This document shows positions 1-64,000 of a stretch of 64,000 bases of DNA, one piece after another (within the stretch, counting starts at the first letter, position 1; every line of letters starts with the position of its first letter). The notes under the pieces were generated by a model that was given only the letters and a program-made list of their open reading frames with translations, was not told the DNA's origin and made no database searches. The stretch lies in NCBI RefSeq assembly GCF_030824335.1, contig NZ_JAVBXX010000007.1:124001-188000 (forward strand). The letters are read 5' to 3'. Position numbers and translations under genes: made by a program. Origin of the DNA: Azonexus sp. (GTDB lineage Bacteria; Pseudomonadota; Gammaproteobacteria; Burkholderiales; Rhodocyclaceae).

Positions 1-3670
<3,670 letters not shown>

Positions 3671-3671
<1 letters not shown>

Positions 3672-4222
3672 TGGATACACAGCAAATGCGGGCCATGTTG
3701 GCCGATGCCGAACTGATTCATTCCGAAGCCACGGTTCAGGCTGCGTTGACGCGGGTTGCCGACGAAATCTGTGCACGTCTGGCGGATCGTTATCCGCTGG
3801 TCTTGTGCGTGATGACCGGTGGTGTGGTTTTTTGCGGTCAACTGCTTGCCAAGCTGAATTTTCCGCTGGATTTCGATTACCTGCATGCCACGCGCTACGG
3901 CCCGGATACCCAGGGTGGCAAGATTTCCTGGCGGGTAGCGCCGTGGACGCCGGTGAAGGGACGCACGGTGCTGGTGGTCGACGACATTCTCGATGAAGGC
4001 ATCACGCTGGCTGCGGTTGAAGAAAGCCTGAAGCGTCTGGGTGCCGTCGAGGTGCTGACGGCAGTTTTTGCCGACAAACTGAATGGCAAGGAAAAACCCT
4101 TGTCGGCAGACTTTGTCGGTTTGACCGTGCCGGATCGTTTTGTCTTCGGCTACGGCATGGATGCCGGTGGTGCCTGGCGTAACTTGCCGGCCATCTATGC
4201 CAAGAAAGACGACGCTGCATGA
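3671..4222 (+). CDS. hpt: Hypoxanthine-guanine phosphoribosyltransferase
   Basis: Salvages hypoxanthine or guanine with PRPP to give IMP or GMP. The PRPP-binding loop VVDDILDEGIT is at residues 102-112 of 183. The frame opens upstream at 3566, but the ATG at 3671 overlaps the galU stop by one base, as elsewhere in this operon, and gives a family-typical length, so it is chosen. It lies two genes before a phosphorylase predicted to release hypoxanthine, which fits a salvage role. Confidence 0.9.
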
Positions 4223-4920
4223 GCGGCGTAACTGTGGCCGACTTCATCGCTTATTGGGAGCATGAAGGGCAGGCCTATGTGCGGCGTGGCGATTATGAAT
4301 GGATGGCTTCGCTGGTGCCGGGGCAGCGAGTACTTGAAGTGGGCTGCGGCGTGGGTTTTGCCACGCAAGCTCTGGTCAATCGCGGCTTGACGGTATTGGC
4401 GCTCGACAATCTGGAGGCGTGTCTGGCGACGACGCGGGCGCGTCTGGCTGCTGGAGATGTCGGTTTACTGCAGGCCGATGTGCTGACGCTGAACGATGCG
4501 CAGCGGGCTCAGGTCGAGGCTTTTGTCCCGGATGTCGTGGTCTGCTGGCTGATGGGGGCGCCGGCTGAGACGACCGGTGCGACGGCGAGCGATGGTGGCA
4601 ATGCTGTCGCGGCCTATCGGGAAAAGATACACCGGGCAATTGCCGTATTGGCAGCAAGCCTGCCCAGCGTGCAGGCCATTCATTACGTCGATCGTACTGC
4701 CATTCCCTGGCAGGCCAAGGATATCGGGCGCGATACCCTGGTTCGCTATCATCTGGGCAAAACCCTGCTCGATCTACCCTTCGTGGCACAGCGCAGCGAT
4801 GCGCTCTATCGTAAATTGGGCGATAACGTGGTCGACATCGGGCAAGTTCGCAAACCGCACCCCGCGCTAAAGAGCGTGGTGCCGACACTGGCGTCGCTGC
4901 TGGTCAAACGGAGAAAGTAA
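4219..4920 (+). CDS. Class I SAM-dependent methyltransferase, substrate unknown
   Basis: A 233-residue protein with a Rossmann motif I (VLEVGCGVGFA, residues 38-48), as in SAM-dependent methyltransferases. No further domain or close family is recognisable, so the substrate cannot be named. It is not obviously a tRNA, protein or quinone methyltransferase from what can be read. Its ATG overlaps the hpt stop by 4 bp, and the next gene starts one base after its stop, so it belongs to the same transcript as two purine-salvage genes. Confidence 0.8.
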   Translation: MSGVTVADFIAYWEHEGQAYVRRGDYEWMASLVPGQRVLEVGCGVGFATQALVNRGLTVLALDNLEACLATTRARLAAGDVGLLQADVLTLNDAQRAQVEAFVPDVVVCWLMGAPAETTGATASDGGNAVAAYREKIHRAIAVLAASLPSVQAIHYVDRTAIPWQAKDIGRDTLVRYHLGKTLLDLPFVAQRSDALYRKLGDNVVDIGQVRKPHPALKSVVPTLASLLVKRRK

Positions 4921-4921
4921 T

Positions 4922-5692
4922 ATGTTGGCAATCATTGGCGGCAGCGGTCTGACGACGCTGTCCAATCTCGACGTGTCGCACCGCGAAGTGGTCCGGACAC
5001 CGTATGGCGAACCCTCCGGTGCGCTGGTTTTTGGCCAGATCTGTGGCAAGCCGGCGGTGTTTTTACCGCGTCATGGTTACGGGCACAGTATTCCGCCACA
5101 TATGGTGAATTACCGGGCCAATCTCTGGGCCTTGAATCATCTGCAGGTGAGCGGCGTCATTTCGGTTGCCTCGGTCGGCGGTATCCGTGCTGACTTGCAG
5201 CCTGGCGATGTGGTGTTGCCCAGTCAGATCATCGATTACACCTGGGGGCGGAAGTCGACGTATTTCGATGGTGTCGGTTCGCCGGTAACCCATGTCGATT
5301 TTACCGAGCCTTACGATGCCGAGTTGAGCCGGAAAATTGCCGAGGCGGCTGAGTCACTGAGCATCCCGGTCAAGGTGGGCGGTGTTTATGCCGCGACGCA
5401 AGGGCCGCGTCTGGAAACGGCGGCAGAAATCAATCGCCTGGAGCGCGATGGTGCCGACATTGTCGGCATGACCGGAATGCCGGAAGCAATATTGGCCCGT
5501 GAACTGGGCTTGCCTTACGCTGCGATCAGCGTGATTGCCAACCATGCTGCAGGACGGGGAAGCAGCGCCAACGGCATCCATTTTGAAAGCCTGGAGCATG
5601 TACTGCAGTCGGCCATGGGGCAGGTCCGTACCATCATTGAAAAGGTGGTTGGGTGCCAGGCGGCTTGTCAGCCACTTGGCATATCAGTCTGA
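4922..5692 (+). CDS. S-methyl-5'-thioinosine phosphorylase (PNP/MTAP family)
   Basis: Belongs to the PNP/MTAP phosphorylase family. GGSG at residues 6-9 and PRHGYGH at 49-55 form the phosphate site. The base/ribose-site segment reads MTGMPEA (183-189); the MTGMPE form is typical of methylthioinosine phosphorylases rather than MTA phosphorylases (MTTVPE-like). The predicted reaction gives hypoxanthine and 5-methylthioribose-1-phosphate, in recycling of the methylthioadenosine from polyamine synthesis. The hypoxanthine would be the substrate of hpt in the same operon. An MTA or purine nucleoside phosphorylase is the alternative. Confidence 0.82.
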   Translation: MLAIIGGSGLTTLSNLDVSHREVVRTPYGEPSGALVFGQICGKPAVFLPRHGYGHSIPPHMVNYRANLWALNHLQVSGVISVASVGGIRADLQPGDVVLPSQIIDYTWGRKSTYFDGVGSPVTHVDFTEPYDAELSRKIAEAAESLSIPVKVGGVYAATQGPRLETAAEINRLERDGADIVGMTGMPEAILARELGLPYAAISVIANHAAGRGSSANGIHFESLEHVLQSAMGQVRTIIEKVVGCQAACQPLGISV

Positions 5693-5729
5693 GGCGTGTC
5701 AGTCTGGGTTCTGGCGAGGACGGCAGGGC

Positions 5730-8288
5730 TCAGATTTTCATGCGATCCATCAGGTCGGTTTCCAGCCGGATACGCTGATTGGTGTCACGCAGGTCGCCAC
5801 CGCTGATCAGGAACACATCCTCGGCCCGTTCGCCGAGGGTGGTGATCTTGGCGGTATGCAGTTCGGCGCCGTGTTCGGCGAGCGTGCTGGCAACCGTGTA
5901 GAGCAGGCCGGGGCGGTCGGCAGCGATCAATGAAAGGACGAAGTGCAAGCCTTTTTCATCGCCGCGAATACTGACTTCCGGTTTGATCGGGAAATGCTTG
6001 ACCTGACGGGACAATCGGCCGGCTGACGGGACTTCCGGTGGTAATTGGTGGGTCAGGCGCTCTTCCAGTTCATGTTCGATATAAGCCAGCATCTCCCGGT
6101 TATGGTCGCGCTTTTCCACGTCGAGCAGGATGAAACTGTCCAGTGCGTAACCGTGTGCCGTGGTGTGAATCTTGGCATCGACAATGCTGTAGCCGGCACG
6201 GGCAAAAAAGCCGACTAGGCGGGCGAACAGGTCTGGTTGGTCCTGGGTGTACACCATGACCTGCAGGCCGACCCCTTCCTGCCACAACCGGGCGCGCACG
6301 ACCGGTTGATTGTTGAAGATCCGGTAGTGCAGCGAGCGGGTGTGCCAGGCAATTTCTTCCGCCGAGTGGCGCAAAAAATAAACCGTATCCAGTTGCTTCC
6401 ACAGCCGTTCATGCACGGTGTCGGACAGGGCGAAGAAGCGTAGCAGACGCATTGCTTCGGCCTGGCGCTCGGCGATGATACCGTGGGCAACGGGCGCTTC
6501 GTCCTGGGTCAGGAAGTGCAGTGTCTGGTGGTAAAGATCGGAGAGCAGCTTGCCTTTCCACTGATTCCAGACTTTCGGGCTGGTGCCGCGAATGTCGGCA
6601 TGGGTCAGTAGATAGAGTGCTTGCAAATGACGTGTATCGCCGACCAGCGCAGCAAATTTACTGATTACATCGGGGTTGCTGAGATCTTCCTTCTGTGCAA
6701 TCTGTGCCATGTTCAGGTGATTGCGTACCAGCCAGACCACCAGTTCAGTGTCTTCTGCGGTCAACCCGTGATTCTCGCAAAATTCCCGGGCGTCGACGGT
6801 GCCTTTTTCCGAATGGTCGCCGCCGCGTCCCTTGGCGATGTCGTGAAAGAGGGCGCCAACATAGAGTAGCCAGGGGCGTTCGAACTCGTCGATGATGCGC
6901 GAACAGATTGGATATTCGTGAGCAAACTCGCTCATCGTGAAGCGACGCAGATTGCGCAATACCTGCAGGATATGCTGGTCGACGGTGTAGACGTGGAACA
7001 GGTCGTGCTGCATCTGGCCGACGATACGTCCGAAGTTCGGCAGGTAGGCGCCAAGGATGTCGAGTTGGTTCATCCGGCGGAATTCATGCACGATGCCGCG
7101 TTCGCCCTGCAGCAATTTCAGGAACATGGCCCGGTTGGCCGGATCGGCCCGGAATTTTGTATCGATCTGCTGACCGGCCAACCACAGGGCGCGCAGCGTG
7201 CTGGCCGTCATGCCTTGAAGTTCGTGGCTTTCCTGCATGATCAGGAAGGGGTCGAAAATCAGGCCGGGCTGGCGTTCGAACAGGTCTTTGTCGCGAATGT
7301 CGAGCAGGTTGCCGACGATCTGGAAGTGCTCGTCAAAATTTTGCGGGTGTTGCAAGGTTTCCGGCGCAAGCGCAGCTTCGATATTTTGCAGGACAATGGT
7401 ATTGAGTAGTGTCAGGCCCTTGGCGTTGCGGTAATAGGCTTGCATGACCTGCTCGGAGGCGCGTTTCGAGTCGTTGTCCTTGAAGCCGTAACGTCCTGCC
7501 AGATTGGCCTGGTAATCAAAGAGCAGGCGGTCTTCGCGGCGCCCGGCAAGAAAGTGCAGGCGAATACGCAGATGTCGCAGGTAATCTTCAAAATGTTTAC
7601 CGAAAGCGACTCCTTCCTGGGATATCACACCTTCGCGACCGAATTCATCCCAGGTGGTTCCATAGCCGGCCGCCTTGGCGATCCAGAAAATGATCTGCAG
7701 ATCACGCAAGCCGCCCGGGGATTCCTTGATGTTGGGTTCCAGGCTGTAGGGGGTTTCGTTGTAGCGCAGGTGGCGTTCCTGCTGTTCGAGTCGTTTTGCC
7801 TGGAAAAAACCGAGCGGATCGAGGTTGCCGTGCAGGCGTTTCTGGAATGTGGCAAACAGTTTGTCGCTACCGGTGATCAGGCGCGCTTCGAGTAAGGCGG
7901 TTTGTACCGTGATGTCCTGTGCTGCTTCATTCAGGCATTCCTGAATTGTTCTGACGCTGTGTCCAATTTCCAGGCCAATATCCCAGAAGTGACCAATCAG
8001 CCGCTCCAGCTTTGCCTCTGTCGTGGCACTGGCCGTTTGCGGCAGCAAGATCAACAGGTCGATATCGGAGGCCGGATAAAGTTCACCGCGGCCGTAGCCG
8101 CCAACCGCAGCCAGTGCCATCGAGGCAGGGAAGTCGAATGCCGACCATAACTGACGCAGGATGTCATCGACATCGGTGCAGCGCTGGCGCAGTAAAGCTT
8201 CGGCATCGTTGTCCTGCTCATAGCGAGCTTGCAGAATGCTTTGGCGTGATTTGACCTGGGCTCGCAGGGCTGCGACATCGACGTTCAT
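5730..8288 (-). CDS. glnD: Bifunctional uridylyltransferase/uridylyl-removing enzyme GlnD
   Basis: Senses glutamine and uridylylates or deuridylylates the PII signal proteins, controlling nitrogen assimilation. The nucleotidyltransferase motif [16 protein letters not shown] is at residues 63-78, with an HD domain in the middle ([15 protein letters not shown]) and two ACT domains at the C-terminus. The 852-residue length fits the family. The ATG overlaps the stop of map (ATGA), so map-glnD is a coupled pair. It converges on the methylthioinosine phosphorylase gene. Confidence 0.97.
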
Positions 8289-9088
8289 CAGGCAATCCAG
8301 TCTGGTTTGGGGCGGCAGCCGGCGGAAAGGGTCATGATCTCGTAACCGGTCTCGGTGACGAGCAGGGTGTGTTCGTACTGGGCGGACAGGCTGCGGTCCT
8401 TGGTCACGATGGTCCAGCCGTCATTCATTTCGCGAATGGCCGCCTTGCCGGCGTTGATCATCGGTTCGATGGTGAACATCATGCCGGCTTCAAGTTTTAT
8501 GCCTGTCCCACTTTTGCCGTAATGCACCACTTGCGGGTCTTCGTGGAAGTTCTTGCCGATGCCATGACCACAGAATTCTCTGACCACCGAATAACCGTTT
8601 TTCTCCGCGTGTTTCTGGATGATCGCGCCGATATCGCCGAGGTGGGCACCGGGCTTGACCACCGAGATGCCCAGCCACATGCATTCGAAGGTGATTTCGC
8701 ACAGGCGTTTGGCCTGGATGGAGCCTTCGCCAACGATGAACATCCGGCTGGTGTCGCCGTGGTAGCCATCTTTGATTGTCGTGATATCGAGATTGACGAT
8801 ATCGCCATTTTTCAGCACACGATCACTGGGCACGCCATGGCAAACCTGCTGGTTGATCGAGGTGCAGATTGATTTTGGATAAGGATCGTAGCCGGACGGG
8901 GCGTAATTCAGCGGGGCTGGGATGCATTGCTGCACATCGACCATGTAGTCGTGGCAGAGTTTGTCGAGTTCTTCCGTGGTTACGCCGACTTTGACGAAAG
9001 GTTCAATGTAGTCGAGAACTTCGGCCGCAAGGCGCCCGGCGACGCGCATTTTTTCAATTTCTTCAGGCGTCTTGATCGTGATGCTCAT
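8288..9088 (-). CDS. map: Methionine aminopeptidase type I
   Basis: Removes the initiator methionine from nascent proteins. The five metal ligands of the pita-bread fold are visible: two Asp ([16 protein letters not shown]), His in [12 protein letters not shown], Glu in FTIEPM and Glu in QYEHTLLVT. Length is 266 residues, as expected. map usually stands divergent to rpsB; here rmlD is inserted between the two. The stop overlaps the glnD start. Confidence 0.96.
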
Positions 9089-9200
9089 GATTTTTTTTGG
9101 TGCGTTGGGGAGGGGCTAGGATAAATGATGCCCTGCGTTTCGCAAAGCCATGTGCGCTGGTAATGGCATACTGCGCACGTTTCCATTAGGGAGGTTGGGC

Positions 9201-10097
9201 ATGGCAATACTGTTGCTGGGCAAGGACGGTCAGGTTGGCTGGCAGTTGCAACGGGCGCTGGCGCCGATCGGTCAGGTGCTGGCTTGTGGTCGCGCCGAAT
9301 GCGATCTGGGCGATCCGCTAGCGATTCGTGCGCTGATACGCCGGGTTCAACCGTCGGTCATCGTCAATGCAAGTGCATATACCGCGGTAGACAAAGCCGA
9401 GTCTGAACCAGAGCTTGCTGCGCGGATCAATACGGATACACCGGGGATTCTGGCCGAAGAGGCGAAGATACTCGACGCGTTGTTGGTGCACTACTCGACG
9501 GACTACGTGTACGACGGCAAGAAAGACAGCCCGTACGTCGAAACCGATGCGGTTGCCCCGCAGAGTGTTTATGGGCAGAGCAAGCTGGCGGGTGAAGCGG
9601 CTATCCGCGCCGTCGGCGGCAAGTCCCTGATTTTTCGTACCAGTTGGGTTTTTGGCGAGCACGGTGCAAATTTCGTCAAGACCATCTTGCGTCTGGCGGG
9701 AACAAAGGACGATCTCGGGGTCGTTGCCGATCAATTCGGCAACCCGACGCCGGCGGCTTTGATCGCCGATGTTACCGCCAATGTGCTGGCGCTGCTGTCC
9801 TGCGGTCAACGGCTTGAAAAGGGCGAAAATCGGCTGTATCACCTGGCATCGTCAAGAGCTGTCAGTTGGTGTGATTTTGCCCGCAGCATCGTTGATCTCG
9901 CCGCAACTGCCGGGCATGAGTTGCGTTTGCAGTCCGGGGCGATCCGTGCCATCACAACGGCTGAGTATCCAACGCCGGCCCGTCGGCCGGGCAACTCCCG
10001 GCTGGACTGTCGGCAACTTGAAGCGGATTTTGGCTTGCAGATGCCGGATTGGCAGCCTTATCTCGAGCGCATGCTGGTGTCCAGTGCCGGAAAGTAG
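9201..10097 (+). CDS. rfbD: dTDP-4-dehydrorhamnose reductase
   Basis: Catalyses the last step of dTDP-L-rhamnose synthesis. It is an NAD(P)H-dependent short-chain reductase: the dinucleotide motif GKDGQVG is at residues 7-13, followed by STDYVYDG (99-106) and the catalytic YGQSK (124-128). The frame is open from 9150, but the ATG at 9201 has an AGGGAGG ribosome site and puts the nucleotide-binding strand at the N-terminus, giving 298 residues. The other rml genes are not next to it. Confidence 0.92.
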   Translation: MAILLLGKDGQVGWQLQRALAPIGQVLACGRAECDLGDPLAIRALIRRVQPSVIVNASAYTAVDKAESEPELAARINTDTPGILAEEAKILDALLVHYSTDYVYDGKKDSPYVETDAVAPQSVYGQSKLAGEAAIRAVGGKSLIFRTSWVFGEHGANFVKTILRLAGTKDDLGVVADQFGNPTPAALIADVTANVLALLSCGQRLEKGENRLYHLASSRAVSWCDFARSIVDLAATAGHELRLQSGAIRAITTAEYPTPARRPGNSRLDCRQLEADFGLQMPDWQPYLERMLVSSAGK

Positions 10098-10150
10098 CTT
10101 GCGCAACCCCATTCGTCCTGTTCTCTTGTATTAGCGTGTGTTCAGGTCTT

Positions 10151-10177
10151 TTGACCCGTTGATTTAGATGCTATAAT
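10151..10177 (+). promoter_or_regulatory. rpsB promoter (extended -10)
   Basis: TTGACC at 10151-10156 and TATAAT at 10172-10177 are separated by 15 bp. TG one base before the -10 makes it an extended -10 promoter, which can compensate for the short spacer. Transcription would begin near 10184, leaving a leader of about 150 nt before rpsB. Confidence 0.75.
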
Positions 10178-10183
10178 CGACGG

Positions 10184-10336
10184 GTTTTTCTCGATCAGTC
10201 AGATCGCGAATCACGGCGTCGCGTCTCAAGCGCGACGTCAAATCCACACATTCGCCGATTAAGGGTGTTCGTCAAAACCAAATAATGACGGACGTTAGCG
10301 GCGGGTGGCGGTTCAACCCTTAAAGGAGTTTTTGCA
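10184..10336 (+). promoter_or_regulatory. rpsB 5' leader, possible S2 autoregulatory region
   Basis: About 150 nt of untranslated leader. A perfect 6-bp GC hairpin (GTCGCG 10218-10223 with CGCGAC 10231-10236) is visible, and GGGT/ACCC can pair just before the AAAGGAG ribosome site. In E. coli the rpsB leader mediates feedback by S2; the same here is inference. Confidence 0.4.
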
Positions 10337-11083
10337 ATGTCCGTTACTATGCGCGAAATGCTGGAGGCTGGTGTTCACTTCGGTCACCAGACCCGTTTCT
10401 GGTCCCCCAAGATGGCTCCGTACATCTTCGGTGCACGCAACAAGATTCACATCGTCAACCTCGAAAAGACCTTGGCCAAATACAACGAAGCCATGGCTTT
10501 CGTGAAGAAGCTGTCGGCTAATCGCGGCAATATCCTGTTCGTTGGTACCAAGCGTCAGGCCCGTGAAATCATCGGCGAAGAAGCGGCACGTGCCGGTTCG
10601 CCGTGTGTTGACCAGCGCTGGCTGGGCGGCATGCTGACCAACTTCAAGACGGTCCGCACCTCGATCAAGCGCCTGAAGGATATGGAACTGGCTGTTGAAG
10701 CTGGTGATCTGGAAACCATGTCGAAGAAGGAAGCACTGACCTTCCGTCGCGAACTGGAAAAGCTGCAGAAGTCCATCGGCGGCATCAAGGATATGGCTGG
10801 TCTGCCGGATGCCATCTTCGTCGTTGACGTCGGCTACCACAAGATCGCCATCACCGAAGCCGAAAAGCTCGGCATTCCGGTCATTGGCGTGGTCGATACC
10901 AACCACTCTCCGGAAGGCGTTTCCTACGTTATCCCCGGTAACGATGACTCTTCCCGCGCCATCCAGTTGTACGCCCGCGGCGTGGCCGATGCCATCCTCG
11001 AAGGCCGTAGCATGGCGCTGCAGGAAATTGTTGCCGCCGGTGGCGACGACGAGTTCGTCGAAGTCGACGAAGCTGCAGAATAA
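10337..11083 (+). CDS. rpsB: 30S ribosomal protein S2
   Basis: Component of the small ribosomal subunit. The N-terminus ([18 protein letters not shown]) and the GTKRQARE and [12 protein letters not shown] segments are unmistakable S2 features; length is 248 residues. A strong AAAGGAG lies before the ATG. It heads the rpsB-tsf-pyrH-frr cluster, with its own promoter and long leader. Codon use is strongly biased, as in highly expressed genes. Confidence 0.98.
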
Positions 11084-11110
11084 AAGCTGCTGAAAAAATA
11101 CGGTTGTAAC

Positions 11111-11131
11111 GGCGGAGCCTCAGGCTCCGCC
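11111..11131 (+). terminator. rpsB-tsf intergenic hairpin (attenuator)
   Basis: Perfect 9-bp stem (GGCGGAGCC / GGCTCCGCC) with a 3-nt loop, followed by TGTTTTC. The weak T tract suggests partial termination that sets the S2:EF-Ts ratio. Confidence 0.6.
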
Positions 11132-11157
11132 TGTTTTCAAAGCTCAGGAGATTGAAT

Positions 11158-12057
11158 ATGGCGGCAATTACCGCAGGTATGGTGGCAGAGCTGCGCGGCA
11201 AGACCGACGCGCCGATGATGGAATGCAAGAAGGCCTTGACCGAAGCCGATGGCGACATGGCCAAGGCAGAAGAGATTCTTCGCGTCAAGCTGGGTAACAA
11301 GGCGTCCAAGGCTGCTGCCCGGATCGCTGCTGAAGGTATCGTTGCAGTCAGCATTTCGGCCGATGGCAAGACTGGTGCAATCATCGAAGTTAATAGCGAA
11401 ACCGATTTCGTCGCCAAGAACGACGAGTTCATCGCGCTCGTTAACGGTTGTGCCGCACTGGTTGCAGCCAATAACCCGGCTGATGTGGCTGCACTGTCGG
11501 CGCTGCCGATGGGCGAAGGTACTGTTGAATCGACCCGTACCGCACTGATCGGCAAGATCGGCGAGAACATGACGATTCGTCGCTTTGCCCGTTGCGAAGG
11601 CAAGGGCAAGCTGGTTTCCTACATTCACGGCGGTGCCAAGGTTGGCGTGCTGGTTGATCTGGTCGGTGGCGATGAGCAACTGGGCAAGGATCTGGCAATG
11701 CACATTGCTGCTTCCAAGCCGAAGTCGCTGGATGCATCCGGTGTTTCCGCCGAGTTGCTCGACACCGAGCGTCGCGTGGCCATCGAGAAAGCCCGTGAAG
11801 CCGGCAAGCCGGAAGCGATGCTGGAAAAGATCGCCGAAGGTACTGTGCAGAAGTATCTGAAGGATGTTACGTTGCTCGGCCAGGTTTTTGTCAAGGCCGC
11901 TGACGGCAAGCAGACGATTGAACAGTTGCTGAAGGAAAAGGGCGCTTCGGTGGCCAGCTTCACGCTGTACATGGTTGGCGAAGGCATTGAAAAGAAGGTT
12001 GACGACTTCGCTGCCGAAGTTGCTGCCCAGGCTGCCGCTGCTGCTGCCAAGAAGTAA
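11158..12057 (+). CDS. tsf: Elongation factor Ts
   Basis: Nucleotide exchange factor for EF-Tu. The signature [12 protein letters not shown] near residue 20 and the TDFVAKN contact segment identify it. The ATG at 11158 is preceded by CAGGAG at proper spacing; an in-frame TTG two codons upstream is not needed. Length is 299 residues. It lies behind rpsB after a hairpin and ends 15 bp before pyrH. Confidence 0.98.
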
Positions 12058-12072
12058 TTGAAAGGAATGCCG

Positions 12073-12789
12073 ATGACTACACCCAAATACAAGCGCATCC
12101 TGCTGAAACTTTCCGGTGAGGCCCTGATGGGCGGTGATGCTTACGGCATCAATCCGCAGACCATTCTGGGTATCTGCGCGGAAATCAAGGCAGTTGCCGA
12201 CCTGGGTGTGGAAATCGGCGTCGTGATCGGCGGTGGCAACATCTTCCGCGGGATGGCCGGTACGGCCACCGGGATGGATCGCGCTACCGCAGATTACATG
12301 GGCATGCTGGCCACGGTGATGAACGCCATGGCGCTGTCCGACGCAATGCGTCAAACCGGCCTGAATGCCCGTGTGCAATCGGCCCTGAATATCGAGCAGG
12401 TAATCGAGCCGTACATTCGCGGCAAGGCGATCCGCTATCTGGAAGAAGGCAAGGTGGTAATTTTTGGTGCCGGTACCGGCAACCCCTTCTTCACCACCGA
12501 TACCGCTGCAGCATTGCGCGGTTCGGAAATCGGCGCGGAAATCGTGCTGAAGGCGACCAAGGTCGACGGAATTTACACGGCTGATCCGAAGAAAGATCCT
12601 TCGGCCACTCGTTATGACAAGATCAGCTTCAACGATGCGATTTCGCAAAACCTCGCGGTGATGGATGCGACTGCGTTCGCGCTGTGCCGTGATCAGAAAC
12701 TGCCGATCAACGTATTCTCCATCTTCAAGACCGGCGCGCTGAAGCGCGTGGTTTGCGGTGAAGATGAGGGTACGCTGGTTTATTGCTGA
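12073..12789 (+). CDS. pyrH: Uridylate kinase (UMP kinase)
   Basis: Phosphorylates UMP to UDP; hexameric bacterial type of the amino acid kinase fold. LKLSGE (residues 11-16) and GGGNIFRG (53-60) are the characteristic motifs. The ATG at 12073 sits 6 nt behind AAAGGA and gives 238 residues; upstream TTG and ATG codons overlap that ribosome site and were rejected. The order tsf-pyrH-frr is conserved. Confidence 0.97.
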
Positions 12790-12800
12790 GGGAGAAAGTG

Positions 12801-13358
12801 ATGATTGCTGAACTCAAGAAAACTGCTGACCACAAGATGCAGAAAACGCTGGAGGCGTTGAAGAACGACCTGCTGAAGATTCGTACTGGACGTGCGCATA
12901 TCGGTTTGCTCGATCATGTGATGGTGGATTATTACGGTTCGCCGGTGCCGGTGAATCAGGTGGCCAATATCACGTTGGTCGATTCGCGCACCTTGGGTGT
13001 CCAGGCGTGGGAAAAAGGCATGGTTCAGAAGGTCGAGAAAGCGATTCGCGATTCCGACCTGGGTCTGAATCCCGCCTCGCAGGGTGACCTGATTCGCGTG
13101 CCGATGCCGGCGTTGACCGAAGAACGTCGCCGTGATCTGATCAAAGTCGTCAAGAACGAAGGCGAGGCTGCCAAGGTGGCGATCCGCAATCTGCGCCGTG
13201 ATGCCAATACGCATTTGAAGGATGCGCTCAAGAAGGGCGAAATTCCGGAGGATGATGAGCGTCGTGCCCAGGATGATGTGCAGAAACTGACCGATAAATC
13301 CATTGCCGAAGTCGACAAGATGCTCGCCGCCAAAGAGGCCGAGCTGATGCAGATCTGA
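12801..13358 (+). CDS. frr: Ribosome recycling factor
   Basis: Splits post-termination ribosomes together with EF-G. It has exactly the typical 185 residues from the ATG at 12801, which follows GAGGGAGAAAG. Family segments visible include KIRTGRAH near residue 30 and the C-terminal basic helix region with RRDANTHLK. It lies 11 bp after pyrH. Confidence 0.97.
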
Positions 13359-13372
13359 GCCGTTCTGGCTGC

Positions 13373-14134
13373 ATGGCTCTTTTCTCCAGTTCGACGCGTG
13401 ATGTTCCGCAGGTTGCGGCAGTGCCGAAACACGTTGCTGTCATCATGGACGGCAACGGGCGCTGGGCAAAAAAACGTTTTCTGCCGCGTGTGGCAGGGCA
13501 TGTCAAAGGGGTCGAACTGGTCCGCGAGATGGTGCGTTCCTGTCTCGAACGTGGCGTCCAGTATCTGACCCTGTTTGCCTTTTCTTCCGAAAACTGGCGT
13601 CGACCGCAAGAAGAAGTAACCTTGCTGATGCAGTTGTTCGTCAAGGCGCTGGAGCAGGAGGTCGAGAAACTCGACCGTAATGGTGTCCGCCTGCATGTGA
13701 TCGGCGATCTGTCGCGCTTTGATCCCGGTTTGCAGGCGCTGATTCGCCAGGCTGAGCAGCGGACGGCCGGTAATACCCGGCTTGATTTGACCATTGCGGC
13801 CAATTACGGCGGGCGCTGGGACATCATGCAGGCGGTTAACCGCATGGCCGAGGCTTTTCCGGAAAAGGCAGCGGCCTGGGAAGAGGGCGATATCGAGCCG
13901 TTTCTCTCCATGCATTTTGCCCCGGAGCCCGACCTGTTCATTCGCACCGGCGGCGAACAGCGGGTCAGTAATTTTCTGCTCTGGCAACTGGCCTATACCG
14001 AATTTTTCTTCACGCCAACGCTCTGGCCGGATTTCAATGGCGAAGAGTTCGACAAGGCGATTCTTTCCTATCAGCAACGCGAGCGTCGTTTTGGACGTAC
14101 CAGCGAACAATTGACGGACAATTCCCATGCTTAA
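13373..14134 (+). CDS. uppS: Undecaprenyl diphosphate synthase
   Basis: cis-Prenyltransferase that makes the C55 lipid carrier for peptidoglycan and O-antigen. [13 protein letters not shown] carries the catalytic Asp at about D26; [15 protein letters not shown] is the second signature. Length is 253 residues. Its end overlaps cdsA by 8 bp. Confidence 0.97.
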
Positions 14135-14969
14135 AACGCGCGTCATCACGGCGCTGGCCCTGATGGCGATCCTGTTGCCCAGTATTTTCTGGTTGCCGCA
14201 GGCGCACTGGGCGCTGCTGATTGCTGCATTCATCGGTGTGGCCGGCTGGGAGTGGGGGGCTTTGCTGGGTTGGCAAAAGACTGGGCGCTTGCTGCTTGGC
14301 GTGAGCACAGCGGCAATTTGTGCAGCCTTGTCGTTCAGTTATCCCGCAGCGATCGGTTCAAACATTGGTGCAGCCGAGTTTTTGCCTGCCCAGCCCTGGG
14401 TTTTCCTGTTTTACGGGCTGTCGACCGCATTCTGGTTGCTGTTGATTCCATTCTGGCTCCAAGGGAAATGGGCCTTGCGCGGTGTTTCCGGCTTGCTCGT
14501 CGGCGCCGTTGTCCTGTTGCCGACCTGGCTGGCCATGGTGCAGTTGCGGGCAATTGGCCCGGGCGTCTTGCTGGCGGTATTTGCCGTCGTCTGGATGGCG
14601 GACATTGCGGCCTATTTTGCCGGTCGCCGTTTCGGCAAGCGCAAGCTGGCACCGAGCATCAGTCCGGGGAAAACCTGGGAGGGGGCCTATGGTGCGACCT
14701 TTGGCGTGCTGATTTATGGCTTGTTGATCGGTCATTTTTTCCTCGCCGACCGGGTTGCTTTGCCGCTTTGGGTTGTTGTCCTGCTGCTGGTGACCGCCGT
14801 CAGCATCATTGGCGACCTTTTCGAGTCGCTGCTCAAGCGAAAGGCCGGCATCAAGGACAGCAGCAATGTGCTGCCCGGTCATGGCGGGGTACTTGATCGC
14901 ATTGACAGCCTGACCTCGACGCTGCCGGTGGTCGCGGCTATCTGGTTACTTTTCGTGTACGGCGCATGA
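14127..14969 (+). CDS. cdsA: Phosphatidate cytidylyltransferase
   Basis: Integral membrane enzyme that makes CDP-diacylglycerol from phosphatidate and CTP, the branch point of phospholipid synthesis. The C-terminal signature [12 protein letters not shown]...[12 protein letters not shown] lies at about 233-261 of 280, after several hydrophobic segments. It overlaps both neighbours (8 bp with uppS, 4 bp with dxr), indicating a coupled operon. Confidence 0.96.
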
Positions 14970-16156
14970 AGCAGCAAAATATTACCGTGCTTGGCTCGAC
15001 TGGCTCCATCGGCGTCAGTACGCTTGATGTGATTCGTCGGCATCCCGATCGTTATTCGGTTTTTGCGCTATGCGCGCACAGCCAAGTGGACAAGCTGTTC
15101 GAGCAATGTCTTGAGTTTCGCCCGGTTTTCGCCGTGCTGCGTGATGCCGAATTGGCCGAAGAACTTTCCCGGCGCTGTCGTGCCGCCGGTTTGGCGACAG
15201 AAGTGCGACATGGGATCGAAGCACTGATTGAATTGTCGTCCTTGCCCGAAGTGGACGCGGTGATGGCTGCCATCGTTGGCGCCGCTGGTCTTGAACCGAC
15301 CTTGGCCGCCGCCCGTGCCGGCAAGCGGGTGATGTTGGCGAACAAGGAAGTGCTGGTCATGGCCGGCGAATTGTTCATGCACGCGGTGCGCGAGCATGGT
15401 GCAACGCTGCTGCCGGTCGACAGCGAACACAACGCGATTTTCCAGGCTTTGCCCGCCGATTTTGCCCGTGGCTTGGTCCCGTGCGGTGTGCAGAAAATTT
15501 TGCTGACGGCCTCGGGCGGCCCATTTCGCAATACGCCGCTGAGCGATCTCGGTCAGGTAACGCCGGAGCAGGCTTGTGCCCACCCAAACTGGGTGATGGG
15601 TAGAAAAATCTCCGTAGATTCAGCCACCCTGATGAACAAGGGGCTGGAAGTCATTGAAGCGCGCTGGTTGTTCGACGCACCGCCAGAAATGATCCAGGTG
15701 GTCGTTCATCCGCAGAGCGTCATTCATTCGGCAGTGCAATACAACGATGGCTCGGTATTGGCGCAGCTAGGCAATCCGGACATGCGGACACCCATTGCGT
15801 ATGCGATGGCCTGGCCGGAACGGATCGCGGCCGGCGTTGAGGCCTTGGACCTGTTCAAGGTCGGGCGTCTCGATTTCTTCCCCCCAGATTTCGAACGTTT
15901 CCGTTGCCTGCAGCTTGCTTACGACGTGCTCCATGAAGGCGGAACGGCGCCAGCCATTTTGAATGCGGCGAATGAAATTGCCGTCGCAGCGTTTCTTGAT
16001 CGGCGCTTGCCGTTTCTGGGGATTCCCAAGCTCAACGAGGCGGTGCTTTCTGCGCTGCCCGCCCGCCCGGAAGGCAGTTTGGCCGATGTACTCGGCGCCG
16101 ATGCCGAAGCGCGTAGCCTGGCAGAGTCGATGATCGTCGACGGGCGGTTTGCATGA
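14966..16156 (+). CDS. dxr: 1-deoxy-D-xylulose 5-phosphate reductoisomerase
   Basis: Second enzyme of the MEP isoprenoid pathway; forms 2-C-methylerythritol 4-phosphate with [18 protein letters not shown] at residues 10-22 binds [15 protein letters not shown] and TASGGPFR are active-site motifs. Length is 396 residues. It overlaps cdsA and rseP by 4 bp each. Its product pathway feeds the uppS step encoded just upstream. Confidence 0.97.
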
Positions 16157-17520
16157 GCGAGTTGCCGTTTTATCTGGCGGCGTTCGGACTGGCACTCGGC
16201 ACCCTGATTGTTGTCCACGAGTTGGGGCATTACCTGGCGGCGCGTTGGTGTGGCGTCAAGGTGCTGCGTTTTTCGGTCGGCTTCGGCAAGGTCATCTGGC
16301 AGCGCCGTTTTGGGGCTGACGGTACCGAATGGGCACTGAGCATTTTTCCGCTCGGTGGCTACGTCAAGATGCTTGATGAAAGAGAGGGCGATGTCGATAC
16401 GACAGAATTGCATCGAGCCTTCAATCGTCAGACTGTCGGTAAGCGCAGCATCATCGTCGCGGCTGGACCGTTGGCTAATTTTCTGCTGGCGATTTTGCTC
16501 TATTGGGGCGTTTTCATGGTCGGCAGCAACGAGTTGCTGCCGATTTTGGGTCAGCCCACAGCCAGTTCGCCCGCTGCTATCGCGCAAATACATGGCGGCG
16601 AGCAGGTGCGCAGTATTGACGGTGAGCCGGTGGCGACCTGGAATGATTTGCGTTGGCAGGTTTTGCACAAGGCGGTCGATCAGGAAAGTACCGTTCTTGA
16701 GGTGATCAACGCGCAAGGGGAAATTGCTCTCAGGCGTCTTTATCTTGCCGCTGCTAGTGAGCAGGGTTGGGAGGGCGATGCGCTGGAGCGTCTTGGGTTG
16801 CGTTTTTATCGCCCGGATTTGCCGGCGGTTATTGGCAAACTGGCCGAGGGCGGGGCGGGACAACGCGCCGGTTTGCAACAAGGTGATTTGGTTTTGGCGA
16901 TAGACGACAAGGCGATCACTCACTGGCATGAACTGGTTATTACCATTCGTCAGGCAGGGGGACGCAGTTTGCGGCTGCATCTTCAGCGTAATGGGCAGAA
17001 TTTTGCGGTCGACGTCGTTCCCGATGTGTTTTCCGAACGTGGTCAGCAGATCGGCCGGATTGGTGTTGCTGTGGCTGAGTCGGCGGAAACGCAGCGCGAA
17101 TTGCGTACGCATGTGAGTTATGGGTTTTTCGAGGCGGGGCAAAAAGCCTTGCGTGAGACTTGGGATAAATCCGTATTCAGCTTGGTGATGCTGGGGAAAA
17201 TGTTGACTGGTGAAGTCTCCTGGAAAAATCTCTCCGGCCCAGTCACCATTGCTGATTACGCTGGCCAGTCAGCCCGGCTTGGCCTGGATTATTATGTCAA
17301 ATTCATGGCGCTGATCAGCATCAGTCTGGGTGTCCTGAACCTGCTGCCCATCCCGGTGCTGGACGGTGGGCATTTGATGTATCATATGCTCGAAGCTATC
17401 AGGCGGAAGCCCCTTTCGGAGCGGGTTATGGCAATTGGTCAGCAGTTCGGGCTAGCCGTATTGTTCACCTTGATGGCTTTCGCATTTTTTAACGACTTGA
17501 CTCGCCTTTTCGGCGGCTAA
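16153..17520 (+). CDS. rseP: Site-2 zinc metalloprotease RseP
   Basis: Inner-membrane protease that cuts the anti-sigma factor RseA during envelope stress and clears signal-peptide remnants. The zinc motif HELGH is at residues 22-26 in the first membrane segment, with central PDZ region(s) and the C-terminal [12 protein letters not shown] motif. Length is 455 residues. It stands directly before bamA (2-bp gap), linking envelope stress control with outer membrane assembly. Confidence 0.95.
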
Positions 17521-17522
17521 TA

Positions 17523-19799
17523 ATGAAAAAATCCCTGTTGTCTGCACTGATTGCTGGTCTGTTTTCCCTGCCCGCAATGGCATTTCAGCCGTTTACCGTC
17601 AAGGATATTCGCGTCGAAGGGATACAGCGGACTGAAGCGGGTACCGTTTTCAGCTATTTGCCGGTCAAGGTCGGCGATACGCTGAATGACGAGAAGGCCG
17701 CACAAGCCATCAAGGCGCTGTTTGCGACCGGCTTTTTTCGCGATGTACGCATTGATGTCGACGGCCAGGTCATGGTTGTGGTGCTTCAGGAGCGCCCGGC
17801 GATTTCGACCCTGAATTTTGTTGGACTCAAAGAGTTCGACAAGGATGTGATCACCAAAGCACTGAAAGAAACCGGTATCGCCACCGGACGCATTTTCGAT
17901 CGTTCGCTGCTTGACAAGGCTGAACAGGAATTGAAGCGCCAATATCTGTCGCGCGGCAAATACGCAGCCCAGATAACCACCACCGTTACGCCGCTGGAGC
18001 GTAATCGTGTTGGCATCAATTTCAATATTGTCGAAGGTGAAGCAGCAAAAATTCAACAGATCAATATCGTTGGTGCCAAGGCTTTTCCTGAAAAGGATCT
18101 CCAGGGCTTGTTCGAGTTGACGACACCGGGTTGGTTAACCTGGTACACCAAGAACGATCAGTACTCACGGCAAAAACTGACTGCCGATCTGGAAAAACTG
18201 AAATCCTTCTATCTGGATCAGGGTTATCTGGAATTCAATGTCGAATCCACTCAGGTATCAATCTCACCGGATAAGCAGGATGTGTTCATCACGGTCAATG
18301 TGACCGAAGGGGAGCGCTTCAAGGTGGCTTCGGTCAAGTTGGCCGGGGACTTCAATATTCCGGAGGAGGAACTGAAGAAGCTTGTCACCGTGCGTGCTGG
18401 CGATGTTTTTTCCCGTGCTTCGTTGAATGATTCGACCAAGGCGATCAGTGATCGTCTAGGCAAGGAGGGGTATGCCTTTGCCAATGTCAATGCTGCCCCG
18501 GAAATCAATCGGGAAAAACGTCTAGTTGATTTCACCATTTTTGTCGATCCGGGCAAGCGTGTTTATGTGCGCCGGGTCAATGTGACTGGCAATACCAAGA
18601 CCCGTGATGAAGTGGTGCGTCGGGAAATTCGCCAGATGGAAAGTGCCTGGTACGATGCAGACAAGGTGAAGACCTCCAAGGAGCGTGTCGACCGTCTTGG
18701 TTTCTTTACCGATGTTACGGTCGAGACACCGCCGGTGCCTGGAACGTCGGATCAACTGGATGTCAATGTCAATGTGACTGAACGGCCGACCGGTAACCTG
18801 ATGCTGGGGGTCGGGACATCGAGTACCGACAAGCTGATTCTTTCCGGCTCCATCTCGCAGAATAATTTCCTGGGGAGCGGAAACAATGTTTCCATTCAGG
18901 TCAATTCGGCAAAGTCCAATCGCACCTACGCGTTTTCCTATACGAATCCCTACTTCACGACTGATGGCGTAAGTCAGGGATTCGATATTTATCATCGAAC
19001 GACGGATACGGAAACGACAGAAATTGCGCATTACAAATCCGAAGCGACAGGGGCTGGCGTGCGGTTTGGCTTCCCGATCGGCGAAAATCAGTCGTTTACC
19101 GTGGGTCTGGCGGTGGATTCAACTTCCATCACGACTTACGACAGTAGTCCGACGTATTACAAGAATTACGTCAATGATTTTGGCAAGACCAACGTTTCCC
19201 TGCCCTTGTCCCTGAACTGGATCAGTGACAACAAGAATAGTTTCTTCTTCCCGACCGCTGGTACTTATCAGCGTGCCGGTGTCGAATTTGGTTTGCCTGG
19301 TGTTGATCTGACTTATTACCGGGCAAATTACCAGTTGCAACATTTCTTCCCGTTGTCCAAGCGTTTCACGCTGATGTTGAATGGCGAGTTCGGTTTTGCC
19401 AATGGTCTGGGCGGCAAAAAACTGCCGTTCTTCAAGAATTATTATGCGGGTGGTGTGAACTCGGTTCGCGGCTATAAAGGTAGCTCCCTGGGGACAGCGG
19501 GAACATTCGAGGGCGAGGATCGTCTGGGCGGTAACCGGAAAATCATTGGCAATGCCGAGCTTCTGTGGAATTTGCCAGGGTTTGAAAACGCGGCACGACT
19601 TGGCGTATTCTTCGATGCAGGACAGGTTTATGCACGTGGTGACAAGCTTGATCTTGGTGAACTCCGTTATTCTGCCGGTCTGACTGCCGCGTGGATTTCA
19701 CCGGTTGGCCCGTTAAAATTCAGCCTTGGCTCAGCATTGAACAAAAAGGATCGGGATGAAGCCGAAACTTTCCAGTTCCAGTTGGGTACTACTTTTTGA
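17523..19799 (+). CDS. bamA: Outer membrane protein assembly factor BamA
   Basis: Central Omp85-type subunit of the BAM complex that inserts beta-barrel proteins. A signal peptide (cleavage after LPAMA, about residue 20) is followed by POTRA domains (about 21-420) and a 16-strand barrel. The VRGYKG motif of Omp85 loop 6 and a terminal Phe (LGTTF) are present. Length is 758 residues. It is followed by the periplasmic chaperone gene skp, its functional partner. Confidence 0.97.
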   Translation: MKKSLLSALIAGLFSLPAMAFQPFTVKDIRVEGIQRTEAGTVFSYLPVKVGDTLNDEKAAQAIKALFATGFFRDVRIDVDGQVMVVVLQERPAISTLNFVGLKEFDKDVITKALKETGIATGRIFDRSLLDKAEQELKRQYLSRGKYAAQITTTVTPLERNRVGINFNIVEGEAAKIQQINIVGAKAFPEKDLQGLFELTTPGWLTWYTKNDQYSRQKLTADLEKLKSFYLDQGYLEFNVESTQVSISPDKQDVFITVNVTEGERFKVASVKLAGDFNIPEEELKKLVTVRAGDVFSRASLNDSTKAISDRLGKEGYAFANVNAAPEINREKRLVDFTIFVDPGKRVYVRRVNVTGNTKTRDEVVRREIRQMESAWYDADKVKTSKERVDRLGFFTDVTVETPPVPGTSDQLDVNVNVTERPTGNLMLGVGTSSTDKLILSGSISQNNFLGSGNNVSIQVNSAKSNRTYAFSYTNPYFTTDGVSQGFDIYHRTTDTETTEIAHYKSEATGAGVRFGFPIGENQSFTVGLAVDSTSITTYDSSPTYYKNYVNDFGKTNVSLPLSLNWISDNKNSFFFPTAGTYQRAGVEFGLPGVDLTYYRANYQLQHFFPLSKRFTLMLNGEFGFANGLGGKKLPFFKNYYAGGVNSVRGYKGSSLGTAGTFEGEDRLGGNRKIIGNAELLWNLPGFENAARLGVFFDAGQVYARGDKLDLGELRYSAGLTAAWISPVGPLKFSLGSALNKKDRDEAETFQFQLGTTF

Positions 19800-19811
19800 T
19801 TCAGGAGTCTC

Positions 19812-20318
19812 ATGTTGAAAGCTAAAACACTCGTTTTCGCCTCGTTGCTGTCGGCGCTTTGCATTACTGGCGTTACTGCGGCTGAGTTGAAGGTCGGTTA
19901 CGTCGATACCCAGCGTATTTTCCGTGATGCGCCTGCCGCTCAGAAGGCAGCGAAAAAGCTGGAAAGCGAATTCTCCCGGCGCGATCAGGAATTGCAGCGC
20001 ATGGCCAAGCAACTGCAAGGCTTGCAAGAGGGGCTGGAAAAGAATTCCGTGACCATGTCCGAATCCGAACGCCGTACCCGGGAAAAGGAGTTTGGCGATC
20101 TGTCGCGTGAATTCCAGCGCCGGCAGCGCGAATTCCGTGAAGATCTCAATCTGCGCCAGAATGAAGAAAATGCCGCAGTGATTGAAAAGGCAAATCGTGC
20201 GATCAAGCAGATTGCCGAATCCGAAAAATATGACCTGATCCTGCAGGATGTCGTTTGGGTCAGCCCGCGTCTTGACATTACGGAACGCGTGATCAAGGCC
20301 CTGTCCGACGCTAAGTGA
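19812..20318 (+). CDS. skp: Periplasmic OmpH/Skp family chaperone
   Basis: Holds unfolded outer membrane proteins in the periplasm. A signal peptide ends near TAA (about residue 24), followed by the family start VGYVDTQRIF and a long charged coiled-coil rich in Arg/Glu/Gln. Length is 168 residues. The ATG has CAGGAG upstream. Its stop overlaps the lpxD start by one base. Confidence 0.93.
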   Translation: MLKAKTLVFASLLSALCITGVTAAELKVGYVDTQRIFRDAPAAQKAAKKLESEFSRRDQELQRMAKQLQGLQEGLEKNSVTMSESERRTREKEFGDLSREFQRRQREFREDLNLRQNEENAAVIEKANRAIKQIAESEKYDLILQDVVWVSPRLDITERVIKALSDAK

Positions 20319-21361
20319 TGCCTGGTTCGGAAGCGCTCTCATTTACGCTCTCCGAGATCGCCGCCCGTTTGGGCGGCGATGTACTTGGGGATGGCGAAAT
20401 CCGTATTTCCCGGGTAGCCACGCTGGCATCTGCCGGTGAGGGTGATATCTCTTTTCTGGCAAACCGGAAGTATCGCAGCCAGTTGCAGACAACCCGGGCG
20501 ACGGCCGTGATTCTGGCCCCCGATGCTGCCGATTCCTTTGCTGGCGGGCGCATCGTCTGCACCAATCCTTACGCTTACTACGCGCGTGTTGCGACCTTGC
20601 TTAATCCCCTTCGGGTCGGGTTTTCCGGCGTGCATGTTTCAGCCGCGCTTGATTCGGCCGTCCCCGAAAGTGCTGCGATCGGGCCGCATGTTTGTATCGG
20701 ACGCAATGTTCACCTCGGTGAAGATGTGGTCATTCATGCCGGTTGTGTCATTGGCGATGACGTATCGATCGGTGACGGGACGATCCTCTATCCGAATGTC
20801 ACCGTTTATCACGGGTGTATTTTGGGCCAGCGCGTCATCATTCATTCCGGTACGGTCATCGGTGCGGATGGCTTTGGTTTTGCGCCCGAGGGAAAGGCCT
20901 GGATCAAGATTCCACAAATCGGGATTGTGCGGATCGGCGATGATGTGGAAATTGGGGCAAATACGACGGTCGACCGCGGTGCACTGGAAGATACTGTAAT
21001 TGGCGAAGGCTGCAAGATCGATAACCTGGTGCAGGTGGCGCACAACTGCAATATCGGTCCTTATAGCGTGCTGGCCGGTTGTACAGGTGTAGCCGGCAGT
21101 GTGACGCTGGGCGAGCATTGCGTCGTTGGTGGGGCAGGGATGATTACCGGCCACCTGTCGCTGGCAGCGGGCACGACGATTTCGGCCGGTTCGCTGGTGA
21201 TGAAAAGTATTACCGAAGCGGGACGTTATACGGGGGTTTTCCCGCTCGATAGCCACGATGACTGGGTGCGCAACGCAGCGCACATTCGTCGTCTGTCAAA
21301 ATTGGCTGACCGCGTTGCGGAATTAGAAAAGCAACTTAAAGAAAATAATACAAGGGATTGA
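20318..21361 (+). CDS. lpxD: UDP-3-O-acylglucosamine N-acyltransferase
   Basis: Third step of lipid A synthesis: adds the N-linked hydroxyacyl chain. An N-terminal uridine-binding domain precedes a left-handed beta-helix of hexapeptide repeats, then a C-terminal helix (LADRVAELEKQL). The ATG at 20318 overlaps the skp stop; the GTG one codon upstream is less likely. Length is 347 residues. Confidence 0.95.
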   Translation: MPGSEALSFTLSEIAARLGGDVLGDGEIRISRVATLASAGEGDISFLANRKYRSQLQTTRATAVILAPDAADSFAGGRIVCTNPYAYYARVATLLNPLRVGFSGVHVSAALDSAVPESAAIGPHVCIGRNVHLGEDVVIHAGCVIGDDVSIGDGTILYPNVTVYHGCILGQRVIIHSGTVIGADGFGFAPEGKAWIKIPQIGIVRIGDDVEIGANTTVDRGALEDTVIGEGCKIDNLVQVAHNCNIGPYSVLAGCTGVAGSVTLGEHCVVGGAGMITGHLSLAAGTTISAGSLVMKSITEAGRYTGVFPLDSHDDWVRNAAHIRRLSKLADRVAELEKQLKENNTRD

Positions 21362-21365
21362 TTAA

Positions 21366-21800
21366 ATGGATATTCATGAGATTCTGGAGCATTTGCCGCA
21401 CCGCTATCCTTTCCTGCTGGTTGACCGTGTGCTCGAAATCGAGCCGGGCAAATCCATTCATGCCTACAAGAACGTAACGATCAACGAGCCTTTTTTCGTC
21501 GGTCATTTTCCGCATCATCCGGTCATGCCGGGCGTCCTGATCATGGAAGCGCTGGCCCAGGCGGCAGGCATCCTGTCGTTCAAGACGATGGAAGAAAAGC
21601 CGTCGCCGGATACCGTGTTCTATTTCGCCGGCATCGATGAAGCCCGTTTCAAGCGTCCGGTCATGCCGGGCGACCAGTTGCATCTGCACGTTGAAATCGA
21701 ACGCCAGATGCGTGGCATCTGGAAATACAAGGCTGAAGCGCGGGTTGACGGCCAGTTGGCGGCCTCGGCCAAATTGATGTGTGCCAAACGGGATCTGTAA
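21366..21800 (+). CDS. fabZ: 3-hydroxyacyl-ACP dehydratase FabZ
   Basis: Dehydrates hydroxyacyl-ACP in fatty acid elongation and competes with LpxA/LpxD for hydroxyacyl-ACP. Hot-dog fold with the active-site segment [20 protein letters not shown], giving H47 and E61. Length is 144 residues. It lies 4 bp after lpxD and 1 bp before lpxA, so the balance of fatty acid and lipid A synthesis is set in one transcript. Confidence 0.97.
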
Positions 21801-21801
21801 G

Positions 21802-22572
21802 ATGATTCATCCCACAGCCATCGTCGATCCCGGCGCCAGGATAGGCGCCAATGTCGAAATCGGCGCCTATTCGATCATCGGACCACATGTCGAAATCGGC
21901 GACCACACGATTATTGGTCCGCATGTGGTGATTAACGGCCATACGCGGATTGGCCGCGATAATCGTATTTTCCAGTTCTGTTCCCTCGGCGAAGTGCCGC
22001 AGGACAAGAAATACGCCGGTGAGCCGACCCGCCTGGAAATCGGTGATCGCAATACGATCCGTGAGTTCTGTACCTTCAATCTCGGTACGGTACAGGATGG
22101 TGGCGTCACACGCATCGGCGACGATAACTGGATCATGGCTTACGTGCATATCGCTCACGATTGCCATGTGGGCAATAAATGCACCTTTGCCAACAACTCC
22201 CAGCTGGCTGGTCATGTGGTGGTCGAGGATTGGGCAATTCTTGGCGGTTTTACCGGTGTGCATCAGTTTTGCCGCATTGGCGCGCATGTCATGACAGCGG
22301 TCAGTACGGTCATTTTGCAGGATGTTCCGCCTTATCTGATGGCGGCGGGCAATACGGCGCAGCCTTATGGCATCAATGTCGAAGGGTTGAAGCGGCGGGG
22401 TTTCAATGCCGAGTCGATCACTTCGCTCAAGCGCGCCTATCGCACCCTGTACAAATCCGGTCTCTTGCTTGAAGAAGCGAAAGTCAAGCTGGCGGAAGAT
22501 GCCAAGACCCAGCCGGATGTTCAGCGCTTTGTCGATTTCCTGGAAGTTTCCAAACGGGGCATCATCCGCTGA
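21802..22572 (+). CDS. lpxA: UDP-N-acetylglucosamine O-acyltransferase
   Basis: First step of lipid A synthesis. The N-terminus ([15 protein letters not shown]) opens a hexapeptide beta-helix; the catalytic His lies in [10 protein letters not shown] near residue 120; a helical C-terminal domain follows. Start chosen at ATG 21802, one base after the fabZ stop, giving 256 residues; the frame is also open a few codons into fabZ. Confidence 0.97.
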
Positions 22573-22573
22573 T

Positions 22574-23722
22574 ATGAGCAAGGTCGTCCGTATTGCCATG
22601 GTGGCGGGCGAGGCCTCCGGGGATTTGCTGGGTGCTCACCTGATTGCTGCATTGAAAAAGCAGCTTCCTGACGCCGTTTTTTTCGGTATCGGCGGTCCCC
22701 GAATGCAGGGTCAGGGGCTGGAGAGCTGGTGGCCGATGAGCAAGCTTTCGGTCATGGGCTATTGGGAAGCGCTCAAGCATTATCGGGAAATTTCCGGAAT
22801 TCGCCGTCAGTTGAAAAAGCGCTTGCTCAACGAGCGACCGGATATTTTCATCGGGATCGATGCGCCGGATTTCAATCTCGGTCTGGAGAGCAGTCTGAAA
22901 TCGGCCGGGATTCCGACCGTTCACTATGTCAGCCCATCGATCTGGGCCTGGCGCGGCGGGCGGATCAAGAAAATCGCGCGTGCGGTCAACCGGGTGTTGG
23001 CGCTGTTTCCGATGGAACCACCGCTTTACGAGAAGGAACGCATTCCGGTCACCTATGTTGGGCATCCGCTGGCTGATATGATTCCGCTCGAAACCAGCCG
23101 GCAGGAAGTGCGCGAAAAGCTTGCCCTGCCGCGCGATTACCCGACGTTTGCGTTGTTGCCGGGCAGTCGGCGTGGCGAACTGCAAGCCATGGCCGATACC
23201 TTCGTGCAAACGGCAAAAATCATTCGCGAGCGTTTCCTGCCGAATGCAGTTTTTGTCGTCCCACTGGCAACCCGAGAAACCCGTTTGCAATTTGAGGCAG
23301 CAATTTATCGCCAACATGCTGCCGATATTCCAATCCGCCTGCTCTTCGGTCATGCCCAGGATGCCGTCGGTGCATCCGACGTAAGTCTGGTGGCCAGTGG
23401 CACGGCGACGCTGGAAGCGGCGCTGATCAAGCGGCCGATGGTCATTACCTACAAGATCGCCAAGTTTTCGTACTGGTTGATGAAGCGTATGGCGTATCTG
23501 CCCTATGTGGGTTTGCCCAACGTCTTGTGCGGGCGATTCGTCGTGCCGGAAATCCTGCAAGATGAGGCGACGCCGGACAATCTGGCGGCTGCGCTGGTCA
23601 AACTTTACGAAGACAAGGACGCGGCTCGGGAAATAGAAGAAGCATTCACCGACTTGCACCTGCAACTCAGGCAGAACACCGCCGAGAAAGCTGCCCAAGC
23701 CGTCATTCGATGCCTGCGCTGA
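22574..23722 (+). CDS. lpxB: Lipid-A-disaccharide synthase
   Basis: Glycosyltransferase (GT19) joining UDP-diacylglucosamine and lipid X. The start [17 protein letters not shown] with [12 protein letters not shown], and later [11 protein letters not shown] and [12 protein letters not shown], are family hallmarks. The ATG at 22574 is one base after the lpxA stop and gives 382 residues; the frame is open upstream within lpxA but that part has no LpxB character. It overlaps rnhB by 13 bp. Confidence 0.97.
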
Positions 23723-24300
23723 TCGTTCCTGAAGGCCTGGTCTGCGGCATCGACGAGGCCGGTCGCGGGCCATTGGCCGGACCCGTGGTTGCGGCAGCGG
23801 TCATTCTCGACCCGGCGCAGCCGATCGATGGCTTGAATGACTCGAAGAAGCTGTCGGAAAAAAAACGGGCGGCATTGGCCATCGAAATCCGCGCCAAAGC
23901 GCTGGCTTGGGCGGTTGCCGAAGCCAGTGTCGAGGAAATCGACCAGTTGAACATCCTGCAGGCCACGCTGCTGGCCATGCAGCGTGCGGTGGCTGCGTTA
24001 CCTGTCGCGCCGACCAGCGTCCTAGTCGACGGCAATCGTTGTCCCAAGCTTGCCGTGCCGGCCGAAGCCGTGGTGCAAGGGGATGGCAAGATCGCCTCGA
24101 TTGCCGCCGCCTCGATTCTGGCCAAGACAGTCCGTGATGCCGGCATGCTGGTGCTGCACGCGCAATATCCACAATACGGTTTTGACCGCCACATGGGCTA
24201 CCCGACTGCCGCGCATTGTGCGGCCTTGGCTGAACATGGTGCATCGCCCGTGCATCGGCGCAGTTTCGGGCCGGTGGCCAGGCAGTTGTCCTTGCTATGA
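23710..24300 (+). CDS. rnhB: Ribonuclease HII
   Basis: Removes RNA or single ribonucleotides from [16 protein letters not shown] supplies two catalytic acids (D15, E16); VDGNRCP and [11 protein letters not shown] carry the other conserved residues. Length is 196. It overlaps lpxB at the start and the next gene by 4 bp; lpxB-rnhB is a common order. Confidence 0.95.
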
Positions 24301-25067
24301 AACTGATCCAGTCGCGGGACAATCCGTTTTTCAAGCAGTTGAAACGGCTGGCCGAATCGGGGCGCGAACGGCGCAAGCTCGGCCAGACGCTGCTCGATGG
24401 CGTGCATCTGGTCGAAGCCTGGGAAGCGCAGCGCGGGCTGGTTGAACAATTGATCGTGGCCGAGTCGGCCCTGCACCATGGTGAGGTTGCCGGCTATCTG
24501 GGTGACCGGGACTGCACGCTGTTGAGTGATGCGCTGATGCGCGAACTGGGCTTGGTGGAAACGCCGACGGGTCTGCTCGCTGTCGTGACCATGCCGTGCC
24601 CGAATGTTGCGGTCGACCTCGATAGCGACGCTGTTTTGCTTGATGGCGTACAGGACCCGGGAAATGTCGGCACCTTGCTGCGCACGGCTGCTGCTGCCGG
24701 GGTAAAACAGGTTCTCCTGGCGCCGGGCTGTGCGGCGGCTTGGTCGCCGAAAGTCCTGCGCGCCGGGCAGGGCGCCCATTTCGTCCTGGAGATTTTCGAG
24801 GACGCCGATTTTCCGGCTTTCATGGCCGAATATCGTGGCACGACCGCCGTGACTTGTCTGGATGGCGCACAGTCGCTTTACACCGCGCACTGGCAAGGTC
24901 CGCTGGCCTGGGTTTTCGGGGCGGAGGGTTTGGGCGTGCGTGATGAAATCATTGCCGCTGCCGGACTCAAGGTTCACATCCCGATGCCGGGTGCTGTCGA
25001 GTCGCTCAATGTCGGCGCTGCCGCCGCCGTTTGCCTGTTCGAGGCGGTACGGCGGCGTTTGGCTTGA
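24297..25067 (+). CDS. TrmH/SpoU-family RNA 2'-O-methyltransferase
   Basis: SPOUT-class methyltransferase with an N-terminal substrate-binding domain (about 1-100) and the knotted catalytic domain. All three motifs are seen: [25 protein letters not shown] and [18 protein letters not shown]. The target is probably a ribose in 23S rRNA or tRNA, but the subfamily (RlmB-like or other) cannot be fixed by reading. The ATG overlaps rnhB by 4 bp; it ends the long + strand run. Confidence 0.88.
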
Positions 25068-25082
25068 ATCTTCGTTACGCCG

Positions 25083-25109
25083 TGGCAGAGAGCCAGTGGC
25101 CCTCTGCCA
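25083..25109. terminator. Hairpin between convergent genes
   Basis: An 8-bp perfect stem (TGGCAGAG / CTCTGCCA) with a 11-nt loop lies between the convergent RNA methyltransferase gene and ppsR. No T run follows, so a terminator role is only suggested by position. Confidence 0.3.
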
Positions 25110-25136
25110 GCGGATCTGCGCAGGTTTGGTGAAAAC

Positions 25137-25955
25137 TCAGCGCAAATTCAGTTCCTGCAGGATGGTGGTCGAGATTTCCTCAATCGACTTGGTCGACGAA
25201 TCCAGCCAGCGGATGCCTTCGCGGCGCATCATCTTTTCTGCTTCGGCAATTTCGTAGCGACAATTGGCCAAGGACGCGTACTTGCTGTCGGCGCGACGTT
25301 CTTCGCGGATCTGGTGCAGGCGCTCCGGCTGTATGGTCAGGCCAAAGAGCTTGGCTCGATGCTTTTCCAGCGTGCCAGGCAGTCGACCGCGATCAAAGTC
25401 TTCCGGGATCAGCGGAAAATTGGCGGCCTTCAGGCCGAACTGCATGGCCAGATAGAGCGAGGTCGGCGTCTTGCCACAGCGCGAGACGGCGACCAGGATC
25501 ACGTCGGCTTCTTCCAGCCCGCGGTCGGTGATGCCGTCGTCGTGGGCCAGCGTGTAGTTGATCGACTCGATGCGTTTCTTGTAATCCGAACTGTCGGCCG
25601 TACCGTGCGAACGGCCGACGGTATGGCTGGATTTCAGTCCCAGTTCGATTTCCAGCGGTGCCAGGAACGTCTCGAAATACGACATGCAGAAGGCATCGGC
25701 CTGATGCACGATGCCGGAAATTTCTGTGTCGATCAGCGTGGTGAAGACAATCGGCCGCATACCGTCGGATTCACCTTGGGCATTGATCCGGTGGACCGCT
25801 TCCTGGGCTTTTTCGATGCTGTCGAGAAAGGGGATGCGGATCTGCGAAAAAACCACGTTCTCGAACTGGGTCAGCAGGCTGTGGCCGAGGGCTTCGGCGG
25901 TCAGGCCGGTACCGTCTGAAATGAAGAATACGGTGCGTTTGATGGGATTTGCCAT
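25137..25955 (-). CDS. ppsR: PEP synthase regulatory protein (kinase/pyrophosphorylase, DUF299)
   Basis: Controls PEP synthase by ADP-dependent phosphorylation and Pi-dependent dephosphorylation of a Thr beside the catalytic His. The family P-loop [14 protein letters not shown] and the N-terminal [15 protein letters not shown] are visible; length is 272. It is the third gene of uspA-ppc-ppsR, 9 bp after ppc. Its target ppsA lies 10.6 kb away on the opposite strand, rather than adjacent as in many bacteria. Confidence 0.94.
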
Positions 25956-25964
25956 GGCCGGATT

Positions 25965-28727
25965 CTAACCGCTGTTGCGCAGGCCGGAGGCGATGCCGTT
26001 GATCGAAAGATGAATGCCGCGAGCGACGCGTTCATCGGTATCGCCCGCCCGGTGGCGCTTGAGCAATTCGACCTGCAGGTGATTGAGCGGGTCCATGTAG
26101 GGCGCGCGCAGTTGCAGTGAACGCTTGAGCATCGGATTGTCGCCGAGGAAATCATCCTGCTGCAGGATATCGAGCAGGTGCTTTCGGGTCAGTTCCCATT
26201 CACCGACGATGCGCGTGAAAATACGTTCACGCAGCTCGACATCGACGACCAGTTCGGCATAGCGCGAGGCGATGGCGAGGTCGGTCTTGGCCAGCACCAT
26301 ATCCATGTTCGACAGCAGGCTTTTGAAAAATGGCCATGATTTGAGCATGCGCCGCAAGGTTGCCAAACCTGCCGGATTTGCCGTCAGATAGCCGTCGACC
26401 GCAGTACCGAAGCCGTACCAGCCGGGCAGCATCAGGCGACATTGCGCCCAGGAAAATACCCAGGGAATGGCGCGCAGGTCTTCGATGCGCTCCGATGCCT
26501 TGCGCGACGCCGGCCGGCTGCCGATGTTCAGCAGGGCGATTTCGGAAACCACGGTCGACTGGCGGAAATAGGTGGTAAAGCCGGGCGTTTCATAAACCAG
26601 CCCACGATAGGCATTGAAGGCGCGCGCCGACAATTCGTCCATCGCCGAATGGAACTGCTCAGCCGGCTCGACCTGGTTTTCGTGATCGGTCAGGCTGGCT
26701 TCCAGTGTTGCGGCGAGCAGCACTTCGAGATTGCGCCGGCCGTTGTCCGGGTTGCCGTACTTGGTCGAGATGACTTCGCCCTGTTCGGTCAGCCGGATCT
26801 GGCCGGAAACGGCGCCGGCCGGCTGGGCCAGGATGGCGTGATAGGACGGGCCGCCACCGCGACCAACCGATCCGCCACGACCGTGGAACAGGCGCAGGCG
26901 AACGCCGTGTGCGCGGAACACGTCGGTCAGCTCGATTTCGGCCTTGTACAATTCCCAGCCCGAGGTCAGGAAACCGCCATCCTTGTTGGAATCGGAATAG
27001 CCGAGCATGACTTCGTGCTCGTCGCCACGGCCAGCGATAAGCTGACGATAGACCGGCAAGGCGAAAACACCGGCCATCGTTGCCGCGCTCTTCTGCAAGT
27101 CCTCGATGGTTTCGAACAACGGGATGATGTTGACGTCGAGTTGTGGTGTCGTGCCCGGACGCAGCAGGCCCGATTCCTTGAGCAGCAGCGCCAGTTCGAG
27201 CAGGTCGGAAACGCCGTCGGTTTTCGAGATGATGCAGTTGGGCAGCGCGGCGGCGCCGTATTTTTCGCGCAATTCGCGGGCCGTGAAGAAAATGGCCAAT
27301 TCGCCTCGCGTTTCTTCATCGTAGGTCAGCCAGGGCGAATACAACGGGCGTGGTGTGGCCAATTCTGCGGTCAACAGGCTGATCCGGGCATTTTCGTCCA
27401 GTGCCTCGTAATCCGGGCAGCGACCGGCGGCAGCCAGTAGCGCGGCGACGCTGCGGGCGTGCACTTCAGAGTTCTGGCGCAGGTCGATTGGTGCCAGGTG
27501 GAAGCCGAACACCTGCACTGCACGCAGCAGACGGCGCAGACGGCCGCCGGCCAATTTAGCGCCGCCGTTGAGTTTCAGCGAGTTGGCCAGGACCTTGAGA
27601 TCGGCGCGCAGCGCTTCCGGCGTGCTGTAAGGCTCGCCGCTGGCAATTTCGTGGCGTACCGGTTCGATGTGGTCGAGCCGGCGGGCCGTCGCGGCGATGC
27701 GCGCATAGATGCTGGTGAGGGCGCGGCGGTAAGGCTCGTCGAGCCGCTGGGGCGACTGGTCGGGCGACTGGTCGGCCATCGCGCGTAATTCCGGCGTGAT
27801 ATCGATCAGCAGGTCGGACAGCGGCAGTTCGGCGCCCAGTTGGTGGATTTCGTCGAGATAATGGTTCAGCGTGGCGGCCGATTGCAGGCGCAAGGCTTCG
27901 CGCAGAATGTCGGCCGTGACGAACGGGTTGCCGTCGCGATCACCGCCGATCCAGCTGCCGACGCGGAAGAAGGGCGGCAGCGCCCAGATTTTTTCCGGGT
28001 AGCGTTGCTGTAGCTGCTGCGTTGCCTGGATGTAAAGACGGGGCAGTTCGGTGAAAAAAGTTTCCTGAAAATAGCTGATCCCGTTTTTGACCTCATCAAC
28101 CACCTTGAGCCGTACCGGGCGCAGCATGCGCGATTGCCACAGGGTCAGGATCGCATTCGACAAGGCCCAGTCGTTTTCGGCTTCTTCTTCCGGTGTCATC
28201 TGCAGACGCTCGCGCTGGTCGAGCAGATGCGCGATGTCGCGGTGATTGCGGATCAGGCTCTGGCGCTGGACTTCGGTCGGGTGGGCGGTGAGCACCGGGG
28301 CAACCAGCGCATGGGCGAAGAAGTCGGCGATGGCTTCCGGCGAGACTTTTGCGGTCGACAGCGCATCGAGGGCAAAAACCAGGCTGCCTTCGCGCGGCGG
28401 CGAGCCGGCCAGATCGTGTGCCCGGCGCCGACGGATGTGGTGCTCATCCTCGGCAATGTTGGCCAGTTGCAGAAAATAGCTGAAGGCGCGGACGACCGTC
28501 TGGGTCGTATCGCGCGGCAAGGGATCGAGCAGGGCAGCCAGTTCGTCACGGCTCGCCGGGTCGCCGTCGCGGGCAAAGCGGATGGCCGTCTGGCGGACTT
28601 TTTCGACGATATCGAAAACGCTGTCACCTTCCTGGTCGCGTACCGTATCGCCGAGCAGTCGGCCGAGCAGCCGGATGTCGTTGCGCAGGGGTTCATCCTT
28701 GTTGGCGTCGTGTGCTTCGCGGTGCAT
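25965..28727 (-). CDS. ppc: Phosphoenolpyruvate carboxylase
   Basis: Anaplerotic enzyme that carboxylates PEP to oxaloacetate. Catalytic His in TAHPTEVQR (about H148), FHGRGGSVGRGGGPSY and the C-terminal LRNSG (usually RNTG) are present. Length is 920 residues, normal for the family. The ATG directly abuts the uspA stop, and ppsR follows 9 bp downstream, so PEP consumption and the regulator of PEP formation are in one transcript. Confidence 0.97.
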   Translation of the reverse strand: MHREAHDANKDEPLRNDIRLLGRLLGDTVRDQEGDSVFDIVEKVRQTAIRFARDGDPASRDELAALLDPLPRDTTQTVVRAFSYFLQLANIAEDEHHIRRRRAHDLAGSPPREGSLVFALDALSTAKVSPEAIADFFAHALVAPVLTAHPTEVQRQSLIRNHRDIAHLLDQRERLQMTPEEEAENDWALSNAILTLWQSRMLRPVRLKVVDEVKNGISYFQETFFTELPRLYIQATQQLQQRYPEKIWALPPFFRVGSWIGGDRDGNPFVTADILREALRLQSAATLNHYLDEIHQLGAELPLSDLLIDITPELRAMADQSPDQSPQRLDEPYRRALTSIYARIAATARRLDHIEPVRHEIASGEPYSTPEALRADLKVLANSLKLNGGAKLAGGRLRRLLRAVQVFGFHLAPIDLRQNSEVHARSVAALLAAAGRCPDYEALDENARISLLTAELATPRPLYSPWLTYDEETRGELAIFFTARELREKYGAAALPNCIISKTDGVSDLLELALLLKESGLLRPGTTPQLDVNIIPLFETIEDLQKSAATMAGVFALPVYRQLIAGRGDEHEVMLGYSDSNKDGGFLTSGWELYKAEIELTDVFRAHGVRLRLFHGRGGSVGRGGGPSYHAILAQPAGAVSGQIRLTEQGEVISTKYGNPDNGRRNLEVLLAATLEASLTDHENQVEPAEQFHSAMDELSARAFNAYRGLVYETPGFTTYFRQSTVVSEIALLNIGSRPASRKASERIEDLRAIPWVFSWAQCRLMLPGWYGFGTAVDGYLTANPAGLATLRRMLKSWPFFKSLLSNMDMVLAKTDLAIASRYAELVVDVELRERIFTRIVGEWELTRKHLLDILQQDDFLGDNPMLKRSLQLRAPYMDPLNHLQVELLKRHRAGDTDERVARGIHLSINGIASGLRNSG

Positions 28728-29174
28728 TTAGTGCTTTCTGACGAGGAGTACGGAGGCCTCGGCGATTCTGGCCAGTTGTTCGGCCACCGAACCGAGGATC
28801 AGCGTGGCGATGCCGCGCTGGCCGTGGCGACCGATCACGATGAGGTCGGCACCGACTTCCTTGGCCTTGTCGGCCAGTACTTCCGAGACGCGCCGATTGC
28901 GTGCTTCGAGCAGCAAGGTTTCCGCTTCGATGCCGGTGGCTTCCTTGAGCGCTGCGTCGAGTAGCTTCTGGCCGGCATCGGCGATGGCTTGCAGGGCGTT
29001 GTCGATGTTCAGCGAGGTCGAGAAGGTACGGCCGTGCATGCCCATCAGCGTTTCGTCGGCAACGTGCGTGATGTAGAGCTTGGCGTTGCTGCTGCGCGCC
29101 AGATGCAGGGCTTCGGTGAGGGCGCAACGCGAGGTGTCGCTGTCGTCGATGGCAACCAATATCTTTTTGTACAT
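28728..29174 (-). CDS. Universal stress protein UspA family
   Basis: Single-domain Usp of 148 residues. It starts MYKKILVAIDDSDTS, and the ATP-binding pattern G-2x-G-9x-G-S is present (GRHGQRG...LGSVAEQ near residue 120), so it is probably an ATP-binding type. It is the first gene of a unit with ppc and ppsR (zero gap to ppc). A direct role in PEP metabolism is not known. Confidence 0.93.
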   Translation of the reverse strand: MYKKILVAIDDSDTSRCALTEALHLARSSNAKLYITHVADETLMGMHGRTFSTSLNIDNALQAIADAGQKLLDAALKEATGIEAETLLLEARNRRVSEVLADKAKEVGADLIVIGRHGQRGIATLILGSVAEQLARIAEASVLLVRKH

Positions 29175-29246
29175 GATGGTTTTTCCTGGATGTGTTGATG
29201 GGGCTTACTTTAGCAATTTGCTCAGGATTTTGCAGTCAGGCAAACG

Positions 29247-32012
<2,766 letters not shown>

Positions 32013-32060
32013 GGTTTTGGCTTGGTGTCTCGGGTTGTTATTTTGGGGTGCTGGAATTGG

Positions 32061-32286
32061 CTTGGGGTTCCGCCTTTAGGGCGGGCGTACTTTCTTTTGC
32101 TTCGCCAAAAGAAAGTAGCCAAAGAAAAGGCGACCCCAGGTTACGCGGTCGGCTGCGCCGACTTCCCTGCGCTACTCGAAACCGGCGGGGGCTGCGCAAC
32201 TCGGCCCTGCGGGCCTCAAACAGTGCTCGCCCTTTTTCCGCCGGTTTCTCCGTTGCTCGGCGCTGCACATGGGGGCCCGGTAAAAC
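32061..32286 (+). repeat. Dispersed repeat, left arm of inverted pair
   Basis: About 226 bp that recurs inverted at 32441-32663. It contains an 11-bp perfect hairpin (ACTTTCTTTTG 32089-32099 with CAAAAGAAAGT 32106-32116). This resembles a dispersed non-coding repeat that is common in betaproteobacteria and often mis-annotated as short hypothetical proteins. No transposase is present. Confidence 0.8.
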
Positions 32287-32440
32287 CTCTCGGGGAATCG
32301 TGTCGTATTCGTTTTTGATGTTTTGCTGCGGTCGACCGCAGAAACAGGCATTTTCTTTATGCTCTTGGGTCAAGCCGTTGTTTTTTTGGCTGCAAAACTC
32401 GAATGTTTTTACTTCCCAGGCAGTGCCATCACACCGCAAC

Positions 32441-32663
32441 GCTTTTCCGGGCCCCTTGAGAGGCGCTGAGCAACGCAGGAGTGCCGGGGGCAGTCTGCTG
32501 GCGTTGTTTGAGCCGTAGGCGAGTTTAGCCAGCAGCCCGGCATTTCGAGTAGCGCAAGGGACCGGGCAACGCCCGGCGCCGACCCAGGGGTCGCCTTTTC
32601 TTTGCTTACTTTCTTTTGGCGAAGCAAAAGAAAGTGAGACGCGCCGCAGCGCGGAACCCCAAG
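32441..32663 (-). repeat. Dispersed repeat, right arm of inverted pair
   Basis: Inverted, diverged copy of 32061-32286. Best conserved are the CTTGGGGTTCCGC end, the hairpin (32608-32635), the AAAGAAAAGGCGACCCC stretch, the CTACTCGAAA segment and the GGGGCCCGG end. The intervening 32287-32440 has no gene; it holds a perfect 14-bp palindrome TGCGGTCGACCGCA at 32327-32340. Confidence 0.8.
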
Positions 32664-32681
32664 TGTAAAACTCGGAAACCA

Positions 32682-34112
32682 TTACCCCCGTTCCCTTAAC
32701 ATATCCCGTAACCGTTTAGGCGCCGGCTTCAACGGCACGCGAACACTCGTCCACGCCCCTTGCTTCGACGGCATCAACCAGCCAAATCGGCTGCCCAGCC
32801 AGGTCACCACCCCGTACAGCGCCGGTGAGCGATAAACCGCCGCCCAGCTCCGCCAAACCGAAGTCATCAAGCGGCTATAACCCGCGCCCTGTCCCCGCAT
32901 CACCGGATCAGCATGCGGCTTCGAAAAAGCCTCTTCCCGCAGACGCATCAGCAGTTCCGGAATCGGAATTTTCACCGGGCAGACCTCGCCGCAGGCGCCA
33001 CAGAGCGACGAGGCGGTGGCCATGGATGAGGTTGCTTCCAGTCCCAGCATGTGCGGCGAGATGATCTTGCCGATCGGGCCGGGGTAGGTCGTGCCGTAGG
33101 CGTGGCCGCCGATGCGGGTGTAGACCGGGCAGTGGTTCATGCAGGCGCCACAGCGGATGCATTGCAGGGTCTTGCGCAGTTGTTCGTCGGCGTAGGCCTG
33201 GCTGCGGCCGTTGTCGAGCAGCACCAGGTGGACTTCTTCAGGGCCATCCTTCTCGCCGGGTTTTCTTGGCGAAGAGATCATGTTGAAGTAGGTCGAGATG
33301 TTCTGGCCGGTGGCCGAGCGGGTCAGCAGTGACAGCAGGGGCGGCACGTGTTCGAGCTTTTCGACGATCTTCTCGATGCCGGTGATGGCAATGTGGATCG
33401 GCGGCGCCGTCGTGCACATGCGGCCGTTGCCTTCGTTTTCGACCAGACACAGCGTGCCGGTTTCGGCGACGGCGAAATTGACGCCGGAGAGGCCGATGTC
33501 GGCTTCGAGGAATTTCTGCCGCAGCACGTTGCGGCCGATCTGGATCAGCGCGTCGACGTTGTCGGTGTAATCGACGCCCAGCACCTTGTCGGCGAACAGG
33601 CGGGCGATTTCCTCCTTGGTCTTGTGGATCGCCGGCATGATGATGTGCGACGGCTTCTCATTGGCCAGCTGGACGATGTACTCGCCCATGTCGGACTCCA
33701 GCGCGCCGATGCCGGCGGCTTCGGCGGCGTGGTTGAGCTCGATTTCTTCGCTGACCATCGACTTGCCCTTGACCATCAGCTTCGCCGAATGGCGCTGGCA
33801 GATGCCGAGGATGATGGCGTTGGCTTCGTCCGGCGTTTCCGCCCAATGCACCTGGACACCGTTGCGGGTCAGGTTGGCTTCAAGGCGTTCGAGCAGCTCG
33901 GGCAGTTTGGCCAGGTTGTACTGGCGGATGGCTTCGCCCAGCGAGCGCAGGCTTTGCAGTTCCTCGTCGTCGGGGAATTGCGCGGCGCGCTTGCTCATCA
34001 GGAAATCCATCGCGCCACGGAAGCTCTGGCGCAGGAAGGGATTGTCGACAACCGCCTTGGAGCGGGCGCGGAAGCCTTCGCTTGGCTTGAAATGGATGGG
34101 CTGGGCGTTCAT
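32682..34112 (-). CDS. lutB: L-lactate oxidation iron-sulfur protein LutB/LldF
   Basis: Part of the LutABC (LldEFG) complex that oxidises L-lactate to pyruvate. A LUD domain (about 70-300) is followed by two 4Fe-4S motifs, with Cys 318/321/324/328 (CIRCGACMNHCP) and 371/374/378 (CGACGEVCP). The frame is open far upstream through lutC, but the ATG at 34112 overlaps the lutC stop and begins a family-like N-terminus, giving 476 residues. It is the last gene of lutA-lutC-lutB. Confidence 0.94.
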   Translation of the reverse strand: MNAQPIHFKPSEGFRARSKAVVDNPFLRQSFRGAMDFLMSKRAAQFPDDEELQSLRSLGEAIRQYNLAKLPELLERLEANLTRNGVQVHWAETPDEANAIILGICQRHSAKLMVKGKSMVSEEIELNHAAEAAGIGALESDMGEYIVQLANEKPSHIIMPAIHKTKEEIARLFADKVLGVDYTDNVDALIQIGRNVLRQKFLEADIGLSGVNFAVAETGTLCLVENEGNGRMCTTAPPIHIAITGIEKIVEKLEHVPPLLSLLTRSATGQNISTYFNMISSPRKPGEKDGPEEVHLVLLDNGRSQAYADEQLRKTLQCIRCGACMNHCPVYTRIGGHAYGTTYPGPIGKIISPHMLGLEATSSMATASSLCGACGEVCPVKIPIPELLMRLREEAFSKPHADPVMRGQGAGYSRLMTSVWRSWAAVYRSPALYGVVTWLGSRFGWLMPSKQGAWTSVRVPLKPAPKRLRDMLRERG

Positions 34113-34777
34113 TGTTCGCCCTCCAGCAACAGCACGATCAGTTCTTTCGGACCGTGCGCGCCGTAGGCCAGCGTCTGCTGGATGTCGGCGGTCTTCGACG
34201 GGCCGGAGATCAGCAGCGAGTTGGTCGGCAGGCCATCCTGCCAGCCTTCGGCGGTCATCGCCTCGTAGAAGGTGTTGTAGATCTTCGTTGCGTCGAGCAG
34301 CACGACATGCACCGGCGGTACCAGCGACATCAGGCGGGGTTCCAGTGCATCCGGCCACAGGATCAGCGTGCCGGTTTCGGCAATGGCGGCACGGGCGGCG
34401 GTCAGGCTGGCCGGCGTGGCGTTGAACATCTCGCTCTTCCAGGCTTCGATGGCCATGTCGTAGACGCTGCACTCGACGCCGCGCGGCGGCAGTTCGTCGA
34501 GCGCGACCTCGCCGTGCGGCGTACCTTCGGCGACCAGCAAACGGTCGATGCCACGGGTCTTCAGCGCGGCGTGCAGCGTGTCCAGCCAGTTATCGGCGGT
34601 TACCGCGTGAACTTCGGCATGCGCGAGTTCAATGAAATGGCGGAAACGGGCGACCTTTTCGGCGCCGGATTCAACGGGGCGATGGCCGGCGAACCAACTG
34701 GCGACGTCGGGCAGTGATTTTGCGGTCGACGGCTGGTTTTTGCGCAAATTGCCGAGAATGCGATCGCGGGCGCTCAT
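34109..34777 (-). CDS. lutC: Lactate utilization protein LutC/LldG
   Basis: LUD-domain subunit of the L-lactate oxidising complex. AIAETGTLILWPDALEPRL resembles the AETGT segment also seen in LutB. The start is set at ATG 34777 (MSARDRILGNLRKNQP), overlapping the lutA stop by 4 bp; the upstream open frame is a shadow of lutA. Length is 222 residues. Gene order here is A-C-B. Confidence 0.92.
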   Translation of the reverse strand: MSARDRILGNLRKNQPSTAKSLPDVASWFAGHRPVESGAEKVARFRHFIELAHAEVHAVTADNWLDTLHAALKTRGIDRLLVAEGTPHGEVALDELPPRGVECSVYDMAIEAWKSEMFNATPASLTAARAAIAETGTLILWPDALEPRLMSLVPPVHVVLLDATKIYNTFYEAMTAEGWQDGLPTNSLLISGPSKTADIQQTLAYGAHGPKELIVLLLEGEQ

Positions 34778-35556
34778 TTGCTTGTCCTCCGCAGTAAAAA
34801 ACTGGCGATGTGTTCGCCGGGCAGGCTCGGTGTCGTCCGGCCTTCCTGCGCGTCCTTCCAGGCGGCGTGGCCGAGGATGTTCATCAGGCAGCCGCAGTCG
34901 GCGCTGACGACGCGCTCGGCGCCGGTTGCCTTCAAGGCCTTGACCTTGTCTTCGACCATCGCGCCGGAAATTTCTGGCTGCTTGATCGAGAAGGTGCCGC
35001 CAAAACCGCAGCATTCGGATTCGTGATCCTGCTGCGCCAGGTTAACGTTTTTCAGGTCACCAATCAGTTGGCGTCCAGTCAGATGCACGCCCATTTCGCG
35101 GCGGGCCGAGCAGGAGGTGTGGAGCACGACGGTGCAGTCGCTGCCGCAGTCTTCCGGCTTGAAATTCAGTACGTCGACGAGGAACTGCGTCAGTTCGTAA
35201 ACCCGTACCGACAGCTTTTCCGCCTGCGCCTTGCGTACCGGGTCGGCGGCGAACAGCATCGGGTAGTGGTGCTTCATCATGCCGGCGCAGGAGCCGGACG
35301 GGACGACCACCGGCCAGTCTTGCGGAAACAGCGTCAACTGGTGCGCAGCGACCTTGCGTGCCTCGTCGGGAAAACCGCTGGTATAGGCCGGTTGACCGCA
35401 GCAGGTCTGTTCTTCCGGGAAGTGCACGCGGATGCCCTGGCGTTCGAGCAGGGTGATGGCATCCATGCCGGCACCGGGATAAAACTGGTCGATCACGCAG
35501 GTGGCGAAAAAGTAAACGTCGGCCGGACGAGGCGGCAGAGTTTTGCTTTGGGTCAT
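34774..35556 (-). CDS. lutA: L-lactate oxidation protein LutA/LldE
   Basis: CCG-domain subunit of the L-lactate oxidising complex. Two cysteine-rich motifs, CCGQPAYTSG and CCGFGGTFSI, each close a CCG domain of the kind that binds FeS centres. The ATG at 35556 has GGAG upstream (in CCGGAGACAAG) and gives 260 residues; an upstream ATG at 35589 falls inside the operator and is rejected. First gene of the lut operon. Confidence 0.94.
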   Translation of the reverse strand: MTQSKTLPPRPADVYFFATCVIDQFYPGAGMDAITLLERQGIRVHFPEEQTCCGQPAYTSGFPDEARKVAAHQLTLFPQDWPVVVPSGSCAGMMKHHYPMLFAADPVRKAQAEKLSVRVYELTQFLVDVLNFKPEDCGSDCTVVLHTSCSARREMGVHLTGRQLIGDLKNVNLAQQDHESECCGFGGTFSIKQPEISGAMVEDKVKALKATGAERVVSADCGCLMNILGHAAWKDAQEGRTTPSLPGEHIASFLLRRTSK

Positions 35557-35587
35557 CTTGTCTCCGGTCTGGATTTGTTTATGGATC

Positions 35588-35602
35588 ATTGGTAAGACCA
35601 AT
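35588..35602. promoter_or_regulatory. LldR-type operator O1
   Basis: Perfect palindrome ATTGGTAAGACCAAT. Its reverse complement matches O2 and has the form of FadR-subfamily (LldR/PdhR-like) operators. It lies at about +9 to +23 of the lut promoter. Confidence 0.85.
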
Positions 35603-35617
35603 AATTCGTGGGGTGAA

Positions 35618-35646
35618 AATTTACGTGAAAACCGCGACTTGGTCAA
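35618..35646 (-). promoter_or_regulatory. lutACB promoter
   Basis: On the minus strand TTGACC (complement of 35641-35646), a 17-bp spacer and TAAATT (complement of 35618-35623). Start near 35611, directly before operator O1. Confidence 0.7.
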
Positions 35647-35668
35647 TGATAAGTGAAGATTCTGATGC

Positions 35669-35697
35669 TTGCACTTTCCAATTTTGCTGTTTAGAAT
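35669..35697 (+). promoter_or_regulatory. lldR-ppsA promoter
   Basis: TTGCAC (35669-35674), 17-bp spacer, TAGAAT (35692-35697). Start near 35704, inside operator O2. This position rules out translation starts upstream of it. Confidence 0.7.
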
Positions 35698-35700
35698 GTG

Positions 35701-35713
35701 TTGGTCTTACCAA
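35701..35713. promoter_or_regulatory. LldR-type operator O2
   Basis: TTGGTCTTACCAA, the same core as O1 in the opposite orientation, covering the predicted lldR start point (about -3 to +10). Suggests autoregulation. Confidence 0.8.
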
Positions 35714-35719
35714 TCAATG

Positions 35720-35730
35720 TGGTCATACCA
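35720..35730. promoter_or_regulatory. LldR-type operator O3 (weaker)
   Basis: TGGTCATACCA, a shorter palindrome with the TGGT-3-ACCA layout of O1 and O2, ending at the base before the lldR ATG. Confidence 0.6.
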
Positions 35731-36498
35731 ATGCCAAGCAAGGTTCAGGTTCCGCGTATTTCAGATGCTGTCGCTTCGACGCTGGAGCGGCGCATTCTCG
35801 AAGGCTCTTTGAAGCCGGGTGATCGCTTGCCGCCCGAGCGCGAGCTGGCGCTGGAGTTTGGCGTGTCCCGTCCGAGCCTGCGCGAAGCGATCCAGAAGCT
35901 GGCTTCGAAGGGTATGGTGCAGAGCCGGCAAGGTGGCGGTACCTATGTCACTGCCGTACTCGAAGCGAGTTTCTTCGACCCTTGGCAGGAGATGATGGGG
36001 TCTTACCCGAATCTGCGTGACGACATCCTCGAATTCCGCCGCATGCTGGAAGGCCAGGCCGCCGAATGGGCCGCCGAGCGCGCTACCGATGCGGATTTGC
36101 TGCGTCTCGAGCAGGCCTTCCAGGCACTGCAGGACTCTTTTCAGGTGGACGACACGGAAAAACGTTCGGCTGCCGACATCGCCTTTCACCAAGCCATCGG
36201 CGACGCTGCGCACAATGTACTGACTGGCCATCTGGCGGGCGCCTTGCTGCGCCTGATGCACGACAACATCCGCCTCAATCTCGGTGAATTGAAGAGCGTG
36301 CCAGCTGCCGGCAAGTTGCTGATCAGCCAGCATGCCGCGATCTATACCGCGATTGTCGACAAGAAGCCGCAGGCTGCGCGTGTCGCGGCTGAAACCCATA
36401 TCGACTTCGTGCGCGAAACGCTGGCCCAGACGCTGCGTTCCGTCGCCCGCCGCGAGACGGCCGAGCGCCGCCTGAATACTGATTTCTCAACCTCCTGA
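35731..36498 (+). CDS. lldR: GntR/FadR-family lactate regulator LldR
   Basis: Winged-helix DNA-binding domain at residues 8-74 ([22 protein letters not shown]) and a C-terminal FCD effector domain with conserved Asp/His ligands ([26 protein letters not shown]). Divergent from lutACB, with three palindromic sites between, it is the likely lactate-responsive repressor. The frame is open from GTG 35698, but the promoter and O2 place the transcript start near 35704, so ATG 35731 is chosen (255 residues). No clear ribosome site precedes it. ppsA begins 34 bp downstream. Confidence 0.88.
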
Positions 36499-36532
36499 TT
36501 TTTTCAAATTCCACCCCCGAAAGGACAATGCA

Positions 36533-38908
<2,376 letters not shown>

Positions 38909-38943
38909 TTTTTGCGGTCGACCGTGAAAATTCGGTAAAAACG

Positions 38944-38973
38944 AGAAAGGCCGGGAGCGATCCCGGCCTTTCT
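38944..38973. terminator. Terminator shared by ppsA and the TPR gene
   Basis: Perfect 13-bp stem (AGAAAGGCCGGGA / TCCCGGCCTTTCT) with a GCGA loop, between convergent stops. Confidence 0.85.
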
Positions 38974-38985
38974 GTCATCGGGTGG

Positions 38986-41133
38986 TCAGGTGTTGGATGG
39001 TCGATTGCCTTGGTACTCCGCCCAAAGCCGGTCTACCAATTCACGGAAGCCAATGTCTTCGGGAATCGAATGTTGAGCGATGTCGTCGAGCGTACCTTTG
39101 TAGAGCATTTCACCGCCGTTCTCACCCGCAGCCAGCGCGTTGTGGAAAGCTTGTTCAACCGCCTGTGGCTTGCCCAGGAGCCATTGAACATAGGCCAGAT
39201 TTCCCAAAGCCATTCCCCATTGCGGTTTTCTCTTCAAGCAACCTTGCAGGCTTTCCTTAGCCCACGTCAGATAATCGAGAGCGAGATCCCGGTTCGTCCA
39301 GTTTTTCTTGGCAAGCAATAGGTGACTAAAGCCCTTGCCATTCATAGTTTTGGCGACCAGTTCGCGGAGTGCGGGAGTTTTGTCGTCGGCGTAGGTGGCG
39401 ATCAACTGGTCGTAGAGGGCGATTGCCTCTTCGTTTTTCTCCATTTTCCCGAGTGTGACCGCCTTGTTGGACATGGCTTTAGCGACTAGCTCGCGGAGTG
39501 CGGGAGTCTTGTCGTCGGCGTAGGTGGCGATCAACTGATCGTAGAGGGCGATTTCCTCTTCTTTTTTCTCCATTTTTCTGAGCCGGACCGTCTTGTTGAA
39601 CATGGCTTGAGCGACCTGCTCGCGGAGTGCGGGAGTTTTGTCGTCGGCGTAGGTGGCGATCAACTGGTCGTAGAGGGCGATTGCCTCTTCGTTTTTCTCC
39701 ATTTTTCCGAGTGTGACCGCCTTGTTGGATATGGCTTTAGCGACCAGCTCGCGGAGTGCGGGAGTTTTGTCGTCGGCGTAGGTGGCGATCAACTGGTCGT
39801 AGAGGGCAATTTCCTCTTCGTTTTTCTCCATTTTCCCGAGTGTGACCGCCTTGTTGAACATGGCTTGAGCGACTAGGTTGCGGAGTGCGGGAGTTTTGTC
39901 GTCGGCGTAGGTGGCGATCAACTGGTTGTAGAGGGCGATTGCCTCTTCGTTTTTCTCCATTTTCCCGAGTGTGACCGCCTTATTGGACATGGCTTGAGCG
40001 ACCAGGTTGCGGAGTGCGGGAGTTTTGTCGTCGGCGTAGGTGGCGATCAACTGGTCGTAGAGGGCAATTTCCTCTTCGTTTTTCTCCATTTTCCCGAGTG
40101 TGACCGCCTTGTTGAACCTGGCTTGAGCGACCAGGTTGCGGAGTGCGGGAGTTTTGTCATCGGCGTAGGTGGCGATCAACTGGTCGCAGAGGGCGATTGC
40201 CTCTTCGTTTTTCTCCATTTCCCCGAGCAGGACCGCCTTGTTGCCCATGGCTTTGGCGACCTGTTCGCGGAGTGCGGGAGTATTGTCGTCAGCGTAGGTG
40301 TCAATCAACTGGTCGTAGAGAACGATTTCCTCTTCGGTTTTTCCCATTTGTCCGAGCGTGAATGCCTGGTTAAAGATCGCCTGTGCTGAGTTAACTAAGC
40401 TTGCCGTCGGGACTTTAGTTGCCTTTTCCCAATACAGGGTTGCCTCTTCCAGTTTTCCTGCTTTGTAGGCGGCGAACGCCCGTGTATTCCAGTCATCGAA
40501 TGAATAGTTGTTTTCAGGAATGTCTTTTAGCTCGTCTGTGCGGCGAAGAAGTGTTTTGGTATCTTTGTCGTTATCTGGATTTGGCGATGTATCCGATTGC
40601 ATAAGGCCAATGGTCTTCTGCGTTCTTTCAATGACGGCTTGTGCTTCTGTCGCGCTGTCTTGAACGCTCTGGACAGAGTGGTTGATGTTGTCGCGTGCAT
40701 GGGAATGAAGTGAATCAATCTTGGCTCGTAGTTCTTTTTCGTTTTCAGCAAACCAGTTGCTAGCGGTTTCCTTAGCCTCACGCTTGGCTTTTGCGACTAC
40801 TGAGAAATAGCCTACCAAACCGCCAGAAGCAAGAAGAACGGTGATCAGAATGCTGATCCACCCGCTGATAGCGGTGAAGCGGTCGACAGCGTTACCAATA
40901 TCGCTCACCCGGTTTACCTGATCGTCAATCCGCTTGTCGATGGCATCGAGGCGCTTCCACTGTGCCTCGATGTCTTTTTGCAGCAACTCTCTACCACTAT
41001 CGATCCTCAGTTGTAACAGCTCTTTTTGCGCATCAAGGTCATCCTTGTTTATTTCAGCAGCAACTGATGGCAGAGCACAGGTGAGCGAGAAGCTGATGAT
41101 CATCAGGCGCACGAAGTTGAGTGGGGAGGGCAT
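38986..41133 (-). CDS. Membrane-anchored TPR-repeat protein with tandem 43-residue repeats
   Basis: A 715-residue protein: signal-like N-terminus (cleavage near PSVAA, residue 26), a predicted coiled coil (about 30-85), a membrane segment (88-113, SGWISILITVLLASGGLVGYF), a second charged helical stretch (115-175), then eight TPR-like units of 43 residues (about 263-607) and a C-terminal tail. Units read MEKNEEAIALYDQLIATYAD followed by DKTPALRELVAKAMSNKAV with few changes. The ATG at 41133 is preferred over GTG 41178 because it starts the signal peptide. Function is unknown; a scaffold role is usual for TPRs. It is bounded by direct repeats, suggesting acquisition. Confidence 0.8.
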   Translation of the reverse strand: MPSPLNFVRLMIISFSLTCALPSVAAEINKDDLDAQKELLQLRIDSGRELLQKDIEAQWKRLDAIDKRIDDQVNRVSDIGNAVDRFTAISGWISILITVLLASGGLVGYFSVVAKAKREAKETASNWFAENEKELRAKIDSLHSHARDNINHSVQSVQDSATEAQAVIERTQKTIGLMQSDTSPNPDNDKDTKTLLRRTDELKDIPENNYSFDDWNTRAFAAYKAGKLEEATLYWEKATKVPTASLVNSAQAIFNQAFTLGQMGKTEEEIVLYDQLIDTYADDNTPALREQVAKAMGNKAVLLGEMEKNEEAIALCDQLIATYADDKTPALRNLVAQARFNKAVTLGKMEKNEEEIALYDQLIATYADDKTPALRNLVAQAMSNKAVTLGKMEKNEEAIALYNQLIATYADDKTPALRNLVAQAMFNKAVTLGKMEKNEEEIALYDQLIATYADDKTPALRELVAKAISNKAVTLGKMEKNEEAIALYDQLIATYADDKTPALREQVAQAMFNKTVRLRKMEKKEEEIALYDQLIATYADDKTPALRELVAKAMSNKAVTLGKMEKNEEAIALYDQLIATYADDKTPALRELVAKTMNGKGFSHLLLAKKNWTNRDLALDYLTWAKESLQGCLKRKPQWGMALGNLAYVQWLLGKPQAVEQAFHNALAAGENGGEMLYKGTLDDIAQHSIPEDIGFRELVDRLWAEYQGNRPSNT
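39340..40371 (-). repeat. Eight tandem 129-bp coding repeats
   Basis: The landmark GTCGTCGGCG or a one-base variant recurs at 39382, 39511, 39640, 39769, 39898, 40027, 40156 and 40285, always 129 bp apart. Units alternate between a GATTGCCTC and an ATTTCCTC form, so the array is built of 258-bp dimers. Confidence 0.95.
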
Positions 41134-41421
41134 GATATCTGGGCGATTGTAGGTATCGCTGGGTATGACAAGAGCCACTGATTATGCCATCCGCTCAGTA
41201 TTGGGTGCAGAAAGATCTGGTGCGCTTGGTTCGGATTCGTGAGACCGCCCGCAACTCTTGCACCTGGATGTTGAGCGTTTCGACGAGATGCAGCGGCTTG
41301 ACCATCCGTCCCATGAGCTTCTCCTGATGGATAGTGAGCGTTACGACTTGCCGGAAGCCTTGCTTTCTGGTTGCCGCGGGACTGGGCAAACGAATCCTGT
41401 TCACCGCATTGCTGGCTGAAG
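41134..41421. other. Gene-free stretch upstream of the TPR gene
   Basis: No convincing gene is seen. It must hold the TPR gene promoter (reading leftward), but no clear -35/-10 pair was found. Open frames here lack family resemblance and ribosome sites. Confidence 0.5.
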
Positions 41422-41514
41422 ACGCGGTTGGCGACGCACAAAAAGGGCTGATTTTCACGGTCGACCGTGAAAATTCGGTAAAAACGAGAAAGGCCGGGAG
41501 CGATCCCGGCCTTC
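41422..41514 (+). repeat. Direct repeat copy 2 (ppsA 3' end remnant and terminator)
   Basis: Matches 38878-38970. It still encodes TRLATHKKG-stop with two synonymous changes (CTG/TTG, CAT/CAC). A 24-bp perfect palindrome is formed at 41452-41475 (half site ATTTTCACGGTC). Confidence 0.85.
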
Positions 41515-41518
41515 TTTT
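41491..41518. terminator. Second copy of the ppsA-type terminator
   Basis: AAGGCCGGGA / TCCCGGCCTT stem with GCGA loop and CTTTT after it. It now lies 154 bp beyond the stop of the glycine-zipper gene. The stretch 41519-41671 between them shows no gene. Confidence 0.7.
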
Positions 41519-41671
41519 GTCTGTTGGTTAATTGATAGCCTACCTCTGCTATTCGGCCAGAGTCTCCGCTAAGCTCGGTCATGCCGCATGGCCTGCGACT
41601 CACAGTTTCGCCAAATGTTGAGTCGGTGCTCCGCCCAGCGCCCGTTGCACCAGGCCGGATCCGGCTGCTAG

Positions 41672-42139
41672 TTAGTAGCCAGCCATATTGCCGCCCACGA
41701 TACTGCCAAGCACCGCGCCAACTGCGGTACTTACGACGCGGCCATTTCCGTTGCCGAACTGGTTGCCAATAAGCCCACCCGTTACGGCGCCGATGGCTTG
41801 TCCCGCGAAGCGGTTCGTGTTGTCGTACTGATAGGGGGCGGGCCGTTCCACATAGCGAGGCGCTGGCTGCGAATAGACACGCGGCTCCTCTTGATAGTAA
41901 ACCGGGCGATCGCGGTATACAACGCGTTCACGATAGGCCACGGGCGGAGGCGCATAGGCCACTGGTGCTGCCTGATAAATTACGTGCGGCGCCTCGTACA
42001 TTGGTTGCACCATGACCCGCTCAATCCGATGACGATGGTGGCGCCCCCTGTGATCGCCGTCATCCCAACGGTGATCGGCAAAGACATTGGCGCTGAAAAG
42101 GGTGCTGGCGATTGCGGCTGGAATCCATAGCTTGTTCAT
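41672..42139 (-). CDS. Exported glycine-zipper (2TM) protein
   Basis: A 155-residue protein with a signal peptide (MNKLWIPAAIASTLFSANVFA), then a His/Arg-rich stretch (DHRWDDGDHRGRHHRHR), a Tyr/Pro/Val/Arg-rich central region, and a C-terminal glycine zipper (AIGAVTGGLIGNQFGNGNG...AVGAVLGSIVGGN) that can form two close-packed membrane helices, as in Rickettsia 17-kDa-antigen-like proteins. AGGAAAAATC precedes the ATG at 42139; the longer frame upstream is rejected. No lipobox cysteine is seen. Probably envelope-associated; function unknown. Confidence 0.8.
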   Translation of the reverse strand: MNKLWIPAAIASTLFSANVFADHRWDDGDHRGRHHRHRIERVMVQPMYEAPHVIYQAAPVAYAPPPVAYRERVVYRDRPVYYQEEPRVYSQPAPRYVERPAPYQYDNTNRFAGQAIGAVTGGLIGNQFGNGNGRVVSTAVGAVLGSIVGGNMAGY

Positions 42140-42343
42140 GATTTTTCCTGAAAGAAAAAGGTGTCTGTCAGCTATAACGCACTCGCTCGGGGGTTGGCTT
42201 ACAGGAGCAAGGTAAGAATTTGTAACCACGCTACCCACAAGTCGCATCCATCTGCATCTCCGCCAGATTTAGATGCGGCCGCCAGGCTAGGGGCCGAATC
42301 TGGTTTCGATGCGGTGGGCCAGTTAATGAGGGAGCGTCATTAA

Positions 42344-42844
42344 TTACAACCCAGCCAGATCTTTGCGCATGCGCTCGATTCGCTGTTGTTCTACGTCGAT
42401 CTGAACGCTGTATTTTTGGGTAACCGCCTGCATTTCCACGGAGATGCTTTGTTCCAGCGTTGCGCCGGCGAGGTTGTTGTTGGCTAGGGATTTTCGTGCC
42501 CTCAGTATTGCCAATTCACTATCCATCTGCTGTTCCAGGCCGGAGATGCGGTTCTCGCTGAGCTCTATTTCATAACGCAATTCTGCGCGACGTCTTTCCT
42601 TCTCTCTTGCGGCAAGGTACTCCTTGTCGCGCCGAAGTCGAGCAGCGGTTTCTGTTTCTTGCGGCTGAGTGGCGGGAGATTCAGGCGGTGGCGCCTTGGG
42701 CAAGGGCGAATCGGGTGGTGCCTGTGCAATGCATGGTTTGTCCTGATAAACGTAACCGGACGATTTCTTGCACTTGTAGGCGGCAGATGCAGGGAAGGAA
42801 AGCACACTTGCCAGCAATGCGGCGATCAGGGTTCTCGTGATCAT
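42344..42844 (-). CDS. Exported DUF4124-type protein with coiled coil
   Basis: A 166-residue protein with a signal peptide ending SFPASA, then the short DUF4124 start (AYKCKKSSGYVYQDKPC with two of its Cys), a Pro-rich linker (about 42-62) and a long charged coiled coil (about 65-165). Such proteins are common in betaproteobacteria and of unknown function. 42140-42343 upstream of the glycine-zipper gene shows nothing else. Confidence 0.72.
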   Translation of the reverse strand: MITRTLIAALLASVLSFPASAAYKCKKSSGYVYQDKPCIAQAPPDSPLPKAPPPESPATQPQETETAARLRRDKEYLAAREKERRRAELRYEIELSENRISGLEQQMDSELAILRARKSLANNNLAGATLEQSISVEMQAVTQKYSVQIDVEQQRIERMRKDLAGL

Positions 42845-43005
42845 TTATGGCCTCGTCAAGATGAGTCGATTATCCTCAGTAATTCTCCGCTCAAGCAATC
42901 AGCATTGGGTTTTTTACGATCCGTCTCATTTTTTGCGGTCGACGACAAAATACAGCCAAAAACCTCTGGGCTTCGAAAAATCATGGTTTTGCAAGTGTAC
43001 GTACA

Positions 43006-43044
43006 AAAGGCCAGAATCCTTGGCACCCAAGGATTCTGGCCTTT
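43006..43044 (-). terminator. Terminator of tRNA-Leu
   Basis: An 18-bp perfect stem (43006-43023 with 43027-43044, 3-nt loop) ending in TTTT on the minus strand, 22 bp past the tRNA. The stretch 42845-43005 beyond it has no gene, only one TTTTGCGGTCGAC copy (42931-42943). Confidence 0.85.
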
Positions 43045-43065
43045 GAAATTTTTTCAACTAGCTTA

Positions 43066-43150
43066 TGGTGCTCTGGGCGAGACTCGAACTCGCACACCTT
43101 GCGGCACTACCCCCTCAAGATAGCGTGTCTACCAATTTCACCACCAGAGC
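43066..43150 (-). tRNA. tRNA-Leu (anticodon GAG)
   Basis: 85 nt including an encoded CCA. Acceptor stem GCTCTGG / CCAGAGC, D arm with TGGTAGACAC, anticodon loop TTGAGGG (GAG), a long variable arm typical of Leu, and a TTCGAGTCT T loop. It reads CTC/CTT codons. Confidence 0.96.
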
Positions 43151-43198
43151 TTTAATTAAGCATGCACCAAGCGGTGAGGACCGCCGGGAAGGGCGCGA

Positions 43199-43204
43199 AT
43201 TCTA
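43199..43204 (-). promoter_or_regulatory. -10 box of the tRNA-Leu promoter
   Basis: TAGAAT on the minus strand, followed by a GC-rich discriminator (CGCGCCC) as in stringently controlled stable-RNA promoters. The -35 (TTCAAT-like, 17 bp upstream) is weak. Confidence 0.5.
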
Positions 43205-43274
43205 ATGGAAATAAATGAAAAATTGAAGGGTTGCTCAGATATTTTTTGCTGAAAATAACAGTGGGGTTGAGTGT

Positions 43275-45119
43275 TCATGCTGTTTTTTGTGCTAACCAGT
43301 GAAGTATTAGCGCATAGAGTTCATCGACTTCGTAGGGTTTTGCGATGAAGTCGTTCATGCCGGCATCAAGACAGCGCTGGCGATCTTCGGCAAATGCATT
43401 TGCGGTCATCGCGATGATCGGCAAGTTTGTGCCTTGGGGCATTTGCCGTATTTTTCGAGTTGCTTCCAGACCGTCCATCAGTGGCATTTGCATGTCCATC
43501 ATGATGAGGTCGTAGGGGTGATGATTCAGCTTGCTCAGTGCAGATTCGCCGTCTTCTGCAGTGTCGACCGCAAGACCGGCTTCTTCGAGAACAAGCTGAG
43601 CGATTTCCCGGTTGATGGGTTCGTCTTCCACTATCAGAATGCGTTGCCCTGCGTGTTTCGTCTGTAGCTGTGAGAGTGCATTTGCTGTGTTTTCCTGCAA
43701 GGCTGCCCGGTTAGTTATCGGACATTTTTTCAGGTTGACGGTGAACCAGAATGTGCTGCCAACGCCTAACTGACTCTCCGCGCCGGCATTTCCTCCCATC
43801 AGTTCGGCCAGCTTGCGCGCGATGACCAACCCCAGTCCCGTGCCGCCATAGAGCCGGGAGATGCTGGTATCTGCTTGTTCGAACGGGGTAAATAGTCGTG
43901 GCAGCGTTTCAGGTGCGATACCGATGCCGGTATCCTGAACCTCAAAACGCATCGTGGTATGTGTTTCTGTTTCGCTGACGACTCTTGCCCGCAGGACTAT
44001 GCGGCCCCGTTCGGTGAACTTGATCGAATTGTTGGCGAAGTTGAGCAAGATTTGCCGGATGCGTGTTGGGTCCCCCGAAATATCGGCCGGGTCGTCTGCG
44101 CATTCGACGGTCAGGGAAAGTTGTTTGTCCTGTGCGCGATCATGCAGCATCGCTGCCGCTTCTTGTAGTAACGGGGCGACGTGCAAGGGAATTTCTTCGA
44201 TGATGAACTTGTTGGCTTCGATCTTCGATAGATCAAGGATCGCATCAATGACACCAAGCAGATGTTGTCCTGCAGCCTCCAACTTGCCGAGTTTTTCCTG
44301 TTGTTCCTGCCTGAGTCCGGATTTTCGGAGCAGGTAGGCCATCCCTGATATTGCATTCAAGGGGGTGCGGATTTCGTGCGACATGTTCGCCAGAAAAACA
44401 CTTTTGGCCACGTTGGCAGCCTCGGCTGCTGCTTTGGCCTCACCAAGTTCTTCCGTGCGCTGGGCGACCAGCAGTTCCAGATGCTGGCGATATTTCCAGA
44501 GTTCTTCTTCAGCCGCAATCTGTTCGGTGACATCACGCGAAATGCCGAATGTGCCGTAGGTTGAACCATCTTCACGATAGAGCGGCCCTTTGGTGGCCAT
44601 GAAAATACGTGCACCTTGAGCGGTATCGACCCGTTCTTCAACGGTGATGGCAATATTTTCATCAATGATCTTGCGGTTGGTTTCCTGCAGCATTTGTGCC
44701 TGATCTGCCGGGAACAATGCTCTGTCGTTCTGCCCGATGATCTCGCTGGCAGGTTTGCCCAGGTAGCGGCTTGCTGCGTTATTGACCACCAGATAGCATC
44801 CCTCGCGATCTTTGGCGAAAATTGCATCGGACGATGCATTGGTGATTGTTTCGACTAGATTGAGGGCGGTCAGGCGGTCTTCAAGCGCTTTGGCATGGCG
44901 AGCCCAGGCGCGTTGTTGCAAGAGATAAAGCAGGATTGAAGTGACGGCGATGAATAGCAGTCCCTTGAGAATACTGAAGTAGGGTGTATCGGCCAGATCA
45001 ACCGACTGGAAAAGAAGCTTGTCGGAAAAAATGATCCAGAGGGCTGCGACAACGGCGTAAATACCAACCACACGTCGTATGGCCTGATGGTGATCGTTGT
45101 CGAGTTGCTTGATTGGCAT
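43275..45119 (-). CDS. Hybrid sensor histidine kinase with PAS and receiver domains
   Basis: A 614-residue protein with two membrane segments (about 16-33 and 48-67), a PAS domain (87-205), a coiled linker, a HisKA domain with phospho-His in [12 protein letters not shown] (H248), an ATPase domain ([26 protein letters not shown]) and a C-terminal receiver with phospho-Asp in [11 protein letters not shown] (D542) and the conserved Lys in IAKPYE. Only about 15 residues lie between the membrane segments, so signal input is probably via PAS. No response regulator is adjacent. ATG 45119 is chosen over an in-frame TTG 10 codons upstream. Confidence 0.92.
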
Positions 45120-45296
45120 GGTGGATATTTTGACGCAAACGCTGGGCAATGGGGCTTAGGGTAGCTTACACGTCTATGCAGAGCGAACGGTGGACGATCA
45201 TCCGTGAAACTCGCCTGACTTGAATATTCTCGCAACAATGCACCATAAAATAAGGGAATAATTCATTGCGAGATGATGTTGCGGCGCAGCATGGGG

Positions 45297-45305
45297 TGTT
45301 AGAAT
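45297..45305 (+). promoter_or_regulatory. typA promoter, extended -10
   Basis: TGTTAGAAT (TG-n-TAGAAT) 35 bp before the typA ATG. No good -35 is seen, consistent with an extended -10 type. Confidence 0.45.
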
Positions 45306-45339
45306 CACGCCTTTGATTTTTTTGGCCAAATTCGCTCCC

Positions 45340-47181
45340 ATGTCCGCTCGTCCTATTCGCAACATTGCCATCATCGCCCACGTTGACCACGGTAAAACTA
45401 CCCTGGTTGACCAACTTCTCCGCCAGTCCGGCACCTTTGCCGCTCACCAGCAACTGGTCGAGTGCGTCATGGATTCCAACGATCTGGAAAAAGAGCGCGG
45501 TATCACGATTCTTTCCAAGAACACCGCCGTCGAATATGAAGGCGTCCATATCAACATCGTTGATACCCCGGGTCACGCGGACTTTGGTGGTGAAGTCGAG
45601 CGCGTGCTGGGCATGGTCGATGGCGTGGTGCTGCTGGTTGATGCGGCTGAAGGCCCGATGCCGCAAACCCGTTTCGTGACCAAGAAGGCACTGGCCCTTG
45701 GTCTGCGTCCTATCGTGCTGGTCAACAAGGTTGACCGTGATGGTGCAGATCCCGATCAGGCAGTCAATCTGACTTTCGACCTGTTCGACAAGCTGGGTGC
45801 TTCGGACGAACAACTGGATTTCCCGATTGTTTATGCTTCCGGCCTCAACGGCTGGGCTGCGATGGAGCTGGATCAGCCGCGCGAGAACATGAAGCCGCTG
45901 TTCGACACCATCCTGCGCCACGTGCCGGCCCCGGATACCGATATCGAAGCACCGCTGCAGTTGCAGATCACTGCACTGGATTATTCGTCCTATGTCGGTC
46001 GTATCGGTGTCGGCAAGATCAATCGCGGCAAAGTCAAGACCGGTCAGAACGTGCTGGTCATGTTCGGTACCGAAGAAGAAGCTGCCGAACACGAGCGCAC
46101 CCCGATCAAGGCCAAGATTGGCCAGGTTTTTGGTTATCGCGGTTTGAACAAGATTGAACTGGACGAAGGCCACGCTGGCGACATCGTGCAGATCACCGGT
46201 ATTGAGGATCTGGTGCTGGGTTGCACCGTGACCGATCCGGAACAGCCGGAATCGCTGCCGCTGCTGAAGATCGACGAGCCGACCCTGTCCATGCAATTCA
46301 TGGTCAATACCAGCCCGCTGGCCGGTACCGAAGGCAAGTTCGTCACCAGCCGCCAACTGCGTGACCGCCTGCACAAGGAACTGTTGACCAATATGGCGCT
46401 GCGCGTCCATGACACCCCGAATGGTGACGTCTTCGACGTGGCTGGCCGTGGCGAACTGCACCTCGGCATCCTGCTGGAAAACATGCGTCGCGAAGGCTAT
46501 GAACTGGCCGTTGGTCGTCCGCGCGTCGTCAAGAAGACGGTCAATGGCGTCGAGTGCGAACCGTACGAAATGCTGACGGTTGACGTTGAAGAAGACACCC
46601 AGGGTGGCGTCATGGAAAGCCTTGGCATGCGCAAGGGTGACCTGCAGGACATGGTGCCGGACGGTCGTGGTCGTGTCCGTATCGAATACCGCATCCCGGC
46701 CCGTGGCCTGATCGGTTTCCAGGGCGAGTTCATGAACCTGACGCGCGGCAATGGCCTGATGAGCCACGTGTTCGATGAATACGCGCCGGTCAAGGATGGC
46801 AGCGTTGCCGAACGTCGTAATGGCGTGCTGATCTCCCAGGACAATGGCGAAGCTGTTGCCTACGCGCTGTGGAAGCTGCAGGATCGCGGTCGCATGTTCG
46901 TCAGCCCGGGCGACAAGCTGTATGAAGGTATGATCATCGGTATCCACAGCCGTGAAAATGACCTCGTTGTGAACCCGATCAAGGGCAAGCAACTGACCAA
47001 CGTTCGTGCCTCCGGTACCGACGAAGCCGTTCGCCTGGTGCCGCCGATCCAGCTCAGTCTGGAAGCTGCAGTCGAGTTCATCGACGAAGACGAACTGGTC
47101 GAACTGACGCCGAAGTCGATTCGTCTGCGTAAGCGTTACCTGACCGAAATCGAACGCAAGCGCTCGGTGCGCGGTCTGTAA
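45340..47181 (+). CDS. typA: Translational GTPase TypA/BipA
   Basis: Ribosome-binding GTPase of the EF-G family involved in 50S assembly and stress adaptation. G1 AHVDHGKTT (residues 13-21), G2 [10 protein letters not shown]3 DTPGHADF and G4 NKVDRD are intact, and the BipA C-terminal domain follows. Length is 613 from ATG 45340; the frame is open to 45313 but no better start exists there. No strong ribosome site is seen. Codon bias indicates good expression. It is divergent from the hybrid kinase gene across 220 bp. Confidence 0.96.
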
Positions 47182-47193
47182 GCACGGCTTGGT

Positions 47194-47352
47194 ATGATGC
47201 GCTTCTGCCAGCCTTGTCGGGGTTTGGTGCAGCGCCACAGAAAGGCGGCCCGTTGGGTCGCCTTTTTCATTGGACTGTCGATTTTCTTTACTTTGCTGGG
47301 GATGGTAACCGACCCGGTCAACGGCATCGGTTTCTGCAAAATTTATCCCTGA
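47194..47352 (+). CDS. Possible small membrane protein (52 residues)
   Basis: An uninterrupted frame from ATG 47194 to TGA 47350-47352, 12 bp after typA. It reads a Cys/Arg-rich head (MMRFCQPCRGLVQRHRKAAR), one hydrophobic helix (WVAFFIGLSIFFTLLGMVT) and a short tail (DPVNGIGFCKIYP). Positive charges before the helix predict N-in topology. It ends 8 bp before the convergent GGDEF-EAL gene, so it fills the gap exactly. No clear ribosome site; the terminator-like stem at 47241-47266 lies inside it. No family recognised. Confidence 0.4.
   Translation: MMRFCQPCRGLVQRHRKAARWVAFFIGLSIFFTLLGMVTDPVNGIGFCKIYP
47241..47266. terminator. Hairpin with T run after typA
   Basis: AAAGGCG...CGCCTTTTT stem extended by GCCC/GGGT pairing, followed by C. 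It would end typA transcripts, but lies within the small ORF at 47194-47352; the two readings compete. Confidence 0.5.
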
Positions 47353-47360
47353 TCGCCGAG

Positions 47361-49250
47361 TTATTCGCTGCTTTTTTGATTATTGCGGTCAACCAGGAAT
47401 TTTTCGGCAAATTCATCGGCAGCAATCGGTTGGCTGATCAAGTAACCCTGAATGATGTCGCAATCCAGTTTTTGCAAGGCCTCCAGTTGTTCCGTGGTTT
47501 CAACACCTTCGGCAATGACTTTTAACGACAGGCTGTGTGCCATGGCTATGATTGCCTTGACCAGTGCTTGGTTGCTCTCTGCTTTGTCCTTGTGGGTCAG
47601 TTCCCTGATAAACGAGCGGTCTATCTTCAGTCTTGCGACGGGCAAACGTTGCAAGTAGGAGAGGGATGAATAGCCGGTACCGAAGTCATCCAGTGCGATG
47701 GTGATGCCCGCCGCACGCATGCGTTCCAGTTGCTCGATACTGTCGCCTTCGGGGTCAAGAACCACAGATTCGGTAATTTCGACTTCGAGTGCGGAGGTTG
47801 GCAGACCAGTGGCATTCAGCTTGTCGAGGATGAAATTCGATACGGATGGTCGCCAGAATTGCCTTGGCGAGAGATTGATTGCGATCGCCGGAATCTTCCC
47901 GAAGCGATCCTGCCATTGGGCTATCTGCTCTATGGCCTGAGTAATCACCCATTCTCCGATGGGGATGATCAAGCCGCATTCCTCGGCGACTGGAATGAAC
48001 TGGTCTGGCGGAATTCTGGATGTTCCGTCACTCCAGCGCAGCAGTGCTTCAGCACCAATCAGTTGTCCATCAACGGCGGATACCTGCGGCTGGAAGTAGA
48101 GTTCGAACTGTCTTTTCTGCAGCGCCTTGCGCAAACGGGTTTCCAGCGATACGCGCAGGTGGATGCGCTGATCCATTTCTGAGGTATGCGTTCGAATGGC
48201 ATTGCCGCCGGAGGATTTGGCCGCATACATCGCCGTATCGGCGTGGCGGAGCAGGGTCTCACCATCAATGGCATCATCCGGGAAAAGGCTGATTCCGATG
48301 CTTGCACTGGTAAAGAAGTCGAGATCACCACCGTTTAGCGGTTCTGCGATGCTTTCCTTGATTGACTGGGCAACTGCCATTGCATCGGCGGAGTCGATCA
48401 TCGGGTTGAGCAATACGATGAATTCATCGCCCCCTTGGCGGTACAGGCAGCTATTGGCTGGCAAGTTTTGTTTCAGTCTCAGGGAAACAGCTTGCAGCAT
48501 TTGATCGCCGGCGCGATGGCCAAGCGTGTCGTTAATGTTCTTGAAGCGATCAAGATCAATGAAGAGTACAGCCAGGCGCTGATCATTTTCATATCCATCA
48601 TTGATCGCGCTTTGCAGATGTTCGGCAAATAGAAGCCGGTTTGGCAAGCCGGTAAGTGCATCGTGTTGGGCAAGAAACTCCAGTTCTTCCTGATGATTTT
48701 TGCGTTCGGTAATGTCGGTTACCGATCCGACCATCTGGTAGGCCGTTCCTTGCTGGTCGCGGACCGCCAGCCCACGAGATGCGATCCAGAGATATCTGCC
48801 ATCGCTGGCCAATACGCGATACTCACAATAAAAATGGTCGGTTTCGCCTTTTATGTGGCGGGATACTGCCCGGTTGTAGTCGGCGACATCGTCAGGGTGT
48901 ACCAGTTTTAACCAGGCATGAGTGTCGGGAAGGAAGTCTTCCCTGTAGCCGAGTATCTGCAACAGGCGTGTGCCAACCAGCAATTGTTTGGTGACCGGGT
49001 TCCATTCCCAGAATCCGTCGTGTGCTGCCAGCATGGCCAGGTTATAGGCGCGTTTGATGGAGCGAAAGTGGCGATATTCCAGATAGCCAAGTCCGGCAAG
49101 CGAAAGGCCTGTCAAGGCTAGTGCCAGGCCGGAAATCATGCCCGGTTGGAAAAAATTGAAAATCAGGCTGGCCAATACGGCTGCCAAAGCAAAAGTTGCC
49201 AGAAACGGGTGCTGGAGTGATGAGTTCCAGGGAAGGCGTGTGTTTGGCAT
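47361..49250 (-). CDS. Membrane PAS-GGDEF-EAL protein (cyclic-di-GMP turnover)
   Basis: A 629-residue protein: two N-terminal membrane segments (about 16-52), a PAS/PAC domain (about 70-195), a GGDEF domain with intact RQGGDEF (about 269-275) and an EAL domain with GAEALLRW (about 400), NLSPRQF and DDFGTGYSSLSYLQ. The EAL motif reads EAL, so phosphodiesterase activity is possible, and the intact GGDEF may be a cyclase or a GTP-sensing domain. PAS suggests redox or small-molecule input. It follows moaA after 16 bp on the same strand. Confidence 0.93.
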   Translation of the reverse strand: MPNTRLPWNSSLQHPFLATFALAAVLASLIFNFFQPGMISGLALALTGLSLAGLGYLEYRHFRSIKRAYNLAMLAAHDGFWEWNPVTKQLLVGTRLLQILGYREDFLPDTHAWLKLVHPDDVADYNRAVSRHIKGETDHFYCEYRVLASDGRYLWIASRGLAVRDQQGTAYQMVGSVTDITERKNHQEELEFLAQHDALTGLPNRLLFAEHLQSAINDGYENDQRLAVLFIDLDRFKNINDTLGHRAGDQMLQAVSLRLKQNLPANSCLYRQGGDEFIVLLNPMIDSADAMAVAQSIKESIAEPLNGGDLDFFTSASIGISLFPDDAIDGETLLRHADTAMYAAKSSGGNAIRTHTSEMDQRIHLRVSLETRLRKALQKRQFELYFQPQVSAVDGQLIGAEALLRWSDGTSRIPPDQFIPVAEECGLIIPIGEWVITQAIEQIAQWQDRFGKIPAIAINLSPRQFWRPSVSNFILDKLNATGLPTSALEVEITESVVLDPEGDSIEQLERMRAAGITIALDDFGTGYSSLSYLQRLPVARLKIDRSFIRELTHKDKAESNQALVKAIIAMAHSLSLKVIAEGVETTEQLEALQKLDCDIIQGYLISQPIAADEFAEKFLVDRNNQKSSE

Positions 49251-49266
49251 CGGCTTGTGGCGGTTT

Positions 49267-50331
49267 TCAGCCGCCTGTCATCGACATGAAGCGGACAACT
49301 TGTGGGGCATCCATTTGTTGCGTGAAATCATGCCCAAAGGGTTTGATTCCCATGCTGTCTACGATCGCCTGACGTAGTGCCGCATCATCTGTGCCGGTGC
49401 GCAATACGGGCAACAGGTTGAGTGCATCATTTTGCCCCAGACAAGGATAGAGCTCCCCCTTGGCGGTGACACGGACACGGTTGCAGGTGTCGCAAAAGTT
49501 GTGACTGTGTGGGGAAATGAAGCCGATACGCGACTCGCTGCCAGGAATTCGCCAATAGCGAGCAGGGCCCCCTGAACTCTCGGTCGATGGAAGCAATTCG
49601 AAATGTCGGCCAAGCAGTGCAAGGGTTTCCTCGGACGAGATATATGTGTTGTTCCGGCCATGGATTTCGCCAAGGGGCATTTCTTCAATGAAGGATATAT
49701 CCAGTTCTTTGGTCATGGCAAAACGGACCAGATCGACGAATTCATCGTCATTGGTACCCCGCATCATGACAGTATTGAGTTTTGTCCGTCGAAATCCAGC
49801 GTTTGTCGCCGCATCAATGCCGCGCAATACTTTATCTAGGTCACCAATCCGGGTGATTTCCTTGAATCGTTCAGGCTTGAGTGTGTCGAGACTGATGTTG
49901 AGTCGCCGGACACCCGCGGCTTTCAATGGTGCCGCAAAGCGCTCCAGTTGGGAGCCGTTGGTGGTTAGCACTAGATTTTCCAGGCCAGCCAAGGCTCCTA
50001 GCCGCTCAATCAGCCACATGACGTTCTTGCGTACCAGAGGTTCTCCGCCGGTAATGCGTAATTTCGTGACACCTAGATCGACGAAGGTTTTTGCGACTTG
50101 AAGTGACTCTTCCAGACTCATGACTTCCTGGCGCGGCAAAAAAGTCATTTCTTCAGCCATGCAATAAGTGCATCGAAAATCACAGCGATCAGTAATCGAC
50201 AGGCGAACGTAGGTTACATGGCGCCCATATTTGTCGACCAGCGTTCCCGTCGCATGGCTGGCATTGCCGACTATTGGCGAGGAAGCAAGCGAGGCCGGGG
50301 AGAGTTCTGTATGGGGAGTTTCGTTACGCAT
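49267..50331 (-). CDS. moaA: GTP 3',8-cyclase MoaA
   Basis: Radical SAM enzyme of the first step of molybdenum cofactor synthesis. The SAM cluster Cys are C50, C54 and C57 (CDFRCTYC), with ITGGEP following; a second cluster uses CDTCNRVRVTAKGELYPC. The C-terminal GG tail (SMTGG), needed for activity in the family, is present. ATG 50331 gives 354 residues; the N-terminus is about 30 residues longer than usual, so a later start cannot be excluded. No other moa gene is nearby. Confidence 0.95.
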   Translation of the reverse strand: MRNETPHTELSPASLASSPIVGNASHATGTLVDKYGRHVTYVRLSITDRCDFRCTYCMAEEMTFLPRQEVMSLEESLQVAKTFVDLGVTKLRITGGEPLVRKNVMWLIERLGALAGLENLVLTTNGSQLERFAAPLKAAGVRRLNISLDTLKPERFKEITRIGDLDKVLRGIDAATNAGFRRTKLNTVMMRGTNDDEFVDLVRFAMTKELDISFIEEMPLGEIHGRNNTYISSEETLALLGRHFELLPSTESSGGPARYWRIPGSESRIGFISPHSHNFCDTCNRVRVTAKGELYPCLGQNDALNLLPVLRTGTDDAALRQAIVDSMGIKPFGHDFTQQMDAPQVVRFMSMTGG

Positions 50332-50420
50332 GCTGCAGATTATCATTACTCGGCTGGAAGCCAACAAGTGGGTAAATCAAAAATGCTTGCAGGTCGCAGT
50401 GTGTTAAACCATATTCTGAA

Positions 50421-50457
50421 AAGCAAAAAACCCAGTCATCGACTGGGTTTTTTGCTT
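50421..50457. terminator. Bidirectional terminator of tRNA-Asn
   Basis: AAGCAAAAAACCCAGTC / GACTGGGTTTTTTGCTT, perfect stem with ATC loop, immediately beyond the tRNA 3' end on the minus strand. Confidence 0.9.
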
Positions 50458-50464
50458 GAAACTA

Positions 50465-50540
50465 TGGCTCCCCGACCTGGGCTCGAACCAGGGACCTACG
50501 GATTAACAGTCCGGCGCTCTACCGACTGAGCTATCGAGGA
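50465..50540 (-). tRNA. tRNA-Asn (anticodon GTT)
   Basis: 76 nt including CCA. Acceptor TCCTCGA / TCGGGGA, D loop AGCTCAGTCGGTAGAGC, anticodon loop CTGTTAA (GTT), T arm with GGTTCGAGCCC. All arms pair. Confidence 0.97.
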
Positions 50541-50617
50541 ACAGAAGCGCGCATTATAAGAGTAGAATCCAGCTTCGTCAAACGTTTTTGGTCGATTACG
50601 GAATTGGAAATTAGTCG

Positions 50618-52285
50618 ATGAATGCCGGTGTGGTCTATGCGAAAACCCCAATCGGAGAGGAGGCCGTTCGTCAGAGTACGCGGGTTGTTCAGCGTAACCT
50701 GAGAATGGTTCTGGTCCAGGTGGATGGAAAGCTCAGCGTCGGTGAGCTCTCGGCCAAAATCGGCAATGCCAATCTGGTTGAAGGTGCGATTTGTGAATTG
50801 GAAAAGGGAGGCTATATTGTTCCCTTGGCACAAGCTGAATCGGCTTGGGAGATGGGCTTGCAGGTTGTACGCAAGGAGCAGCTCTCGGCCAGTTCCCAGT
50901 TTTCAACTTTCGGTTCCGCCAAAGGACCGGCAAGTCTTGCATCGGCGCATAGTCAGTCGAGTAAATTCTCTTCATTTGGTAAGCCTGTACTTCCAGCGCC
51001 GGAAAGTAGCAACAAAAAGTCTGAGAGAGTCAAGGTTGCTGCGCTTAAAGAGTCCAACGATCTTGCGCCATCCGGGAATCATCGTTCCCTAATCGCCATG
51101 ATTTTTGCTGGCTTGATGGCAATATTGCTGCTTTGTATTGTCGTTGCGGCGTTTTATCCGTATCAACGTCATAAGCTTGGTCTTGAGCAAACGCTTTCTG
51201 CTGCCTTGCAGATTCCCGTAAAAATCGATGATGTATCTCTGAAACTGCTGCCACGTCCGCATCTTTCTCTCCAAGGAATTCGTCTGGGGGAGGGGCAGGG
51301 CCGGCTTGCGGTGATTCAGATACATGAACCATGGAAGCTCATATTGGGTGGTATGGGTACAGCAGAAGAGATCTCCGTTGTTGATCCTGTGCTTCCCGTT
51401 CATTATTTGCTTGCTTTTGCAAACCTGACTACGGCTAAACCCTTTTCATCAAGTATGTTGCGTCGGATTGCCGTAAGTAATCTTGCGGTCAACACGGGGG
51501 CGTCGATTATTTTTGGCCCGTTGAATGGGAACCTGGATTTTGTTTCCGGAAAATTTTCCAGTGCAACATTGGAAACACCGGAGCGTAGTTTGCTGCTCAA
51601 AGCGCTGCCTGACGCTGCGGGTATTGCGCTTTCGATTGAAGGACGTGCCTGGCGCCCCGCAGGATTGCCGATCAATTTTGCATCGTTGCAGGCCAAGGGG
51701 CTTTTACGAGCGGATAAGTTGAGTGTTTCTGAAATTGATACCACGTTTCTTGGCGGCTTGCTCAAAGGGGACTGGACCTTGTCTTGGGGCAGCGAGTTGA
51801 GTATGAGTGGCATGGGGTTTCTGGCGCGTATTGATATGCGCAAGGTTTCTGCTGATCTGGCCCCATTGATGAACGTTGAAGGTGATTTGAGTGGAACTTT
51901 GCGTCTGCAGAGTCGAGGCGCTGATTGGGGGAGCCTGTGGCGTGCGGCAACAGCACAAATCGATGCAGAAATTGTCCGTGGCGTTATCCATGGGGTGAAC
52001 TTGGGTGAAGCAGCGCGCGGGGCTGCGGGGACGACTGTACATGCCGGAATCACCAAGTTTGACAAGCTCAATGCTGGTATCAGCATTGATGCCAGCCATG
52101 TTGCTGTGCGAAACGTTCAACTGGATGCCGGCGTGATGACAGCAACAGGGCAATTCGTCGCAACCAGAGAGGGTAGTGTGGATGGTCGCTTGTTACTGAT
52201 CGCCCGTTCTTCCGTTGCGAGTGCGCGTGTTCCGCTGGCCTTGAGTGGTCGTTTGCCAAACTTGACGCTTGTCACGGAAAAGTAA
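50618..52285 (+). CDS. AsmA-like membrane protein with soluble N-terminal domain
   Basis: A 555-residue protein. Residues 1-75 form a compact helix-rich domain (VGELSAKIGN, LEKGGYIVP) resembling a winged-helix fold; a Ser-rich linker (85-155) leads to one membrane helix (157-180, SLIAMIFAGLMAILLLCIVV), and the rest reads like AsmA-type repeats (SLKLLPRPHLSLQGIRLGEG, VEGDLSGTLRLQSRG). The topology would put the small domain in the cytoplasm and the AsmA part in the periplasm. AsmA-like proteins take part in envelope lipid homeostasis; the exact role here is unknown. A single gene, with terminator after it. Confidence 0.75.
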   Translation: MNAGVVYAKTPIGEEAVRQSTRVVQRNLRMVLVQVDGKLSVGELSAKIGNANLVEGAICELEKGGYIVPLAQAESAWEMGLQVVRKEQLSASSQFSTFGSAKGPASLASAHSQSSKFSSFGKPVLPAPESSNKKSERVKVAALKESNDLAPSGNHRSLIAMIFAGLMAILLLCIVVAAFYPYQRHKLGLEQTLSAALQIPVKIDDVSLKLLPRPHLSLQGIRLGEGQGRLAVIQIHEPWKLILGGMGTAEEISVVDPVLPVHYLLAFANLTTAKPFSSSMLRRIAVSNLAVNTGASIIFGPLNGNLDFVSGKFSSATLETPERSLLLKALPDAAGIALSIEGRAWRPAGLPINFASLQAKGLLRADKLSVSEIDTTFLGGLLKGDWTLSWGSELSMSGMGFLARIDMRKVSADLAPLMNVEGDLSGTLRLQSRGADWGSLWRAATAQIDAEIVRGVIHGVNLGEAARGAAGTTVHAGITKFDKLNAGISIDASHVAVRNVQLDAGVMTATGQFVATREGSVDGRLLLIARSSVASARVPLALSGRLPNLTLVTEK

Positions 52286-52312
52286 AAAGGGCGGGAAAAC
52301 TCCCGCCCTTTT
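52285..52312. terminator. Bidirectional terminator
   Basis: AAAAGGGCGGGA / TCCCGCCCTTTT with AAAC loop, between the convergent AsmA-like and aminotransferase genes. Confidence 0.9.
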
Positions 52313-52330
52313 GGTTATTTCAGAAAGTTG

Positions 52331-53536
52331 TTACTTGGTTACAGTAGCGATGGCTTGGGCGACGTAACCGAGGTTCTTGGTATTCAGTGCCGCCAGGCAG
52401 ATGCGTCCGGTCGACACGGCGTAGATACCAAATTCTTCCTTCATGCGTTCAACTTGAGCGGCGGTCAGGCCGGTGTAGGAGAACATGCCGCGCTGCTGGG
52501 CGACAAAGGAGAAGTCCTGAGGGCAACCGGTTGCCTTGATGGCTTCAACCAGACCGGAGCGCATGGCGCGAATACGATCACGCATGCCTGCCAGTTCAGC
52601 TTCCCACTGGGCACGCAGTTCGACTGATGCGAGCACGGAAGACACCAAGGCGCCACCGTGGATCGGCGGGTTGGAGTAATTGGTGCGAATGACGCGCTTG
52701 ACTTGCGACATGACGCGCGCCGACTCTTCCTTGGATGCGGTGACGACGGACAAGGCACCAACACGTTCGCCGTACAGCGAGAAGTTCTTGGAGAACGAGC
52801 TGGAGGCGAAGAATTGCAAGCCGGATGCCGAGAAGGCGCGGATGGCCACGGCGTCATCATCGATGCCATCGGCAAAGCCTTGGTAGGCCATGTCGAGGAA
52901 GGGTACCAGTCCACGTTCCTTGCAGATGGCGACAACTTCTCCCCACTGGGCGTCGCTCATGTCGGCGCCGGTCGGGTTGTGGCAGCAGGCGTGCAACAGG
53001 ACCACGGAGCCCGGTGCCATCTTGTTGAGGTCGGCCATCATGCCGGTAAAGTTCACGCCACGGGTGGCGGCGTCGTAATAGGCATAGTCCTCGACGATGA
53101 AACCGGCGGCTTCAAACAGGGCGCGGTGGTTTTCCCAGGACGGGTTGCTGATGTAAACCTTGGCATCCGGATTCAGACGCTTCAGATAGTCGGCACCAAT
53201 TTTCAGGGCGCCAGTACCGCCAATGGCTTGTGCCGTGATGACGCGGCCGGCAGCGAGCAGTTCAGAGTCTTTGCCGAACAGCAGGTTCTGGACAGCGGTA
53301 TTGTAGGCAGCCGCTCCTTCAATCGGTTGATAACCACGCGGTGGAGCAGCCTTCAGGCGGGTTTCTTCAGCGGATTTGACGGCGGCAAGCAGCGGAATCT
53401 TGCCGTTATCGTCGAAATAAACGCCAACACCCAGGTTGACCTTGGTATCGCGGGCGTCCGCGTTGAAGGCTTCATTCAGACCGAGGATAGGGTCGCGCGG
53501 GGCCATTTCTACCGCAGCGAAGATCGAAGATGACAT
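52331..53536 (-). CDS. Aromatic amino acid / aspartate aminotransferase
   Basis: PLP-dependent class I aminotransferase of the AspC/TyrB family. The PLP Lys is in SSSFSKNFSLYGERVG; HACCHNPTGAD and NYSNPPIHGG (substrate-binding Arg region) are typical. ATG 53536 follows GGAG and gives 401 residues; the frame upstream is open without support. TyrB-like (aromatic) use is more likely than strict aspartate specificity in betaproteobacteria, but cannot be settled here. Divergent from uvrB. Confidence 0.9.
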   Translation of the reverse strand: MSSSIFAAVEMAPRDPILGLNEAFNADARDTKVNLGVGVYFDDNGKIPLLAAVKSAEETRLKAAPPRGYQPIEGAAAYNTAVQNLLFGKDSELLAAGRVITAQAIGGTGALKIGADYLKRLNPDAKVYISNPSWENHRALFEAAGFIVEDYAYYDAATRGVNFTGMMADLNKMAPGSVVLLHACCHNPTGADMSDAQWGEVVAICKERGLVPFLDMAYQGFADGIDDDAVAIRAFSASGLQFFASSSFSKNFSLYGERVGALSVVTASKEESARVMSQVKRVIRTNYSNPPIHGGALVSSVLASVELRAQWEAELAGMRDRIRAMRSGLVEAIKATGCPQDFSFVAQQRGMFSYTGLTAAQVERMKEEFGIYAVSTGRICLAALNTKNLGYVAQAIATVTK

Positions 53537-53619
53537 AGAGACTCCGTGGAATAATATGAACTGATATGAACTGTTTCGTCCGGCACCTTTGCCGGACGTC
53601 AAAACCCTAAAATTTTAGC
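53537..53619. promoter_or_regulatory. Divergent aminotransferase/uvrB control region
   Basis: 83 bp with a tandem 10-mer ATATGAACTG (53554-53563, 53564-53573) and a 7-bp perfect hairpin GTCCGGC / GCCGGAC (53578-53597). No canonical LexA box (CTGT-8-ACAG) is seen. Confidence 0.4.
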
Positions 53620-55692
53620 ATGAGCGAAACCCAGACACCCGTCCCAGTTGTGACCTTCGAGGGCAGTCCTTACCGATTGCATCAACCTTTTCCTCCTGCT
53701 GGTGACCAACCAGAGGCGATTCGTTTGCTCGTCGAGGGCGTGGAGGATGGCCTTGCCTTCCAGACGCTGCTTGGCGTGACGGGGTCCGGCAAGACTTACA
53801 CGATGGCCAATGTCATCGCCAGAACCGGCCGTCCGGCGCTGATACTGGCGCCGAACAAGACGCTGGCCGCCCAGTTGTATTCCGAGTTCAAGGAGTTTTT
53901 TCCGGAAAACTCGGTTGAGTATTTCGTTTCTTACTACGATTACTATCAGCCGGAGGCTTATGTGCCGTCACGCGATCTGTTCATCGAGAAGGATAGTTCG
54001 ATCAACGATCATATTGAGCAAATGCGCTTGTCAGCTACCAAAAGTCTGATTGAGCGGCGCGACGTAGTGATCGTCGCCACCGTGTCGTGTATCTACGGTA
54101 TTGGGGATCGTGACGAATATCACAACATGATCCTGACGATGCGTGTCGGTGACAAACTGGACCAGCGCGACATCGTCAAGCGCCTGACCGACATGCAGTA
54201 CGAGCGCAACGACATGGATTTTCATCGCGGTATCTTTCGCGTGCGGGGGGACGTCATCGACATCTTCCCCGCAGAACATGCCGAACACGCCATTCGGGTT
54301 TCCTTGTTTGACGACGAGATCGAGAATTTGCAGTTTTTTGACCCGTTGACCGGACAATTGCTGCACAAGGCGCTGCGTTTTACGGTTTTCCCGGCGTCGC
54401 ATTACGTCACGCCGCGTGCTACGGTGGTGCGTGCCATTGAGGCGATCAAGCAGGAGTTGCGTGAACGCATCGATTTCTTCACGAAAAATGACAAGCTGGT
54501 GGAAGCGCAGCGCATCGAGCAACGGACCCGCTTCGATATTGAAATGCTCGACCAGATTGGTTTCTGTAAAGGCATCGAGAATTACTCGCGGCATTTTTCC
54601 GGACGCAAGGCCGGGGAGTCGCCACCGACCTTGATCGATTATCTGCCCCGTGATGCATTGATGTTTATCGACGAGTCGCACGTCAGTATTGGTCAGGTTG
54701 GCGGGATGTTTAAGGGCGATCGCTCGCGCAAGGAAAACCTGGTCGATTACGGTTTTCGCCTGCCATCGGCACTCGACAATCGGCCATTGCAATTCAATGA
54801 GTTCGAGGCGCACATGCGCCAGACAGTGTTCGTTTCGGCAACGCCAGCAGATTACGAGAATCAGCATGCTGGTCAGGTGGTCGAGCAGGTGGCACGTCCC
54901 ACTGGATTGATTGATCCAGAAGTGATTGTTCGGCCGGCAACGACTCAGGTTGACGATTTGCTGGGTGAAATCACCAAGCGTGTGGAAGTGGGGGAGCGTG
55001 TGCTGGTCACAACCTTGACCAAGCGCATGGCGGAAGATCTGACGGATTTTCTGGCCGATAATGAGATCAAAGTGCGCTATCTGCATTCAGATATCGATAC
55101 GGTCGAACGCGTTGAAATCATCCGAGATTTGCGCTTAGGCGAATTCGACGTGCTGGTCGGGATCAATTTGCTGCGTGAAGGACTGGATATTCCTGAGGTT
55201 TCGCTGGTCGCTATTCTCGATGCCGATAAAGAAGGTTTCCTGCGCTCCGAACGCTCCTTGATTCAAACCATTGGTCGGGCGGCGCGGCACATTCATGGCA
55301 CAGCCATCCTTTACGCTGATAGGATTACGCAATCCATGCAGAAAGCCATCGCCGAGACGGAGCGGCGACGCGAAAAGCAGATCGCATTCAACCTTCAGCA
55401 CGGCATTGTTCCTCGTGGGGTGTCAAAGAAAATCAAGGACATCATCGACGGGGTATACAACGCCGAATCGGCCCAGACCGAGCTGAAGGCAGCACAGCAG
55501 CGTGCGGTCTACGAAGCTATGGATGAAAAAACCGTTGCCAGGGAAATCAAGCGCCTGGAAAAGCAGATGCTTGAGTGCGCAAAAAACCTGGAATTCGAAA
55601 AAGCGGCGGCGGCCCGTGACGAACTGTTCAGGCTCAGGGAGCAGGTATTCGGCGCGGCGCAGCACGACCCTGATGGAGAGGCAAGGAAATGA
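53620..55692 (+). CDS. uvrB: Excinuclease ABC subunit B
   Basis: Damage-verification helicase of nucleotide excision repair. Walker A GVTGSGKT is at residues 52-59, the beta-hairpin segment [12 protein letters not shown] follows, then helicase motifs ([25 protein letters not shown]) and a C-terminal UVR motif ([18 protein letters not shown]) for UvrC contact. Length is 690. It overlaps the next gene by 4 bp. Confidence 0.98.
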
Positions 55693-56171
55693 ACTATCGC
55701 GTGCTACTTGTCTGCATGGGCAATATCTGTCGTTCGCCGACAGCCGAGTGTGTATTAAGAAAATTCATAAAAACCAATAGCTTGGGAAGCAAAATTGAAG
55801 TTGACTCCGCTGGAACGCACGGTTACCACGTCGGAGAAGCACCGGATTCTAGAACTCAGCGCGCAGCATCAATCCGCGGTTACGATCTTTCCCAATTAAG
55901 GGCGCGCAAGGTGGCTGGTCAGGATCTTGACTATTTCGACCTGATTTTGGCAATGGACAAAAGCAATCTTGATAATCTGCAGCGTATGGCAACGCCGGAG
56001 CAACTACCCAAAATTCGACTGTTTATGGATTACGCACAAAATTTTGACGACGATGAGGTTCCCGATCCGTACTATGGCTTGGGTCATGGCTTCGATCTGG
56101 TGCTGGACATGGTTGAGGATGCCGCAAAAGGCGTGGTTGATGATCTAAAAAAGAAGGTTGCAAGCGGTTGA
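55689..56171 (+). CDS. Low-molecular-weight protein tyrosine phosphatase
   Basis: A 160-residue phosphatase with the P-loop CMGNICRS (C9, R15) near the N-terminus and the general-acid loop VPDPYYG near residue 125. Removes phosphate from tyrosine on proteins or from small molecules. It overlaps uvrB (ATGA), so the two are co-transcribed; no tyrosine kinase or exopolysaccharide genes are nearby, so the substrate is open. Confidence 0.92.
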
Positions 56172-56192
56172 GCTTGTGGTTTCTACTGCCGT

Positions 56193-56222
56193 AAAAAAGG
56201 GCGTCTCACGGACGCCCTTTTT
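56193..56222. terminator. Bidirectional terminator
   Basis: AAAAAGGGCGTC / GACGCCCTTTTT with TCACG loop, between the convergent phosphatase and rne genes. Confidence 0.9.
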
Positions 56223-56239
56223 AATGTGGTTGAAATTTC

Positions 56240-59035
56240 TTATTTCTGCGTTTCGACCAAAACCAGTGGTTCGGAAACTGATGCTTCATTGCTCTTTGGC
56301 TTGCGCTGGCGTCCCAGCTTGACCGGTGCCGGTTCAATCGAGGGTGCGACAAATTGCGATGTAGTTTGCACCATGACCAGACCACTGTCAGACAAGGTGG
56401 CTTCGATATCAATCGGAGCGCTGCTCATCTGTGAGGCTGCACGTGGGATTTCTTCGCTGACTGTTTCGATTGCCGTTTGTACGGCTGGCGCAAAGGCCTG
56501 AGGTGCGGCAAAGATTTCCTGGGGGGCTACTGCGACAGGCTCGCTGACTGGCAGCGGAGCGGTTTCCACCGGGGTGACGACTGGTGCTTGTTCAGCAATG
56601 GTGACAGCCGCTTCAGCGACAGCGACTGTTGCTGCAACCGGCGCTTGAGCTTTAGGCGTTTCGTTGATCTGTTCGGTTACAACGACTGGTGTTGTTGCAA
56701 CAACCGTCGGATGTGACGTAGCTTCATTGCTTGCTTCTGCAGCGATGCTGGCAACGGTCTTTTCTGCAGCCGGGATGACGACGAGGACGGGTTCCTGATT
56801 GGCTGATTCCGCAACAGTAAATGGGAGGCTGGCTTCATTACTGACTCCGCCATCATTGCCGTTGTTTTCCTGCTCATTGCGACGTTCGCTACGGCCGCGT
56901 CCACCGCGGCGACCTCTGCGGCGACTGTTGCTTTGGTCATCGCTGGCCGGATTGTCGGTTTGCGTCGGCTGAGTGTTGTTCAGATCCTCTTGTTGTACCT
57001 GTTCGACGGCGAGCTTGCTTTCGCTGGCTACGGTCGGAGTGCGTTCGCGGCGTTCCTTGCGCGGACGACGTTCCTGACGTTCTTGGCGTTCCCCGTTCGG
57101 GTTTGCGGCCGCCTCTGACTCTTCGCGAACCGGCTTGTCGCCACGTTCGTTACGGTTACCGCCCCGTTCGCTGCGCTCTTCGTCGCGCCGGTTGTTGTTG
57201 CGTCCGTTACGACGATTTTCACTGCGACCTTCGCCGCGTTCGCGCCGGCCTTCGCCACCACGGGAGTCCCGCCCCTTGCGGGCAGGTGTTTCCGGTTTTG
57301 CTTCGACGATGACGGGCTTGGCCGGTGAGCGGAACCAGGAAACGATCTTGGCGAACAGACCAGCTTCCTGTGCTACCGGTTGCGGCGACTCTGTTGCTTC
57401 CTGCTTGTCTGCCATGATCGGCGCAGGCTGGTCAGGAGAAATGCCCTTGATGGCAGCTTCCTGGCGCGGTTTGGCATGTTCTTGCTGTGCGGCTTGCTTG
57501 GCGGCCTCTTCGATCGGCTGATCGACCATCTTGTAGGATGGCTCACGCACGTCGTCACCGTTCAGGTCATCATGGCGTAAACGGACAATCGTGTGTGCTG
57601 GTGTTTCGAGGTGCACATTCGGAATCAACAGAATGGTGACCTTGTGACGCAACTCGATGGCCTGGATATCCGGACGTTTCTCGTTCAGTAGGAAGGTGGC
57701 GACATCGACCGGAACCTGAACATGCACGGCGCCGGTGTTTTCCTTCATCGCTTCCTCTTCCAGGATGCGCAGAATGTGCAGCGCAGCGGATTCTGTGGAG
57801 CGGATATGGCCGGTGCCGGTGCAGCGCGGGCAGGAGATGTAACTGGTTTCGGCCAGGGCAGGGCGCAGACGCTGGCGGGAAAGTTCCATCAGCCCGAAGC
57901 GACTGATTTTGCCCATCTGGACACGAGCGCGGTCGAAGCGCAGTGCATCACGCAAGCGATTTTCGACTTCACGCTGGTTCTTGCTGTTTTCCATGTCGAT
58001 GAAGTCGATGACGATCAGGCCGCCCAGGTCGCGCAGGCGAAGCTGGCGGGCCAGTTCTTCCGCAGCTTCCAGATTCGTCTTGAAGGCCGTTTCTTCGATA
58101 TCGGCACCTTTGGTGGCACGACCGGAGTTGACGTCAACCGCAACCAGCGCCTCAGTATGATCGATGACGATGGCGCCGCCGGACGGCAGGTTGACCTGGC
58201 GCACGAAGGCGGTTTCGATCTGGTGTTCGATCTGGAAGCGGGAAAACAACGGCACATCGTCGCTGTAGCGCTTGACGCGATTGATGTTGCCCGGCATGAC
58301 CGTGCCCATGAAGGCGCGTGCCTGCTCGTACACTTCATCGGTGTCGATCAGGATTTCCCCGATGTCCGGCTGGAAGTAGTCGCGAATGGCGCGAATGACC
58401 AAGCTGCCTTCGAGATAAATCAGGAAGGCGCCTTTTTGCTGATTGGCTGCGCCTTCGATGGCGGTCCACAGTTGCAGCAGGTAATTCAAGTCCCACTGCA
58501 GCTCTTCGGCTTGCCGGCCAATTGCTGCGGTGCGGGCAATCAGGCTCATGCCGCCGGGCACTTCCAGTTGATCCATGACTTCGCGCAATTCAGCACGTTC
58601 GTCACCATCAACGCGACGTGAAACACCGCCACCACGTGGGTTGTTCGGCATCAGGACCAGATAGCGGCCAGCCAGCGAAACGTAGGTGGTGAGGGCGGCG
58701 CCCTTGTTGCCACGCTCGTCCTTGTCGACCTGAACGATCAGTTCCTGGCCTTCTTTCAGGGCGTCCTGAATTCTGGCCTTGCCGGGTTCGACACCGGGCT
58801 GGAAAAAAGCCCGTGAAACTTCCTTGAAGGGCAGGAAACCGTGGCGTTCTGCACCGTAGTCGACGAAGCAGGCTTCGAGCGACGGTTCGATACGGGTGAT
58901 GACGCCTTTGTAAATATTGCTTTTACGTTGTTCCTTGGCGGCAGATTCAATGTCGAGATCAATCAGTTTTTGACCATCGACAATGGCGACACGGAGTTCT
59001 TCCGCCTGTGTCGCATTGAAGAGCATGCGTTTCAT
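56240..59035 (-). CDS. rne: Ribonuclease E
   Basis: Endoribonuclease for rRNA/tRNA maturation and mRNA decay. The N-terminal catalytic half has MKRMLFNATQAEELRVAIVDG, an S1 domain (about 35-125), the DNase I-like part with VAVDVNSGR and VIDFIDM, and the Zn-link CPRCTGTGH (about 401). The C-terminal half is disordered: an Arg/Glu/Asn-rich block (about 620-720) likely binds RNA, and a Val/Ala/Pro-rich tail follows. ATG 59035 gives 931 residues; the frame continues 16 codons upstream without support. Confidence 0.96.
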   Translation of the reverse strand: MKRMLFNATQAEELRVAIVDGQKLIDLDIESAAKEQRKSNIYKGVITRIEPSLEACFVDYGAERHGFLPFKEVSRAFFQPGVEPGKARIQDALKEGQELIVQVDKDERGNKGAALTTYVSLAGRYLVLMPNNPRGGGVSRRVDGDERAELREVMDQLEVPGGMSLIARTAAIGRQAEELQWDLNYLLQLWTAIEGAANQQKGAFLIYLEGSLVIRAIRDYFQPDIGEILIDTDEVYEQARAFMGTVMPGNINRVKRYSDDVPLFSRFQIEHQIETAFVRQVNLPSGGAIVIDHTEALVAVDVNSGRATKGADIEETAFKTNLEAAEELARQLRLRDLGGLIVIDFIDMENSKNQREVENRLRDALRFDRARVQMGKISRFGLMELSRQRLRPALAETSYISCPRCTGTGHIRSTESAALHILRILEEEAMKENTGAVHVQVPVDVATFLLNEKRPDIQAIELRHKVTILLIPNVHLETPAHTIVRLRHDDLNGDDVREPSYKMVDQPIEEAAKQAAQQEHAKPRQEAAIKGISPDQPAPIMADKQEATESPQPVAQEAGLFAKIVSWFRSPAKPVIVEAKPETPARKGRDSRGGEGRRERGEGRSENRRNGRNNNRRDEERSERGGNRNERGDKPVREESEAAANPNGERQERQERRPRKERRERTPTVASESKLAVEQVQQEDLNNTQPTQTDNPASDDQSNSRRRGRRGGRGRSERRNEQENNGNDGGVSNEASLPFTVAESANQEPVLVVIPAAEKTVASIAAEASNEATSHPTVVATTPVVVTEQINETPKAQAPVAATVAVAEAAVTIAEQAPVVTPVETAPLPVSEPVAVAPQEIFAAPQAFAPAVQTAIETVSEEIPRAASQMSSAPIDIEATLSDSGLVMVQTTSQFVAPSIEPAPVKLGRQRKPKSNEASVSEPLVLVETQK

Positions 59036-59430
59036 TGTATTGGGGCTCCAGCGCGCTTGTGCACACTGCAACGAAACGCCCATGCAGGCAGCGACAGGTT
59101 CAGTTATCGGGTTGCGTCATGTTGGGAGGCAAAGGCGATGATGAATGTGCTGATCGTTAAATAATCGCGAGTCTTTTTGTGAAATGCGCGATCTGGAATT
59201 CCTGCGACGGGCGATCCGTGCGTGCTTATGGCGAGCTTATCCGATAACATCACTACTTTTGGTGAGTGAACTTAACCAGTCGTTTTACGTTGGTTTGTCC
59301 CGGGCAATTGGCACGGGAGAGACTTCGTAGCCTGCCGTATGGCGGTCGCGCATGGAGCGCGAGGGCGGACGGTCTGACGGTTCGACATCCCTTCAAACCG
59401 AGACGTAAAACGCAGGCAGTATATTAGAAA
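59036..59430 (-). promoter_or_regulatory. rne leader region, divergent to rluC
   Basis: 395 bp without a gene. On the minus strand TATACT (complement of 59418-59423) could be the rne -10, giving a leader of about 375 nt. GC-rich hairpins are visible (CGCGC/GCGCG around 59350-59362; CCCG/CGGG near 59310). A long structured rne leader is the E. coli autoregulatory arrangement. The same sequence on + strand offers TATATT (59420-59425) for rluC. Confidence 0.45.
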
Positions 59431-60435
59431 ATGAATGGTGCAGGGAACAATTCAGTCACCCATGTTGTGATCGACGAAGAGGCTCAGGGCCAGCGCCTTG
59501 ACAACTATTTGTTGCGGCACTGCAAGGGGGTGCCGAAAAGCCATGTTTATCGCATTCTGCGTAGCGGCGAGGTGCGGGTAAATAGCGGTCGGGTGGACGC
59601 AACCTATCGACTGGTGGCGGGTGACAATATCCGCATTCCACCGATCCGCATTGCCGAAAGGCCACAAAACGAAGTCGACGAAGCAGCCAAGCAGCGGGTT
59701 GATTTGCCAATTCTCTATGAGGATGAGGCCTTGCTGGTTATCGACAAACCCGAAGGCATCGCGGTGCACGGCGGCAGCGGTGTCAGCTTTGGCGTCATTG
59801 AGGCTTTGCGCCGTCAGCGACCACAAGCGAAATTCCTTGAGTTGGCACATCGCCTGGATCGCGAAACCTCCGGTATTTTGCTGGTCGGCAAGAAACGGCT
59901 GGCGCTGGTTGCGTTGCATGACATGTTCCGCGAGCATGGTGCCGGAGCAGACAAGCGCTATCTGGTACTGGTTCAGGGGCGCTGGATGAATACGACGCAG
60001 CACGTCAAGGCGCCGCTGCTCAAATACTTGACGGATAGCGGTGAGCGCCGGGTTTCAGTCAATACGGAAGGCAAGGCGTCGCACACAGTGTTTCGTTTGC
60101 TGGCCCGGTGGCCCGAAATGAGCCTGCTGGAAGCGCAGTTGAAGACTGGACGTACACACCAGATTCGGGTGCATCTGGCACATCTCGGTTTCCCTATTCT
60201 GGGTGATGAAAAATACGGTGACTTCAATCTGAACAAGCGCCTGCGTCCGGCTGGCTTGAAACGTATGGCCTTGCATGCCTGGCGGATGGCTTTTGTCCAC
60301 CCGCTCAGCGGCGCCCCCATGGAATGCATCGCGCCGTTGCCGGAGGGGCTTCGTCGTTATATTTCTGCGGTCGACGCCCATCGGGGGCGGGAATTCGCCG
60401 CGGACAACCTGCAGCAGATTCTGGATGCTCGATGA
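59431..60435 (+). CDS. rluC: 23S rRNA pseudouridine synthase RluC
   Basis: Pseudouridylates 23S rRNA (955/2504/2580 in E. coli). An S4 RNA-binding domain (about 18-75) precedes the RluA-type catalytic domain with catalytic Asp in HRLDRETSG (D143) and LKTGRTHQIRVHLAH. Length is 334. It lies divergent to rne, the conserved arrangement. The stop overlaps the next ATG. Confidence 0.95.
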   Translation: MNGAGNNSVTHVVIDEEAQGQRLDNYLLRHCKGVPKSHVYRILRSGEVRVNSGRVDATYRLVAGDNIRIPPIRIAERPQNEVDEAAKQRVDLPILYEDEALLVIDKPEGIAVHGGSGVSFGVIEALRRQRPQAKFLELAHRLDRETSGILLVGKKRLALVALHDMFREHGAGADKRYLVLVQGRWMNTTQHVKAPLLKYLTDSGERRVSVNTEGKASHTVFRLLARWPEMSLLEAQLKTGRTHQIRVHLAHLGFPILGDEKYGDFNLNKRLRPAGLKRMALHAWRMAFVHPLSGAPMECIAPLPEGLRRYISAVDAHRGREFAADNLQQILDAR

Positions 60436-61082
60436 AATACGAACTTGTGGTTTTCGATTGGGATGGTACTTTGCTGGATTCCGCTGGCGCCATCGTGCAT
60501 GCCATTCAGGCGGCTTGTCGTGATCTCGATCTGCCTGTACCGGAAGATGCCCGGGCACGTCATGTGATTGGTCTTGGTCTGGCAGATGCCATGCGGCATG
60601 CGGTGCCGGACCTGCCGCCGGAAAGCTATCCGGTGATGATCGAACGTTACCGTTTTCACTATTTATCCGGTGACCATGATTTGCTGCTGTTTGATGGAGT
60701 TCCGGAAATGCTGGCCCGCCTCAAGGCGGCTGGCCACATCCTGGCGGTGGCGACGGGCAAGAGTCGGCTCGGATTGGAGCGAGCGCTGGATCATTCCGGT
60801 TTGCGGCCGCTTTTTTCGGCCTCGCGTTGCGCCGACGAATGTCATTCCAAGCCGCATCCGCAAATGTTGCAAGAGTTGATGCTCGAGTTTGCTATGCCGG
60901 AGGCGGCAACGGTGATGATTGGCGATACTTCCCACGATCTGTTGATGGCACAAAATGCTGGTGTTGGCGCCTTGGCAGTTACTTATGGCGCACATCCGCA
61001 CGATCATCTGCTTGATCATGCGCCGCTTGCCTGTCTGCATAATGTTCCCGAACTTGACGCATGGCTGAAGAAAAACGCCTGA
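60432..61082 (+). CDS. HAD-family hydrolase (phosphoglycolate phosphatase-like)
   Basis: A 216-residue HAD phosphatase with nucleophile motif FDWDGTLLDS (D9, D11), motif II VATGKS, Lys in HSKPHP and motif IV GDTSHDLLMA. The cap is helical, as in Gph/pyrophosphatase types, but the substrate is not certain. ATG 60432 overlaps the rluC stop; the frame upstream lies in rluC. It overlaps the Rieske gene by 22 bp. Confidence 0.88.
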   Translation: MKYELVVFDWDGTLLDSAGAIVHAIQAACRDLDLPVPEDARARHVIGLGLADAMRHAVPDLPPESYPVMIERYRFHYLSGDHDLLLFDGVPEMLARLKAAGHILAVATGKSRLGLERALDHSGLRPLFSASRCADECHSKPHPQMLQELMLEFAMPEAATVMIGDTSHDLLMAQNAGVGALAVTYGAHPHDHLLDHAPLACLHNVPELDAWLKKNA

Positions 61083-61426
61083 TTTGCGCCTCGGGTGCGC
61101 TCGAGGATGGTGGAAAAGGGGTGCGTTTTACCGTTGACCGCAATGAACGTGATGTGCCGGCGTTTGTTGTGCGTTACCGTGGGAAGGTCTATGGCTACGT
61201 GAACGAATGCGGTCATGTACCAGCCGAACTCGATTGGCAGCACGGAGAGTTCTTTGACTATTCCAAGCTATACTTGATTTGCGCCATTCATGGCGCACTT
61301 TACGCGCCGGATACCGGGCGCTGCCTCGGTGGCCGTTGTCAGGGCAGGGGGCTGAAACCTTTGCCGGTGTGCGAGGTCGGAGAAAACATATTCTTACTGC
61401 TGGATAAGCCAAATGGACAAGCTTGA
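61061..61426 (+). CDS. Small Rieske [2Fe-2S] protein
   Basis: A 121-residue single-domain Rieske protein. The cluster ligands are C50-G-H52 and C74-A-I-H77. No signal peptide, so cytoplasmic; it looks like a Rieske ferredoxin rather than a bc1 subunit. Partner unknown. It overlaps the HAD gene at its start and the S49 peptidase gene by 14 bp at its end, so the chain rluC-HAD-Rieske-peptidase is translated together. Confidence 0.87.
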   Translation: MAEEKRLICASGALEDGGKGVRFTVDRNERDVPAFVVRYRGKVYGYVNECGHVPAELDWQHGEFFDYSKLYLICAIHGALYAPDTGRCLGGRCQGRGLKPLPVCEVGENIFLLLDKPNGQA

Positions 61427-62372
61427 ACCCCCTGATAACGAGCCCGGCTGGGAGCGCAAAACCTTGGAGAAGCTGGCTTTTGCCACGCTGGAAGAGCAGC
61501 GTTCGCGGCGGCGCTGGGGGATTTTTTTCAAATTTCTCGGTTTTGGATATATTGCGATCATTCTTTTTGCGATGGTCGAGTGGAACAAGGAAACCGTCTC
61601 GGATCGGCATGTTGCACTGATCGATTTGCAAGGGGTGATTGCCGCCAAGTCGGAGGCCAATGCCGAGGGGTTGATCTCTGCGCTGAATGCTGCATTCGAT
61701 GCACCAAAGTCCGTTGCTGTGGTTTTGCGCATCAATAGTCCAGGGGGGAGTCCGGTTCAGGCCGGTATGGTCAATGATGAAATTCATCGTTTGCGGACCA
61801 AGTTTCCGGACAAGCCGATCTATACCGTGATCGAGGATGTTTGTGCCTCGGGGGGGTATTACGTGGCAGCGGCAACCGACAGGATTTACGTTAACAAGGC
61901 CAGCGTGGTTGGGTCTATTGGTGTATTGATGGATGGTTTCGGGTTTACCGGAACGATGGAGAAATTGGGCGTTGAGCGACGTTTGCTGACGGCTGGCGAA
62001 AACAAGGGGTTTCTCGATCCGTTTTCACCGCAGGCTGAGGAGCATAAGGCGCATGCCAAAGTCTTGTTGAGCGATATTCACGCCCAGTTCATCGAGGTCG
62101 TAAAAACTGGGCGCGGTCAGCGGCTCAAGGATGATCCGGAGGTTTTTTCCGGCTTGATGTGGACCGGTGCACAAAGTATCAAAATGGGTTTGGCTGATGA
62201 TTTTGGTACCGTTGATTCTGTGGCGCGCGACGTGGTCAAGGTTGAAGATGTGCTTGATTACTCCATCAAGGAAAATATCGCCGAGCGCTTTGCCAAGCGA
62301 CTGGGTGCAGGTGCGGTCGACAGTTTCTGGCGTGGATTTTCCAGTAGTGGATTTGGCTTTCGCCTGAACTGA
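61413..62372 (+). CDS. S49-family signal peptide peptidase (SppA/SohB-like)
   Basis: A 319-residue membrane protease. One membrane helix (about 37-55) anchors a periplasmic domain. Catalytic Ser in VCASGGYYVAAA and likely Lys in ENKGFLDPF make the Ser/Lys dyad; RINSPGGSPVQAG is the family oxyanion segment. The short form, about half the length of E. coli SppA, would act as an oligomer. Last gene of the rluC run. Confidence 0.9.
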   Translation: MDKLEPPDNEPGWERKTLEKLAFATLEEQRSRRRWGIFFKFLGFGYIAIILFAMVEWNKETVSDRHVALIDLQGVIAAKSEANAEGLISALNAAFDAPKSVAVVLRINSPGGSPVQAGMVNDEIHRLRTKFPDKPIYTVIEDVCASGGYYVAAATDRIYVNKASVVGSIGVLMDGFGFTGTMEKLGVERRLLTAGENKGFLDPFSPQAEEHKAHAKVLLSDIHAQFIEVVKTGRGQRLKDDPEVFSGLMWTGAQSIKMGLADDFGTVDSVARDVVKVEDVLDYSIKENIAERFAKRLGAGAVDSFWRGFSSSGFGFRLN

Positions 62373-63080
62373 TTACGCCAGTAGCAGGAAGACTGTCGGA
62401 CGCCGCTCGATTTCGGGCGGCGTTTGTTTTTTCCACTGGGCAATCGTGCGTGTCTGTATCGACTCGCCGGGTAAGGTCAGGTCTGTTGCGACGCACAGGC
62501 GACTTGCCGGTTGGCAGGTTTGCAGGATGGCATCGAACATGGCCCGGTTGCGGTAAGGCGTTTCGATAAATAGCTGCGTCTGTTTGTGCTTGCGCGAATC
62601 GGTTTCCAGTTCACGCAGGGCTTTGTTGCGGTCGACTTCCTTGGCGGGTAAATATCCCAGAAAAGCAAAGCGCTGACCATTGAGGCCGGAGGCCATGAGA
62701 GCCAGGAGCGGCGAGGAGGGGCCGACCAGCGGTACAACACGGATGTTTTCCTGTTGCGCCAAGGCAACCAGATTGGCGCCCGGGTCGGCGACGGCGGGGC
62801 AGCCGGCTTCGGACAGCAGTCCGACGTTGTGGCCGGCGCGTAGTGGTGCCAGCAGGCGATCGAGAGCGTCTGTCTTGGTGTGTTCGTTCAGTTCGTCAAG
62901 CTGCAGTTCCTGGAGTGGCAGATCGGTACCGGCGGCTTTCAGAAAGGCGCGGGCACTTTTCGCCTGCTCAACGACAAAGTGGGTCAGTGGCCGGATGGTT
63001 GCCAGAATATTGGGGTGCAGGTTGTCCTGGGGAGAGACCGGGCCGAGCGGAACGGGAATCAGGTAGAGCGTGCCTGTCAT
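62373..63080 (-). CDS. RsmI-family SAM-dependent methyltransferase
   Basis: Tetrapyrrole-methylase fold protein of 235 residues. TLYLIPVPLG at the N-terminus and LLSEAGCPAVADPG near residue 100 match the RsmI (16S rRNA C1402 2'-O-methyltransferase) family. The sequence diverges from canonical RsmI and the maf neighbourhood is typical of a betaproteobacterial paralogue, so the target may differ. ATG 63080 overlaps the stop of the Maf gene; the upstream open frame is a shadow. Confidence 0.8.
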   Translation of the reverse strand: MTGTLYLIPVPLGPVSPQDNLHPNILATIRPLTHFVVEQAKSARAFLKAAGTDLPLQELQLDELNEHTKTDALDRLLAPLRAGHNVGLLSEAGCPAVADPGANLVALAQQENIRVVPLVGPSSPLLALMASGLNGQRFAFLGYLPAKEVDRNKALRELETDSRKHKQTQLFIETPYRNRAMFDAILQTCQPASRLCVATDLTLPGESIQTRTIAQWKKQTPPEIERRPTVFLLLA

Positions 63081-63658
63081 CACAGTATCCCCGTGCCTTG
63101 CTGGCGCAGCATGTCGCATAGGGCAATCAGCGGCAGGCCAATCAGGGCGGTTGGGTCGTCGCCGTGCATGGCGGCCAGCAGGGCAATCCCCAGTCCTTCG
63201 GATTTGGCTGAGCCGGCGCAATTGTAGGCGGGTTCTCGGCGCAGATAATTTTCGATTTCGCTGTCGCTGAGGGTGCGGAAGGTGACCAGTGTCGGCACCC
63301 CGCGAACGTCGGTTCTGCCGGAGCGGGCGTTATACAGGCACAGCCCGGTAAAAAAGTTGACGGTTTGGCCGGAGAGTTCGCGTAATTGTTCGACGGCTCG
63401 TTCGTGCGTCCCGGGTTTTCCGTAAATTTTGCCGTTGACCGTAGCAACCTGGTCACTGCCGATAATCAGTGCATCCGGGTGGGTGTTGGCAACCGCTCTG
63501 GCTTTCGCTTCGGATAGGCGTAATGCCAGCGCTTCCGGGGCTTCGCCGGGCAGGGCGGTTTCGTCGGTTTCAGGGTTGGCGGTGATGAACGGGATGCCAA
63601 GGCGAGCGAGCAATTCCCTGCGATAAGGTGAGGTTGAGGCGAGGATAAGGTTTTGCAT
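63080..63658 (-). CDS. Maf-like nucleotide pyrophosphatase, YceF type
   Basis: House-cleaning NTP pyrophosphatase. [18 protein letters not shown] and GSDQVA are Maf signatures; [10 protein letters not shown] and [17 protein letters not shown] resemble E. coli YceF, which hydrolyses 7-methyl-GTP. Start set at ATG 63658 (192 residues), since the seven upstream residues are not family-like. It is divergent from yceD, as in many proteobacteria. Confidence 0.9.
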
Positions 63659-63714
63659 GATGAAAGTTTTTGGCAACAAGGCCTTGCATCAATAACTTGA
63701 AGCAGCACTTTGTT

Positions 63715-63743
63715 TTGACTTGGACAGCCGAAAATAATATCAT
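63715..63743 (+). promoter_or_regulatory. yceD promoter
   Basis: TTGACT (63715-63720), 17-bp spacer, TATCAT (63738-63743); start near 63750, 22 nt before the proposed TTG start. Confidence 0.55.
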
Positions 63744-63771
63744 CTCGCGTTTTAGTCGGACCAGATTCAAA

Positions 63772-64000
63772 TTGAAAAGGATAGCTGACGCTTTTGCCTT
63801 TGCTCGGGATGCACGTGTTCTGAAAGGAACGCTGGCGGTTTCGACGCTTGAACGCCTGCATGATCTGCTGGCTGATGTGAGCGGGGAGGTTTCCTGGTGC
63901 ATCGAAGGTTTCAAGGATGAAGGCGGCGAGTTGATGTTGCAGTTGTCAGTTGGTGGTTGTATTCAACTGGCCTGTCAGCGTTGTCTTGAGGCAATCCCTT
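63772..64000 (+). CDS. YceD/DUF177 family protein, 5' part (continues beyond window)
   Basis: An open frame running off the right edge reads RIADAFAFARDARVLKG...LACQRCLEAIP. The FARDARVLKGT start and the CQRCL pair near its end are typical of DUF177, whose genes precede rpmF and plsX and help 23S rRNA accumulation in some bacteria. No in-frame ATG exists near the promoter; TTG 63772 is the best start and a GTG/ATG alternative was not found. Maf on the other side supports it. Confidence 0.65.
   Translation, partial: MKRIADAFAFARDARVLKGTLAVSTLERLHDLLADVSGEVSWCIEGFKDEGGELMLQLSVGGCIQLACQRCLEAIP

What the first reader, a model, noticed from the sequence alone, without database searches (positions are those of the whole stretch)
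39340..40371. Near-identical TPR repeats built from alternating two-unit blocks
Eight 129-bp units alternate strictly between NEEA (even) and EEE (odd) forms at the same position, so the array grew by 258-bp dimers. High DNA identity implies recent expansion or gene conversion, and the number of units probably varies between strains, changing the length of the repeat solenoid.
Basis: seen in the sequence. Interest (0 to 1): 0.6.

Follow-up and report, generated by a model that had tools for sequence, protein, structure and literature searches.

The report
Membrane-anchored protein with expanding TPR repeats
This bacterial gene encodes a protein, apparently anchored in the membrane, whose spring-like arm is built from eight near-copies of one 43-residue module, and relatives in other species carry from none to fifteen modules, so the arm appears to be lengthened, shortened and homogenised by recombination while its presumed binding face keeps varying.

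Summary
The array is real: eight 129-bp units, 39352-40383, minus strand, inside a 715-codon gene (41133-38986). The E/A switch alternates 8 of 8; a second site (F versus S/G) alternates too. Units 3-6 and 8 are 92-98% identical; unit 1 only 77-82% like the rest. The longest exact repeat lies at offset 258, favouring a two-unit duplication, but 8 of 12 shared-variant columns cut across parity and permutation p is 0.03-0.11: dimer growth is plausible, not the whole story. The gene belongs to a mainly betaproteobacterial family: signal-like N-terminus, coiled coil, one membrane helix, coiled coil, n x 43-residue TPRs, usually a C-cap. Unit number runs 0-15 among relatives. In 81 of 98 units the nearest unit is in the same protein: concerted evolution. 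Duplicated blocks look like 1, 2, 3 or about 7 units. Within-array diversity concentrates at TPR positions 2, 5, 9, 13 (ligand face), with neutral-like N:S. This resembles the internally conserved repeats of fungal NLRs, but without NOD or effector domain. Ligand and function are unproven; strain-level variation was not testable.

The parts
38986..41133 (-). whole gene, 715 codons, ATG start (an upstream GTG at 41178 is an alternative start)
   Evidence: relatives align from the ATG
41056..41133 (-). signal-sequence-like hydrophobic N-terminus (residues 1-26)
   Evidence: hydropathy peak residues 7-25; AxA-like end read by eye; model helix 4-18
40795..40851 (-). predicted transmembrane helix, residues 95-113, with more K/R after it (4) than before (1)
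   Evidence: helix 95-177 in the model, its first part at low confidence
40384..40503 (-). conserved SFDDWNTRAFAAY cap, a TPR-like helix pair before unit 1
   Evidence: D214, W215, N216, R218 invariant in 15 sequences; helices 212-224 and 228-239
40255..40383 (-). unit 1 (EEE form), diverged
40126..40254 (-). unit 2 (EEA form)
39997..40125 (-). unit 3 (EEE form)
39868..39996 (-). unit 4 (EEA form)
39739..39867 (-). unit 5 (EEE form), 98% identical to unit 3
39610..39738 (-). unit 6 (EEA form)
39481..39609 (-). unit 7 (EEE form)
39352..39480 (-). unit 8 (EEA form)
38989..39351 (-). C-terminal cap, further TPR-like helices with a GNLAYV...LYKGTLDDI...W core
   Evidence: conserved in relatives; helices 615-710 at high pLDDT
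38878..38970 (.). ppsA 3' end plus terminator-like palindrome, copy A
41421..41513 (.). second copy (96%) of the ppsA 3' end plus palindrome, upstream of the TPR gene

Best explanation
The gene encodes a member of a family of membrane-anchored TPR proteins: signal-like N-terminus, short coiled coil, one membrane helix, second coiled coil, then a TPR superhelix of n 43-residue units, usually closed by a C-cap. Shown by sequence and model: this architecture, the 0-15 range of unit number between species, and concerted evolution of units. Inferred: the array faces the cytoplasm; recombination or slippage between 129-bp direct repeats (129 = 3 x 43, so any whole-unit change keeps the frame) adds, removes and converts units, in blocks whose size differs between lineages, and in this genome the last detectable duplication was probably a 258-bp dimer. 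Inferred: the superhelix binds a peptide or protein in its groove, unit number and the few variable residues on helix A set reach and specificity, and the anchor holds this scaffold at the inner membrane. The ligand is unknown.
For: Array and frame. TPR by Pfam and by fold: OGT TPR domain Z 21.9 (rmsd 5.5 over 343), 8-repeat consensus TPR Z 20.7 (4.5 over 272), kinesin light chain 1 Z 17.9 (3.8 over 236). Relatives: 4 of 76 genomes of the genus, own included; 28 named loci, which include the genomes seen as G023, G039, G069, G152, G206, G300 and G418. A membrane-helix peak in 28 of 29 rows (27 of 28 named loci plus the window protein; the exception L107 lacks its N-part); K/R more frequent after it than before in 25 of these 28, equal in 3. 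Unit counts 0-15, spacing 43 in every neighbouring pair but one. Nearest unit within own protein 81 of 98; longest exact repeats 109, 432, 251 and 340 nt at offsets 258, 258, 129 and 258 in the window, L090, L091 and L097. Within-array diversity at TPR positions 2, 5, 9, 12, 13 is 0.487 against 0.215 elsewhere; these positions are named as variable and ligand-facing in PMC1261162 (passages).
Against: Positive selection on the groove is not shown: replacement changes there are 0.72 of all, 0.76 expected under neutrality, p 0.925, so relaxed constraint explains the variation as well. The p values for groove positions (0.030 for the seven published positions, 0.0005 for the five in helix A) came after I had seen the per-position table, and the five-position subset is my own choice. 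Unit residue 11 (TPR 12) is not among the most variable, while residues 9, 16 and 19, outside the published set, are. Dimer evidence is weak. No neighbouring gene gives a function. Topology rests on hydropathy and charge only.
Confidence: 0.66

Rival explanations
1. A structural spacer or spring: the repeats only set the length or elasticity of a membrane-tethered scaffold, without a specific ligand; groove residues vary because nothing constrains them.
For: N:S at groove positions is neutral-like; unit number differs even between species of one genus; two relatives with 0 units keep the anchor and a C-cap-like end (L115, L117).
Against: Groove-side positions vary more than the other unit positions, and the C-cap and SFDDWN cap are conserved, which suggests a partner at least at the ends.
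Confidence: 0.35
2. A recognition receptor, like the internally conserved TPR/WD/ANK repeats of fungal NLRs: repeat shuffling keeps changing specificity against a non-self molecule, for example one of phage.
For: Evolutionary signature like that in PMC4986451 (passages): internal conservation, repeat-number change, variation on the helix-A face. Patchy presence: 4 of 76 genomes of the genus, 3 of 51 among those at least 90% complete and at most 5% contaminated. Of 20 neighbour proteins scanned from 8 of the 28 named loci, 13 had Pfam matches, 4 of them defence- or phage-like: HEPN_AbiU2 and RES near L092, Imm11 near L099, phage capsid near L104; one IMG/VR contig matches.
Against: No NOD, effector or enzymatic domain found; PADLOC gives only a TPR-size match; the other 9 Pfam-matched neighbours are ordinary (chemotaxis, TonB receptor, SelO, FdhE, TamB, PBP and the like); no excess of replacement changes; no match in 50,697 phage records.
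Confidence: 0.15
3. The array is partly an assembly artefact: unit number in the source strain differs from 8.
For: Tandem repeats are hard for short reads, as PMC12222747 states for fungal arrays (abstract); the sequencing method of this genome is unknown to me.
Against: Units differ and the longest exact repeat is 109 nt, within reach of common read lengths; the contig is 334,783 bp and the frame is open; the single-contig relative G023 shows the same kind of array.
Confidence: 0.08

Closest known systems
Highly internally conserved TPR repeats of fungal NLRs (Dyrka et al. 2014, PMC4986451; passages seen)
   Same: Near-identical TPR units, differing unit number, concerted evolution, variation on the ligand-facing side
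   Different: Those proteins carry a NOD and an N-terminal domain; there the variation is within species and positively selected; here a bacterial membrane anchor, no NOD, between-species data only, no positive selection shown
42PR-type TPRs (kinesin light chain, PMC5642895 passages; the Podospora 42PR protein is recalled)
   Same: TPRs longer than 34 residues with longer helices; the Podospora protein has high internal identity (recalled)
   Different: Unit is 43 residues here, with a 20-residue helix A and a 15-residue helix B in the model
Domain-repeat expansion by multi-domain duplication (Bjorklund et al. 2006, PMC1553488; passages seen)
   Same: Duplication of several units at a time, two being the commonest unit overall in that survey
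   Different: That survey found repeats mainly in eukaryotes; this is a prokaryotic example with several block sizes in one family

Membership tests
TPR superfamily (alpha solenoid) | Repeats match the TPR profile | tested here: met
   TPR_1 56.2 bits against a 27.8 cut-off; TPR_6, TPR_12, TPR_10 and others also above cut-off
TPR superfamily (alpha solenoid) | Two antiparallel helices per unit stacked in a superhelix | tested here: met
   Regular helix pairs from 246 to 581 in the predicted model, Z about 20 with solved TPR superhelices
42PR class | 42-residue unit with longer helices than the 34-residue TPR | tested here: inconclusive
   Spacing is 43 in all neighbouring unit pairs but one; helices longer than in 34-residue TPRs; class definition seen only as passages of another paper
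NLR / STAND receptors with internally conserved repeats | NOD ATPase domain (NACHT or NB-ARC) | tested here: not met
   No such match in Pfam or NCBIfam
NLR / STAND receptors with internally conserved repeats | Concerted evolution and unit-number variation | tested here: met
   81 of 98 units nearest to their own protein; 0-15 units; between species only
NLR / STAND receptors with internally conserved repeats | Positive diversifying selection at concave positions | tested here: not met
   More variable, but N:S not above neutral expectation; a simple count, not a codon model
Known anti-phage defence proteins (PADLOC-DB 2.0.0) | Specific family match | tested here: inconclusive
   Only PDC-M01B, 33.7 bits, best stretch 448-514 inside the TPRs

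The most novel reading that the evidence does not exclude
A stand-alone, membrane-tethered bacterial recognition receptor that uses the same diversification engine as the sensor repeats of fungal NLRs: near-identical TPR modules shuffled by recombination, with specificity held in a few helix-A residues per module.
Probability: 0.13. Interest if true: 0.75.

Novelty: new variant of a known kind. Interest (0 to 1): 0.42.

Why it matters
It offers a small, single-gene bacterial system in which repeat-number evolution of a solenoid can be followed across species: the same anchor with 0 to 15 modules, apparently duplicated in blocks of different size. If the groove binds a ligand, module number and helix-A residues give a natural series for studying how solenoid specificity evolves; if not, it is a natural molecular ruler.

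Tried and rejected
Recent mobile insertion behind ppsA, suggested by the 93-bp duplicated ppsA end: the three other genomes of the genus that have the gene carry it at the same place, so it is not peculiar to this genome. Of the 69 genomes of the genus with a ppsA match, 30 loci were fetched and read, own included; in the 29 others neither the anchor nor the C-cap part was found within the flank (at most 1.5 kb). The origin of the duplication remains open.

RNA families in 38800-43000: none at gathering score. Solved relatives by sequence: none at E 0.001. Phage records: no match. Plasmid records: 18 of 72,556, all under 60% identity, none covering 80% of the protein. NCBIfam hits are far under cut-off; PHROGs hits are five families of unknown function, each matching a short stretch inside the repeats. 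Conserved neighbours: in a clustering of reading frames of 29 loci, groups in four or more loci were the gene itself, frames antisense to it, and the neighbourhood shared by the four Azonexus-Dechloromonas loci; several groups in three loci exist (for example the SelO gene in L095, L107 and L111) and groups in two were not printed; I did not follow these further.

General dimer preference over the family: rejected (Stouffer z 0.51, 15 arrays). Positive selection at the groove: tested, not shown; unit residue 4 alone has 21 replacement to 5 silent changes (ratio 1.78, p 0.17). pN/pS per array is 0.32-1.07.

Rows dropped: arrays with fewer than 4 units, and the first, diverged unit of each array. 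L107 was left out of the tree because its N-part is missing. L101 and L104 reach the contig end and L103 meets a stop inside the repeats, so their counts are lower bounds. Unit counts rest on a score threshold of 45 that I chose. The 3-unit (L094) and 7-unit (L116) blocks were read from identity tables without a permutation test of that lag.

Papers: nine searches were answered and in the titles and abstract starts that they listed I saw none on this bacterial family; that is not a full search, and most subscription journals are not held.

Full report
What was checked. The array lies on the minus strand in a 715-codon gene, 41133-38986. Eight units of exactly 129 bp run from 40383 down to 39352; TRF and a repeat finder agree. 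The gene gives one protein match in its own genome. Unit residue 19 alternates E/A and residue 4 alternates F versus S/G through all eight units. DNA identity is 77-98%; unit 1 is clearly diverged.

Was it built of dimers? For: the longest exact repeat is 109 nt at offset 258, against at most 61 at other offsets; lag-2 identity is 0.916 against 0.897 at lag 1. Weak or against: of 12 columns where a minority base is shared by two or more units, 4 respect parity and 8 do not; order permutations give p 0.030 (all units) and 0.112 (without unit 1) for the parity statistic, 0.035 and 0.058 for strictly alternating columns, and 0.077 for lag 2 over lag 1. Probably at least one dimer duplication happened, with conversion or point changes on top.

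Relatives. In 76 genomes of the genus, 4 have the gene at E 1e-20, own included. In 395 genomes of the family 27 match; four of these (G418, G300, G152, G206) I showed to have the anchor and C-cap, while the alignments listed for most others cover the TPRs alone and were not followed. In the alignment of 15 the SFDDWN cap and the C-cap core are conserved. Hydropathy finds a membrane-helix peak in 28 of 29 rows, the exception being L107 without its N-part; a further hydrophobic peak near the N-terminus passes the threshold in 24 of the 28. K/R are more frequent after the helix than before in 25 of 28 and equal in 3, so the array is placed in the cytoplasm by inference. Three Achromobacter loci end without the C-cap, and a search of these and of L101, L103 and L104 with three C-caps found none.

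Unit number. Counting 43-residue units over 28 loci and the window gives 15, 11, 8, 8, 7, 7, 6, 6 and lower, down to 0 in two Methylobacter (full list there). Within genera: Achromobacter 11, 6, 4; Azonexus-Dechloromonas 8, 7, 7, 4; Vogesella 4, 3; but Zoogloea 2, 2, and Methylobacter 0, 0. On an anchor-domain tree the three Achromobacter, with 11, 6 and 4 units, group together (support 82/91). Spacing is 43 in all neighbouring pairs but one (41, L110).

Concerted evolution. In 15 arrays with four or more units, 81 of 98 units have their nearest unit in their own protein; of the 17 exceptions 8 are in the three Achromobacter arrays and 5 in L102. Window and G023 units are on average 82.8% alike (best pair 86.8%), below the 87-98% among window units 2-8. 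Block size seems to differ: two units in Dechloromonas SSD3 (432-nt exact repeat) and Gallionella (340 nt), one unit in Dechloromonas CZR5 (251 nt), three in L094 (units 2-3 like 5-6), about seven in L116 (units 4-7 like 11-14). Over the 15 arrays there is no general preference for two: p for lag 2 over lag 1 is 0.017 (L112), 0.038 (L090), 0.059 (L097), 0.077 (window), 0.086 (L092), above 0.4 in the other ten; Stouffer z 0.51.

Structure. AlphaFold2 with 15 sequences: mean pLDDT 86.2, pTM 0.69; residues from about 210 to 710 mostly above 90, the membrane region low. Each unit has a 20-residue helix A, which begins in the end of the preceding unit, and a 15-residue helix B. The best solved matches are TPR superhelices; a shared fold shows no function.

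Where variation survives. Pfam TPR_1 aligns residue 551 to profile position 1, so unit residue j is TPR position j+1. Mean within-array difference is highest at unit residues 1, 4, 8, 9, 19, 16, 12, that is TPR positions 2, 5, 9, 10, 20, 17, 13. Positions 2, 5, 9, 12, 13, 33 and 34 are the variable, concave positions in PMC1261162 (passages); I had written that set down from memory, after seeing the per-position table. The seven give p 0.030; the five in helix A, my own subset, p 0.0005, and p 0.0006 without the window, L090 and L091. N:S at the five is higher than elsewhere (98:39 v 335:282, p 0.00013) but not above neutral expectation. So this face is free to vary, or mildly diversified; selection for change is not shown. 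I had no model coordinates, so 'groove' rests on the published numbering. Of the two alternating sites in the window, residue 4 is TPR position 5, in the published set; residue 19 is TPR position 20, normally a small core residue (recalled).

Context. In the four genomes of the genus the gene lies next to and convergent with ppsA (window). Elsewhere neighbours differ. Of 20 neighbour proteins scanned from 8 loci that I picked, 13 had Pfam matches: 4 defence- or phage-like, 9 ordinary. One viral-collection contig matches, of the same length as the Curvibacter contig of L104. This is a hint only.

Literature. PMC4986451 (passages) describes near-identical TPRs in fungal NLRs with unit-number polymorphism and positively selected concave positions. 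PMC1553488 (passages) describes multi-domain duplication as the common mode. PMC5120217 (abstract) describes accelerated evolution of repeats within proteins. PMC12222747 (abstract) warns about short-read assembly of such arrays. The bacterial family here looks like a new setting for a known mode of repeat evolution.

Verdict. Observation confirmed; dimer mechanism partly supported; strain variation untested; function inferred. Not an NLR by test, though it shares part of how such repeats evolve.

Noticed in passing
38878-38970 and 41421-41513: The ppsA 3' end with its palindrome is present twice, 96% identical, on both sides of the TPR gene; G023 (L017 4555-4897) has a longer decayed ppsA 3' fragment on the matching side.
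   Followed up: partly
L092, L094, L099: Three Achromobacter members stop about 15-20 residues after the last counted unit; no C-cap was found by tblastn in these loci.
   Followed up: partly
L115, L117: Two Methylobacter relatives have the anchor and a C-cap-like end but no TPR unit that passes the threshold.
   Followed up: no
L104 / L148: The Curvibacter copy lies near a phage capsid gene; the only viral-collection hit is on a contig of the same length, 21,568 bp, so this may be one contig held in both collections.
   Followed up: partly
genera g55 and g62 of the family: Many genomes of small size there carry other long TPR arrays, often several, that match by the repeats only; they may be a different repeat family.
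   Followed up: no
41672-42247: The gene beside the TPR gene (glycine-zipper-like, by eye) is close in only two other genomes of the genus (G005 80%, G024 57%), of 76 searched; the other matches are short and weak.
   Followed up: partly
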